Shown here piece by piece: positions 1 through 64,000 of a DNA stretch of 64,000 nucleotides. The stretch spans positions 1,083,770 to 1,147,769 of the forward strand of contig FJOG01000020.1 in assembly GCA_900073065.1 (NCBI GenBank), written 5' to 3'. The notes below the pieces were generated by a model. It was not told the DNA's origin and ran no database searches. It was given only the letters and a program-made list of their open reading frames with translations. The stretch's first letter is position 1; the number at the start of each line of letters is the position of its first letter. The position numbers and the translations under genes were made by a program. This stretch comes from Phialocephala subalpina. Its lineage: Eukaryota > Ascomycota > Leotiomycetes > Helotiales > Mollisiaceae.

Positions 1-258
1 TCCCAACTACCCCAGCTCCAACCTTCCTCTCTTCAAGCTTATGTGTATGACAGCGGCCCTAAGGAATTGACAAGAAATATAAATCGAGGTCGATTAACAG
101 CTAACCACATTAGATGGACCGATGACTCGAAGTATAGTTAGACGCAAAATCATTGATATTCGATATAGCCAAAGCCAACGCAGTTCCTTCCCTCTCCTCC
201 TGTCCACGACTACATCTCCACCCGCCCACCTCCCCCCAAACTAGTATCCAAAAGCCCA

Positions 259-1301
259 TCACTTTATCTTCGCTCTTTTCAAGTCCTCCAGCTTCCTCTC
301 CATCCTCCTGTCAAACCGATCGACTAACGCTGCGTTCCTCAGGTATTCGTTTATAAGTGGTCTATCGGCTTTCCTCTCTTCGGGTGACAAGGCGTTGATC
401 CTGTTCAGGGTTTCGGTATCGACTTGGGATTCGGGCATATAGTCGTTCAAAGTGGTTCGCCAGTGGCCGGTTGCCTTTTCGCCTCTAGATCTCTTGAGCC
501 CGAATTTGAGACGGTCTTCGCCATCGAGGAGGTCTTCGTCTAGGCCGTCTCGAGCTCGCTTTCGTGAAGATGTCTAGGTCTAGATCAGTATAGCCCATTA
601 CGCCTAAAACAGGGGTTATTGGAACATACATGTGGACTTGCTCGGGCTTGTTCGATGAGATTTGCCTGTCTCATCAGGTTCTTCTTCTCCTCTGGTGTCA
701 CAGGTTCCGAAAGTTTGGAAATAGGTTCGAGAAAGGGTTCTATCTGATGTCAGTTGATAATATTTGAATCGTAGGGTAAATACGTACGCATTATTTTCTT
801 CACGTTTGCTCGTCGTGCTGCCCTCTCCAAGCGACTAATCTTCTCGATCAAGGCTGCCTTCTCCTTCCTTATAGCCTTCTTTTCGTGCCGACCTGCGACT
901 GCCTCCCGTGAGACAACATCCTCGAGCTCTTTCCGTAGTACGTCAAGCTCTGAATTCTTGGAGGGTCTGGTCAGAGTTGATGGGTTCTTGGTGCTTCCGC
1001 CAACTAGGAACTGCTCTATACGCTGTTCCGTTGGGTTGAAGTTTCCGCTTCCGGACGCATTCGTCCCTTTGTTGACCCAACTTCCTTCACCGCTATCGTC
1101 ATTGTTTTGGCTGTTTGTAGTAATGGTATCTCCGAATAAAGAACTCGGCCCTGGCTTCTTGAAGGATTTGATCCTTGGCAGGGACAATGGTGGCTTGCCG
1201 AGAGTTTGCTTCGGTTGAGGAGGAGGTGCTGGCGGCGTTTCGATCCTACCCTTCTTGACTTCTTTTCGCAAGAAGGCCTTGAGGTCTCGTATCGGTGGCA
1301 T
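259..1301 (-). CDS. Hypothetical basic coiled-coil protein
   Basis: I do not recognise the family. Three exons join in frame: 1301-788, 739-630 and 573-259, giving 312 residues. Both introns are GT-AG: GTACGT at the first, and GTATGT with a CTAG acceptor at the second. The start is the first in-frame ATG (protein begins MPPIRDLKAFLRKE); upstream frame-open sequence has no ATG. The protein has a proline-rich N-terminal part, a Ser/Asn-rich linker, a Lys/Glu/Arg-rich predicted coiled coil around residues 150-205, a basic KR patch (SSRKRAR) that could be a nuclear signal, and a charged C-terminus. A TATA-like stretch lies at 1579-1586 on the same strand, about 280 bp upstream. Nuclear or RNA-related function is only a guess from the charge pattern. 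The exon calls rest on reading-frame continuity, not on homology. Confidence 0.72.
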
Positions 1302-2425
1302 GGTCGAGGAAGATCTCAGTATTTGTAGATGGTAGTTCTGTAGATATTGCGGGGTAGTGGTTGGTGAATATGTGAGTGTGGTTGAGGGCGGTAGGTTGAA
1401 GGCTTCGAGGGCTTGTTGATGAAAGATAGCGCTCGAGGAGGAAGCATTTAGAGAATAGAGAAGGTGTATCTGTAGGCTACCACCGCAGAAGGATCGTGGT
1501 CGAGATGGTCGAGGTGGTCGAAGGTTGTGGTTGAAAGTTTGTGTAGGTGGAAAGATTGGTTCTCGAGACTGACGGGGTATATATAATGGCCCATCTTGAA
1601 GGTCACGACATCCAGATGAAATTTGACAGCGAGTTGCTTTCAAACAGAAAGAGATGCGGTGTTTATTTGATCCGGCGGGTGGACGCGAAGGACAGGATAG
1701 GAGGAGCCTCGGTTAATGCCGTATGTGCCGAAGGAGGAAAGTGTGCTATTTGCGGCTGCGAATAACAGCAGTGTCATAAATTGGCAACAGAAATTGAGCG
1801 ATGAGATGGTGTGATACAGGTCGAGATGGTGAATCCATGGGCGTAGGATAATTGAATTCTACTTCAAGGAAAGTGTGTCGACTACTAAGGGGATAGTTGA
1901 AAGAGAGTGAGGTGTTACAGAAGTGCTTGGAAGTTATACACTCTCCCAACCTTGTTGAACGTTTGTCTTTGGCTTGACTTTTGTGATTTCCTTAACGTCT
2001 ATTTCCTCCAAGACGTCTGCAGCTGCTCAAACACTCGAACGCTCACACGTCTGTGTTTCTCTAAATGTGTGCGGATCTCAGGGCGTCCATCTTCCTGTAT
2101 TCGACTCTCTAGGAGGGTATAACAGGACATCCTATCAACTTGTTCACATACTACACCACTGGAAATGACGAGGAAAGCGGCAACGAGATGGTGGACGTGT
2201 GCGAAAACGCCAACTGCTCCATTCACTCTCTACTGTTCAATCCCCACTACTACTACCGAATACCAAGAGAATGTTATTTCCCTTTGGACCCAGTTAAAGA
2301 ATGGACTTTAGAGGAGGATCTTTGTTGTCAATTTTGTATCGTTGCCAAGTGGACTCCAGCCACTTTCTTCTCCTCCCTACAGTCTAGGACAAGCAACTCA
2401 TGTTTGGACCGTTGTCCAAGTCATT
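1302..2425. other. Gene-free interval left of the MITE
   Basis: This holds the upstream region of the gene ending at 259, with a TATATA run at 1579-1586. Short open frames here (for example 2140-2454, +) have no recognisable motif and no convincing codon pattern. I see no supported gene. Confidence 0.6.
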
Positions 2426-2433
2426 CTATTAGG
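2426..2433. repeat. Target-site duplication, left copy (CTATTAGG)
   Basis: This 8-mer is identical to positions 2684-2691 and immediately abuts the left terminal inverted repeat of the MITE. Confidence 0.85.
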
Positions 2434-2683
2434 CAGACTTCGGCGAGATATTGATATTATCGGTAGTTATCGATACGTTTTCTTAAAATATATTATCGCC
2501 AGTTATCGATAAAAATCCGAGGGTCGATATAGAGTCAAGTATGGCAATATTTTCGATTAATCGATCGACTGCACCAATATCGAGTTCAAAGAAATCCTCG
2601 ATATACCCACTCAAGGGACCTCTTAAGATTAATTAACCCCATAAGGGTCAAGATTCATATCGATAATATTGCGCCGAAGTCTG
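2434..2683. mobile_element. hAT-type MITE, 250 bp, with 12-bp TIRs and 8-bp target duplication
   Basis: The left end reads CAGACTTCGGCG (2434-2445) and the right end is its exact reverse complement (2672-2683). Both sides are flanked by the identical 8-mer CTATTAGG (2426-2433 and 2684-2691), the expected hAT target-site duplication; hAT ends typically begin CA. The interior is AT-rich, has no ORF, and carries two copies of a subterminal motif of the form TTATCGNNAGTTATCGATA near 2458-2512. It is therefore a non-autonomous element that would need a transposase in trans. The perfect target duplication suggests a fairly recent insertion. Confidence 0.85.
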
Positions 2684-2691
2684 CTATTAGG
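2684..2691. repeat. Target-site duplication, right copy (CTATTAGG)
   Basis: This 8-mer is identical to positions 2426-2433 and immediately abuts the right terminal inverted repeat of the MITE. Confidence 0.85.
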
Positions 2692-4779
2692 TTAGTCATG
2701 CATGGCAAAGCAAATATGAAGAGTCCATTGCATACCCTCTGTTTATAATAAGAGTCATGAAGTAGCAACGAAATTCCAGGCGCATACTGTCCAAGATAGG
2801 AATAGCTAAGGAAATTGTGCAACCAAATCCAACTTGGATAAGGACTGCACTCTCCCAAACAGAAACAATCACATTGGACGGCGGGTGACCACAGGGAGTA
2901 CTTTGTGAGAAAAGAATAATTGTCCATTCTAAGCTTGATAACAACATCACAAATGACATCAAATACTGTAACCAGACGAAACAAGCAAGGAGAAATCACT
3001 ACATATATCCTAGTATAGAACAAAGAGATATAAAAACGTTCGCTAGATAGCTTGCAAACAATATCTCCACCACGAAGCACGAACTGGACGTGATCTCGTT
3101 GGACACATCAGTGTGACCTTCGTGGGAATGTGTCCTTGTTGGATTGTTGCAGCAGGTCGAGAGAGCGATGATATAGTTTCTAGCGTTATGCCGCTTTAGC
3201 GCACATTCGAAATGCTGTATGGTTTCAAGCAGATGTATATGTTCACTTGAGGATGTAGAGTAAGATGCGGGGGTAAGTGCGGGGTAGATTATTCACTCAA
3301 AGAAATTCTACTTTCATATGCAAACACAGAACAAGGCAACTTTTCCTCCTCATCCGGATGCATCCCAATTGAATAAGAAATTGCATGGGGACTGTTGATT
3401 GTAGCATTAAAGGTGGCGATACAGATGATCGAGCGCAGGACTCAGGCGAATTGACATTCTCCAACCAAAACGTGAGCTCAAATGAAAGAACTTTTCGCCC
3501 TTGTCTCATACATACCAATTCAATCAATATTAAGACCGTTATCAAATGTCAGGTGATGCTGCCTGAAGAAAGGACTTTGACCAGAAGTAAGGAGGAAAGA
3601 GGTCAGTCAGTCTAATGCTGGGGTTTGACACTACAGGGAAGGTTGGTGAGAATAAGGAGTGGAAAGCTGAGACGCAGACGTCTAATGTTCAAATATAGAG
3701 AAGTACAAGCTTCAAGTTTCCAAAACTCGGACAAGAATGTCCTGCATCAAAGCAAAGAGGATGCTTTTGTTAATGTCTGAATGTAAGCAGCCGTATTTTC
3801 AAGCCTCAACACTTGTCAAATATCAGTCCGGGAAAGATGCATCAACGTGAGGATAATCCCAAAATGTGTTAACCAGAAAACTGCAAACTTCTAGCATTTG
3901 GAGCTGCTATATACCTGCCGCTCAAAGCGAAGTTTCCTGAACGTCCCGCCGCCCGCGCCAAACATAGGGGCTCGCTTAGCCCCTTCACGAGTTCAAACTC
4001 CTCACAAACAATCAATCGCCGCTTTTCATCACCTCATCGACTCATCGTCACAAAAGAAGTAAACTCGCGTAAGCTCGCGTAAAGTATCTGCATTGGGAAT
4101 ATCTCCCATTCATTCCATCGTAAGTAAAGAATATCTACTACAAGACGCTATAGTCCAAAAGATCTTTCCTTCCGACCCAGCCCAGCTCTGCCTCGAGGCC
4201 GTACTTCGTCGTCCAATCCAAAAATCCGACGAATATGGCTTGCTTAGGGCTTGAAGATCTCATTTCATGAACGTAAAACGAATAGAACCCTTCGTGCCTT
4301 CAATGCTCAATCGCTCAATCATCGCTCACTCGATCATCATAACTACATTTTCTCATCCACTGCTCTTCGTCCCCTCCCCCAATCACTCCCAACCTCCTCC
4401 ATCATGCCTCGGCCCCGCTCTACACCTTGCCCTCCTCAAACTCCAAGCACCACTACAAATCATTCCTCCCCTCCCACCAAAGAAAAATGGATATCAATTT
4501 AACTGCACTGCTCGTATCCGAAATCCAACCTGCCGTAGCAAGGTCTCGAATCCGAGAAGAAAGTCGAAGAAAAGGTACACAAACACAAAGCTGAATCGTG
4601 ATTGAACGCCGTGAAAATGTAAGCATCGAGTCGAAGAAAAGCATCAATTCAGTCCGCTGAATTCATCCAAGCGTAACACCTGCCACGAACAGCAAAGGCA
4701 AAAAATGTACAAGTCGAAGTCGAATATTGAAACCCCGAAATCGAAGGTCGGTCATAGAGAGGAGGGTGTGGTAATCGGT
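2692..4779. other. Gene-free interval right of the MITE
   Basis: About 2.1 kb without a supported gene. Pyrimidine-rich sequence around 4000-4450 with short ATG frames could be a promoter or leader of a lost or very small gene. None of those frames extends into a convincing protein. The right end is the 3' flank of the RhoGAP gene. Confidence 0.5.
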
Positions 4780-7700
4780 TTAATCTTGAGAATGTTGGCC
4801 GAAGATTTGTTCGATGTGTTCGATGACGAATTGCACGGCGTTATTTTTCGAGTGCATGTCGGTCATTTCGCGTTCGAGGCTGTGGTCTCGCATGATGGTT
4901 GGTGCGAAGACGACTGCAAGATTTTTGGGAGTCATCTGGTACGTAGTTAGCAAAGAACATGGAACGTATTGGATAACACATACTAAGTTCTCACTCTCCC
5001 GCTTCGCGACACGAGCAAGATGGAACATCAAGAAATCGAGGGTATCACGATGTCTTTGAGGTAACATGGCGAACGTCTGTCTGAGGTGACCGCAGCGTTC
5101 TCTGTCATCTTCGATAGCTAATCATAGCATTAGCATCATGAACCCTGTCGTCGAGCCAAGAGAAAACTCACAAAGTGATTCCAGAACTCGGTCGTAAATG
5201 TCGAAGGTCAAGAGAGGTGTGGGTAGCTTCCGGAAGTATTGCTTGAGTACACTTGTCACAGCAGTAATATCGATATCGGGGTCCGAAATATCGTACTCCT
5301 CGCCCTCCCTGTCAAATCCTTCCTGGATGGCCTTGACTTGTCCGCTTCCTCCGGTTTTTCGATAGATACCTTCCATATCCATGCCTCGTAATTCGACCTC
5401 CTGGATGCACTTCATGACGACAATCGGGATTTTTTGTTTCTCGTACTCGCACCGTTCTACTAGATCCGAGCCGAAAAGTGTGGAAGCATGTTCTGGGGCC
5501 AAGACATTGCCGTTCGATAACGACTTCGGCATGGTTCTACTCTTGAACAAGCCAAAGCCACCCTGTTTCGACGGATCGCTGGAGATAGACCTTGGAAGAC
5601 TGCTGGGCTGAAGACCGGCAGGCGATTCCATAGGTGCCATAGTCATGTTGTAAGGTAGCCCAATACTGTCACCAGTCTGACCCTGCCATTGCTGATTGCG
5701 TTCCTGCTGAACCGAAGCGAATGCGCCTTTGAATCCTTTCGAGACACCCTTTGCAACGCTTTGTCCGCCCTTCTTCCAGTTGAACTTCTTTGCTTGGCCC
5801 TTTCGAATGTTTATCACATGTGGGGCAGAAAGCACAGTCGCTGGTTCCATACTTGGGTCTTGCTCCATAGCCTGAGGATAGGTGGTGACTGACCCAACGA
5901 TGGTCGTCCCGGTCGATGGTCGAAGACTCGCCTCGTCCAGTTGCACCGAGACATTCGACTTGTCTTTGTTGTGGTGAGTGTAGATACCTAAGCCATTCGT
6001 GGGTGGTCTCGGGCTGTCCATGCTGTTCCCACTTTGTGCCTTGAATCGTTCTTGAATCTGGTGGGTCAAGTCGTTGTTCATATCAGCAAGCTGAGCATTC
6101 TTTGAAGACAGCTGCTCAAATTCGACCAACGCTCTGTCCCGATCTGCAACTATCTGGTTCTTTTCTTCTAGCAAGTCGTTTCGCTCTTCGTATAGCTGTT
6201 CTACGGAGCTAGACATGGTTTGCTTCAGGCGTTCTAGCTTCTGAACAAATTCCTTGATCGCAGAGTCTTCCAATTCCGCAATATCGATCGGCTCCTTCGA
6301 GTCTTTCGCCCTCTCGACATACCCAGCCAGGACCTCCAATTGGCGAATCATGATTTCTGTCTGAGAGTCGAGCACTGAGACAGTCTTCCTCTTCTCAATC
6401 AGTTTCTTGTTCAGGTTTTTAAGATCCTTCTCGCTGTTGAATTGGCGCTCAAGCTCTGCAACCCTTTGTTCCGAATTTCGAAGCTGTCTCCTTAGCAGGG
6501 CGGGATCATCACCTGCGACTGGGGAAGTGACTGATATAGGACTGCTGATCTGCCTCGGGGCAACCGAATCCTCAGCGATCGGTGTCTTCGGCCATCGTGG
6601 TGATGCCGTTGTGCGCGTTGTCTCGCTAACACTACGTCCATGTCCTGGGTGACGCGGGCTATTACTGGCCTCACTGGCATTTCTGCCATGACGAACAGCG
6701 TTCGAAACTCGGCGCAGTATTGATTGGGAGCTTTCATCAGTTTCCCCTAGGATCCTAGCCATATCCTCATCCATTGTGAAGTCACCTCCAGCACTCCATC
6801 TAGGTAGCTTGGGAGAACTTGGTGGGCCATTCGAAGCATTTGAATCCTTAGTTCCGTGTGAGCTCGAGGACGGAGGCGCTGGTGGAGCTCTGGGTGCCAT
6901 GTATGAGTCGCTCAATTTCTGTTGTGGTGCTGCAGGACGATTCGGGGCGCGACTTGGTGGGACCAGCTCGTCAATGGTACTGGGCAATTGTAATGCTAGA
7001 GGACCCGAGATAGACTTTCCATTCACAGTCGGGGTAAGGCCTGATGCATCCGAGGACGAGGCAGACGAGGGAGAGGTGTCTGCCTCGGAAGAGGAGCTCA
7101 TGGAACTTATGGTATTCTTCACAGGCCCTGGCGCTATCTCTTTCCTAGGTATCGATCGATTCGTGCCACCAGAATCCATCCTTGCAATCGGCATTGGGGA
7201 GTTGTTGGAATCGAAGGATGGTCGCGAGTCCGCTTCGTCCCTTGATCTCGAGTCTTGTGATGATCTAGGGGTTGTGGCCTTTTCTGTAGTAAGTAATCTG
7301 CTTGGGGAGCTAGCTACAGGTTTGCTAACCGAAGCATCTTTCCGCGATGGAGCAGACAAGCCTCCTCCAGATGTCGACCGAGAGCTGTCGCTAATCTCTG
7401 ATTGTGAATTGCTTCTCGAATTACCAGACTTCTTTCCCTTCGGGACCTCACCCAACCGGAATTTGTCGCCTGTCGATGGAGCCTTGCCGTTCATGTTGGG
7501 CGATTTCGGAGAGCTAGCATGCTGCGTACGAACATCATCACTTCCAATTGCAGGAGAGCCTTTTGCAGATAGAGACTTGCCACCGGCCTGGGCTTTGCGG
7601 ATACTGTCCTTGAGAGACTGTGCTGTCTCCTCTGCAGATTGTTGCCGACCTTTCTCTTGAAAGGCTATGTGGGGCGTCGAAGAGGACGAGCTTGGATCTC

Positions 7701-8821
7701 TGGATTTTGAGTCTGTTGATGGTCTTCCATTAGGTTTGGAAATGCCAAAATAATCCTTCTCTGGGGCCTTGTTCTCTTTGCTCTTCTTCGACGGGTCAAC
7801 CCACGTCTCAGATGTAGATCGCGGAGTCATGCTTGGGGCAGGACTTGGATCTAGAGCAAGAGGTATGAAGAAGCTTTCGCTATCACCGCCATTGATATCG
7901 GAAGCCTGCGAAATAGCCGAATGTCTGTTATTTCGATATGTAGTCGTTGGCAGCGTGAGGCCTTCTCGGGTCGGTGCTTCGCTCGATGTTCGCTCTGGCG
8001 ATCGCTCCCGCGGCTTTCGAGAGCTGCTCCGTGATGAGGAATCGTTTTGTGAATAGCCTTGACGAGGCCTCGGGGATAGCTCTGTAGGTGTATCTGTGTC
8101 TAGTGAGTCGGGCGTCTCTCGATCTGGTGAGAAAGCACTCTGTAGAATAGCACTCGGTGGTAGAGCTGGGAGTGACTTGTCAACGAGCATTGGTGATTGG
8201 TCGTCTTTCTTCTTTGCGTTTGCTGCAGCTCTTGACTTTTTCCTTCTCCTTGCCATCAACGATTCATGACAGCTCATGCAGAATATGCCTTGTGAGGTTC
8301 GAGCGTATCGAAGGTTTTCGATCTTGCGCTTACAATTTCGACATCGAAAGCAAGTTGCGCAGAACGCCTGGTCGCCGGTGAGGATAGCCAGATCTTCAAT
8401 CTTGTTGCCACAGGCACTGCAACTGTATGTGCAATTGTTGCATATGAGGGATCCATCGCCGAGGAGTAAAAGATTCGCATCGGAGTCGAGGAGGGTTCCG
8501 CAAGTATTGCATCGGAAGCAATTCAAATGCCATCGATTGCCAGCTACAGCAGCGTTAGCATTGTTGAATATCGACGTCGACGGACCCATCATGGCGGTGC
8601 TGCGGGTGTTGAAGAGGAGAATGAGGCACAAGGCCTGAAGGATGACAATAATCACTCACCAAGCTCAAATGCCTTGCCTTCTTCTAGAATCTGTGAATCA
8701 CCATCAGTATCGCGCACAATCAACACTGTCCGAGCGAACGTACATCTCCGCAGCCTTTGCACGGATATGCCACATCGTCCCCTTCCATTGGAGAGTCAAG
8801 ATAATCGGCCGGCGACTCCAT
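4780..8821 (-). CDS. RGA1: Rho GTPase-activating protein with two LIM domains (Rga1/Rga2 type)
   Basis: Five exons (8821-8744, 8690-8660, 8543-5172, 5117-4984, 4935-4780) join in frame to 1256 residues. The N-terminus carries two zinc-binding LIM domains (about residues 21-140) with regular C-x2-C and H/C pairs; the first C-x2-C is in exon 1 and the rest in exon 3. A long Ser/Pro-rich disordered region follows, then a coiled coil (about 720-880), then a C-terminal RhoGAP domain (about 1060-1256). The RhoGAP domain contains GIYRKTGG, whose Arg is the expected catalytic arginine finger, and the NLMTPKNLAVVF motif. Known relatives (yeast Rga1/Rga2) stimulate GTP hydrolysis by Cdc42 or Rho and act at polarity sites and septa. 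The symbol is given by domain architecture, not by a search. Odd point: exon 2 is only 31 nt. Confidence 0.9.
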
Positions 8822-11704
8822 CTTGGATTGTAGTCAGGCCGTCTGAGCGACCGTATGTTCTCCGTTGCCTCCAGCAGCCTTTCCTCCTCGAAATGTCGGT
8901 TTCTGGATGGGCTAGAACATGAATTGTGGAAGATGCGATCCTCGACGTCGCCGCCCTCTGGGTGCGGTAGAGGTGCACGGTTGGCAGGAGAATTGCTCTT
9001 GAGAGTACGCAGGGGATGACGCTACCGGTAGGCCAGGCGATCTTTAATGAAGTGGAGATATCGCGGGCCGTGAAGGAACGAAAAGAGAGGGGGGAAGTTG
9101 GAAACAGTGAGGATTAATTATGCTGTTCAGACCGCGGGCATCGTCGAACCGCAGAACTGTACACTGATAGTCGTGTTGCAAGAGAGGAGTGAGAGACTGC
9201 GACTGCGAGGGCTGACGGCCAGGATGTGATTTGTGTGAGGAACCTAGGACATTCCAGGCCAAGACCCCTTTGGGTTGGTAAGTCGTAAAGGCTCGAATGT
9301 CTGAAGTCGAGAAGCAGCTAGGGGACGGGGTTTGCGAGCTTGCGGGTTACTGGCGGGACCAGCAGAACGATACGTTGGTAGTGCGGCAATCGAACGCAGC
9401 GCCAGGTACACGCTGCCAAATGTGCCTGGTCAGAAAGTTTAGAAATCCAGGGACCTGATGAGCGTTGATGGATGGCTGCTTGCTGCGCAGGACTACCTCC
9501 GTAGACGTTCAAGGAGCAGCCTTCAGTCCTCCAGGGCTCCCCCACAGGATTTCTCAATGGGTGAAGAGTGCCGTAGGGAGGTCGAAGGGACTAGTAAGGA
9601 TTTGGACTAGTAGGTTTCACATATACGGCCAGCAAGACGACGATCAGAATTTGTTACAACTGGAGAGGTTCCTGGCTAGGAGACTCTCGCATCGATATCA
9701 ATACCGAGCATTATTTACTTCGAAGTATTCTACGCTCACGGTTCAAAGGTTCTTGTTCACAGTCATCTCTGCTTTTTGCCAGAGAGAACAGTCACTAACA
9801 TAACAATTGCCTCCTTACAAACCGGTGCGGGACCTAATCATACAGTATCTCCTAAAGTTACCTTGGCTTGTTCTCTCCCGGCTTCTAGCCCCTGGGACTT
9901 CCTCATTCCGCGATGGTTCCTCATTCGGCCATGGTTGGCTCCTTCAACCTCCACTTCACGAGGTTGCAACGACTCGTAACACAAGATTACACCACAACCA
10001 CAAGTGTGCACTCGCCCGGAAGACACAAAGCCCTTGTGCTCCTCCATTTGCATCGGAGACTTTGCCAGGAGATCGCGAAATCTGCAGATGCATTTCAACA
10101 GCATGGCAACCACGAGGTATTGATGATTCGGGATGCATGCTGCAGGTCCATAAGAAGCAACCTTCTCTTCCTTGGCCAGACTCACGTTTGATACTACACA
10201 CCAGACATACCCAAAGGGAAATCTTAACTTTATGGAGCCTTGGAAGGATTTGATCCAAGATTTGAGTGACGTCGAGGAGAGTTTGGATATTCGTCCGAAG
10301 GACAGATTCCGACAACGAGACGAGGTCAAACATCAGCAAATCGGTCGGATCGACGTTTGATATACATTGACACATTCGGTCTCTTCGAACAGGAAACTCG
10401 TGCCACGCAAGGCAGATTCTCGCGATATCTGGTACCAACAAGCTTCTTTGGTTTCAACACTTCATCGATCCTCCTGATATAGTAGAAGGATGAGCCCTGA
10501 CACTATCCTCCCAACTCTATCATGACAGTTCCACTCTTGAAACGGGAAAACTCGACGACTCGTGAGAACAGATCACCAGGCTGTTTCGTTCCACCCCACC
10601 CATAAGATTACCGATTTGTGCCAGATTAGGGTGGATCTGAGCCTCTCAGAAGACATCATCTGAAAAGGCGAAACCATCCAGTCTCCGTCTTGTCCATTCA
10701 AAACTGCAAACATCCTGCTCACCAAGCCACCAAGAATAGTTCGAAACATCTCGCCAATGGAGTTGAGGCCAACCACCTATCCTCGCGAAATTCAGACGCC
10801 CCTGGCGCCCACAAATCGCTTGCGCCATCCCGAAACGTCTAGGCCTCTCTGCTCCTGGTCGACGATCAGCTCTCCCGCCGCCGAAACTCCCGCACTTCTC
10901 ACGACGACAAAAAATCCTCATCGGCAATCCATCACGTGCTGAATATTCGCAAACTTCGCCAGGCACAGACAAGAGTCAAGGCACAGATCTCATCTCATGT
11001 CTGTGCCCTTGTGGATTTCAATAATTGAGATCTCAAGGTCAGAGCGCCTGTAAATCTTAAGATTATGCTCGATCCATGTTATCGATTCAGGGCAATCTCA
11101 TGGCACAGACAGATGTCAGCCTCGTGGCTTCGTCTGAGGTCCTGGCCCTTCCTCTTTTCGGCCACCAACATTCAATATCAAATGCTCTTAGCGACAACCA
11201 TACAACCAATACAACATCTCAGCCTCTTCAGCAGGTAGGCTGGGACGAGGCACATCGACAAAGGCATAAACTATGACCACTCTGCAATCTATGTTCACGT
11301 TTATGCGAACCTTCGAAAACGGTGATCGGAACCGAGATCATCATTTCAGGGCTGGTGATCATCGGTTCGCAACGCTTTTATATTCCGACTACTATGCTGA
11401 CGATTGTTCTTCATGCAAAAGTCGCTGACCAGATCGCCCGCGGGTCTGATTAGCTGTTGCTCAAAATTTTTTTTATTCAGGCAAGGGAAGTAGTTGAGCT
11501 CGTAATTGGTAAGCTTACACGAACACTTTTGATTGACAAGCTTGAGCCAGTATATGAGCATTTACCTCACGTGTCTATTCATAGAGTTTAGCAATCGTAT
11601 TTCAACTTCTTCTACGATTCGTAGTCCGAATGTACAGTACGAACTCGGAACGCCACTTAATATACCGACCTTCCGTACCTGACCCAAGAACTGCAAGTCA
11701 TTAG
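8822..11704. other. Long gene-free interval upstream of the LIM-RhoGAP gene
   Basis: About 2.9 kb. It holds the RhoGAP promoter and probably its leader. Overlapping short frames at 9465-10440 on both strands look random: no domains, no start context, and mutual overlap. An imperfect inverted repeat built on GAACCGA and TCGGTTC lies at 11329-11368. Confidence 0.5.
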
Positions 11705-12135
11705 ATGCATCTCGGTACATTGGCAAAAGTCACCATCGCTTCCGTTCTATCCATTTGCGCATTCTAGCTCATACTACCCCGCAGCCTTCACGAAAAGCGA
11801 CACCTCAGAGCACCTCAAAGCCAGGTAAGACATTCGTTAGGACTCAGGAACAGAGTAAGTCGGAGAAACAAGTACGAACAGTGACATACTCTCCCAAAAG
11901 CTGGCAGCATAACTTCCTTGAATTTCTGTCACAGTTTCCATTCCAAAATCCTAGAAAGTTCAGCACAGTTGCATGCTCTGTATCTTTTGTTCTGTACCTC
12001 GGGATTTTGCACTTTCTCGTAGAATATGTCATGCTTAGAGGGCTAAATGAGAATGAGGATAACTCCCTTTTCGTGACTGTTCAGCAAAACGATCGTTTAA
12101 GGTTGAGAAGTAATGACTTGGGATATGGAGACTAA
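11705..12135 (+). CDS. Possible small single-pass membrane protein
   Basis: Weakly supported model. Exon 11705-11728 (ATG, 8 codons) and exon 11785-12135 join across a GT-AG interval with acceptor CCGCAG, giving 124 residues in frame. The encoded protein has a hydrophilic Lys/Ser/Thr-rich N-terminal half and one clear hydrophobic segment (VACSVSFVLYLGILHFLVEY), followed by a charged tail. Without the first exon the frame has no ATG before the membrane segment. I do not recognise the family. The 5' splice site (GTCACC) is poor, so the start is uncertain. It could also be a chance ORF. Confidence 0.3.
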
Positions 12136-12514
12136 GAGAGGGGACATTCAAGCTGTCTGTAATATACGGGGAGAACCATGGGTACACTCAAGCTGTTGTG
12201 GCAAGGAATCTGGGAGAGGTGGTGCATTCAAGCTGTCTGCAATGGAAGAAAGCCGGGTGGGTTTGACATCACGCTTTGCCACTGAAGTCGGGGAATTAAT
12301 CAAAAGGTGCCAGAGGCATTCAGTAAAGAGGAAGAATTGACGACTTTGACTTGAATTCGGTTCCTCAAATCACCGGATTTTTGAATAACGTGTTCTGTTC
12401 ATCTTCAACCACCCAGCCCTGATAGGACACTAGAGTGACATGGGAGAAGACGAGATATCCACTGCATCCTTGTAATTTAGCAATTTCACATCCAGAAAGG
12501 TTGAGAGAAGTTGG
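12136..12514. other. Short interval with imperfect internal repeats
   Basis: The phrase CATTCAAGCTGTCTG occurs at 12147-12161 and again near 12226-12240, with a related CACTCAAGCTGTTG between them. I see no gene. Confidence 0.4.
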
Positions 12515-12763
12515 ATGGCGCTAATGGCATTAGCTATCAACCACATTACTGCAATTCCTGCTAGCTGGGGTGTTAGCTATGTTGTATTGATCTATATCTA
12601 TTTAGGGAAGCTGAAGAAGAAGATGCAGGCCGAGAAGTTTCTAGAGGGTGGGACATTGAAGTGGGTTCGTGATAACCCTGGTATAAGAACCACACCTGTT
12701 CATGATATCAAAGATGAAGCTGGATTGCAGCAATCGATTCTTGAGTTGTATGGAAGACTTTAG
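12515..12763 (+). CDS. Possible small membrane protein (82 aa) inside a tandem duplication
   Basis: This is an intact ATG-to-stop frame of 82 codons. It has a hydrophobic segment near residues 12-31 (ending in YVVLIYIYLGKL), then a KKK basic stop-transfer-like patch and a hydrophilic tail. Most of it (from 12549) is repeated exactly in the next 250 bp, but the second copy lacks the first twelve codons and the ATG. I do not recognise the family, and no intron or promoter signal decides the case. Confidence 0.35.
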   Translation: MALMALAINHITAIPASWGVSYVVLIYIYLGKLKKKMQAEKFLEGGTLKWVRDNPGIRTTPVHDIKDEAGLQQSILELYGRL

Positions 12764-13048
12764 TTGGGACAGTGCGGTTTGAAATTAGAGTGGACCACCT
12801 GCAATTCCTGCTAGCTGGGGTGTTAGCTATGTTGTATTGATCTATATCTATTTAGGGAAGCTGAAGAAGAAGATGCAGGCCGAGAAGTTTCTAGAGGGTG
12901 GGACATTGAAGTGGGTTCGTGATAACCCTGGTATAAGAACCACACCTGTTCATGATATCAAAGATGAAGCTGGATTGCAGCAATCGATTCTTGAGTTGTA
13001 TGGAAGACTTTAGTTGGGACAGTGCGGTTTGAAATTAGAGTGGACCAC
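12549..13048. repeat. Perfect tandem duplication, two units of 250 bp
   Basis: Positions 12549-12798 are repeated without a mismatch that I can see at 12799-13048, directly adjacent. The dinucleotide CT at the junctions gives minimal microhomology. No terminal inverted repeats or target duplication are present, so this is a local duplication rather than a transposon. It is either very recent or an assembly artefact. Confidence 0.9.
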
Positions 13049-13538
13049 CTCCCCCACCCCACGAGCTGAAGGCTGAAACTCCACTGCAGACAAAAATACC
13101 ACCCTTTCCACTTGGCTCCGCTGCGCATCATTCAGCTTGCTGCTCGTCTCCAATCCCACGAATAGGAGGATCTACCGCCTCACCCTGCATAAACCTCACA
13201 ACAAGCAGTCAGCACCCGAAGAAGCAACTCTTTCGACACACACAAACACTCTCATATCGGACAATTTACTCGCATTGCATTACAATTCAGCTACTGTGAC
13301 GTCTACCACCAAACCCCGAATCGGACAACGCCAAATGAAATGCACTTCTTCCCCAACACTACAGGACGCCCCACTCCTTGCTCCATCTCCCTATCTCAAA
13401 ATCTCCAAGTGGAAGAAGAAACGACAAGAACAGAAACGAAGAAGAACAAGAACAGGGATTTTAGTACACGTATCCACCCATCGCCTCATCTCTTTCCCAT
13501 CCCCCAAACATGCCATCGCCGCAAAGTGATAGCCAGTC
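13049..13538. other. 3' flank of STU1
   Basis: No supported gene. The open frame 13137-13529 (+) is pyrimidine-rich low-complexity sequence downstream of STU1 and has no recognisable motif. Confidence 0.5.
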
Positions 13539-16500
13539 TCAGCTAGCAGCAGCAAGCTCTCTCTGCCTCTTCACAATATAGTAAGTAATCAAACTCTTCG
13601 GATCATCCCTCACACCACCAAGTGCTTCCCAGAATCTACCCTCCCCAACCCGCCCATGAACACTAACACNNNNNNNNNNNNNNNNNNNNAAAGCTCCACA
13701 GCATCCATCCTAACCCCACTTTCTGCACTCTCGAGACATCTCGCTGCCAATTTACACATAGCATCTACCTCCTCATCACTTGGAACAAACTCTTTCTTAA
13801 CTTCGAGAAGTTCCTTCAGGACATGTAGGCCCATAGATAGAGTGCGACAGCCTTCCAGAGTCATTTGTTCATTTTGGAGGCGAGAGGTGATGGTGTTGGT
13901 TGTTTGTTTGGGGTTGGAGAGTGTGACGAGCTCGTCGGCTAGGAGTTCAAGACCGCTGACGATATGGGCGCGGGCGTCGTAACAGCTGCGTGTTGCTAGG
14001 AGGGATTCTAAGCCTTTGGGAACATGGGGTCGGAAGGCTTCGCGGTCTTTCTTGTACATGAGTTTGATGGTAGCCAAAATCTGGGCTTTGACATCTTGGA
14101 CCTTCTCTGCTGGGAGAGAGATCAATGGTGATTCGAGGTATTCGAATAGACCGAGAAGTAGCACGTCGAATTTGTCGTCAGACCATGCTGCCTTGTTGTC
14201 TCTGATCAAGCCCTGGAGTTTGCGGAATCCATGAACATCGAGGGATTTGGCCTTGATCTTGGAGATGCCGCTATCGAGTAGCCGAGAGTTTTGCTTGAAC
14301 TTTTCTGGTGACATAGCTGGGGCTTTTGGAGAGTCAACTCCATCTGTACCAATCATACCATTAATGCCACTTCTGTTGATAATTGCAGCACCTCGGTCGA
14401 CGGCAACTTCTTCGAGAACTGGTGCTGTGATAGCTGGTTTTGGTGTTGTCTGATCATCTGTAGTGGAGAATGGGTCCTCGTAGACCTTCATGGACTTCAA
14501 CGGAGTCACAATATCGTCTTCGTCTGAATCATCAATAGTCTGATGTATGTTCTTGCCATGAGAATCCTTCAGTCCTGTTAGAGTTGGTACGACCATAGTG
14601 AAATCCTCGTCATTTTTGGCTGGGCTCGACGATGGCAGATTGTTCCTCATCGTAGGTTTCGGTCGCACTGGGCTAGCTTTAGGGGAGGGTGCGACTCTGC
14701 TGATTGTGCTCTTTGCTGGACTGGTATGGCTGGAATGGCTCGCATGACTTGAGTGACTGGTATTCGGCCTCTGGGGAGCTTTCTTGGGCGGACTATTACT
14801 GCTGGCGCTTGGTGTTCGGCCCTTGGTCACTCTTATTGAGGGACTCGTGTTCGTGTCACTATTACTAGGCCCGTGACCAGGGCGTCTGACAGAATAGGGT
14901 CCTGCTGTCGCAGGTCTCGCCGTCAACTCTGGTCGAGGGGCTGGACGGAATTTTGTTGGTCGCATTGGAGCGACAGACAAACCACCGTGGGCTACGGTCG
15001 TAGATTCGGGTCGGACTCTCATAGGAGCTGCGTCTGAGGAAGCTGAAGCTGTCGAAGACGACGAAACCGTTCTCATTGGCGAATTGAAGCTCGACATAGC
15101 TGAACCTGGTCTCGCGGGGAGGCTCTTGGTTGCTGCCAATGCAGCCCTCTTCTGAGCGAGCATAGTCTCTCTTAAGGATGGTTTTGGCGGACCACTTGTG
15201 CTTTTGGAGAACCCCATGCCTGGTCGAGCCTGAGCAACCACTTCTGGTTTCTTGGGAGAATTGGGGTTATCGGGCGCATTTTCTAATAGTCTCTGCTGAG
15301 TTGCGTCGAGTGTCGCCATAATCCTAGACAAAGTTAGCAATGTCTTCATGATAACGGAACGATTTACTCACGCTTCTGCCTTTGCAGGCCACATGAGAGC
15401 GAAGGCCCAGTAAGTAGAACGCATATTCTCTCTTACGCCTGGATTAGCATCTGCAAGGCCCTTCTTGATACACTTCTCAATCAACTCGAGTCCACCAGTG
15501 TGCTCAATGTGGCTCTTATGGTGAGCCTCTTTCTTTAGCAAAGTCTTGAGCCAGCCAGTGGCATAAGTCCTAGGCTGAACATTCTTGTCTTGGCAAGCCA
15601 TCCAAATATGCTGCATGATTCTGTTGGTGTATGAGACATTGCTGATAATGATATCAACAGTCGCATTTCCTTGTTGAGAGCTGATCTTTTTCGTGCCTCC
15701 GCAGAGTTTAATCAGATTCTGAAGCAACAATTCAACCATCGGATCCAGTCCTGGTCCCGCAGTTCGGGCAATTTCCTGGACAACACTACAGCCTTCCTTC
15801 GAAAGACTAGTTCTCAGCGAATTGACCGCCTTCAAAATTCCATCCAAAAGTGCCTTGATACCAGCAAGGAAGGCGTCGTGAAAGTCGCTAGGTGCATTTC
15901 CTGCATTGAGTCTGCGTAGCTTGGTGCAGCTTTGCTCTCTCTTTAACCAATTTTGCTCGGACTCCTTCCCTTCAAAAAATGGATGCATGTCCCTGAAAAT
16001 GTCTTCCAGCTCCCTCGTCGTATTGACATAAGAAGGCTCCACCTGCTCAACTTTTGCTTCGATTGTTGGCGTGGCTGGTCGAACGCTCGACATCGACGAA
16101 ACACTGTTAGAAAAGGTAGGCCGTGGTGGTATTGGTACCTCAGCAACCTCCTGCTCCACAGGCTCTGATGCTCCGCTGGGTGCTAGATACGGCGTAATAG
16201 CGTTGACTATTGCGGGCCGCACATTGAAATTCTTCAATTGTTTCTTCAGGTCAGATTTCGCAGCATTGGGTGCATTCCTAGGCGAGTTAGTAGAGACTCT
16301 GAGAAAGTCGGTAGATTTACATACTGAAAGAGTGCAATAACGGAATTCCTTGCCGTGTCCCTGACCATACCATCGGCGTCCTCGAGGAGATCCATGAAGG
16401 TCGTAACAAAGGGCTTGAACTGCATGCCGTGTTCCTGGTGCATCTGCCATCATTTAGTACTTTCATAGTATTGTTAACGTCGAATCAAGTACCTGAACAA

Positions 16501-16960
16501 GCCAATTCATCGAAGCTTCCTTCATCCTTGAATTTTTTCCTACCATTCCGGCATTTTTGACTATTCTTTCGACGTCCATTGGCGCCTGCTTCCAGAATGT
16601 TGTTAAACATACTGCGGCCAGCTGCCTATATTTCTCCTTTGGGTCACCTAACTTCTCGATCACCAAGGGCAATGTTCGCGCAGCTTCCTTGACAACATAT
16701 TTTGGTTCCTGTCGTGATAATCTCGTAAGGAGGTGATTCAGTGTCGAGAATCCGGCATTGACAATAGCAGCATGCGTGGATGTCATCGATATGCGCGAAG
16801 CCTCGAAGAGGGGGATAACACAAGGTTCGGGGACATTATTTTGCTTGATGCCAGACTTGACATTGTTGATGAGGTTGACTTTGGCATCGATAGAGGCATC
16901 GGTTCGTAATACAGCCAGTAGATTTGCGACCTGGTCTTCGTTGACCTTCTCTCCAGCCAT
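13539..16960 (-). CDS. STU1: Stu1/CLASP microtubule plus-end protein (interrupted by a 20-N gap)
   Basis: Exons 16960-16493, 16443-16325, 16277-15372 and 15323-13539 keep one frame across three GT-AG introns. The N-terminal part is made of alpha-helical HEAT/TOG repeats (MAGEKVNEDQVANLL..., RQLAAVCLTTFWKQAP). A second TOG-like region sits in exon 3. A long Ser/Pro/Arg-rich basic linker is in exon 4, and a helical C-terminal domain ends with DPKSLITYYIVKRQREL. Family role: CLASP proteins bind tubulin and stabilise spindle microtubules at kinetochores. The 20 Ns at 13670-13689 fall in the last exon. The frame before the gap and the conserved C-terminus after it are only compatible if the true gap length is a multiple of three, so 20 is not the real size. 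The start shown is the first ATG after the promoter it shares with the 17413 gene. Confidence 0.9.
13670..13689. other. Assembly gap of 20 Ns inside STU1
   Basis: Twenty unknown bases. They break the STU1 frame as drawn; the flanking coding sequence is otherwise intact. Confidence 0.99.
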
Positions 16961-17412
16961 TGTCAAGGAGGGGAATATTCCAGTGCTGTTGATGTGTTGT
17001 CAGTCAATGCGCAGAAAAGCGCGAATAATGTAACTCGGCGATCGAGGTACCACACAGCTTTGAACACCTTGAACCGGATTGAAAGGATCAGTACTTACAT
17101 GCAGAACTGCAGAGATGGAGCAATGTATTCGCAATGCGGCTGTAAACAAAACTTAATGCGGGCTGTCGTCGCGATAGATACAACGCGCTAGGATCCCGAT
17201 GCAATATCCCTGTCGGGCTAGGTCCAGGCACGCCGGGGCCAACTAGACTCGCCTGTATCTCATCGTCAACTTCCTGCCTATAATTACATATTTGGCTGCT
17301 CGTGCAACATTCTGATCTGGTTTTCTCCTTGCAAGTGGCTGGCATTTCTTTATAAAGGCATTTGAGTTATACGTTGTCCCTACATATTTCGTACTTTGCC
17401 TCAGGCTGTGCA
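16961..17412. promoter_or_regulatory. Divergent promoter, STU1 / metalloprotease-like gene
   Basis: 452 bp separate the two head-to-head start codons. A TATAAAG box at 17351-17357 lies 62 bp upstream of the rightward ATG. No TATA box is evident for STU1. Confidence 0.6.
17351..17357 (+). promoter_or_regulatory. TATA box
   Basis: TATAAAG lies 62 bp upstream of the ATG at 17413. Confidence 0.5.
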
Positions 17413-18321
17413 ATGACCGAAACAAGCCCAGTCCCACCTCTGGTATTCATGCCCCCTCAGTCCTCACGCACAGAAGCGCCTGCTCCATCTGCAACTCCAC
17501 TTCCTCCAGTCTCTCAAAAGCCTATAAGTACTCAGAACCCACCAGACATCAAGGCTACAAAAACTCCCCAATTCACGCTCCCGAAGCTTCGACTCGAAAT
17601 ACGAGACCTGAATCATGATGGGTCAGATGTCTTCCTCTCTGCTGTTGTGGCAAGCAAAGCATTAGCAGAGTCTGTTCGAAGTGTTCTGTCTCTATTATAC
17701 CGTTCTCCAGATTCGCCTACAACAACTGTCCCTCCCACACGCTCGGTAACACTCATCCTACGGCCCATGGACGGTGTGGCCTATACTACTGGCAGCGACC
17801 TAGACTCTGACCACAAGGAGATTCACTTCTCTCTCGACTACATAAATGGAATTGCGGCTTCTAGGAAGAAGGAGGAAATCATGGGAGTTTTGACGCATGA
17901 AATGGTACATTGCTATCAATACAATGCTTATGGCACATGTCCTGGCGGCCTGATCGAAGGCATTGCAGATTGGGTGCGCCTGAACGCGAACCTAAGTCCC
18001 CCACATTGGAAGAAAGAAGCTTCAGGCAATTGGGACGCTGGATACCAACACACTGGCTATTTCCTGCAGTATCTTGAGGACAGATTTGGTGCGGGTACTG
18101 TGAGGAGGATGAATGAGAAGTTGAGGATAGTGAGATATGAGGAGAAGAGATTCTGGACCGAGCTTATCGGAAGACCGGTCGAGCAGCTTTGGGGGGATTA
18201 CGCGAAGGCGGTTGGGAAGGAATTCAAGACTGAGGATGACGAAGGCGTCCTCGTCGAGAAAGAGGACGCAAGTACGCCCAGGGAGGCTGCAACGTCAGCC
18301 ACGAAAAACGAGTTGTTGTGA
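17413..18321 (+). CDS. Basic secretory protein-like zinc metallopeptidase
   Basis: Single exon of 302 residues, starting at the first in-frame ATG (MTETSPVPPL). After a Pro/Ser-rich N-terminal 70 residues comes a domain of the plant basic secretory protein family (PBSP, peptidases of plants and bacteria). It has the HEMVHCYQYN motif, an HExxH zinc-binding and catalytic site, followed by the family hallmark GLIEGIADWVR and the later AGYQHTGYFLQYLE region. The family is thought to be gluzincin-like metallopeptidases, although activity is poorly characterised. No signal peptide is visible at the N-terminus, unlike the secreted plant members, so this copy may be intracellular or the true start may differ. 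It is divergently paired with STU1. Confidence 0.85.
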   Translation: MTETSPVPPLVFMPPQSSRTEAPAPSATPLPPVSQKPISTQNPPDIKATKTPQFTLPKLRLEIRDLNHDGSDVFLSAVVASKALAESVRSVLSLLYRSPDSPTTTVPPTRSVTLILRPMDGVAYTTGSDLDSDHKEIHFSLDYINGIAASRKKEEIMGVLTHEMVHCYQYNAYGTCPGGLIEGIADWVRLNANLSPPHWKKEASGNWDAGYQHTGYFLQYLEDRFGAGTVRRMNEKLRIVRYEEKRFWTELIGRPVEQLWGDYAKAVGKEFKTEDDEGVLVEKEDASTPREAATSATKNELL

Positions 18322-18610
18322 AGATCAGCGTTGTTTTAGCGAGTCATATGTGATACCAGCCAGCATAAGGTCAGGCACAGCATTGGGTGCATCAACGGGG
18401 TATTTTATCATATGAGCGATGTTTATATCTTCTCTACCCAACCCCTCATGGCGCACAAGCTGCACTCGACTCTATTTTCTGTTTCATGGATTTATTTCCT
18501 TGCATTTCTGTCATTTCGTTGTTACCCAATCCCGATCCTCAAGTTTCCATTTTCCAACGCCAGTGGTTCAAATCTGACATGCCATCGTGACCGTTTGCTT
18601 TTCGCTGCCT

Positions 18611-18895
18611 TTAATGTCTTGACTGTGTAGCAAGCATTTGCGGACCTCGAGATAATGACCTAGATGAGGACGCAGAGGAATCTTGGGCATTGCTTCTTGA
18701 AAGCATAGCTCGACGAGCACTTTTCGATTGTCAGAAATCAGTCAACTGACGATGGGAGCACGAAACCCACGGAGCCTCCTTATGTTGAAAGACAGCCTTG
18801 TACTTTACGCCACCGAATGTCAAACTGAATGGCACCTGTTTGCCATTTCGCATAGCTTCATAGATCTGATCGTCGAGGGACATCCGAGAAGACAT
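18611..18895 (-). CDS. Possible small protein (77 aa, two exons)
   Basis: Reading leftward from an ATG at 18893-18895, the frame encodes a compact protein-like sequence (MSSRMSLDDQIYEAMRNGKQ...VPFSLTFGGVKYKAVFQ). It reads through to a stop at 18731 unspliced (54 aa). A 51-nt GT-AG intron (18770-18720, donor GTGGGT, acceptor AAAAG) would extend it in frame to a Ser-rich C-terminus ending at 18611 (77 aa). I do not recognise the family. Support is limited to a plausible amino-acid composition and consistent phase. Confidence 0.35.
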
Positions 18896-20344
18896 GTTGG
18901 AGGACTAAGAGTGGCTTCTAGTGGTATAGGGAGAGCTTTGCCGAACACTTAAAGAACGAGATCTTGGTTGAGGAATCGGATTTTCTAGAAGTCTACTTGG
19001 TGCGGAGCTGTTGGCACACCCAAGTGGGTGAGAGAGCTTCACTTATACATTAAGTAAATATTCTCTTACCGAGCCAAGAGGCTCTTCAAATACCGCAAAC
19101 ACATATGGCCGTGTTAGACTCATATTGAGACACGGCCGTAGCTTCATTCGTCCTCCTAATAACAAATTCGGACTACCAGACATCCTCAACATTCAAAATT
19201 CCCAATAAAGTCTACAGATGCCGATTCCCGCCATGTCAAAAGGCACCGAACAGAACTTTGACAAGACCTCGCAAGCATAAGCTGCTCCTCGCTGCGAGAA
19301 GGCTCATCCTAACAAGGGCGTTTCATCCGGGATGTGGATTCTGACTTTGACGTTGGAAGTTGCAAGGTAGTGGGTGATTGGTGGATGTATCCAGGTGAGA
19401 CGCTCTTCGGACGGTACTCGGGCGTCGGTTGCTGAGTGAAGCTCGAGGCGGCTAGTATTTTCTGGGCACGAGCTCTTCTTGTCTTCGAGTGTGAAGCGGT
19501 GTGAGCGTCATCTTTTTATAGCGAGGGGAAATATTGCAGATACGGGTACGTGCACGTGATCATATATCCTTCTTCGAGCCGTCCACAAATCCTCTGACTT
19601 GGTACATGAATTCTATAGACTTAACTCTTCGTGTGGTTTGTAAACCCCGCACCGGAATAAACATTAACTACCTCAAGGTTATATTACACAATTATGCTAA
19701 GGGCTTCCACGAGGAAAACAGCCTCGACATTCAAGTCCAGAAAACGTCCGAAATAGAGAGAAAGTCTCAAGTTCTCAAAATGTCGGTTATAATGTAGCTT
19801 CAAAGGATCTCTCTCAATGTCCGTATTGAAGCTCTGTATATATCAAAGGAGAACCTTTGCCAGCATGAGTAGACCCTGAATTTTGATGCTTTTGATGCGA
19901 TACCACAGTATCAAAAGCCACATGTGGCGTCAGGCTTATCTACGGCACTTTCTAAAGATAGCGGGGTCCCGCGCATTATCGTGCGTCGTAACCAACATCA
20001 CCCTTACATACCTTCTACTTCTTCTACACGCCTACCTTCTCCTCCTTCTTTCTCTTTTCCTAAATCTCAATCCAACAGTAGGCAATTGTCAAAATGCCTG
20101 CCGTTGTCGCAAAAGGTACGTCAGCCACACATCCAGAACACTCCACCATTTACCATGACATGATAGGCGAATCATGTGCCTCATGCGGCAAGCCCAGTGG
20201 CGGATTGCGCGGACCTCGAGGCAACAAGATTCGACGATCAAAAGTTCCCTTCCTACAATCAAACCTGCAGGAGCTGCCCTGCATCCCTTCTATTCTTCCT
20301 TTCCATCGACTTCCTAATTGTTCATTACCAAAAACTTCTACAAA
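18896..20344. other. Intergenic interval and leader of the 20345 gene
   Basis: About 1.45 kb. Just before the gene there is a second possible start at 20094 (AAAATGCCTGCCG) followed 20 nt later by a good donor (GGTACGTCAG). This could be an alternative first exon or an upstream ORF. I see no other supported gene. Confidence 0.45.
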
Positions 20345-21531
20345 ATGCCTCCTAACCCGGCTGCCCTAGGAATTGTGGTTGGAGTTTCAATCGCCGTCGC
20401 AGTAAGCTCCCATGGCCCCTCTTTGATGATTCTGCTAATGATTCTCAGGCTGCTATTGCTGTGTACGAGTCTCCACAAGCACGACAATTCGCTGAAGATG
20501 TTCGTCGAAAAATAGCGATTGCATTACACTCTCTGGGCGACGAGATCAATCCCCAGCCCAGGCAGCCTCGTTTCAACCGGCCTGAGGATGCAGAAGGATT
20601 CATGATGAGCCAAGCTAGGGGCGACCCAGGCATGGACGCAGATGAGGAGTCGAAGAGACGTCAAAGAGAGGAATTGATGTACTGGAACGCCGTACACCTC
20701 GAGAAGAAAGAGAAGGAACGTCAAATGAACGGACCTCGACCAGAGAACCGAAGCTGCGGATCAAGTTTTGATGATTTCCTCCACGAAGACCCTACAGGCG
20801 AGAAAGGAACATATGTCTACAATACTGGTACGGAGACGACTCAAGCTGAAGGGCTTCGGCAACGAGGCGTTCAAGGTCTGAACAGAGGCTCTTTCTATGC
20901 CAATCCTTTCGGAGACGAGCACAACATCGAGATGGACGAGCAGCGAGCTATCGATGCAAGCCTGATGGAACCCGATGTCTCCGAAAAGTACGAAGTCATG
21001 TCCGACATCTACTCCGCACAAGAAGATCCCAAGCCATCCCGTCAAACAATCGCCACTATCGCCGAGCAATTAATCGATACTTCCGAAGAGGCTGTCCCCG
21101 ACCCACCAGTATCCTTCCCTACAATGGAAGATCACTTCATGGGCGAGACTACCAATTTCACCAACATGGCAGAACGAGACGACTCAGCCTATGCCTCTAT
21201 TCACGCCTGGGCAGACAATGCAAACCAAAGCTTCTACTCGCCTCTCCCCGTCACTCCAGGAGCCGTCACACCTCAACAACAAGAAGTTCGTCCCAGCTCA
21301 CCTACATTCAGTGACCCCGATGTCTCGGTCCCAGGAAGCGGCATGGCTACACCAACCGACTCCGCCTCCTTGGCTGGCTCAGGCGAGGAGATCTGGGCAC
21401 CAAGAAGCGGAGCTACCAGTGAAGCAGACGTCATGAGCGTAGATGGTGAAGGCGTCAGCACACCTGGCACATGGACTGAAGTTGGCAGTGTTGTAAGTGA
21501 AGATGATGTTGGAGCTGGTGTTCATCATTAG
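20345..21531 (+). CDS. Membrane-anchored acidic protein, fungal hypothetical
   Basis: Exons 20345-20401 and 20449-21531 join in frame (379 aa) across a 47-nt intron (GTAAGC to CTCAG). The intron lies inside a hydrophobic N-terminal anchor (residues 7-24, GIVVGVSIAVA|AAIAVYE). The rest is hydrophilic and acidic: QARQFAEDVRRKIAIALHSL, a Lys/Glu-rich helix (about 95-120) and a Pro/Ser/Thr-rich C-terminal third. The arrangement suggests a single N-terminal membrane anchor with a large soluble domain, possibly in ER or the mitochondrial outer membrane. I do not recognise a named family. An alternative upstream start at 20094 is possible. Confidence 0.82.
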
Positions 21532-21945
21532 ATTTGCTGTTCGCTGCGGATACCAAATATGGGGTTGCTGGCGTTTTGGCTATAGGGGAATAGTGGCACA
21601 CAAGATGGTGAATCGGGATACATTTATTGGGATGGACATAGGCCTGGCGTAAAACGGAACTTGTCGATAGGTTACTAGGGATCAATTTGGACATTCTCAA
21701 ATTTTCAAAACTCAAACTTGGATTGGTTGCGTTAAAAATACTTGCGTTCATTGCTGAATTACTGTGCTGTACACTAACAATTAAAGATACAGGGATATCT
21801 TAGGTCCCTTCGTACAATCAAACCATCTAAGCTGTCATCTGTTCCGGACTCCATCCAAACGTTCCATGTTATCAATACGCCAGCCAATTCTCATGCTTAC
21901 ACTAAGCTTACAATTACTGTTTCCAAAACTTGAACGATGCTCGTA
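21532..21945. other. Convergent 3' region
   Basis: Shared 3' flank between the rightward gene ending at 21531 and MTC6 ending at 21946. I see no gene or repeat. Confidence 0.5.
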
Positions 21946-23993
21946 TTAAGACGGAACACCTTCATAGATGAACCCATTATCTGCCCTCCTCTTCCTCCTT
22001 CTCGTTGATTTTTTATTTCCCACCGCCTTTGCGAAAATTGTCAAGGCTGTAATAATGAGAACGATAACAGCCGCGACAGTAGGGACCTATTCTCATCATT
22101 AGAACTGCCTCCTGCCCAATCCAATGTACATATATAGAAGAGAAAACTCACCAAGATAACCCTCTTCCTGAAATCATCCTCCTGCGCCAACGTATCAGTA
22201 TACGGACAAGTAGCATTCGGTCCGCCAACAGTCCAACACATATTCACATCCAAACTATTGAAGTCAACCCAAGCGCTATTGTCTCTATGGCTGTCCCTCA
22301 TCGCTTGATTTAGATATGTATTCTCGAGCGCAGTTCGAGGGGCGGCAAAAGTATAGCCATCTTGACAAGCTTGATCGGCGTAGGTATATGAAATGGGATA
22401 TGTAGTGATGGTCCAGTTATAAGGTTGTCCTTGAGCTCGACAGGCTGCGTAGTATTTCTGCGAGCAGTCGGCGACGACCCAACGGCCGAGGAGGTCGATG
22501 TTGGCTGTTGCACAGCGGTAGAGAGAGGAGTTGTCGACACCGGAGTTGTTGTATGATTTTGGTTCTCCTAGTGCCCAAGACCAGATTGCAGCATAAGAAT
22601 AGTTTTGGTAAGGTATGAAATTGTCGCGAGCTGTGACGTTGAGGAGCGTGGCGTTTAAGAGAGGAGAGATGCCGCAGTTTGTTTCGTTTGAGGTAAGGTT
22701 GAGAAGAGGAAAGAGGTCTGATGTTGAACTCGTGGGATAGGGAAAGCTGGAGAGATCGGAAGTCATCGCCCAAGAGGAGTTGACTTGCGAGAGATCATCG
22801 GTGGATTTGCGGAGGAAGCAGCCTTGTGTCACCTTACCCTCGCCTGTTGCGTTAATGTCCGTCTGAAGATCTTGAATGTACCCGTTCGGGAAAATCAGTC
22901 CAGCATCAGCGGTGAAGTTGTATCCTGCTATCTGAGGATCAATGTGCCCCCACCCCAATAGCAACCGCCTGCCTTTTTGAAACTCCATGTAGCTTTCTGA
23001 TGGCCATCCGTCACCCGTGACGACGATATCATTTTCAATTGTCTCCGTGAAGTAGTAGTCCGAAACAGGCCGATACTCCTCGCTAACCTGATACCAAGAT
23101 CCATTCAGATTTGCGCGATCCGACCTCAAGTTGCTCGGTGTATAGAGGTACGAGGAGAGGTTTCCCGTGAACTGTGTCCCGATGTAATTCGGCAAAGTTG
23201 GTAAAGTGGACGGACTTGGAGCAGGGGAAGCCGGAGCTAATGTTGAGGCAGCGGCATGAAGATTGATCGTAACATATACGAGACTAGCACTCAAAGTGTT
23301 CTGAGTGTTCTGTATATAGTTGTATAGCTGACTTGTCAAAGTGGAAAGGTTGATAGTCGAGGTGCAAACAAACGGGCCTATCTGTATCAAAGGCTCGTTC
23401 GACGTATTAGGTAGGACCGCAATTGATGGCAAGGTTTCCCCAAGGGAAGATGCAGAGGTTGTCGAAAGAGTCGACGTTGGAGTAGCGGCTGATTCGGTGT
23501 CGGTGCCAGATGTCACCTGTCGAGCACTCACTCTAGCCGTGCCAGATGATGTGACCGCCGAGGAAGTCAATGCTAACGAAGTCAATCCCGCGATGGAGCT
23601 TGAACCAACACCTAAAGTGGTCGTTGAGGCTGGCTCAGTATTGGGAACTGAAGACGGAATCTGCACAGGACAAAAGGACCAGACATTCCTTCCTTCATCC
23701 CAATACAAGTCTATCTCGAACCTTCGAAACCCAGAAGCAAGAAGATTCGACAAGCAGTCGGCTGAATTGTCATCCTCATATCGAAGGAATGGGAAGCATG
23801 CCGCACTAAAAGATACGCCTGGAGTCGTAACATAATTAATTGGAACTCTCAGTCCCAAATCCCTTTGTGACTACAAATCGAGGCTTAGCACGTGAGACAA
23901 AAGTGAGAGGAAACAAGCATTCAATACCAGGAAAACAGTTGTGTAAGGAGGTTGAGGCTCTGCTCCAGCCGCCGGAGAGAAATTCTCACTCAT
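21946..23993 (-). CDS. MTC6: Maintenance of telomere capping protein 6 (Mtc6-like)
   Basis: Exons 23993-23928, 23870-22152 and 22086-21946 give 641 residues in one frame. The segment SQRDLGLRVPINYVTTPGVS, then SAACFPFLRYEDDN and RFEIDLYWDEGRNVWSFCPVQIP, matches the conserved N-terminal part of fungal Mtc6. The middle is Ser/Thr- and Asn-rich with many N-x-S/T sites and a Cys-containing C-type-lectin-like stretch. Exon 3 supplies one transmembrane helix (VPTVAAVIVLIITALTIF) and a short basic cytosolic tail (NKKSTRRRKRR). This predicts a type I membrane glycoprotein. The name comes from a yeast genetic link to telomere capping (cdc13); the biochemical role is unknown. The ATG in exon 1 is followed by a short non-hydrophobic leader, so a signal peptide is not obvious. 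Confidence 0.85.
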
Positions 23994-24423
23994 CCTCCAC
24001 TTTAAGATTCGACATCGACCTCAACTCATAATGAAGATATCTGATCGGAGCAGCCGGAAGCACTGTCACAAGCGAGGCCTGCGTGAAAGACCCTCCTCCT
24101 CCGGAACAATGGGATGAGAATAGCTTGCTCTATAAAAGGAAGTTAAGATCTTCGAAGGAAACGCAATTGATAAAGAATTCCATCTTTGAACTGAGTACGC
24201 TTCACTAAGTTCATTGTTTGCTGATAGACTTATTTTTAGGCTCAGGTTAAGCAGGAGCTATGACAGAAAGCGCTACCCCCGTCAGCGAGCCTTGTTCTCC
24301 GCCACAGTGGCTGATCCTAGTTCGTTCTAAAATACGACACGGTTGCATCTTTCAGCCTCGACATAAAAGAGAAACCATCTTCCGCCTCCACATTCCACAC
24401 ATTCCACACACAACATATCTACG
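23994..24423. promoter_or_regulatory. Divergent promoter, MTC6 / SEC62
   Basis: 430 bp separate the two start codons. A TATAAAAG box sits at 24131-24138 in SEC62 orientation, 286 bp upstream of the SEC62 ATG. Two secretory-pathway genes share this interval. Confidence 0.6.
24131..24138 (+). promoter_or_regulatory. TATA box candidate for SEC62
   Basis: TATAAAAG lies within the MTC6/SEC62 divergent promoter. Confidence 0.45.
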
Positions 24424-25659
24424 ATGGCGAGCGCAGGTCCCCAAGGCCCTCCTCCGGGAAGCCCTTTCCATGTTCCTCCAGGACAAAAGCCGACTCAAGC
24501 ACAGATTGAGGCGATGCAAAGGCAGTTGGCCATCGACGCCGAGAAGAATGGAATGACAGTACCAGAATTCGTCCAAAAATTAAGGGAACAGCAGATGGCT
24601 GCTCTTAGAGCTCAGCAAGCTGGGCAAGGCGGCGCGCAACCACAGCAAGGCCAACCGCAACAAGGACAACCACAACCGCAACAAGGACAGCCGCAACCTA
24701 TTCAACCTGGCCCTCCAAAGCCAGAAGCCCTCGCAATCGCAAACTTCCTCAAGAACCAAGACTTAAAGCCTAGGACATGTATCCTCAACGGGCAAAGAAA
24801 GGATATGTTCAAGGGTAAGACATTCTCTGGTTTTTGTGGTATTCATCATCTGACGATTTGAACAGTGAAGCGTGCCCTCCGAGCTCTCCAATCCGACGCA
24901 TACACCAAAGCCCGCAAGAAGAACCCTCTTCTCCCCGAAATAACTGACCGCGCTTCCCTCGAAAACACCTTCAAGCTCCTCCCCATGTCCCTTCTCGCCC
25001 TCCGAGTCTCTAAAGTCGATCCTCACGAGGGGCACGACCACGCACCAGGAGCACACAAGACCAAGCGTGTAAAGGGTCTCTGGACCGTCAAGATTGAGCA
25101 GCAACAAGAATGCCGAGAAGATCTACACTTTGTCTGGCTGTATGAAGGTGCTCAACTGAAGCAAAAGTTATACGCAGCTGGTGCGCTACTAGTCGTATTC
25201 GCCATCGTCATGTTCCCTCTATGGCCCATGAAGATGAGACTCGGTGTTTGGTATCTGAGTATGGGTATGCTAGGACTCATTGGGCTGTTCTTTGCTATGG
25301 CCATCTTCCGACTTATTCTCTTCTGTGTCACATACTTCGCTGTCTCACCAGGATTATGGTTGTACCCGAACCTATTCGAGGATGTGGGATTCTTTGACAG
25401 CTTCAGACCTGTGTGGGGTTGGCAAGAGGTAAGAGCTGCCAAAAATTGTATGTTTTGGCTTAGCTAATGATCGCAACAGGAGAAGAAAAAGAAGAAGAAG
25501 TCAAAGAGCTCCGGAAGCACTATTGGATCAATCCCAGCCGTTCCCGGTCAGCCTGCCCCAGCAACGGCAACTACTACCTCCGGTGCTCAAATCCAGACTT
25601 CTACACCGATAAATAGGAATCTATCTCCGAGAGTCGAGGAGGTGTTTGATGAGGACTAG
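24424..25659 (+). CDS. SEC62: Translocation protein Sec62
   Basis: Exons 24424-24814, 24866-25428 and 25480-25659 give 377 residues. The N-terminus is Pro/Gly-rich and contains a Q-G-Q-P repeat tract (about residues 70-97). Next is the cytosolic Sec62 domain (ALAIANFLKNQDLKPRTCIL, KRALRALQS), two transmembrane segments (LYAAGALLVVFAIVMFPLW and the helix after MKMRLGVWYL), and the conserved PNLFEDVGFFDSFRPVWGW motif. The C-terminal tail starts with a poly-Lys run. Sec62 works with Sec63 and the Sec61 channel in post-translational import of proteins into the ER. Both introns have canonical ends, and the second falls immediately before the poly-Lys tail. The gene is head to head with MTC6. Confidence 0.95.
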
Positions 25660-27276
25660 ATACGATGCCCCGAATGAATCTACCAGTTTGGGATAGAGAG
25701 ACTTGGGTCGATGGACTGGAGGGCAAAATTTGTATTATAAGGGCGCATTTGTTACTTTACAAGATACACATTGGCGTCAATAAACTCCTCCGATACCGAT
25801 GATACTTCTGCTTCTTCGATTTGTTCCACTTTTCGGCTATGTGCAAATATATCTTTCTAATCATTAGGGGGCAACGACATTGAATTCCCCTTGCCCCCGT
25901 CGACCTTATTCAAGGACACGAGTCCTACAAGCATGAACAAGAACAGGTCTATCAACCAATATGCATACGAGGAATCTAGCACATGGTGTTGATTGACTGT
26001 CCTCAAATTTATCAGAAGAGATGGCTCTAATTGTCCGTTTTTCATTCAACAATAGAATACAGTACATTTCCGCATTATCCCAGACACCCGTCTGTACTGC
26101 GATACGCACTTCATCTGGTACCCTGTTCCCCATCGCCTTCAACTCACCCTCAGTGCCTCTTTCGGCTAGCCCTACTCCCTCTCATCTCATCTNNNNNNNN
26201 NNNNNNNNNNNNNNNNNNNNNNNNNNNNNNNNNNNNNNNNNNNNNNNNNNNNNNNNNNNNNNNNNNNNNNNNNNNNNNNNNNNNNNNNNNNNNNNNNNNN
26301 NNNNNNNNNNNNNNNNNNNNNNNNNNNNNNNNNNNNNNNNNNNNNNNNNNNNNNNNNNNNNNNNNNNNNNNNNNNNNNNNNNNNNNNNNNNNNNNNNNNN
26401 NNACAGCCTCACAATCTATCAATCCACATATAAATAAGCAAAAATTTTTTTCCAAAGCCAGCATAAAATACTAGTTTCTAAAGTCACCAGGACTAGTTGC
26501 TAATCCGCTCAGGCAATTAATGGCTATTTGAATTGGACGGATTGTGTCACCTTCCCCCTCCGACGATGACGACGAGGGCAAATCCTTTCTCAGCTAGAGT
26601 TTCTTACACCGGCATCCCGCGGGATGTCGGTGGTTCTTTTGTCATTTTTTTTGGGGTTATGCTCGTGAATGTATTCTTCTTACTTGTTGGTTGTGCACTT
26701 CTGAATTCGGGAAGTCCTTTCCTCCCCCTTTTTTGAATAGATGTTTAAGCGAACTCGCTTCAATACACTTCTCAAATTCCACTCATAGATAACTCGATTC
26801 TTCAGAAGTGTCATGTTCATGGACATTCTCATTCATTACATCTCATCTCATCTCGTCTTTTCTATCTTTTCTATCTTACACATCCCGAACATATACACGC
26901 TTTTATACAGCACCTCATTCCCTCCCTATATAATATACAAACATCTCATCTCAATCATATCAAAGAAAAAGGTAAGGCGGACTCGCTCGCTGAAACGCAT
27001 CAACAGCAAATCAACGCATTAGAAAAGAAAAAGTGCCACCGTTTTGGTGTTGTGTGTTCGTCGACGTTCGTCCCATCCTGCCCTCCAGTCCTGTTCTATC
27101 CTGTCCGACTGTTTCCGTCCCTACCCCTGCGATTGCTCGCTCCTTATATAGCTCTGCTTCTCCCGGAAGCCAAGAGTGCGTATTCGTATAATACAGAATG
27201 ATTAGGAAATAAATGTTTGCTAGTCGTGTACACCTCAACCCACCATACCTACCCCTTTCCCACCTCAAGCATCAAA
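25660..27276. other. Convergent intergenic region with an assembly gap
   Basis: This is the 3' flank of SEC62 and of the PH-domain gene. It contains 210 Ns at 26193-26402 and pyrimidine-rich sequence with repeated TCTCATCTCAT around the gap and at 26835-26950, which may explain why the assembly failed there. I see no gene. Confidence 0.6.
26193..26402. other. Assembly gap of 210 Ns
   Basis: Unknown bases, flanked on the left by CTCATCTCATCT. Nothing can be said about the content. Confidence 0.99.
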
Positions 27277-30236
27277 TTAAATCCTAACACTCCCCCTAAC
27301 CCCCACCGGACTCTTTAACGCCGCACCCCCTGGCGGCAAAGGAGGTAACGCACAGTCCGGCGGCGGCGCAGGCGGGGGCCCATTAACAAGAATTGGCATA
27401 CTCTTTCTATTCCCCAACATCTTCCCAGTTGCACTCTGCTCTTTGACTCTTTGGAAACTAGGAGATAGCAAAGTTATCGGACCTGGGGGCAAACCAACCG
27501 TAGAGGACAGAACCCTTGTCGGGGATAAAGCCCCGCGGTTCAAAGTCCCGCTTGATGCTGTGGAGGTAATTGAGAAAGGACGTCCAGAATTGGGAGGTTG
27601 GTTTAGGGAGGGAGCGGGAGAGGGCCAAGTTCGACTTGATGCGGGTGAGGAGTGGGTTTCGAGTACCGATGAGCGGCCATTGGTTTTGTGGACGGTGGGT
27701 GTTGCTGAGAGGGTTTTTTGCATGCTGATGGGTCGTTTCATCTTCGTCTTCGTGTTCGCAAGTACAGGTAAAGGAGAAGATACATCTCTAGTCGTTTCTA
27801 GACTTCCATTTCTGTTGCTGCTTTCTAACAATTCTTCAGCAGGCAGAATGGGCGGTGGTGGTGCTGCTCTGGTTGGTGAGCTTGGTATTTGCGGTTGGTC
27901 TTTGGCGTCGCGGAGTGCTTGCACGCTTGAGAAGCGTCGTGGGAACTGGAAATCTACGTGCGCTAATTCGGGCGAGTTGAGCGGCATCAGACTTGATAGG
28001 CGATTTGGTCGAGGTGGTGCGTTCTCCTTTGTGGGTGATGGTGTAAGTGGACCTGGTGACCTCGGAGGGATGTCTATCACTGTAGCCTTGCTTTGTTGTA
28101 GCATCTCGAAAGTAGAGTTTCGATGCTTCACAATCACCGGCGTCTGTTTTGGTGGCTGCTTGGGAGAAATCGAGTCTTTGACAGGGGAAAGCGGCCGTGT
28201 TACGTTGAGTGCTGTAGGAGGTGGCTTTCGTGTACCCTTGAGGATAGAATCTCGCGGTCTGCTTGGAAGAGAATTCGTGATGATAGCTGGAAGTGGTGGA
28301 GTGTCAACTCTCGTGGTCTTTATCGTCGAGAATCGTTTGCTAGATGAATTTGGCACACTAAAATTAGGTGCCGCTGGGGAATGACTACGCCCTCCTCTTG
28401 CTGGTCCTCCGTAAGCAGAGTGACGATAGCTCTTTGGATTCGGTGGTGCCTCCAGAATCGGGATTTGCATAGTTTGCATGGACCTTCGGCGCTCGTTGAT
28501 CGCAGAAGCATTAGGCCTCAGTCGAGTATCTTCGATTGAAACCTTCGGGGTATCATCAAAGCTGGGAACGCTGTCCCGAGTGGGTGATGTGGCCGGCGAT
28601 GAACCTTGAGAAGTGACCAACGTCCTCTGATCAGATGACATGTATGAAAATCTGTTGGAACTGTCCCTCAAGTTGTCCAGCTGCCTCCCATCATGCGATG
28701 TAATGCTATTGGTAATGGACCGATGACCAGTCGATGGTCGTATTGACGGCGTTGACACCGGTGGTTGTACCATGGCTGAAGCAGCCTCCTCCAATCTCTG
28801 TTGGAGCTCAGCGTCTTTCTCCTTGACCCAAGGAGGAGGGCCAAACGATGGAAGTGAAGGCGAAGCTTGAGGAGAAAATTGATCAGGATCTCTGGTAACC
28901 AGATATCGATGACTTGGCTGCGCCTTCAGCTGCATAATCTTGTCATCTGGTTTGGGTTTTCCGGTCTCGGAGACGTGCTTCTTGCCACCCAATGCCTCAA
29001 TCTCTCTTCGGACTATGGCTAGCCACGAGTCCATATCCTCAGCGCTGTTGAGAACCAATAACAAACTCGTTGCTGTTCTACGGTAATCTGCGCCTCTGAA
29101 TGCGAGCCTTGAAAGCAAAGATCGTGAGTCTGCAGCGGGTATCCCTGAGGAATCCATGGCTTGAGATATTTGTAAGACCCAATGCTTGCCAGGAATAACG
29201 TCGCTAGCGAACGCTACAGATTCCTTCCCTAATTGTAACACTACGCGATCAGAAAGTCAGTAAATATTTTACTCGGGTATCACTAAGTCAATGGCTTCAG
29301 AAACCGGACAAAGGCCTGCTGGGAATATAAAGACACCGTCCTTGCAGCAGAGAAGGAAAAGGCCGAGGAAGAAAGGGTCTTACTCTTTTCAGGTAGCCTA
29401 TCAAAAGACCCATCTCCCGAATATTGCAACAGGTAGCCGGAAGTTACAAGCACGTAAATTTTCTGTGTCCATTCGGCCTTTGAGATGGACCCAGAGATCT
29501 GCCTCCGATGTTTGCTCTTGGCCCTTTCTGTTTTCCTGGCAGCGGGGCTCAGGTCTACCCCATCGCTTCCTGTCTGGGCGATCTCGTCTCTGATAGTAGA
29601 ACCGTTTCGTTTATGATTGCTCATTCGGAGTATAGCATCGGCTGACAGTGTTGATGCTGAGAGAGTCGCATGCTTGATCGCTTGAGGATATGCTTGAAAA
29701 AGTGGTGGTGGATCCCATGCTGCAGATGTCCGGGGAGGCCGTCTTGGTGAGGACTTGGTTGAGGACTTCGAGGACTTTGGACTGGGCTTTCCTGTCTTCG
29801 TTGACCTTACAGACTTCGCCCGTAGGTTCATACGTGAACCCATAGTTGTAGGTCTCGCTGGGGTCGCAGGAGTCGCCGGTGTAAGTGGTATAGAGTTCGT
29901 CCTCGGTATATCCATACTTCGAATTAGGCTCGCTTCAGCCACGGCAAGGATGGTTCTCTCCGTTATTGCAGATGCGGGAGCTTCCTCAAGAACTGGCGAG
30001 ACAGCAGCTTTCTCAACCTTATTACGAGTAAACATTCCCCGCAATCCACCTTTCGATTCCCTCCTTTGTACCTTCTGCTGCTTTAATGGGGCTCGAACGT
30101 CGCCATTGTTCCAGGCCGAAATCTCCATTGGAGGTGGACGCGCCCGTCGGTTGAATGTAAATGTTGCTTGAAGAGCTTGGAATCCTTCAGGAGGGTCAAG
30201 CTCCATGTAAGAACGATCGTCGTTATCAATAGCCAT
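27277..30236 (-). CDS. PH-domain protein with long disordered C-terminus
   Basis: Exons 30236-29384 and 29240-27277 (938 aa) are joined by a GTAAGA...GTAG intron of 143 nt that keeps the PH domain continuous. The exon 1 end and exon 2 start encode KIYVLVTSGYLLQYSGDGSF, DRLPEKMLQLGKESVAF, then HWVLQISQ and SLLLVLNSAEDMDSWLAIV. This is the usual beta-barrel plus C-terminal helix of a pleckstrin-homology domain (about residues 250-390). The flanking regions are Ser/Pro/Arg-rich and predicted disordered, with proline motifs that could bind SH3 domains. This suggests a membrane-phosphoinositide-recruited scaffold. Similar single-PH proteins are common in filamentous ascomycetes, but I cannot assign a named orthologue. 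The exon 1 frame continues past the donor to a stop at 29283, which would truncate the PH domain if the intron were retained. Confidence 0.85.
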
Positions 30237-33134
30237 CGCAGATAAAATTATCCTCCACTAGTTGGGGGCGCCAGATAGGATTGTATGGTTTGATACAATG
30301 TACTTGGGTTCGCAGATCTGGGGTCCTCTGCAGATCGTACGCGCTCGAGTTATAAATAAAAGAATGTGTCTTTCGACCAGAGTAGGGGGAGGTCAGCAGC
30401 CGTGAGCTTGTTTATGTTCGTCGAAAGCCAAAAACCGCAAATATGATAGCTGATTCTCGTGCAAAAAGGTGTGCTTGTAAAACAGTGTACGTAACGATCG
30501 TGTGGAGGTCGGAATCGGGCTCAGAGGACATGGGACGAGGCCGTTTTATGAGAGGTAGTCCATGTTGATAGGATTCTTAACAAAAGGAATGGCCGTTTCA
30601 TCAGAGTGATATAGCAAAGCAAAGCAAAGCAAAGAGTGCAGAAGTCGCCGGTGTTACGATCCGCTGCTGCATCAAAAGCAATCTTGGTAACGCAATCGGT
30701 AGAAGAAGATGGTGAGAGAGGAGACGAGGAGGACTGAGAAAACATAATTACTCCACGATGCACACGCATCTTCTTCCCACCAGGATCCCAGGCTCACGCT
30801 CTCAACCTACCGCGTTCAGCACGGACACGGGTATCCCTGATGAAGACTTCTTCCACCAAGGACAAGGGAGTTAGGGCTGCTTGATGGTGAGTCCTGAGTG
30901 GTCGGGTGAGGGCCGTTGAATCCACTTCGAATCCACTCCAATCCACCGCGTACCTTGCCTCCGCTAGCTAGCTACAGTAATTTAGTTCACGCCTCGATCA
31001 GCCTTTCCACATTCACACTCGCTCCGGCATCAGCATCGCATCACAAGCCAGCCGGGAAAAAAGGCAATGAATGCCTCGACACATTACCGACCATGTTTAC
31101 GCGTTGATAGGTGAGGCTATTCCCAGGTGATACAGTATTATTGGAGCTTCTATTACTATTGGTATCTTCATATCGTCGTCTCATGTTGCGACGTGGTGTT
31201 TTCAATTCCACCTGGTGACCAGCTCGAAGTGTGGCTGACGTTTGGAACATTCACGCAGCACTAAAGGCGGGAAACCCTCCTGTACCTGACAGTGGCCTGG
31301 CATTAGGCCTCGGGGGCGGTGATGTTAGTGGCTACTCATATGCAGCGGAAATCCGGGTTGCTGCATGCGAAATAACGATGATGAGATCCTCACTGCAGCG
31401 AGCCCACCATCACAAAAAAAATTGCGACAGGGTGGGATCGCTGTATGGACCGGGGAACCTCTTCGCAACACGCTTCGGGCACCGAGTGTGTTTTGTTTCA
31501 GAAACAAATTCAAACTTTGTTCTGTAAAAGGATAAAGGCAGTGCAAATGAACCGCATCGGGGCTCAAAGGGGAGTCAATACCATCAATTTGACTGACTCC
31601 CGACGAACCTCTGCGAGTCTCAACCCAGACGCTGACAGGATGTTAAGATACCGGGATAATTGATAAGATCCAGGGTCTTTCTGTGCTCTGTGCTCTCCCG
31701 TCTGTGCCCTCGAGGTCCGAATCTCTTTGTCCGACCAGAGACTCGTCGACGTTTGGAACCCGTTTTTGCTTTTGGCGGGTGTGCTTCGGATTGTTCTCCA
31801 GCAAGGCAATGATCCACTCTGGAGCAGGCAAAAGGAAGCAAGCGGACGGCAACCTCTCGGGAGTTAACGATTTCGGCCAGATACTTCGTAAGAAAATCTC
31901 GCAAAGCATGCACGGTGGCTTATTCGAGAGTCTCGCAAGAGCAAATCGAAAAAGACCCCTATCAAATCTTCTCTGGACGCTCTCAACTTCTCATTACGTT
32001 GAGGGGCGAGTTGAGTGGCAGAACTCTAGGCGTTTAAGATTCCAACAACAACAACAAAGGAGTAGAGCATTCGACAAAGTTAGAGGCTCCTCACTGGGTC
32101 TTCCCGTCAAGCCGGACCTTGAAGCCGAGAGATTGCAAGTTCGTGTTGGGTGAAGCATTAAATAACTTTCTGGGATATCCCAAGTAGCAGAGGCAAATCT
32201 TTTGATGATGAATGATTGTTTTCCATGGATAACAACAATAAGACGTTGGCCAGGAAATCGTGATTATTGTCACGATGCCACTCAAAGCCACCACAAGTGC
32301 CATTCTGGTACCGCGAATCTGTTGATGCAACCCTAATCCTCAATGTCCTTCCGTCTGCTGCACAATTTGAGGCAAAAAGTGTCGAAATCAGCGTGAGAAT
32401 GGTACAGACTTCCAGAAAATGGTCGATAGGTCTTGAGGGTTCGTCTCCAAAGGTAAAGTTTTCAGAATACTTCGAGGACAGTACCATCACCCAATCTTAC
32501 ACACCCAAAACTCCCCAAAAATGCAGAGTGATGTGAACCCAGTACGGAGCATCACCTCCGCCACAGTGAGCGCTTCTGACCGATGACTTTAATTTGCCCT
32601 TAGCATTTGTCGTCCGACTCCGCGGATGAAGTTTCAACGTCAGCCGGTGGGCTCAAATATCGCGTTCTTTTGTGGAGTGATGCTCGTGAGACGCTGGTTT
32701 GCGGGAGAGATGATCGGAGAATGAACCACCAATCAATGTCTGACAGGGAGTATCTCGTGACTTGAATCAGCGCCTCGTTCAACGCTCTGATGTTCGACCT
32801 GTGACTGGATGATGCTTTGTGGCTTAAGGATGACCGCATCCAACCGGTGAAAGGAACCTTTCCCTCTGCCCAGCCTTGTTCACCCCTGCCAAATCAAGCG
32901 AGCTATCGTCACCAGCCCAGAGAGGGCTTCAATATCACGCTTCGGAGCGCTTTTGACAGCTGTTTGCGAGATCTCCAAAACCACCTACGCATCTACCTAT
33001 CTCTCCTCTTTCCTTCCACCAATACCTGGAGTCGACCTGCTTCCGATTTGTTCCATTTGCATCTTGAGGGCGTCCTCCCTCCGATACCATCCACCTGTCC
33101 TACCAACCTATCCCAGACCATAAATCGAGTTGCG
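30237..33134. other. Long divergent intergenic region
   Basis: About 2.9 kb between head-to-head genes. It includes an AAAGC repeat at 30612-30633. Short frames at 31620-32490 overlap on both strands and lack motifs. No gene is supported; long leaders or regulatory sequence are the likely content. Confidence 0.5.
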
Positions 33135-34516
33135 ATGGCTCCAGATTTAAACTCTCTTCCTCCTTCAAGATCAAGATCTACTTCTGGATCTCCAAACATG
33201 ACACGCACCATGACTTCGAATGAGGGCGTACGAAGCCCATCTCCATCCTCGCGTTCGGCATCAACATCTCTGCAAGCAGCAGCCGCTGTCAACGCCGGAC
33301 TCCAGCATGAGGATTCAAGACGTAAGAACAACCTCTTCCTTTCTGATTACTCCCTTATATTGGGAAGGAAGTTATCCCCAGATCCTCTTACATCCCCGCC
33401 AAAGTTGGGTGACGGTGGAGAGATACCCCACACTTCATACCCCTCCTATGCCTTTTGCTTAGAAGAATACTGACAGAGATATGCGTCCAGGCAATTCCAA
33501 CAGCTCGATTGCCAGAAATCGCCAATCGTCCCACCCTGGCAGAAGACGCTCTACGGTACTGATGAACCTACAACTCAACGATCCTACCATGCCACCGCCT
33601 GCAGAGGTGGTTCACGATACTCTCCCTGCGTATCGCACAGCCAGCCCGCAGTTAATAGGCTCGCCGATCATTGGAAGTGGAGAGCCTCAGCTTCCTCAAC
33701 ACTTCCGCGCACCGAGTCTGGGAGAGATACACCAAGAGTTGGAGCAGGAACAAGAGGCACAAGTCGTATGTCATTTTCTTTATCCTCAAGGACACTTTCC
33801 TCGGGTGCTGGAGCAAGCTCTTCCATGCTAGAAAGTTAGGACTGACATTTGCATACACAGAACCGATTACTCCAAATGATCCGGACTCAGCAACAGCAGC
33901 TCCAACAACTGCAAGCAGCCTCTGGCCAAGCCAATGTCACCCCTCCTGTAGTCGAGGAGTTCACACCGACATCGGAACGCTCGATGTCCTTCACCAACTC
34001 TGGTCTTCAGCAGCAGTCAAACATGTCAACGCCTCGTTCACCAGTCACTGCTCTGCATCCTCGAAGCTCCTTCGACTTGGCTCGCGCCGACCTCCAGCAA
34101 CGTCGATCGAGAACTCCCAGTCGAACAGCATCACCGAGACTTAGATCAACGTCAATAAGCGGCGAGGGTGAAGCATGGAGTTTAGGCGGACGTGATGAGA
34201 GTGCTTTCTACCAAGCTGAGACTCAAATGATGATCAGAGAGAACCAGATGCTGCGTCAAAGGATTAGGGAATTAGGTATGATTTCTTCCAAGAAGATCAA
34301 AGCGTCAAGCTTCCTTCTACAGTAGCAAGGCTGACAATAGCAACAGAACGTCAGGTTACCGAGCTTCATGTGAACTCGGCCATCACACACGAGCCTGCCA
34401 CTCCTTCGACCCTTCTCCGCTCGGAGTCTGTCTCTGAGGAGACTGCTCCTATCATACCTGCAGCTACCACGACGGCAACGCCTGTGGCAGCAACAGCAGA
34501 GACCAAGGATGAATGA
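33135..34516 (+). CDS. Coiled-coil, Ser-rich hypothetical protein
   Basis: Four exons (33135-33321, 33491-33765, 33861-34275, 34347-34516) with canonical GT-AG introns give 348 residues in frame. The N-terminus is Ser/Arg-rich (SRSRSTSGSP). A predicted coiled coil begins at HQELEQEQEAQV and runs across intron 2 into NRLLQMIRTQQQQLQQLQAA. A Ser/Arg middle follows, then a second helix (ETQMMIRENQMLRQRIRELERQVTEL) at the third intron, and an acidic Thr/Ala tail. The pattern resembles conserved ascomycete cytoskeletal or septation scaffolds, but I do not recognise a specific family. The placement of introns inside the coiled coils is supported by uninterrupted heptads. Confidence 0.82.
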
Positions 34517-35320
34517 GGAGACTTTGATTGCGGCGGCGATGTTCTCTCGTTTTGGGACATGGGTGGTGAGCCTCACTCTCAATGTGCAACAATTGAACGC
34601 ATGTGAAATCTTGATTGAGTAAAATGGAAAATGGCGTTATGAGGTTTATGGCCCGTACTGATGGGATTGATGGCCAACGAAGTTGCATGGCGTTTTGGAA
34701 GGGACGGGTATTTTAGTGAGCGAAGGCGTACCACTGGAGAGGACATCCAAGAATGTACCCAGGCGTAGGTTGATAGCAATGGTATTTTTCAAATGCTCTA
34801 CTGGCAAGGACTGACTATGACTTTCGCAAAAGTAAGTGAGACCAAAGACGCACCTATCAAAAAGTTCGACGTCATGTTCCCGGCCGAGGTCGAGGTGAAG
34901 GACGTCCCGAAGCATTTTTGACGTGGATGCATTGCCTTGGCCTTGTAAGTGAAGTCTAGAGACACTTGTTACTTATTAGGAGTCTTCTTGAGGTTGTGAG
35001 AAATTACGTATTCAGTCTGGAATGTCTATTTCCATTCTTTCGGATCCTTATATGAAAAATCCTCTAGCTCAAAAGCTTCACCGGTATCACAACCCCATGA
35101 ATGTCAACCTTTTTTCTCCAAGATCAGCATCATTCCCATCTAAGATCTAAGATCTGTAACCCCACCTTTCAGCCTCGTCCGCCTCGTGCCGATCCCTGCA
35201 GCCGCCCCGTCTTCGGCCTCTTAGATCCACTTCTCTATTGCGTCATGTCTCGCTGTGGAGATTATTTTGACGACTTGTGTCTCTTCCAATGTTCTCGAGT
35301 TGATATCTTCAATTCCTAGA
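34517..35320. other. Intergenic interval upstream of L2HGDH
   Basis: About 0.8 kb between two rightward genes, holding the 3' flank of one and the promoter of the next. I see no gene. Confidence 0.5.
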
Positions 35321-36653
35321 ATGTTGTCAAAATCGCTGAGACGCCAATTGGTGGCGAAAACGGCGTGGCGGGGGTTTGCAAGTACAGCTGCGAGGAAGGC
35401 GGATTTCACTCATGCTGTAAGTCCCTGTCCCGTGACTGGTGAATTGGGGATGAGGGCTGATGATGTTTGATAGGTAATTGGCGGAGGAGCTGTTGGGTTG
35501 GCTATTGCAAGACAATTGGTAGCTCGAGATGGAACAAGCACCCTTATCATCGAACGGAACAGCCGCGTTGGAGAAGAGACCAGCTCTCGAAACTCAGAAG
35601 TGCATCCTCACCTCTTCCTTCCCCTTTTCTAAAACAAACTGACGAATATATCAGGTGATACATGCCGGCCTCTACTATGGAAAGGATACCCTCAAAACCG
35701 AGCTCTGTGTCCGTGGCCGTCATATGATGTACGACCTCGCAGAACGCTATTCCATCCCTTACAACAACATGGGAAAATGGATCGTAGCCCAAACCCACCA
35801 ACAATGGGAAGAACTCGTCAAAGTCCACAAGTTCACTCAAACTTTGGAAGGCGTTCCCACCGAATTCGTCTCTCTAGAACGAGCTGCAAAAGAAGAGCCA
35901 TTTGTCCAAGCCAAAGCTGGAATCTTGGAATCGCCTACAACAGGAATCATAGACTCACATTCATACATGCAATTCCTGCTCGGAGATTTCGAAGATAAAG
36001 GCGGAGACGTCGCTTTAAATTCTCCCGTGATCAGTATCTCAGCCCTAGGAGACAAAGGAAGTCGAGGCTGGTCCATAACCACAAAAGACAAAAGCACAGG
36101 AGAAGAAACAACCTTCACATCCGAAACGATAATCAACTCAGCAGGACTAGGAGCATGCGGTATAAACAACATGATATTACCATCAAACAGACATCAAACA
36201 CAACACTACGCAAAAGGAAACTACTTCTCCTACGCCGCCTCCTCCCCCACAACAACCCACCTCATCTACCCAGCCCCCACTCCCGGCCTCGGTGGTCTAG
36301 GCACCCATTTAACACTCGACATCTCAGGTCGAATACGCTTCGGCCCAGATGTCGAATGGGTCGATTCTCCCACCGACCTTTCAGTCAACACAACAAGGAT
36401 GCCGGAAGCAATCGAAGCGATAAAGCAGTATTTACCGAGTATAAAAGAAGAAGCTATCGTGCCGGATTATGCGGGTATTAGACCGAAGCTGGGGAAGAAT
36501 AGTGCTGTTGCGTCCGGGAAGGGGTTTTTGGATTTTTGGATTAAGAAGGAGGAAGGTTACGAGGGGTTTGTGAATTTGTTGGGGATTGAGAGTCCCGGGC
36601 TGACGAGTAGTTTGGCGATTGGGGAGATGGTGGAGGGATTGTTGTATAAGTGA
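35321..36653 (+). CDS. L2HGDH: L-2-hydroxyglutarate dehydrogenase, mitochondrial
   Basis: Exons 35321-35416, 35474-35599 and 35655-36653 give 406 residues. The first 27 residues form an arginine-rich amphipathic presequence ([20 protein letters not shown]). The FAD dinucleotide-binding motif [15 protein letters not shown] begins at residue 33, straddling intron 1. The family signature [14 protein letters not shown] spans intron 2. Later blocks [10 protein letters not shown] and [15 protein letters not shown] are typical of this DAO-type oxidoreductase family. The enzyme oxidises L-2-hydroxyglutarate to 2-oxoglutarate with FAD and repairs a side product of the TCA cycle. Length matches the family. 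Related DAO-family oxidoreductases exist, but the [13 protein letters not shown] motif favours L2HGDH. Confidence 0.92.
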
Positions 36654-37442
36654 GTGAGACGGGTAAGCTTAGGCTTGGGTGTTGGGATCTTCTGATGAGA
36701 GCTTGGATTTTGTGAGTATGGAGTTGGGCTCGAGGTTTTACCTTCGAGTTGTAGATTGAAGACTACAATTTTGGCATTGTCCCGTCAGAAAGAAGGCTTG
36801 TAAGCGAGATTCGATGGAAGAAGTGGTCACCGTGGATAGATCAGAACTGACAAGAGTACATGGCAAAAATGTATGGAATAGACTACGACATAGAATTCCT
36901 CTGCCGTGTCCTCAATTTTATCAGTCCATCTTCCCAAGTCATCATCACATCCTTTCCAAGTCAACATAAGACACAAGCGAGACCGACGACTGAGACTGTA
37001 TGCGGATCAAAAACTCCATCAAAAAAGGAGAAGAGGAATTAAAAAAAAGATAGGAGGTATCTAAGCCAAGCGCAATAGTGAACAGCAAACGACGGAACTC
37101 CCAAAGGAGACGGTAAGTAAGCGAGCGAGCCAAAAAATTTCAGGACAATGAACATGGCAGGTTTCATTACATCAATAAAACGTGATGAGGGGTCGATCAA
37201 CACATGAAGGCACTTTCAGGGTAATGTCATTATATCGCTAAACTTTGGGATCATGAACATTCGTCATGCATCTCTGTTATGTACTAGAAGACATTGCATC
37301 CATCTCAATATAGATGCCTCGTAAGTAACAAACCAAAAGAAGTGTCAAGATGTCCCGCCAATTTTCGGAATATCCAGATCGCCTAACCAATAATACACTG
37401 TTTGAAGTGAATCCAACTCCCAAACGCCTGCCCAATCCAATA
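36654..37442. other. Convergent 3' region
   Basis: 0.8 kb between the ends of L2HGDH and the DUF2415 gene. It is AT-rich with A-runs near 37010-37050. I see no gene. Confidence 0.5.
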
Positions 37443-39999
37443 TTACCGCATTACTAGGCTTGGGAATTTTCTCCGCCCAGAGACATTCACGTGGTATTCG
37501 TGAACACCATCCGATGCACCAATGTACCTGTTGGGAGTTAGCATGTTATTCATCTTGAGCTTCATATCGGTATTACTCACAATATCCTACCATCCGGGCT
37601 CCAGGCCACGCCCATTGTTTCGACTGATCGGTGCATACCACCAGTCGAGAGAAGTCCCTCCGCAGCAATCAGATCACCCAAGGGCCGCCAGGGCTGCCTC
37701 AGACGATGGGCAAAGTCTCTCGGCTCTTCGTCTGCTGCTACCTCAACCCGAAGCCTGGTTGATCTGTCAATAGGAGGATCCCCAGGAAATCGAGATCGAT
37801 AAAGAGCATCTATCTCCGCCCAAGGATTGTTGGGTGAATCGGAACCAAATGCTTCCCCACGAGAAGGAGTCAAGGTAAGGCGCTCAAGAGTACTCGAAGT
37901 GTCGTTTCCTGTCCGGGTCCCTGTGCCTGTAGTTTCTCGCTCAATGGCGTTCTCAGTTGCTGCGAGGATCATCGAACTTCTTCGTCTGGGTTCTTGTTGT
38001 AGCTGATTTCGTCTTTCGTTCTCACGATTCCGCTCATTGATGAATGATCTAAAGGATGCAGCTGTGCGATCCGGATTCACGAATTCTCGCAGAGCAGCAG
38101 GGAGACCACTCGTTGAGATGCGTCGGCTTGTGCTCCCAGGTCCTTCACCGCCAGCGGCTGTTGACGAGCGTTGACCATCTCCCCACGCACTCCATCTACT
38201 CGAGCCTTCAGCAAGTGCTTCTCGTGCTGCGTTTGCTGCATCTCTTTGACGTCGAGCAATCCGATGGGCTTGAAGGACTTCTAGCTCCTCCACAGTGACT
38301 GGTGTGTGATGCCTATCTAACATCTCTCGGGTAAGATGTCTAAGTTGCCTTCTTTCCAGGTCTAAGCCGAGATAGTCCGGAGTGCCGCTGGGCGACTCGT
38401 TTCTACGAAGTCTAGGATCGATGACCGAATCGCCTTGTCTGTCCGAGACGCTGACTGTTTCTACTCCTTCGGCTTGAGAATTGATTTTGACCAACTGTCG
38501 AGAATGGAAAAGTGATCGAACATCCGCAACACCGACTCGGCCACTATGTTCTGTCCATGCCTAACGAAAGTTAGCATCCACTTGCTATCAAGCGGACCAT
38601 ACTTTGCCGCCATGAATAAGAACTACCCCGCTTGCAAGAAGAAGAAAACACATTCAAAGTACGCGATAGATATTGAATTCGAGCACAGAGAAAATACTTA
38701 CAAGGAGGTCGAACGGTCCAGGTGAAAACTCCATTGATCGAACAGCTCCACTTGCAACACCGGGCCTTGAAGTCGTGAATAGGACCGGTAACGAGTCGGG
38801 GTCCAATAAGTATTCAGCATCGAACACCGAAACAACACCGTACTGAGTTGCTACGGCAAGGTATTTCCCAGACGGAGAGAAACACGCAGTGAAGCTTCCT
38901 CTATTTTCGGACTTGTCGCCTTGCCGCTGGCCTTCTAACTGTACCTTGCCAGCCAGCACCCATTCATAACGCTGCACATCTTTCGTCTCGAATCGCTCTT
39001 TCCTGAATCCAGCCTTCTGTTTTCTTTCATGGATGTAGAGAAAAGGATCGTCACATACTGTGACGAGTGTTTCGCCATCTGGAGAGATCACGGACCGATT
39101 GACAAAGTCGGGTAAAGTCAACTTGTCAAGTACGTCGGAGTCTCGCAAATCGACAATAGACACCGTGCAATCGTTGTTTGCCACCACAGCCACGGGTATA
39201 TTGTATGCCTTCTCGGAGACACTTTCTCCTGGGCACCATAATGTAACGCAATTGACAATCTCGGTCCCTATCTTCACTGGTTCTGGAAGAACGGGACGGC
39301 TGGGAGACCTTCGCTCAAAAGTCGTGTCCCGAGTTGCGGAACGTCTAGCGGGATCAAGGTCCAGAGGTAACCTCTCATCAGGATCTGCCTCCCGACCGAA
39401 CAATAGGTCCAAGTCCACCGCCCTATCTTTCAGAGATATCGCGGTATACTGTCCCGATTCTGCTCCGCAGCACAACCAGTCCTTGGATGCTGTCAGACAT
39501 CGGGGGAAGAAGGGAAGTTTCGCAATGACCTCGCGCTCTCGGGTCTTGGTATTTAAGGCAATGACTTCGGTTCCTGATGGATAATAGACAATATTGGGTT
39601 TCGGGGAGCTGATGAGGGACCGAAGTTGCCAGTGACTGTATAAATTAGCCCATGATCAATCCAAGAGCCTCGAAGTAAATCTTCGACAAAGACACCAAGA
39701 AATCATAGCGCAAATGTCCTTGCAGATCTAGGACATTATGATATCCATTTTTGCAACCTCTTATATCTGCCGCATTACAGACATTCGCAGATATTGAGCT
39801 CAAACTTGGGGTTGAACTGGAATAAACGGACCTATTCTCTATCGTGGCACGATAGAACTTTCGAGGCTTGGGGAGAATAAGAGCCTCGGTGGCATGGTGT
39901 CTAGCAAATAATTGGAAGATCAGTGTGCGAATGTCCGGGGAATTGTGGTACAATGGGTCATGCTCACAAGCTTTCGGTTTTCACAGCCATAGCTGTCAT
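37443..39999 (-). CDS. WD40-like protein with DUF2415 motif
   Basis: Five exons (39999-39968, 39900-39832, 39635-38702, 38560-37581, 37527-37443) sum to 2100 nt and keep one frame, giving 699 residues. The N-terminus has the PKPRKFYRATIE element and HWQLRSLISSP. Beta-propeller-like repeats follow (SVISPDGETLVTVCDD, TACFSPSGKYLAVATQYG). The DUF2415 block VRSMEFSPGPFDLLAWTE continues with HSGRVGVADVRSLFHSRQ across intron 3. A disordered Arg/Glu-rich segment comes next, and a last blade (VAWSPDGRILYIGASDGV) spans intron 4. Fungal DUF2415 proteins are uncharacterised WD-repeat proteins. Exon 1 is only 32 nt and is inferred from phase, start codon and splice signals. The gene is divergent from mitochondrial Hsp70. 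Confidence 0.87.
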
Positions 40000-40484
40000 G
40001 CGCTGCGATGTATGACAAGCATGAATCCTTTTTTGATTTATGCAGCGCAAGTCGCAGGTGATGAAGCTCCGTCTGTAACTATTGATAGCAAGTATGGACT
40101 ATGTACAGGTTATAAGTAGGATGTCCGTGATAGTCATCAACAGGCAATGTTTTGTAGCCGCGAACGACGTCAGGTTAGGTGGAGAGCAATATGTGGCTCA
40201 GTATGGTGGCTCGTGATATTATGCAGAGTTGCCTCGTCGCCTCAGTGTTGAAGGTTGTTCGAGGGAGGTCGGGACATTGGACCCGCTTTTCGAAGGCAAA
40301 TTCCATTGGTCGATATTTTTCTTTGGAGTTCCAAATGCGCTAGTGTCGGCTCGAATTTTTTCTATACATTCGATCATCATCCCCTTCGCGACTCTTCAAA
40401 CCATCACTCCTTTCACATCACCTTTTCCTCATCTCATCACCACCTTTTCTAGATAATTTTTCCTCTCTTGTTGCGACTGTAATC
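40000..40484. promoter_or_regulatory. Divergent promoter, DUF2415 gene / SSC1
   Basis: 485 bp between start codons. Two ATTGG (inverted CCAAT) motifs lie near 40275-40279 and 40305-40309, next to TTCGAA (40290-40295). No perfect three-unit heat-shock element is visible. The pyrimidine-rich stretch at 40375-40460 is typical of a highly expressed fungal leader. Confidence 0.5.
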
Positions 40485-42678
40485 ATGTTGGCTTCAAGAT
40501 TATCACGAGCTGTAAGTTGTCCTCGAATCAATCATCCAAAATCCTCAAATGCAACGGCTAACGCCTGAACAGCTCCCAAGAGCTACCTCATCCGCCACAC
40601 GATCACAATTCATCCGCACACCACTGGGTTCGTCATTTGTCCGAAGATATGCAGATGATGCCGACAAGAAGGTCCGGGGCCCAGTCATTGGTATTGACTT
40701 GGGTAAGTCATGTCGCCGATTCCGGGGGTTGCTCGCATGCTCACATATTTTGTCATTTAGGTACCACCAACTCTGCCGTAGCTATCATGGAGGGTCAGAC
40801 AGCAAAGATTATCGAGAACTCAGAAGGTATGTACAGTTCTCTGGTTCCATTGTTGCCACTCTCTAATAGTCGGCAGGTGCCCGTACAACACCGTCCGTGG
40901 TGGCATTCACACAAGATGGTGAGAGATTAGTTGGTGTCTCTGCGAAGCGTCAAGCAGTCGTGAATCCAGAAAACACTCTCTTCGCCACGAAGCGTTTGAT
41001 CGGCCGAAAATTCACAGACGCTGAGGTCCAACGAGACATTAAGGAGGTGCCATACAAGATCGTACAACACTCGAACGGAGATGCTTGGGTTTCGGCTCAC
41101 GGCGAGAAGTACTCACCATCTCAGATCGGTGGTTTCGTCTTACAAAAGATGAAGGAGACTGCTGAGTCTTATCTCGCAAAGCCAATTCAAAACGCCGTTG
41201 TCACCGTCCCAGCCTACTTCAACGACTCGCAGAGACAAGCCACCAAGGATGCTGGTCAAATCGCTGGTCTCAACGTTCTCCGTGTTGTCAACGAGCCTAC
41301 CGCTGCTGCCCTAGCCTACGGTCTTGAGAAGGATGAGGACAAGATTATCGCCGTCTACGATCTTGGTGGAGGAACTTTCGATATCTCCGTCCTCGAAATC
41401 CAGAAGGGTGTTTTCGAGGTCAAGTCCACCAATGGTGATACTCACTTGGGTGGTGAGGATTTCGATATTCACTTAGTTCGCCACTTGGTTCAGCAATTCA
41501 AGAAGGACTCTGGCCTTGATCTCTCTAGTGACCGCATGGCCATTCAGAGAATCCGTGAGGCTGCTGAGAAGGCCAAGATCGAGCTGTCATCTTCCATGCA
41601 GACCGACATCAATCTTCCCTTCATCACAGCTGATGCATCGGGACCAAAGCACATCAACATGAAGCTCTCCCGATCACAACTCGAGAAGCTCGTTGAGCCA
41701 TTGATCAGCCGTACCGTCGACCCTGTCCGAAAGGCATTGAAGGATGCCAACCTCAAGGCCACTGATATCCAAGAGGTCATCTTGGTTGGTGGTATGACCC
41801 GTATGCCAAAGGTCGCCGAGTCCGTCAAGAGCATCTTCGGCCGTGACCCTGCCAAGTCTGTCAACCCTGACGAGGCTGTTGCCATGGGTGCTGCGATTCA
41901 AGGAGGTGTCCTTGCTGGCAACGTCACTGATGTCCTTCTCTTGGATGTTACTCCTCTCTCCCTCGGCATTGAGACTCTTGGAGGTGTCTTCACTCGCTTG
42001 ATCAACCGAAACACCACCATCCCAACCAAGAAGTCTCAAGTCTTCTCCACCGCTGCCGACTTCCAGACCGCTGTCGAGATCAAGGTCTACCAGGGTGAGC
42101 GTGAGCTTGTCCGCGACAACAAGATGCTCGGCAACTTCCAGCTTACCGGCATCCCACCTGCGCACCGTGGTGTCCCACAAGTCGAGGTTACCTTCGACAT
42201 TGATGCTGATGCGATTGTCCACGTCCATGCCAAGGACAAGTCCACCAACAAGGACCAGTCTATCACCATCGCCTCTGGCTCTGGTCTCTCCGATGAAGAG
42301 ATCCAGAACATGGTTGATGACTCCGAGCGATATGCTGAGCAGGACAAGGAGCGAAAGGCTTCCATCGAGGCTGCCAACCGTTCCGACAGCGTCCTCAACG
42401 ATACCGAGAAGGCCCTCAACGAGTTTGCCGATAGACTTGACAAGACTGAGGTTGACCAAATCCGTGAGAAGATCACCACTCTCCGCGAGTTCGTCAGTAA
42501 GAGCCAGTCTGGTGAGGGTACCGCTACCGCCGCTGAGCTAAAGGAGAAGACCGATGAGCTCCAGATGGCCAGCTTAAACCTTTTCGACAAGATGCACAAG
42601 GCCCGTGCTGAGTCAGGCGAGGGATCATCTGAGGCCAAGCCAGAGGGTGAGGCCAAGGATGGCGAGCAGAAGCCATGA
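40485..42678 (+). CDS. SSC1: Mitochondrial Hsp70 (Ssc1-type chaperone)
   Basis: Exons 40485-40511, 40573-40702, 40761-40826 and 40877-42678 give 674 residues. The N-terminal 36 residues are a Ser/Arg-rich presequence. The actin-like ATPase domain shows [16 protein letters not shown] (phosphate 1), [15 protein letters not shown] (phosphate 2) and [12 protein letters not shown] (adenosine). The substrate-binding domain contains [20 protein letters not shown]. The C-terminal lid ends in an acidic [11 protein letters not shown] tail, not EEVD, which fits a mitochondrial rather than cytosolic Hsp70. The protein drives matrix import and folding with Tim44, Mge1 and J-proteins. All three introns cluster in the first 400 bp. 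Codon choice in the long exon is strongly biased toward C-ending codons, consistent with high expression. A long antisense frame (41674-42459) is a by-product of this bias. Confidence 0.97.
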
Positions 42679-43857
42679 AAGCCCATTTAGAAGCACCACT
42701 CCTTTGATTTATTAGCGTTTCTGGGCGGTTCGTATAGACCTCTCTTGTATCCAACATGTACTCATATTGCACGTTTGTAACTCTTCTTTGTTGTCATAAC
42801 ACCGACACTTCATGTTCTTCATAGCTTTGGGGGGCAAATGGCGTTTTAAGAGCACGCATTGCTTTGCAGCGTTCGGGACTTGTGTCTGGAGGATGCCTGC
42901 ACAGAAAAGGATACTATACTGTGGTTGTATAAAACTAGTTTAGGGTGTAGAGGCCCTGGATATGACGACGAATAATATGACCTCTCCTCTCTACAGAACA
43001 TTCGATCCTCTTGTGTATGTAGTCAATGCATTGTGATCCATGCAGCACGTGGCATATTACCCAGTGAAGCAGCTAGACCAGAGCAAAATGACCGTTCGCT
43101 GCATGCTTCCAGAAGGACTCTTCAGTCTGTTGCATGTCGCATTTTCATAGTGAGTTTCATGGTTAGTCCTTCTAGTGAGGTTTCTCCGATCATGAATTCC
43201 TGGTCCTATTCTACCGCCATTTACCCCGAGCTTTTTGCCTTGCTCGGAAAAGCCTCTCGAGTAACTAACGCCAACCTTCACTCTCATTCGACATTCATAG
43301 CCATTGAAAGAAACCATCTTGAAGATTGCCTCTTGGAGTTCAAAGACTCAATAATATGAGTTATAATGTCCCCATTCAGCCTGTTCATCCGTCTGGGGAA
43401 GGCCGGCACGATGGCTGCAGAAAATGGTCGCTATGATGCAAGAGAAGGATGGCCAAAGCGAGATCACTGCTTAGTGACTGCAATAAAGGTAATAGTTGTA
43501 ATAGTTGATCCCGCATACTACTTGTATGCATGAAATGACCCAATCCAAAGGAAGCATATCTCAAAGCGGGAAGACGGGAAGAGGGAGCGTAAAGAGTAGG
43601 CCAAAGGAGGCTAGAGGCCTTTTGTACAGTCATTCTCACGTGATAGCTACTAGCGGGCTCGCACATTTGATTATATTTCTGGAGGGGAGACCAGATTCGA
43701 ATTTGCCCCTCAAGAACGACATCGAAGACCTGAGAATCTGTGCCTCTCACTTTTACGATCTAGGCAGATACACATAAGAAATTTCTGCGCGTCCTACGAT
43801 TCACAAAATCCACAGATCTCCAGCACAACCAACACAAATCTGAACAACCCCACCAAA
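42679..43857. other. Intergenic interval between SSC1 and eIF3g
   Basis: About 1.2 kb, containing the 3' flank of SSC1 and the promoter of the next gene. The short frames on both strands carry no motif. Confidence 0.5.
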
Positions 43858-44903
43858 ATGTCGAAAACCGCAGCGTAAGAGCTTCTTGCGTCACCACATC
43901 CTGCTTCGGAATACTGACAATTTCCTAGGCGCACTGACTGGGCCGATGATGCCGACGACAATGATGCCCCCATCGAGAATGTTCTTCCCGAGGCGACCCA
44001 AGTTACCAACAAGGACGGCACAATCACAAAAACTACATGGAAGTTCAACGATGAGGGGAAGAAGGTGAAGCTTACGCAAAGAATCCGAATCACAACACAC
44101 AAGGAGGTCGTCAACCCAAGAGTTGCTGAGAGGAAATCATGGGCGAAGTTCGGTCTTTCTCAGAAGGATGCTCCAGGACCAGCAACAGACACAACCTCTG
44201 TTGGTGGTGCGTATATCCTTGGACTTTTCCATTGCTTTGATAGTGCCCTGACAGAAAACTAATCTCTGACAGAAAACATCATATTCAGACCAAGCACCAA
44301 CTGGCGTAAGGATGCGAAGGAGGAGAAGACCGAGGTTGGCAGTATGAAGGACAAGTTGAAGGACAAGAAAGTCAAGTGTCGTATCTGTAACGGAGAGCAT
44401 TTCACCGCGAGATGTCCCTTCAAGGATACCATGGCGCCTGTTGGAGAGGAAGGTTCTGCGGATGTTGCTGCTGGCCCTGCAGATGTTGCCGACGCAGCTG
44501 GTGGTCTGGGATCAGGAAAGAGCTCATATGTTCCTCCACATCTTCGAAATGGTGCTGCTGGCGGCGGTGACAGAATGGGTGGTGGCAAGTTCGAGCGCTC
44601 GGATGAATCAACATTGAGAGTCACAAACGCAAGTCGGGCCCTCCTTTTTATGGGCGTCTGGGTGCTAATTCGAAATAGGTCTCGGAGATGGCAGAGGAAC
44701 AAGAGCTTCGGGATATGTTTGAGCGCTTCGGTCGGGTCACAAGAGTATTCCTCGCCAAGGATCGGGAGACTGGTCTTGCGAAGGGCTTTGCTTTCATCAG
44801 CTTCCAGGAGAGAACAGATGCTGCTAAGGCCTGCGAGAAGATGGATGGATATGGATTCAAGCACTTGATTCTAAGGGTTGAATTTGCAAAGAAAGCTAAT
44901 TAG
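43858..44903 (+). CDS. TIF35: Translation initiation factor eIF3 subunit G
   Basis: Exons 43858-43874, 43929-44206, 44273-44628 and 44679-44903 give 291 residues. The N-terminus ([17 protein letters not shown]) and [21 protein letters not shown] are the conserved eIF3i-binding part. A CCHC zinc knuckle ([15 protein letters not shown]) lies in exon 3. The C-terminus is an RRM with RNP2-like LRVTNVSEM and RNP1 KGFAFISF. eIF3g helps 40S scanning and reinitiation. Two oddities: exon 1 is 17 nt, and intron 3 starts with GC (GCAAGT...AATAG at 44629-44678), a GC-AG intron. Using GT elsewhere would break the RRM frame, so the GC donor is well supported. Confidence 0.95.
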
Positions 44904-45597
44904 ATACTACAGTAACGAAAGTTGCAGTCCTGTAATACAACACTTTGGCATCTACATTCACGAAGATTACGAATCGATGCTTTGAAAGTCCTGATCCCGA
45001 GTCTTCCTATTCCGAAAGTCTGCAAGTCTTCGCTTGCTTGCTCGTGTTATTGGTTTCCGTCTTTTGATCCTGTGTCAGCAAATAACAGATGGAGATGTAA
45101 GCATTCTACGGGATAGGAGAGTCAACTACAAGAGTACAGTCAAGTCCCTTCGCCGTTCTCTCGGTGCAAAGGTACTCCCTGGCTGCAGATCATGTGGCTA
45201 AAATGCGTGAGACCCAGATTCAGCCGGTCGGACTGATCACAGGTGGCGTTAAATAGTTCCTTGCGCTTAGACTTTTAAAGGCCTTTGGACACGGGTTGGA
45301 CGAACTCAGTGGCGCCCTCAAGGCCCCTCATAGACTCTACGATCAGAACCGACATCGAAACCATCCTCCACAACAGCTGCACTCAGACATGAACTACAGC
45401 ATACGAGATATCAAAGATCGATTGAATGGGGGAACTTGCGAATGAAGGTTTGGGATGGTGTCCAAGTGATGCGCCGAATCCTTTTGCTTCCTGTTCTGCA
45501 TTACATGTTTTAAGCATTTCATCCCATCATTGTTTCCTCTCGAACTTGCCGTATTGTTGCTTATGCTTTTCTGTTCTCTTGGTTAGACTGCACAATC
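44904..45597. other. Intergenic interval
   Basis: About 0.7 kb between eIF3g and the rhodopsin-domain pseudogene. I see no gene. Confidence 0.5.
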
Positions 45598-46883
45598 ATG
45601 CGGCAGCCTCCTGAGAGCGAGCGTGCTTAAGAATTTCCCAAAGCCCAACTATGTCAATCCTGAGACACTGGGAAATGGAAACATTATCCTGAATATCATT
45701 CTTTTCACTCTCTTATTGTGGTTTATTAGTCTTCGAATCTTCACTCGGACGTCGCTGAACTATGTATTCGGTGCTGACGATGTCTGCATTCTGCTCGCTG
45801 TTGTGCGTCTGCAATGAATAGAGAGCATGTCTTCCGGGCTAACACTTACAGGTTCCAACAACGGTCTTCTTCATTATCAGCATCTAGCGGACGCCAGATA
45901 CCTATGGATTCGACATGTATATGATATTCCGGTGGACGCCGTCCCTACGAGACTAAAGATGATTCTCGGTGCTCAGCTGGCGTTCGCTCTTGCCTGCACT
46001 CTCACCAAGCTCTCGATGTTGAGCTTGTCCGGAGGCTCCTATCCAGTTCAACGATCTTCTGGCGACGAGTAACGTTACTTGGCATCATCACCGTAGCAAC
46101 GCAGGGCAGTGTGTTTTGCATCACAATTATCTTCCAATGCAGGTTAGTCGACCCATCTCTGGATGTCCCATGCTGTGCCTGACCTTTATAATCCCAGACC
46201 ACCTCAGGACTACTGGAAAGTCACCAAAGACCCACAACCCAATTGTATCAATCAAGCGTCCTTCCTCCTGGCGGCAGGTATCATCAACACTCTGACAGAC
46301 TTCCTCGCAGTCATTATGCCCATCCAAACTGTTTGGGTCCTTCAGCTCCCGACGCGTCAAGCTCTCATAGTCATGCTGCTGTTCGCCTTTGGATTCATCT
46401 CTTGTGGGGCAGGAATTGCTCGAACTTACTACATGTGGCAAGTAACCCAGACGTGGGATAGAACCTAGGCATCTTATCCTGTTTGGATAGCTGCAGAAAT
46501 AGAGCTCTATGTCGGAATGGTAAGTTTGACATCGCATCACTTGCTTCCTGCTTCTGACGACACGCAGATATGTGCTTCGATACCAGCTACCAAGCCATTC
46601 TTCACATTATATTTGCCACAACTCTTTAACTCCTCCACCTCCCCCCAAGCCGAACATACTGCCAAGACACAGAAACGTCTGCAGAAACGCCCACGAATGG
46701 AGATTGTCACCTTCCACGCTCACAACGACGAGACCATATCCTTTGAGAAAGTGTCTGAGGAATTCGAGACGAGAGACATCTGTTAGTGTCGAGTGCAAAA
46801 GCGAGAGTGGGCCGAGTGATTATGGCAGTGGCAGTCATATTGTTATCACGCAGACTTTTGATTTGGAAAGAGGGAGATTTTGA
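45598..46883 (+). pseudogene. Broken rhodopsin-domain integral membrane protein (SAT4/PTH11-like)
   Basis: The remains match the fungal rhodopsin-like seven-helix family. The frames are pieces: an N-terminal MRQPPESE start, a helix with FISLRIFTRTSLNYVFGADD, then ARYLWIRHVYDIPVD and TLTKLSML, then IFWRRVTLLGIITVATQG, RPPQDYWKVTKDPQPNCIN and SCGAGIARTYYMWQVTQTW. The open reading frame is broken by a shift right after the start (stop after ten codons), another near 45880-45920 with a stop at the end of the preceding frame, another near 46020-46050, an in-frame TAG at 46466-46468 (between TWDRT and ASYPVWIAAEIE), and one near 46780. Introns with good ends remain (for example 46142-46197). The damage is dispersed, so one sequencing error cannot explain it. 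Confidence 0.75.
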
Positions 46884-48036
46884 AAGAGCTTCGCTTAGGG
46901 TTTGGATACAGGCGAGAGCTTTATGGACGTGGATGGCTGGGTGCAGGTGACCTCGCTTCTTACAATCATCTTGTCCATTAGCGACAGCTGAAAGAGGTGC
47001 AGGAAGGCTTCAAGAGCATTTAATGTGGAAGTCATTGGTCGGAGATGGACAAGGGACACGCTGTAAGGAGCAGTGACTCCAAGGGGAGGCGTTGGATCCA
47101 AGAGAAATCGAAACTGGCCTTTCAGGTATGCATCACAATGCAAACAATCAACTGTAATCACAAGTCTCTATCGTCATTCTTATCCGTATGAGTTGTTATC
47201 AACTGCCATCCTAGGCGTCAATCGCTTCACGGCTTCTTACCTTCCCCGCTCCTTCATCGGCACCGACCATTAAGATCTATATCGATTTAAATAACTTTTT
47301 CTTCAACAACCGGCCAGAATCGTGCCACAGGCTTAATGGTTCAGGTCACTGACCGGCTCGTTCGAGGAGGATTAGAGAAAATCGCCTGCCCCGAGCTCAA
47401 AAGCGAGAGCACACGCCATTCCGGAGAACACCTCCTCACAAGGGCGACAAAAAAAATCCCAATCAACACCGAATGATTTTCAAGATTCAAGAGCCCTCGG
47501 GTCATTGTTTTTGCTTCTTTGTTCTATTTCATATGTTTTTTGTGGTATTGAGGGAAGATTTAGCTGAGTGCTTCTTTTATGTCGTTTTAGCGAATTTTGT
47601 GTGCTCGCTTAGAAAGGAGGTGGACGAAGACTCTTTCCACGCAGCAGCGTTCTTTGATAGAACTCTGGATATTTAGATACAGAATGTCCAAGAAGCTAGG
47701 AATGACTTCGAATTGATTTTTGGCGTTGGGAAACCTGTCACGGGGACTTTCTTGGTCAAGCTTGAACACACTTCCCGGAGCCGTGAGCATCAAGCAAGTT
47801 CCGCCCAACTCGACGGGAAGTTCAACATGCTTCTATCCCAGACTTCGGAATAGGAAGAAAAGTCCGTGAATAACAGCTACCCAACGTCTGTGGTGTCTTT
47901 ATCGCGCTGGTTGCCTAATAGTGGGCATGGCAAGGTGTCGGTAGATCGCGATGCAATCACGCTATCAGCTGACCATGCTAGCTGAGGGCATTTCTTTCCT
48001 CCATATCCTTCGTACCTTCCAATCTTGGTACAGTAG
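46884..48036. other. Intergenic interval
   Basis: About 1.15 kb with no recognisable gene. The AT-rich 47460-47680 frame (+) is hydrophobic low-complexity sequence without a family match. Confidence 0.5.
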
Positions 48037-49278
48037 AATCCGCCATGTCTTGGCGCGTCTAACGGGAAAGACAGTGCTAACATTTTCCAAGAGATCGCAA
48101 AGGCTGAGAATGCCAAAATTGCACAGGAAGTAGCCCACAGGGCTGCGTGCGAATTCCAGACGAAATTCAGACTTTTGACGCTCCCTCGAGAACTTCGAGA
48201 CAAGATCTGGGCTGAAGTCGTCACTGGTAACATCATCCATATCAGCAAAGGATATGAACACGATTCCAAACGTCTATGCAGAGGCCATCCCAGACGTGCC
48301 AAGTTCTTCTACCACGCCTGCGTAGCTTCGAATGGTCTTCGGAGCACAGCATGCCCGGCTGGCAAAGGAGACCGCGTGGATTGTTCCACTGACGGACCAA
48401 GTGGCCATTGTGGAATCAGTCTGGTTTGCAAGCAGATATCAATGGAGCTCCCAAAGTTTGGCTCTATGCTTTCTCGAAATGCTCTCCAGTTCTCGAATCT
48501 CATTACGGCAGAGGAATACCTATTTGGCCTCGACGAAAACACACGGGCATCAATCACCCACCTCAGACTTGCTGTTACTTATGCTTTAACCACTCTACAA
48601 TACCTGCACCACTATAGAGACGGAGCAATGGGTGGATGGAGAGGGATCCTCAATTATTTCAGCAATCCTTGGGATACAAAGACTGTACGTGATCTCCATT
48701 TTGACTCCCGCTTTGTTAACCGAGGATGCAGCTTCACATGTACCCAAAGCCCAAGGACGATCTCTCTCTCTTTTGAAAGAGCATATCCATTTCTACTACT
48801 CGGGCTGCTATTATCAAAACAACAGGGATAGGCTGTACAAGAGATGGAAAGTCGGTCGTGGAAACACGAGTTGGGACATTGGCATTGCAGAGCTCAAATA
48901 CAAAGGCTGCCCACGACTAGATATTGCTATGGAGTGTCCCGCTGAAGGTAAGAATGAAAATAACCCCGTAGCCAATAGCCGCTAACAATCGTAACTTGTA
49001 GACGAGCTCACCAACGAAGCCGCCCACAATTATTCTCCAGAGAGACCGGCCTGGAGAACCACTTTTGACGAGGATCTTCAATCGTGGATAGTACCTCTCT
49101 CGCAATTTAGGAACTACGATAGGTTAGACTTCCAATTTACGACAAAGACGGAGCGAAAGAGCACCAAGACGATTTCGTCTCTGCTTTAAAGGAATATATT
49201 GCTGGCCCTCCCATTGGACCTCGGATCTGTGCTTTCTTTGCAGGGAGGAATGGGAACCAGATGTATCGCTTCTATTAA
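48037..49278 (+). pseudogene. F-box-like fungal protein, probably frameshifted
   Basis: Coding sequence is clear but not continuous. A first frame runs from 48037 (no in-frame ATG; the ATG at 48044 is out of frame). It includes the F-box-like LPRELRDKIWAEVVTG at 48181, CKQISMELPKFG and ASITHLRLAVTYAL, to about 48687. Coding then moves to another frame (SHVPKAQGRSLSLLKEHIHF, WDIGIAELKYKGCPRLDI), either through an intron near 48685-48731 or a frameshift. After a GT-AG intron (48947-49001) it continues DELTNEAAHNYSPERPAW. Near 49140-49150 the sensible protein again changes frame (YDKDGAKEHQDDFVSALKEY) and ends at a stop at 49276-49278. A missing ATG plus one or two shifts suggests a decayed gene. 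Sequencing error or an unusual exon structure is the alternative. The family is expanded in filamentous ascomycetes. Confidence 0.55.
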
Positions 49279-49652
49279 GTTAGAGCTCTTGGAGTAGAGT
49301 TTAGAAATGACGATCTTGATTTGAAGGCATGGCTGGGTTAATGTCCTAGAAAACACCCCTCCTCGGTAGCTGTTGGACATGGTGATTTTGAAGTATCTGA
49401 TAAAGCACCAGGCACTGAAACTTCGAGTCTTTCAAGTTGGACCAACGAGCATGCAGCATTATGCCACATGAAAGAAGATAAAAGACAATTGCACCACAGC
49501 TCAGAGCCATCTTAGTTCGAGTTCGTCTCCCTAGATCTCTCCTCTTACAATCACGATCACCACGAAGCAACCCACCACCAATTACAGAGCCTCTAAAGCA
49601 TGGCAAATTTCATCATCATTATCACCTAGAAACGTCATCAGCCCCTCCACCC
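49279..49652. other. Convergent 3' region
   Basis: Short interval between the end of the F-box-like remnant and the leftward F-box/LRR gene. I see nothing in it. Confidence 0.5.
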
Positions 49653-51309
49653 TCAATCAGTAACAAACTCCCACAAATCCTTCTCATCCTCCGCCCTATC
49701 CAATATCCACCTCTCCCCACTTTCAACCCCAATCAAATCACCCTGCAACTTAAAACTCTCCAGCTCCAGATTATTCTTTATCTTCTCAAACAGATTCTTG
49801 AAAGACCCCTCGCTGAGATGAACACCACCATTAGGAGGTTGATGTCTAGTTTTGAGTCCCAATCCGCCAAATTGTAACGACTTCAAGGATTGCTGCTTGA
49901 TGAGGAAATCTCCTAGGTCGGTTTCGGTACTCATGATTCCTCGTAAGGCGAGGGATTCGAGGCGCTTGAATATATGGCTCCTGGCTCGGAAAGAGAAGAG
50001 GAGGTCTGAGATGTCGATTTTTCGCCGTCCTAGGAATTGAAGACTGAGAGTTCGTAGCTGTGTTGCTGAGCGTATGCATATCGACAGATTTTGGAAGGCT
50101 TGACTGTTATGGAGGTTGTTTGGCATATCGCTGTAATCGATTGCTAGGCTCAGGTTTGTCAAGGATTTGAACGCTCCTGACATGTGAGAGACCAAAGTCG
50201 GCCTCTGGGCGAAGAACTCGAATGGTAGTCGATCGTGGGACAATGATTCGATACCGATGGTTTCGATATTCGCACCCACAGCTGAGATGAGGCTCGTGAA
50301 GCGTTCAGTTGTAGCAACTCGTGGCATGAGTCTAGTTGATGGAATACCCCAGATCTCCTTCAACATCTCAGGATGGTCATCTTCTTGAAAAGGGCAAGTC
50401 ATGAGACTAACTTCGATGCTCTTGAGATTCGGAAGCTTTCCAAACGCTTCATTCAGAGCATCTTTGTCGCATGAACCAGGTAGGTAGCGTTCCTTTTGTG
50501 CTCGGAGGTTGGCGTAAGTGAACCATACTGAGGTCTGCATTTCCATTCGGATGTCTGCATCTTGCATGTAGTTTAGGAAGTAAGTATTGTGACGAGCGTG
50601 GTACTCGTTCACTTCCCCATGTTGGAATTGGATGGAGTCGATCTTGAGTCTGAACTTTGGATGCTTGGCCAGAGCAGTGAGACGAGAGATATCATTTCGG
50701 TGTGATAGAGAGTTGAATGTAGAAGAGATCAAGTACTCCTCTCCCAGTTCTGCCCATAGTGTTGACGTAAGGCGAAGATTCTTCAACGAGCGTATATCGA
50801 CGAACTGCGGCAACGTTAGTATTCGGGTATGTGAGACCGACCGACTTGGGATTTGGGTGGGACTAACAACAAGAATTGCTCTTCGAATCTCAGTTGGTAA
50901 TTCCTCCATCTATGAAAACCATTTTAGTCAATACATATTCGAATGTGGAGGTCGGTCAGGTGTGAGTAAAGAGTGAGAAAGAGAGGACAAGTAAAGATTC
51001 ACGAGGCGTTTTCGAATATACTGTATGAGCAAAAAGGGAAGAACATGCCTTGAAGACTTTGCTTTTTCTTCGACGAGCCAATGTTTGATTCACAAACTCA
51101 GTATTCTGGCGTTCCCACTCCTCCCAAAGGCTTGCAATAGATCCAAGTTCAGAGTCGTTATCATCTGAAGCAGAATTATGAGCTGCGTCATCCAACCAGT
51201 CAGCCTTGGAACTCGAGTCGACGACAGAATGGTCTGCATAGACATGGATTTCCGAGAAAATGGGTGATGAGGAATATGTCGTCTTCTCTAGACAGAGTCC
51301 GAGAGACAT
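49653..51309 (-). CDS. F-box/LRR-like protein
   Basis: The main exon 50909-49653 encodes 418 residues. It begins with an F-box-like MEELPTEIRRAILVVSPTQI...SLKNLRLTSTLWAELGEEYL, followed by Leu-rich segments with LRR spacing (LKSIEVSLMTC, LTNLSLAIDYSD, LRTLSLQFLGRR, LESLALRGIM, LKSLQFGGLG). Such proteins usually act as substrate receptors of SCF ubiquitin ligases; the substrate here is unknown. Immediately upstream of the exon is an intron-like end (TGACTAAAA branch, TTCATAG acceptor) exactly at the ATG. A second exon starting at an ATG at 51309 (MSLGLCLEKTTYSSS..., WEEWERQNTEFVNQTLARRR) joins in phase 0, using either a GTATAT donor at 51021 or a GC donor at 51048. I therefore give the longer model (about 515 aa). 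A start at 50909 is the alternative. Confidence 0.62.
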
Positions 51310-51641
51310 CGTGGAAGTTGCTCAAACGTAGATGGTCTCAACTTGAGATCGGTAATCAAAGAATCAAAACATGCGAACGACGAAACTCACCTTTGCACTT
51401 TATAAACAATTCACAAAAATCAGAGCCTCGATCAAGAGGCTGAAGATGAAACGAGACAGTTCAGCTGATGGAATGCAATCAAGATTGTTCGAAGTTCACC
51501 GAGTGAGGGGCATTTCCGGAGCGACCTCCGCCACCTCATTGGCCGCCTCTTTCGCCCTCTCTCTTAAGTCCGAAACCAAAACAACGACGTTCATCCATTC
51601 CTCAGCCTCGCCCTCCAAACTTTCCACTTGCACCTCGCACA
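51310..51641. promoter_or_regulatory. Divergent promoter, F-box gene / small membrane protein
   Basis: 332 bp separate the two ATG codons. No TATA box is evident, and I see no other motif I would name. Confidence 0.4.
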
Positions 51642-51947
51642 ATGTCCTCCCCGCTACAGTCAGTCAATCGCCCTTCCCCAACAATCGCAAAGTTTCATAA
51701 ACACACCAAGTGAACGCTGTTTCATGAATGCTAACACCCGCCCGCCTGCAGAACATTCCGCAACCTCTCACCACGAACCCGAATCGGAGTCGGTGTCGCC
51801 TTCCTGGCTTGGGGAACAATCGGACTTTATATCTCAGACAATTACGCGGAGAAGAAGTTGGGGCTTGAGGCTACGGAGAAGGATAGGGAGGCTTTGGAGG
51901 CGGCGGTGCCGAGGATTACGGTCGTGGAGAGGGAGGGGAAGAGCTGA
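51642..51947 (+). CDS. Small single-pass membrane protein (70 aa)
   Basis: Exons 51642-51658 (17 nt) and 51752-51947 join in phase 2 (donor GTCAGT, acceptor CTGCAG) to give 70 residues starting MSSPLQTFRNLSPRTRIGVG. There is one hydrophobic segment (VGVAFLAWGTIGLYISD) followed by an acidic/Lys-rich helix (AEKKLGLEATEKDREALEAA) and the tail PRITVVEREGKS. The R-rich lead, single helix and soluble helix resemble small mitochondrial inner-membrane proteins of fungi. I cannot name the family. The gene is too short for many gene callers because of its tiny first exon. Confidence 0.75.
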
Positions 51948-52892
51948 GTTGGTCTGGAGGTCGGAGATAGTATATTGGATGGCGATGATACAGGACACGA
52001 TACTGAGGATCACAGGAGGGAGAGTGTCTCGGAAGGTGGTACGGAAGTGTACACCTGCCCTCTCCGGCTATAAGTCAAGTTGAAACCATTGGCAGGACTC
52101 CATCGAAGTTTGTCACGAAGGGCGTATCTGCTTGGATAGCAGCACGGTCGAATGCACCCAATGACGGGTTTATTTTCAACACGAACATTTAGAACGATAC
52201 ATGCAGGCTGAGACAGCATATTGAATTGATGGGATAGAGCTATGTGATCCGGGTTCACCCTGCGAAGATCCTCGATTATGGTTTACTGTCTACTCAATCT
52301 CCTTTGACTTGATGCCTACTCCAATGTCCCAGTAATCGCCTGATAATCTGGGACGTAAAGGTCTAAAACCTTTTTATGGATATAGCCTAGACTATCAATA
52401 AGCCATTGCCCATGTCTTGATTTTCTCGATAGTGCCCCGCCCGTGGTTACCTCAACTTAGAGACCTGATGTGAGCCATGTCTTATCAGGAGATTGTATGA
52501 ATGTATTAAAAGGACTAGACACACAAGAAGTCTATGGCACATGGCACGTGGTCATCGCAACAAGTTGCAATTTTTCATTGCCATCTACTTAACAGTAAAT
52601 GCACAATCCTGCTCTATGGCAAGATCCCAGCCCTGCAAATTTTCTCCTCAAGACAGCGACCACTAATGCAAACGCACCACCATCTAACCCTGCACCATTT
52701 TCATGAATCTAAAAAGCAAATGCTTGCCATAGCCCATATCTGGGCTCCCATCTCTCAAGCACAAATCAGTGCTCAACTTTTCATAGATGCCTATGCATCA
52801 GCCATGTCCAGTGGCATGGGAAAACGTATAAAAAAGCAAGAACGCCCTCATGCAATGCAAATCCTCTATAATCTAGCCGCCCATGTCCATGT
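51948..52892. other. Convergent 3' region
   Basis: About 0.95 kb between the small membrane protein and the zinc-finger factor. The frame over 52534-52892 continues antisense into the zinc-finger gene and has no motif of its own. Confidence 0.5.
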
Positions 52893-55800
52893 CTATGCCA
52901 TTCCGCCGCCGATATTCATATTTACAGAAGGAATCGGAGAGTTGACTTGTCTATCCAGAGGTCTGAACAGAGATGCCATGTTGAGTGTAAGGTCCACGAC
53001 GCCGAAGTCTTTGTCGATGTCCGCCACAGAACCGAGTTCCTCGCCACGCTTAGCACTGTCAGAGACAACCCAAGTCTTGACACTCTTGAGTATGCCCATG
53101 ACTTGCGCGAAGCGTTGGTCAGGAGCCATCTGCCAGTCCAATCCACGACTGCTCTTCATCAAGTATTTTGCGAGCCAATAAAAGTGTACCGCGTCCCTAC
53201 AGAATCCGAATCTCCGATATTGTGTCGAGGAAGGTGGGTATTGAATCGCCATATCCTCATCCCAATTCTTCTTCCACTTGTCGAATGCACCGTTGATAGC
53301 CTTGAGTGTCTGAGACGAGTGATTGAGTGAATCAGGAGTTGCTCTTCCGCTTGTATTGGCACTTTGCGAGCCACTGCCAGTAGGATCAATGGTTCTGACC
53401 CAATCGTGCTGCATAATGGGTGTGCTCGCGCCACTGGAGGGGAATGACAACGGCTGACCCGACTCCTGCAAGGAAGCTTGTCTCTGAGCAGACCACAACT
53501 GTACGTGCAAGGCGTGTACCAGAATGAACTTGGAGTAAAGGTTCGTGGTTCCAGGATGGATGTTGTAGTCCATCAAGGCCTTCAAAGCTGTGTGCATCTC
53601 TGGTTGCTTCTTGCGCTGACTTCCTTCGCTGTTCTTGGTGCGTGCAGCGGCTGCTCCATGTAGTCCTAGAGCGCTAGCACAGTCAGAAGCGGAAGGAGCG
53701 TCCCAAGCAGCATCGTCTGCGGGGAGAGGAATGCGAATCTCATCCTTCTCGAAGAGCGGTGCGGCGTTGAAGTACAAAACCATAGCCGCATCCAACAGGA
53801 AGACAGTATACATCAATCGTGATCGCTTCTCTTGCTCGACCCAGGCATTCCAATCAAAGCTTGAGGCGCTGAAGTTCTCGACCGTAACATTTGCTTGATG
53901 GAGCACGCTGAACGGGGTAGTCGTCATCGGTCTGGTGAGGCCTGCTCTTCTGGCAAGTTCGGCAACCAGAGGGAACTCGCGACGGGCCTTCTCTCGTTGC
54001 AGTGGAGTGCCGTGCCATGTAAACAAGACTTGCATCATGAATACGGCAGTAATTTGCTCCAGTTCGGATTTGCTTGAACCGACGATTTCACCTCCGAATC
54101 CAGAGTCACCGGTTTGCTCTCTAGAAACGACTGCGAAAACTTGGGAATTGCGTTCTATCACTACTTTTGCTAGCTCCATCATTTCCCGGACCTGAGTCGG
54201 AGTCATACGGTCAGAGTAAACAGCCCCAATGCAAATCATGCCCAGCAAGAGACCGTCATAGGCATCGGCAACTCGGAAGGTAGGAATGTGTATGACTGGG
54301 AAGTGTCCTTGAAAGCTGGAGAACTGCTCTAAGAAATGCTTGATGTTGTCGGCGGAAAGGTATTTTCTGATGTCATTGCTTCGACCAATGATCTGGTTGT
54401 TTGGGAAGCAGAAGTACAACAATCTAGCCGAGATCTCTTCTAAAGGATGACTTTGGAGGTTCCAAGCTGCGAATTGCGGGGGATTGGTGATTCCGTTCGC
54501 AAGACCAGGATAAACGCCGGAAAAAGAGAGACCATTCGTCGGATGGTTCAAGGAAGGATCGGATTTGATGTATGATGGCTCAGTCTTAATGAAGTGGGTA
54601 TTGTGGTTGAGAGATGGCTCGGATTTAATGGATACTTGTGAATTGGTTGCGTACGGATTGTAGACGGCATTGTGATGATTTTGGGGGGTGTTGTGGGCGA
54701 ACATTTGAGACCAATTTTGTCCGGTAGAGGGATGCGATTGCATGGTGGAACCGTTGCCATGAGAGGCATAATCATAGCCCTGACTGTATGAGTGGGTGTT
54801 TTGTCCCTGGGGTATACTGAACGACAGTGGAGTATTCATACCGGGAGGCATGGTGCTGGCTATTCCGCCGGCATAGCCTTGATCGAAACTACCCCGATTC
54901 GATCCTCCTACACCTGGGCCATTCATGCCTCTTCCGTCATGACCTGCACCCATGTTGAGTTGCTTCATGCTGTTCGATCGGGACAATTGCTCTGCTTGCT
55001 CATCTGTCAGATTGGAGCCGGCATCGGGAACGCTACCGTCAGGAATGACTCCAAATAATGGGATTCCTGAAGGTTGACCGGCCATTCCATTCGCGCCCAT
55101 GAGGTCGTTCTCGTTTGACATTGAGTTGGTGCTCTTGTGAGGGCCAGGGTGTGACTTCTTCAGATGAGCTTGCGCGTGAGACAAATGGCTTGCACCAGTG
55201 GGGTTTCCACGACGAATAGAGCATTTCTGGAAGTGGCGCTTTAAGATGTCACTTCGCGAAAATGTGTCTCGGCAAAGCACGCACATGTACGGACGGTCAC
55301 CGGTGTCTGTTCTGATCAGTTCCGATTCTCCTTGGAAAAATTAGGGTACTTACGTCGAAGGAGATGGCGCTTCAAGTGTTTGGCATGGAGATATGTCTTG
55401 GTGCAGTGAGGGCAAGGAAATTTTCCGTCGGCGTCCTTGGCAGGGATCATGGCATTCTTGCCTGTTCCAGTACCTGACACAGGAGGCCGGCCGGGAGCGC
55501 TGGGCAAGATACCTCTTCGTCCTTGAGAACCTACGACGTGAGTTGGTGGGTCAATCTCCGGCATCATCATGTTGTTCTGGTAGGGTGATTGCATGCCGCC
55601 CAGATGTTGCAGGCCACCTTGAGGCATAGGTCGTAAAGGTTGCGCTAATCGGTTTTGGGTTGGAGCAGGTGCGATGGGTTGAGGATGGGACATGGCTGGT
55701 GCTCCAGAGGTCATCATAGGACCAGATGTTCGATAGCCTTGCGATGTTTGCTGATATCCGTTGTTGCCGTACATCATCTGATTTTGACGCTGCTGCTGCT

Positions 55801-56053
55801 GTTGTGCTTGCATTTGGGGGAATCCCATGCCGTTGGCTGATCCAGGAGTGTTTGGTGTTGCTGGAGTTCTTGGGGTATGGGGTGCGCTTCCTCCATATAG
55901 GTTCTGCATCGCGTGCTGTGGGGCCTGCAGCGGCGGTAAGGTATGTTGGGGTAGGCTGGAGTTCTGCTGGAGTTGATGCGGAGAAATGCCTGGAAGATTG
56001 CCGTATGGTGAATTATTATTCAGAGCATTCGGGTTGTAGTGTGAGGTGTCCAT
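52893..56053 (-). CDS. C2H2 zinc-finger transcription factor with fungal-specific TF domain
   Basis: Exons 56053-55354 and 55306-52893 give 1037 residues. The N-terminal 215 residues are Gln/Pro/Asn-rich (activation-type). Two fingers follow. The first is CPHC...HLKRHLLRH, whose last His is encoded after the intron. The linker is TGDRPY. The second is CVLC...KRHFQKC, ending in Cys rather than His (C2HC). After a disordered segment with repeats of IKSEPSLNH/IKTEPSYIKSD comes a fungal-specific transcription-factor (middle homology) domain from about residue 510 (LEEISARLLYFCFPNNQ, HFPVIHIPTFRVAD, LLGMICIGAVYSDRM). The architecture fits nuclear regulators such as the AmdX/Adr1-type group, but the target pathway cannot be told from sequence. 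A very long gene-free upstream region suggests complex regulation. Confidence 0.9.
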
Positions 56054-57053
56054 AATCGAGTAGAGTGGGGACGAAAGGCTGTTGATGTACTTAAGGAACC
56101 ATTCGACGCGCCGCAACTTTTAGATCGTAGACCGGATGATGACTGAAGAGTGTTTGGGAAAGAGTAGTCGTAATTGATGATCGTGAAGGTAAGGTCGCGC
56201 CTTTCGTAAATGAAATGCGGTACAAGTGCCCAAGCCGTTGAGACCGTTGGACGTTGGAGGAAATTTTTCCGACGTTGGTGTTGATGACGGCAGCGGTCGA
56301 GGTGCGGAACAACTCGGCGGTCTCAAACTTAATCCGCGTCCGAAGGAACAATTGCGCGCTGCTCACACGGTGCGATGAAAACAACACCGTCAGGTCGTGT
56401 TGTACTTGAGGCTCAAGATGTTGTTGTCGAGAAGAGTGGAGCCCAAGAGACTTTATCCGTCCAAGTGGTCCACGGTGGGAGTGGGAGTGGGAGGGTAGGC
56501 GGGAAATAAACGCGTGGTGGGGAAGTTGCGACTTTGAGGATACGGTCCACGGTCGATCCACCAAAACCAAAGTCAGATCAGACACACAAACAAAAACACC
56601 AGCCGCGCCGAGGGACCAGACTCATCCACCCAGCACAATTGGCTTGCTTGGGAGATTTGACGTGGATGCAGGAGTGATGGAGTGGAGGAGAGTTCTGAGA
56701 TGTGGGATTGAGATGCGTGGTGAAGAAAGTCAGTCTCTCCAGAAGTAAAAATTTCTTTGGGAGAGGAAACAGAAGGTAGGACGAATCTTTGATGGCGGCC
56801 AACAAGGCCAGGGCAGGGCAGGCCAGGGCAGGCCAGGGTGTGGGAGAGGGGTGCTGCTTTTAGCGAAGCTGGGATAACGAAGCCCGAGCCGACACGACAC
56901 TCTTGCTGGGAGCTGGGGGCGCTGGGAGAGCTGGGAGAGCCGGGGCGGTGAATCTCACTGGTGGGATGGGGGGGGATGGTGGATGGTGGATGGTGGTGGA
57001 TGGTGGTAGGAACACTCACCATCCACGCTGCACAACACGCCTGACTACTGACA

Positions 57054-57091
57054 CGGACACTGACACTGACACTGACACTGACACTGACACT
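57054..57091. repeat. GACACT hexanucleotide tandem array
   Basis: About six units of GACACT, the first with one substitution (GACACG), within the upstream region of the zinc-finger factor. Confidence 0.9.
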
Positions 57092-58532
57092 ATCCTGAAA
57101 TGACTTTCCCTGGCGAGGTACTGCCCAAGAGCTCTTCTTGCGTTGATGATGATTGATTGATCCTGGTTGACCAGCAGAACAGAAACTGACAGGAGCAGAC
57201 GCCGACGGCAACGGAATGGCCTCGACTCCCCCGAAACCCCTGGTCGCAGATATTTTCACCATTTTCACCGAACTTGAAGCGCAGAGGCGAGCACCCAGAC
57301 TAGGCATAGAGGCAAATGCTGGCATATCACATTACTCAGAGCAGTGCGAGTGCGAGCGCGCGTGAGCCATGGCTTGTTCCGAGCGGTAGATGCAATACGA
57401 TGGATGCATACCAGCACTTCGCCAGCCTAGTAACCTTTGCTTTGCTATCCTGCTCTACGCTCTGCTCGGCGGCGGTTACGTTCACTTCACAGTTTCTTCC
57501 TGTCAGATACCGCTGCAGGTGAGTGAGCCAGGAATTTGTCTTGCTTTTCGGATTCCAGATGCCATGACGCAGGCTGGTCGTGCTGTGTGAACGAATTTCT
57601 ATCAGATCCAACAAATCATCTCCCTCCTCGAACTTGCTACAACACACTCAAAACACCTGTTACGTGGGCATTCGCAAGCGCAAATCGTCTCATGCTCGAC
57701 ACTTCCAACTCGTCCACGACGTCCACGACGTCCATGCCGCCAAGGTTGATATGTGAGAAGTGAAACCGAGAAAGGCCGCCTGCCCGCGACAAGCAGCAAC
57801 CTGGGTGAGCAACTCGCAGAAGAAGGCGAACGTTCGCCGTGTTCGCAATGTTCGCAATGTTCGCTAAACCACCCACCCTTCTGCGGACAATGGTTTAACG
57901 AGAGCCGTCCACTTTTCCAGGTCCTCCAATCGAGCGTTGTCCCCGTGTAGCAGCAACCCCTACTCCTGCCCACCCCAACCTCACCTCGACTAGAGATTCT
58001 CCTGTGTTTTTTTTTTTTCAAAATAACCTCGACAGCTTCACGATGCTCCCTGAGGGAGATCCTCTGCTTCACGATGAGTTTGGTTGACCGGCAGGGACGT
58101 TGAGGCAGGGAAGCGCATCAGATCAGATCAGGAGTCCGCAGTGGTCCTCCGAGCCTGCTTCGAGGGTCGAGTGCCGCTCTCAGCATCCGATGACGACACG
58201 CCTCGACACTCGTCTACCCCTACTACCTAATCGGCAGGTGTGCCGAGAAATCCAGAAAACGTGATGTGCGGTTCAGCCAAAAACCAGCGTGCAGCCCATC
58301 GTGAGCTAAGGTTAGCCAGACCCTGACGCCTCCGTGGTGGAAATCCCGACGAGCACCAAGTCTACGAGTCAATCATTTTTGTTCTAGAAAAGTGTTGACA
58401 GCGATGATCGGCCGTAACGTTGTTGTGGCGAGACTAGGACATGGAAGGGTAGTCGACAACAAATTGTTCCGGAAGGCCTTACTCGTGGTATCACCTCATG
58501 CGAGCCGAGGGCGAGTCGGAAGGGTACGAAGG

Positions 58533-58550
58533 GTACAAAGTACTTTGTAC
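58533..58550. repeat. 18-bp perfect palindrome
   Basis: GTACAAAGTACTTTGTAC is its own reverse complement. It sits downstream of two GAAGGGTAC units. It may be a protein-binding site or a scar of a repeat. Confidence 0.8.
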
Positions 58551-60533
58551 AACGCAGGCTGCGCAGATTCTCCAGCGGTTTACGCTGTGGCTTGCGGCAG
58601 CTTATCGAGCGGCCAAGGATTCAGTTGCGCCACGCCTCCCTCACCTTGATTAGGGCTCGGCTCCCGGCTCGCTGTGCGTGAATGTCCTCCCCGAACTACT
58701 GTAGTTCGAGCTGTCAGATCTGCTGCCAAACAGAGTTAAATCATATTGCTTTCCACCCTCCAAACGTTCTGGTGCCACTTTCCCCAACTCTCGCCAGGGC
58801 CTTTTGCGTGTGTGCCCTGTTGACAGCTCATATTATGTCTGGTTCTATTGTTGATTGGCACCTGGATGCTCGGCATGATGGAGTTTCAAAGGCTTCAACG
58901 TCGTCGTGATTCTTTCCATTGCCGCTTGTAGGCCAAGCTATTGTCAGACCATGCATCCTGAGTCCTGGCAATATTTCAGAGATCTACCGATCTTCTACCG
59001 CCGATTCATAAGGATGAATAATTCCTCCTGGCGCCATTAACATCAGTCTATCTCCGGAGGCCACGCAACGTGCCATTCTGAAATAGGCCTATTCGGTAGC
59101 CCTCTTGGCTTTCTTTGGCTGTGATTCTCTCTCACTCATCTTGTCTTCGGAGGTGGTGCCGCATCCTGCTTCATTTGTCTGAAATTTCTTGAAATGTCGG
59201 CTTACCAAAAACGCTGCGTGCTCCGAGAGAGCTGTCGTGACTCGTCTCAACCTGCTCATGTCAGGAAAATATCTCGCAGATCATTCCGTAGATCAATCGT
59301 CGAATCATCAAAGGCTTCATCATGGTGGTCGAAGATTGTTCCATCCTCCAACTTCCAAACGTGCCAAGTATCCTAGTCAGGTCGGAGCATTTCTGAATTC
59401 GGACGGCAGTCGTCTTTCGAGGCAGATTTCTGTATAGCTGAAGAACAGCCATATGCTTGTTTCGAGCATTGATTCGTTGATGCCATTGCTTCCCCGAATC
59501 TTCGAGGCTGAGGGGTAGAACAAAGGGGAGTGGCTGGCATCGAGCCTCGTCATCCCGTGATATTAATCTCCAAGGAAGGACTGCAGGGTCTAAGTGATGC
59601 AGGGTAGGATGTTCTAGGGTGTACAGCTGCATGGACCAGCTTATCAACCAAAACAGGATGCACAGGGTTTTTGGCTTGACCTTGACCATGCTCGCCCATC
59701 CAGCATCCATGATGGAAGCTTCGAAATCGTGTGGTTTGCTTTTTGGAGGCGCGCGGTTTCCGCTCTCTTGGATCTTGAGACGAAAGACCCGAGTGGTTTC
59801 TGGTGCTGCCATAAGACCCAGAGGCCCCTCCGAACCCACCCTTCCCGTCAGCGAGTCATGAAGTTGGCCAGTGCAGAAAAGCCTCTCGCCGCAATAGTAA
59901 AGTGGGCTGGGTGGGCGACAACGTGGGATGCACGAAATCTGTGAAGAGGCCAATTGGATATATTTCGTCTGAACTTCTCAATGGTGACCGCTGACTCTAA
60001 AAGACTATTTAGACCTAACTTGCGTTAGGAGTCGTTGTGAGTGTTCAAGCAACGTTCTAGAACATCATGACTCTTGTTTCGGAGTTTATGGGGCATTTGT
60101 TGCAATTTTATACAGGACTTTCGGTTCTATAACGGTCTACATCTTGGCTGCCATTGACTATCTACCCTAAGAACATAGAATTTCATCCGACATGTATTTC
60201 CTTACCGGTTTGTATATCTTCAATGTTCCTTCTTTCTCCTTCACGTGTTGTTTGATGCCAAGCCCCCTCGTATCTAATAATAATTCATTGTTTGACTTTG
60301 GCCACCGCCTTACCTCGTCGCCACCATTTGGCATTAGCACTGCAATTTCCTGTGCCGCAGCAAAATGGTTCAAGAACTTCACTTTCGAGTTTCCTCTTTT
60401 AAGTTCACCTTTGTTTGTTATCAACCACACTCGTTCAACGTTGATTTTGCTCCTTTATTTCTTCCTTGCAATAATTCTATTTTAGTTCAGAACTGCTTTC
60501 TTTTCATCAACCCCTGAAAACACACTCGCTAAA

Positions 60534-61169
60534 ATGCAAACACCCCTTTTCCTCCTCGCCCTCGCGGCTCTCGCAACCGCCAGAACAGATCTCTCAGGCT
60601 GCACATCCTCAGCAACAGTTGCATACGGCGGCGCATCTCTCATCTGGTACGTCCCAGGTACTGGAGAACTCTGCGACTTCCTCGACTGCGGCGGCGGACG
60701 AGCACCCCCAAAGACCACCGTCCCAGGCTGTCCTCTCTACTCCGGCACAGCGACCTACTCTCCTTCTTACCTCGCTGGCTACAACGGCGGTGTTGCAGCC
60801 TCAACTTCTGCTTCAGCAGTAGCAAGTACAACTCAATCCTCAGCCCAGATCACGGGAACGGCAGCGAGTTCGCAACAAACGATCTTGACGGGATCGGTCA
60901 TCACCTCATCAGATGTGTCATCAAGCGGTTCGGCCTCCTCGGCGGTATTCATCACTTCTACTACAGACACGAAAACGGCTTCCGAGTCTCAGTCAACTGC
61001 AACTTCAATCTCTTCAAGCGGCACGCAAACATCATCGAGGAGTTCGTCGACTTCGACCAGTTTCGCGGCGGCCAGCTCGGTCACGGGAAATTCGGGGGCG
61101 AAGATGAACGTACATGTCTGGCATGGGTTCGTTGGGGCCGGTGCTGCTGGGTTGACGTTTCTGTTGTGA
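60534..61169 (+). CDS. GPI-anchored Ser/Thr-rich cell-wall protein
   Basis: Single exon, 211 residues. A signal peptide (MQTPLFLLALAALATA) precedes a small conserved module with four cysteines (DLSGCTSSATVAYGGASLIW, GELCDFLDCGGGRAPPKTTV, PGCPLYSG). A long Ser/Thr stretch suited to O-mannosylation follows. The C-terminus is hydrophobic (GFVGAGAAGLTFLL) after a small-residue site (GNSGAK), as expected for GPI attachment. The protein should be secreted and anchored in plasma membrane or cell wall. The four-cysteine module recurs in uncharacterised ascomycete surface proteins; a binding role is only inferred. The leader upstream is long and AT-rich. Confidence 0.85.
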   Translation: MQTPLFLLALAALATARTDLSGCTSSATVAYGGASLIWYVPGTGELCDFLDCGGGRAPPKTTVPGCPLYSGTATYSPSYLAGYNGGVAASTSASAVASTTQSSAQITGTAASSQQTILTGSVITSSDVSSSGSASSAVFITSTTDTKTASESQSTATSISSSGTQTSSRSSSTSTSFAAASSVTGNSGAKMNVHVWHGFVGAGAAGLTFLL

Positions 61170-63560
61170 TCAGTCGGTCGTATGGAAGCAATCAATGGTG
61201 TTTCGGTTGTGCTTTTCCTTTGAGCGTTCAGAAATCAGGATCACAGGACTGCTGCTTGGAAGTGGCAAGAGAAAGTCGTCGGGACAAATTGGAAAGAATT
61301 GCATTTCGAAGGCGTTGGTGGCAAAATCTAATAGAAGCGGCAATGGGGCTGCACAAAACAAGCGCAAGCAGTAATGTTGTACAGTAGTATCTTGAATCAA
61401 ACAAGGCAATCAGATCCGAGCCAAAACATCAAGTCTCAATTTTCAAAGCTGTGATTATAAATGCTCCAAAAATCTGTTGGGAGTCGTCGCCCATCCTAGC
61501 CAATGACCTCCAAGCTGACAACAGAATACGGCCAGAAAGCCTTCGGACCACGGCGGTTTTATTCCGTTGCATTCAGCCGTGCCCGTACTTCGTATATAAA
61601 TTTTCTACCGCAAGCTTGCTGCTCTAGGACGAACAGGAAGGTTGTCTGGCTTTGACGATCATTGGTGATCTTGGAGATGGTTTGGGATAGTGGAAAGCAT
61701 GTCGCAGAATCGGGCGCAGGTGCGATGAGCAACAAAAGATGGTTTTGGTGAGACGGGATGGTGGAGGGGCTTGGGATTGTCATGTGAAGATGGCTTGTGG
61801 ATAAGCTTGCTACTTTGATATGGAATATGTCACTCTTCAGCATCTGTTCGGGTCACTTTTTGAAGTAGGTCAATGGCAAAACACCCATTCGAGGTGTGGG
61901 GTTTCAGATAATTTTAGGGTTGAGTTCAAGTGATGTTGTACTTCAAAGACAAATGTCTCAACGCTTCCCAGCTTTGAGATTGTCGTAGGGAAATATTCCC
62001 TATCCTTTCCAGCTTCGAGTTTCTTCTCGTTTGTTCCCCGCTCAACTTGGCTCCGTATTCCTTTCCTAGACAGCTCTTAGATCCTATCAGTGTTGACCTC
62101 TTTGCGGAGCAGCTTACTTAGACCATCTTGAAACAGACCTTTCGAAGAAGGACTTGAGATACTCAAGTGGGCAAGCAAATTGCAAGTGATTGTGCGCAGC
62201 GAAGGTGGAAAACAAAAGGCGACGTCGAGTTGCTAGCTATCAGCATAGATCGCAAACCCGGTGTTTTTGGTCAAGATGTCGAAGACGAAGCGAAACTTCT
62301 TGAGATGAGTGAGAAGACTTGGTATGCCTGCTCTTGGGCACTGAATTATTTGACATTATCCGATTGAGATGTTGATGGTCTTCGAAGAGTAAGGTTGATG
62401 AGATGGATGTTGTGGAGGTCAGTTGTTTGATTTGAGGAGATTATTGAGGATGAAAAGGTATGACAGCACAGGTGCTGGTGAGCGATTAATCGAAGCAGGT
62501 GATGTGCAGGTGAGTTTGAGGAAAGATGATCTAACGATACGGACCAGACTTGAAGATGAAAATGCAAATGAGGTCGAGGGTATCCGAGATACCGAATTCT
62601 AGCAATAATACAGAGGCAGGTTCCAGTAAAGATGAGCGATTCCGTAGAAATGATGGCTTAGCTGAGGACGATGGGGTGACAGATGACGAGGTAGACGAGA
62701 TGCAAGTTGACCAGAGGTCGAGCAAGGAAGCTAACGACGACGAGATGCCACGCGTCTTCGATCTATTAAAAAATTAAAAATTACTGTTCAAAAATAATAA
62801 TCCAGGCCCCGATACTGGAGGAAATTGTTAATAATCTCGGGATGGCGATTTGGGAAAACGTTCTAGGCGCACTCGGGATTGGGAAACGCTGTTCGCTTTA
62901 ATACAGTTGGCGAGTAAGCAAGAATGTTCTGAAAAACGAGGGAGATCATCTCGTTCGAAAATTTTCATGGTTGACGAGAACACTCAAATACCCCGCACCA
63001 TCAAGAAATTATTGGCTAGGTTGGTAGATATACTTGTTGATAGAAGATGGGGTTTGAAAATGACACTTGTACTCCTTTCCAAGGCCGGGACTTGATGACC
63101 GAATTCAAAAGTGTTCAGCAACATTCAAGAATCTTGTTGTAACGAACATTGAAAGTGGGAAGCTCGAAAAGAAAAGAAGACCTCGGCATCAAAAGAACAC
63201 CGTCGGGGAAATTGGGGGAGCTCGCAAACTTGAACGCGAAGAGAATGAAGTGGTTTGTTTAACAGGTTTGATATGAAGTCAAGTCAAGTCGTTGCATACC
63301 CATTGTGCATCCCTACCGCGGCCCTGCTTGTTGACTAGGGACAGTAGTAGTGACAAGCAAAAGATGGAGGTCAAGCACGTATTCAAGATGAAGCTTAATA
63401 TACTCTCAAGCACAGATTTGGAGAAGCCTTTCATTGGAAGCTCAACCTCACTGCTCTGGAGTTGATGAGGTGGGGCCTCGCTTGTTACCTGCGTTTCCCT
63501 GCAGCAGCACAAACCAAAAAGAAAAGAAAAGAAAAAACAAGTACTACATCAGAACAGAGC
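61170..63560. other. Gene-poor interval before the tRNA gene
   Basis: About 2.4 kb. Short frames at 62167-62367 and 62550-62777 (+) are hydrophilic and acidic and could be scraps of a decayed gene, but they share no motif and do not join convincingly. A TCAAG repeat lies at 63279-63291. Confidence 0.4.
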
Positions 63561-63566
63561 AAAAAA
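63561..63566 (-). terminator. RNA polymerase III terminator (T6)
   Basis: Six T residues on the minus strand lie about 30 nt after the mature tRNA 3' end. They are the first T4+ run downstream of the gene start. Confidence 0.6.
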
Positions 63567-63588
63567 GAAACGAGGCATCATGAACTCG

Positions 63589-63599
63589 GGAATTGAGCC
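63589..63599 (-). promoter_or_regulatory. Downstream B-box-like element
   Basis: GGCTCAATTCC matches the pol III B-box consensus GGTTCRANTCC at 10 of 11 positions. It lies within a perfect 6-bp hairpin (CTCGGG/CCCGAG) with a 7-nt loop that overlaps the 3' end of the tRNA. It could replace the interrupted internal B box. Confidence 0.45.
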
Positions 63600-63604
63600 C
63601 GAGG

Positions 63605-63655
63605 CTGAGAATTTATTAGTTTTGGGCTTCGGATATCAGAGTTGATTGAACATAC
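63605..63655 (-). other. Spliceosomal-type intron B in the tRNA T stem (51 nt)
   Basis: It starts GTATGT, has AAAACTAAT 19 nt before the end, and stops CTCAG. It lies between positions 64 and 65, so the exon between introns A and B is only 9 nt. No T4 run is present. Confidence 0.8.
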
Positions 63656-63664
63656 CGGGGCTCG

Positions 63665-63715
63665 CTACACAGAGAATTAGTTTTCAGTTTTTGAATCTTG
63701 AGAATTATTACTTAC
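63665..63715 (-). other. Spliceosomal-type intron A in the tRNA T loop (51 nt)
   Basis: It starts GTAAGT, has a branch-like AAAACTAAT 20 nt before the end, and stops GTGTAG. It splits the T loop between positions 55 and 56 and thereby splits the B box (GGTT | CGAGCC). It contains no run of four T, so it would not terminate RNA polymerase III. Confidence 0.8.
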
Positions 63716-63733
63716 AACCCGCGACCTTGAGGT

Positions 63734-63745
63734 TATCTTATAGCT
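63734..63745 (-). other. Canonical tRNA intron (12 nt, after position 37)
   Basis: It lies between anticodon-loop positions 37 and 38, the standard site for tRNA splicing endonuclease. It contains AAG, able to pair with the CTT anticodon, as is typical of nuclear tRNA introns. Confidence 0.8.
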
Positions 63746-63782
63746 TAAGAGCCACACGCTCTACCGATTGAGCTACCCGGGC

Positions 63783-64000
63783 TTCAGGTATTTGATGGAT
63801 GCAGGAATTGTTATTTAAACATACACGACCGTGTTGATGTGGGTTGCCGAAGTGCCTTCGGTTGGAGGAGGATGCCGAAGAAATTTTAAAATTTTCGCCG
63901 AAGTGGGCTCCCATTGATCGTGCCCAACCAAGAAATCTATTATGGTTTCATTGGCAGTACTGATTTAACAGATATCACAGGAATTCGTTCTTCCTCAGCG
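63783..64000. other. Upstream flank of the tRNA with CCGAAG cluster
   Basis: Four copies of CCGAAG or its complement lie within 63855-63905, including CGCCGAAGTG. Its reverse complement CACTTCGGCG shares nine bases with the terminal repeat of the MITE at 2434-2683. No partner end or target duplication is visible in the window. Confidence 0.35.

Follow-up and report, generated by a model that had tools for sequence, protein, structure and literature searches.

In the textbook division of labour tRNA introns are removed by an endonuclease and a ligase and mRNA introns by the spliceosome, and canonical eukaryotic tRNA introns lie at position 37/38, where they are cut by the SEN endonuclease. Ectopic introns and permuted tRNA genes occur in archaea and red algae, where a bulge-helix-bulge (BHB) structure defines them and the endonuclease cuts them. 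Among other small RNAs, mRNA-type introns are already known in fungal U6 snRNA genes, and U6 is transcribed by Pol III. The U3 snoRNA of fungi has normal spliceosomal introns, the presence of which varies between close species and between paralogs, and in the sections of that source drawn on here U6 and U3 are described as the sole small structured RNAs known to be often interrupted, with tRNA unnamed (PMC5832005). tRNA splicing is described, in the part of the source cited, as spliceosome-independent (PMC13149111). The published assembly of Phialocephala subalpina spans 69.7 Mb over 205 scaffolds; its annotation has 91 tRNA genes, its mRNA introns average 80 bp, and the sections of its text cited here make no mention of tRNA introns (PMC5148876). 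We found no report of spliceosomal introns in tRNA in CC-licensed PMC literature searched by title and start of abstract, and absence there is not proof.

The present work concerns a 64,000-nucleotide stretch of P. subalpina DNA (the window) and the single genome assembly to which it belongs (68.1 Mb, 119 contigs). The interrupted tRNA genes described below resemble the fungal U6 genes in having a short GT-AG spliceosomal-type intron in a small structured RNA, and a U6 gene of this fungus has one too; they differ in that U6 is a component of the spliceosome and tRNAs are not, and in that many genes are interrupted here, 11 of 27 by two introns, some of which flank an exon of 9–10 nt. They share with U3 that a small structured RNA is interrupted and that paralogs differ in intron presence. 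Canonical introns occur as well, in 20 of the 27 genes, but the introns of 47–81 nt lie elsewhere in the tRNA, have GT-AG ends and lack a complete BHB central helix, which also separates them from ectopic BHB introns, with which they have in common that several introns at non-canonical positions may lie in one tRNA gene. For spliceosomal-type introns in tRNA, interrupted U6 and U3 are the known analogues.

The tRNA-Lys(CTT) gene and its copies

The gene lies on the minus strand of the window and has four exons, the coordinates of which were rechecked against the sequence (Table 1). The initial annotation had placed two 51-nt GT...AG segments at 63715-63665 and 63655-63605, with consensus donors GTAAGT and GTATGT and YAG-type ends, and all of this is exact, the ends being TAG and CAG. 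It had also predicted that splicing out both segments and a 12-nt intron would give a tRNA-Lys(CTT) with a 7-bp acceptor stem and a 5-bp T stem, and ARAGORN returns that product: no tRNA is detected in the raw sequence of the gene, deletion of the two 51-nt segments gives a full cloverleaf with both stems, and further deletion of the 12-nt anticodon-loop intron gives Lys(CTT), with one U29-U41 mismatch in the anticodon stem that is present in all four genomic copies. A branch region about 20 nt from the intron ends had been claimed, which describes the start of the longer AAAACTAAT stretch and not the branch-site A itself, which is 13 nt (intron 1) and 12 nt (intron 2) before the end. Rfam at the gathering threshold has zero matches in the unspliced window, and the four unspliced Lys genes score 21.7–24.9 bits, below the 29-bit cut-off. 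When the entire window was scanned with splicing allowed for, which gave 814 candidate sequences, the Lys gene alone scored 20 or more. Two runs of N, at window:13670-13689 and window:26193-26402, are assembly gaps or masked bases, the first lying inside an ORF that we read as CLASP-like.

Table 1. The tRNA-Lys(CTT) gene and its flanking elements, in positions of the window
Feature	Position	Strand	Basis
TATA-like element TTTAAATAA, 37 nt upstream of the gene	63811..63819	-	
tRNA-Lys(CTT) gene, position 1 to discriminator 73	63596..63782	-	ARAGORN cloverleaf after intron removal; exons the same in 4/4 genomic copies
Exon 1, 37 nt: acceptor 5′ strand, D arm and anticodon arm to position 37	63746..63782	-	
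Presumed A box TAGCTCAATCGG, unbroken	63764..63775	-	sequence reading
Anticodon-loop intron, 12 nt, at 37/38, endonuclease type; register ambiguous by 1 nt	63734..63745	-	ARAGORN Lys(CTT) call requires its removal
Exon 2, 18 nt, 3′ end GCGGGTT (T-loop position 55)	63716..63733	-	100% identity in 4/4 copies
Spliceosomal-type intron 1, 51 nt, GTAAGT...CTAAT...TAG, T loop 55/56; interrupts internal B box	63665..63715	-	
Internal exon CGAGCCCCG, 9 nt, positions 56-64	63656..63664	-	same in 4/4 copies
Spliceosomal-type intron 2, 51 nt, GTATGT...CTAAT...CAG, T stem 64/65	63605..63655	-	
Last exon CCTCGGGCT, positions 65-73	63596..63604	-	same in 4/4 copies
Candidate surrogate B box GGCTCAATTCC, straddling gene 3′ end	63589..63599	-	best B-box-like site in each of 4 Lys genes
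Conserved 3′ trailer CAATTCCCGAGTTCATGAT	63577..63595	-	19/19 positions identical in 4 copies
T-run, Pol III-type terminator	63561..63566	-	

The internal B box is interrupted by intron 1 in all four Lys genes, and because it is split, TFIIIC probably uses the B-box-like site at the gene 3′ end, which is made up of the last four exon bases and the start of the trailer (seven trailer bases). Its matrix score of 9.3 is weak beside those of 59 genomic B boxes (range 4.8–18.9, lower quartile 12.2, median 17.5), and 17 of 127980 window positions score as high or higher. On balance we judge it reasonably probable that GGCTCAATTCC is a relocated B box. The extragenic downstream B box of yeast SNR6 is similar in lying away from the usual internal place, with the difference that the candidate box would here replace the B box of a tRNA gene split by an intron. 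An alternative explanation could be that the trailer forms an RNA hairpin (CTCGGG/CCCGAG) that keeps the acceptor strand open and so lets splicing take place ahead of tRNA folding and of the processing of the ends. The trailer can, on a reading of the sequence, pair with the 3′ acceptor strand, its conservation extends beyond the seven bases that the box would use, and the box scores below the lower quartile of its genomic counterparts; we nevertheless think a hairpin role rather unlikely, given that precisely this place holds an 11-nt match within the genomic B-box score range, and that no other site scores better in any of these genes, the own B box of which is split. The two readings are not mutually exclusive. 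Beyond the trailer identity drops to 0.47 and then to 0.33 per 5-nt bin. In Ala the second intron directly precedes an intact GGTTCGATTCC, and an Asp gene on contig C38 is split at 57/58 and has uninterrupted paralogs.

A 5′-half pattern at up to three mismatches identified four Lys(CTT) genes in the genome (68 Mb), which lie on C39, C42 (the contig of the window), C43 and C51, with 0 matches in the control, and a pattern for a GT-AG intron at 55/56 identified the same four and one further place, against 5 control places. Both long introns are at matching sites in all four genes, and the anticodon-loop intron measures 12, 12, 12 and 9 nt. Pairwise identity among the copies is 100% in exons, compared with 56–74% in intron 1, 59–74% in intron 2 and 53–70% in the 120 nt upstream, which is the pattern of purifying selection on the exons. 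An intact Lys(CTT) gene elsewhere, for which the initial annotation had proposed a search, was sought with a 25-nt pattern for the uninterrupted 3′ half; it has zero matches in the genome at up to three mismatches, limits within which a strongly diverged or unassembled gene would escape.

The same annotation had allowed that the locus might be a pseudogene copy, in which the GT-AG segments would be relics or coincidence. Such a dead copy demands no new biology, and both the failure of ARAGORN and Rfam to see a tRNA in the raw sequence and the U29-U41 mismatch could be taken in its favour, but it is very improbable in view of four of four copies that share both introns and the same architecture, with identical exons beside diverged introns, of an intact copy not being found, and of decoy motifs that fail to yield spliced tRNAs. 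This last comparison covered 129 partly overlapping loci (281 kb), in which the GT-branch-YAG set of 2849 candidates gave 22 spliced tRNA calls at threshold, and five decoy sets (5200, 7845, 7097, 3494 and 2164 candidates) gave 0, 1, 1, 1 and 0, all three decoy calls being at loci with genuine intron-bearing genes. We infer instead that the gene in the window is functional and is one of four for tRNA-Lys(CTT).

Codon use was counted in seven stretches (stop-to-stop ORFs or exons), of which five had more AAG than AAA and two the reverse, with 46 AAG and 1 AAA in the Ssc1-like Hsp70 ORF of the window. There was no Lys(TTT) gene with an unbroken 5′ half in the genome at up to three mismatches of the pattern used, and Lys(TTT) may itself be interrupted by introns. 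No Val gene was clearly recognised among the examined loci, and it is possible that this gene is interrupted too.

Intron-bearing tRNA genes across the genome

A scan of the genome and its relatives for further tRNA genes with GT-AG insertions had also been suggested, and within this genome it was productive. At least 27 curated tRNA genes, in the part of the genome examined, carry 38 spliceosomal-type introns, the set having been obtained by a splicing-aware ARAGORN scan of fetched loci and then a hand check. They comprise Lys(CTT) (four genes), Ala(AGC) (three), Gly(GCC), Phe and Leu(AAG) (two each), and single genes for Leu(CAA), Leu(CAG), Arg(TCT), Arg(CCG), Met, Gln(TTG), Trp, Thr(CGT), Thr(TGT), Thr(AGT), Asp, Ser(GCT) and Glu(TTC), together with a Met-like gene with anticodon AAT, which is probably a pseudogene; some intron-bearing copies with intronless paralogs could be dead genes as well. 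The original claim, that spliceosomal-type introns occur in a tRNA that also has an anticodon-loop intron, is strongly supported by all four Lys(CTT) genes, by the set of 27 and by boundaries that paralogs define.

The 38 introns are 47–81 nt long (median 51 nt) and are inserted, by hand reading, in the acceptor stem, at 9/10, and in the D arm, anticodon stem, variable loop and T arm. Their ends are GT-AG in 37 and GC-AG in one, with A at donor position 3 in 33 and G at position 5 in 37, and their 3′ ends are YAG in 37 and AAG in one. A YTRAY branch motif lies 10–18 nt from the end in 37 of the 38 and 30 nt from it in Gln(TTG), the motif nearest 15 nt having been chosen if there were several; the automated calls had themselves used donor, branch and YAG as criteria. 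The genes with two introns are the four Lys, three Ala and two Gly genes, Arg(CCG), in which the internal exon is 10 nt, and Glu, and the 20 genes with an additional anticodon-loop intron are 16 identified by ARAGORN and the four Lys genes.

After splicing ARAGORN folds all 27 into a cloverleaf, a criterion on which the genes were curated, and for eight of them the identity given here was read by hand and differs from the name given by ARAGORN (the four Lys genes, in which the anticodon intron was left in, one Phe, Leu(CAG), one Leu(AAG) and the Met-like gene). Genes of this kind can escape standard tRNA finders or receive a wrong name from them: in unspliced form nine of the 27 were called by ARAGORN, eight of these with a different anticodon, and the four Lys(CTT) genes were all missed. 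Rfam scored 63 of 2196 candidates, so the catalogue of tRNA genes is incomplete. The set least biased against introns consists of matches to GGGTTCGANYCCC, at 48 places (47 distinct; control 9), of which 31 were read by hand as tRNA genes, 12 of these 31 with spliceosomal-type introns and the remaining 16 places uncounted. Other patterns gave little: the D-arm pattern had 17 places against 21 in the control, with no enrichment, the TGG and AGG T-arm patterns 25 against 16 and 30 against 33, at or slightly over control, and the CGG pattern 15 against 11. Of the new places that the AGG and CGG patterns gave, only three were fetched. A viral contig scan had 0 matches.

Several loci stand outside the 27. 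Omitted from the set were L085 and L105, Leu-like and Ser-like tRNA-like genes with possible GT-AG introns, for which a spliced reading is possible and the anticodon unsettled, as well as L075, L088 and L121. Two Ser-like type II tRNA genes, L019 and L045, were read with the unusual anticodons ACT and ACC and are possibly decayed or recoded copies. Six loci (L121, L094, L123, L114, L097 and L071) have a TATA-like element and a B-box-like T arm, with a T-run in some, and a convincing tRNA fold is absent; in L121 tRNA-like ends flank a long middle. These are candidates for unknown Pol III RNAs or for tRNAs with larger or more introns.

Evidence on the boundaries comes from intronless paralogs in the same genome, which exist for Gly, Leu(AAG), Gln(TTG), Trp, Asp, Ser(GCT), Ala(AGC) and Phe (Met was aligned against a more diverged gene rather than a close paralog). 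Since it is these paralogs that place the insertions, the boundaries are independent of any search for GT-AG, and the joined exons match those of the paralogs, a result likewise independent of the curation. Thirteen alignments define 16 insertions, of which 14 are directly GT-AG, one is GC-AG with donor GCAAGT, and one, the second intron of the Gly gene on C57, is GT-AG after a manual shift of 1 nt, the automatic alignment having been 1 nt off owing to a substitution. The donor consensus is likewise visible in insertions defined in this way. Removal of a 55-nt GT-AG intron from Thr(AGT) (L136) gives exact identity with the intronless L002, and three Asp genes (L068, L078 and L095) are without the T-loop intron. 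In the Gly(GCC) copy L077 (C57:45896 region) the first intron is the GC-AG one, with donor GCAAGT, and lies one nucleotide from the GT-AG intron of its sister L093, an offset for which intron sliding is a possible explanation.

Introns of paralogs at the same site are 50–73% alike, with one Leu(AAG) pair (36%) excluded for having different sites, as would be expected for shared descent with strong divergence. Introners, that is copies of one mobile element, were also considered: introns at different sites have a mean similarity of 52.5% against 49.2% for shuffled sequences and a maximum of 68.9% against 63.3%, barely exceeding the shuffled values, so a recent burst is not visible among these introns. 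Gain by reverse splicing into the T loop is a candidate origin.

Transcription and removal of the introns

A TATA-like element (the class taken down to TTTAAA) precedes 23 of the 27 intron-bearing genes at a median of 36 nt and 34 of 43 intronless genes at 37.5 nt, and a T-run lies within 70 nt in 26 of 27 and 42 of 43, counts of short motifs that have no background control; the 43 intronless genes are unspliced calls at a score of at least 26. These signals are common to both classes of gene, which points to Pol III. It could be argued that the intron-bearing genes have come to be transcribed by Pol II, with splicing as in any other Pol II transcript and tRNA processing only afterwards, as splicing is usually coupled to Pol II and a TATA-like element could suit either polymerase, but we hold this to be highly unlikely, since the TATA-like spacing and the T-run terminators match those of intronless tRNA genes, with the same lack of a background control, and several U6-like genes are preceded by similar TATA-like elements.

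The best-scoring U6 snRNA gene, L106 (C51:503875-503977 and about 80 nt upstream), is interrupted in its 5′ region by a GT-AG intron of 55 nt (GTGAGT...CTAATACTTTCTAG, between GTTGTCCCCTTCGGGGTGACAT and TTGGTCAATTTGAAACGATACAGAG), so that an RNA that helps to catalyse splicing must itself undergo splicing. There are six further U6-like genes (L107-L112), several with Pol III-type TATA-like elements and T-runs, which depart from it in the 5′ stem (some have GCCGATAAAAAGGC there) and at scattered positions and appear to be either U6 variants or pseudogenes.

The sequence features of the tRNA introns are those of U2-type introns, namely boundaries, donor consensus, a YTRAY motif near the 3′ end and the joining of exons, and we infer that the spliceosome removes the tRNA introns of 47–81 nt. 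One mRNA intron could be defined in the window, by a 1037-residue P. subalpina protein that matches a query from the window at 100% identity over 99% of its length and the two exons of which align to the window at 100%; this intron is 47 nt long, with donor GTAAGTA and CTGAT 10 nt from its end. Group I and group II self-splicing introns usually have a ribozyme core of more than 200 nt. They were rejected, as 47–81 nt is too short and Rfam has no window match at the gathering threshold. Hardly tenable is excision of the long introns by the tRNA splicing endonuclease in the manner of the ectopic BHB introns of archaea and some algae, for although the fungus has the enzyme's domain at two loci and an anticodon-loop intron is present besides in 20 of the 27 genes, complete pairing of the BHB central helix (4/4 pairs between intron nt 2-5 and 3′-exon nt 2-5, G-U allowed, by a simple pairing count rather than a full fold) was found in 0 of 38, and GT/GC-AG ends with branch motifs are present even where a paralog rather than a motif sets the boundary.

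Within the Lys gene only the 12-nt intron is at 37/38, the long introns being at 55/56 and 64/65. Two loci with a tRNA_int_endo domain, as Sen2 and Sen34 would lead one to expect, provide the anticodon introns with an enzyme of their own, and the best reading is that most of the intron-bearing tRNAs would be processed by the tRNA endonuclease as well as by the spliceosome.

Taken together, these patterns make very probable an account in which a functional Lys(CTT) gene is transcribed by Pol III, is served by both spliceosome and endonuclease, probably has a relocated box, and exemplifies a genome-wide condition. TFIIIC would bind the conserved B-box-like site at the gene 3′ end instead of the split box, and Pol III would produce a transcript in which the T arm is interrupted by two spliceosomal introns of the ordinary U2 type and the anticodon loop by one of the endonuclease type. 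Both 51-nt introns would be excised by the spliceosome, which would join the 9-nt internal exon by intron definition, the ends of the pre-tRNA would be processed, and tRNA endonuclease and ligase would take out the 12-nt intron. The yeast tRNA endonuclease acts in the cytoplasm; if the enzyme is cytoplasmic here too, the spliceosome would act first, in the nucleus and before export.

Implications for tRNA supply and splicing

Every Lys(CTT) gene that was found, and many other tRNA genes, have mRNA-type introns, and working tRNAs are therefore probably out of the cell's reach unless its mRNA-splicing machine takes part. We consider it likely that an essential part of the tRNA supply is obligately spliceosome-dependent, with Pol III precursors passing through two unrelated splicing systems in succession and one promoter element relocated so that the introns are tolerated. 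Pairs of paralogs with and without an intron are also well suited to studying the gain of spliceosomal introns, a question still open, as their boundaries are not obscured by a coding frame. If the account is true, the spliceosome processes Pol III transcripts broadly and joins internal exons of 9–10 nt in structured RNA, and if these tRNAs are spliced as their sequence says, the textbook division fails genome-wide in an ordinary, culturable fungus. In such a cell mRNA splicing would be coupled to translation, and splicing capacity would directly limit it.
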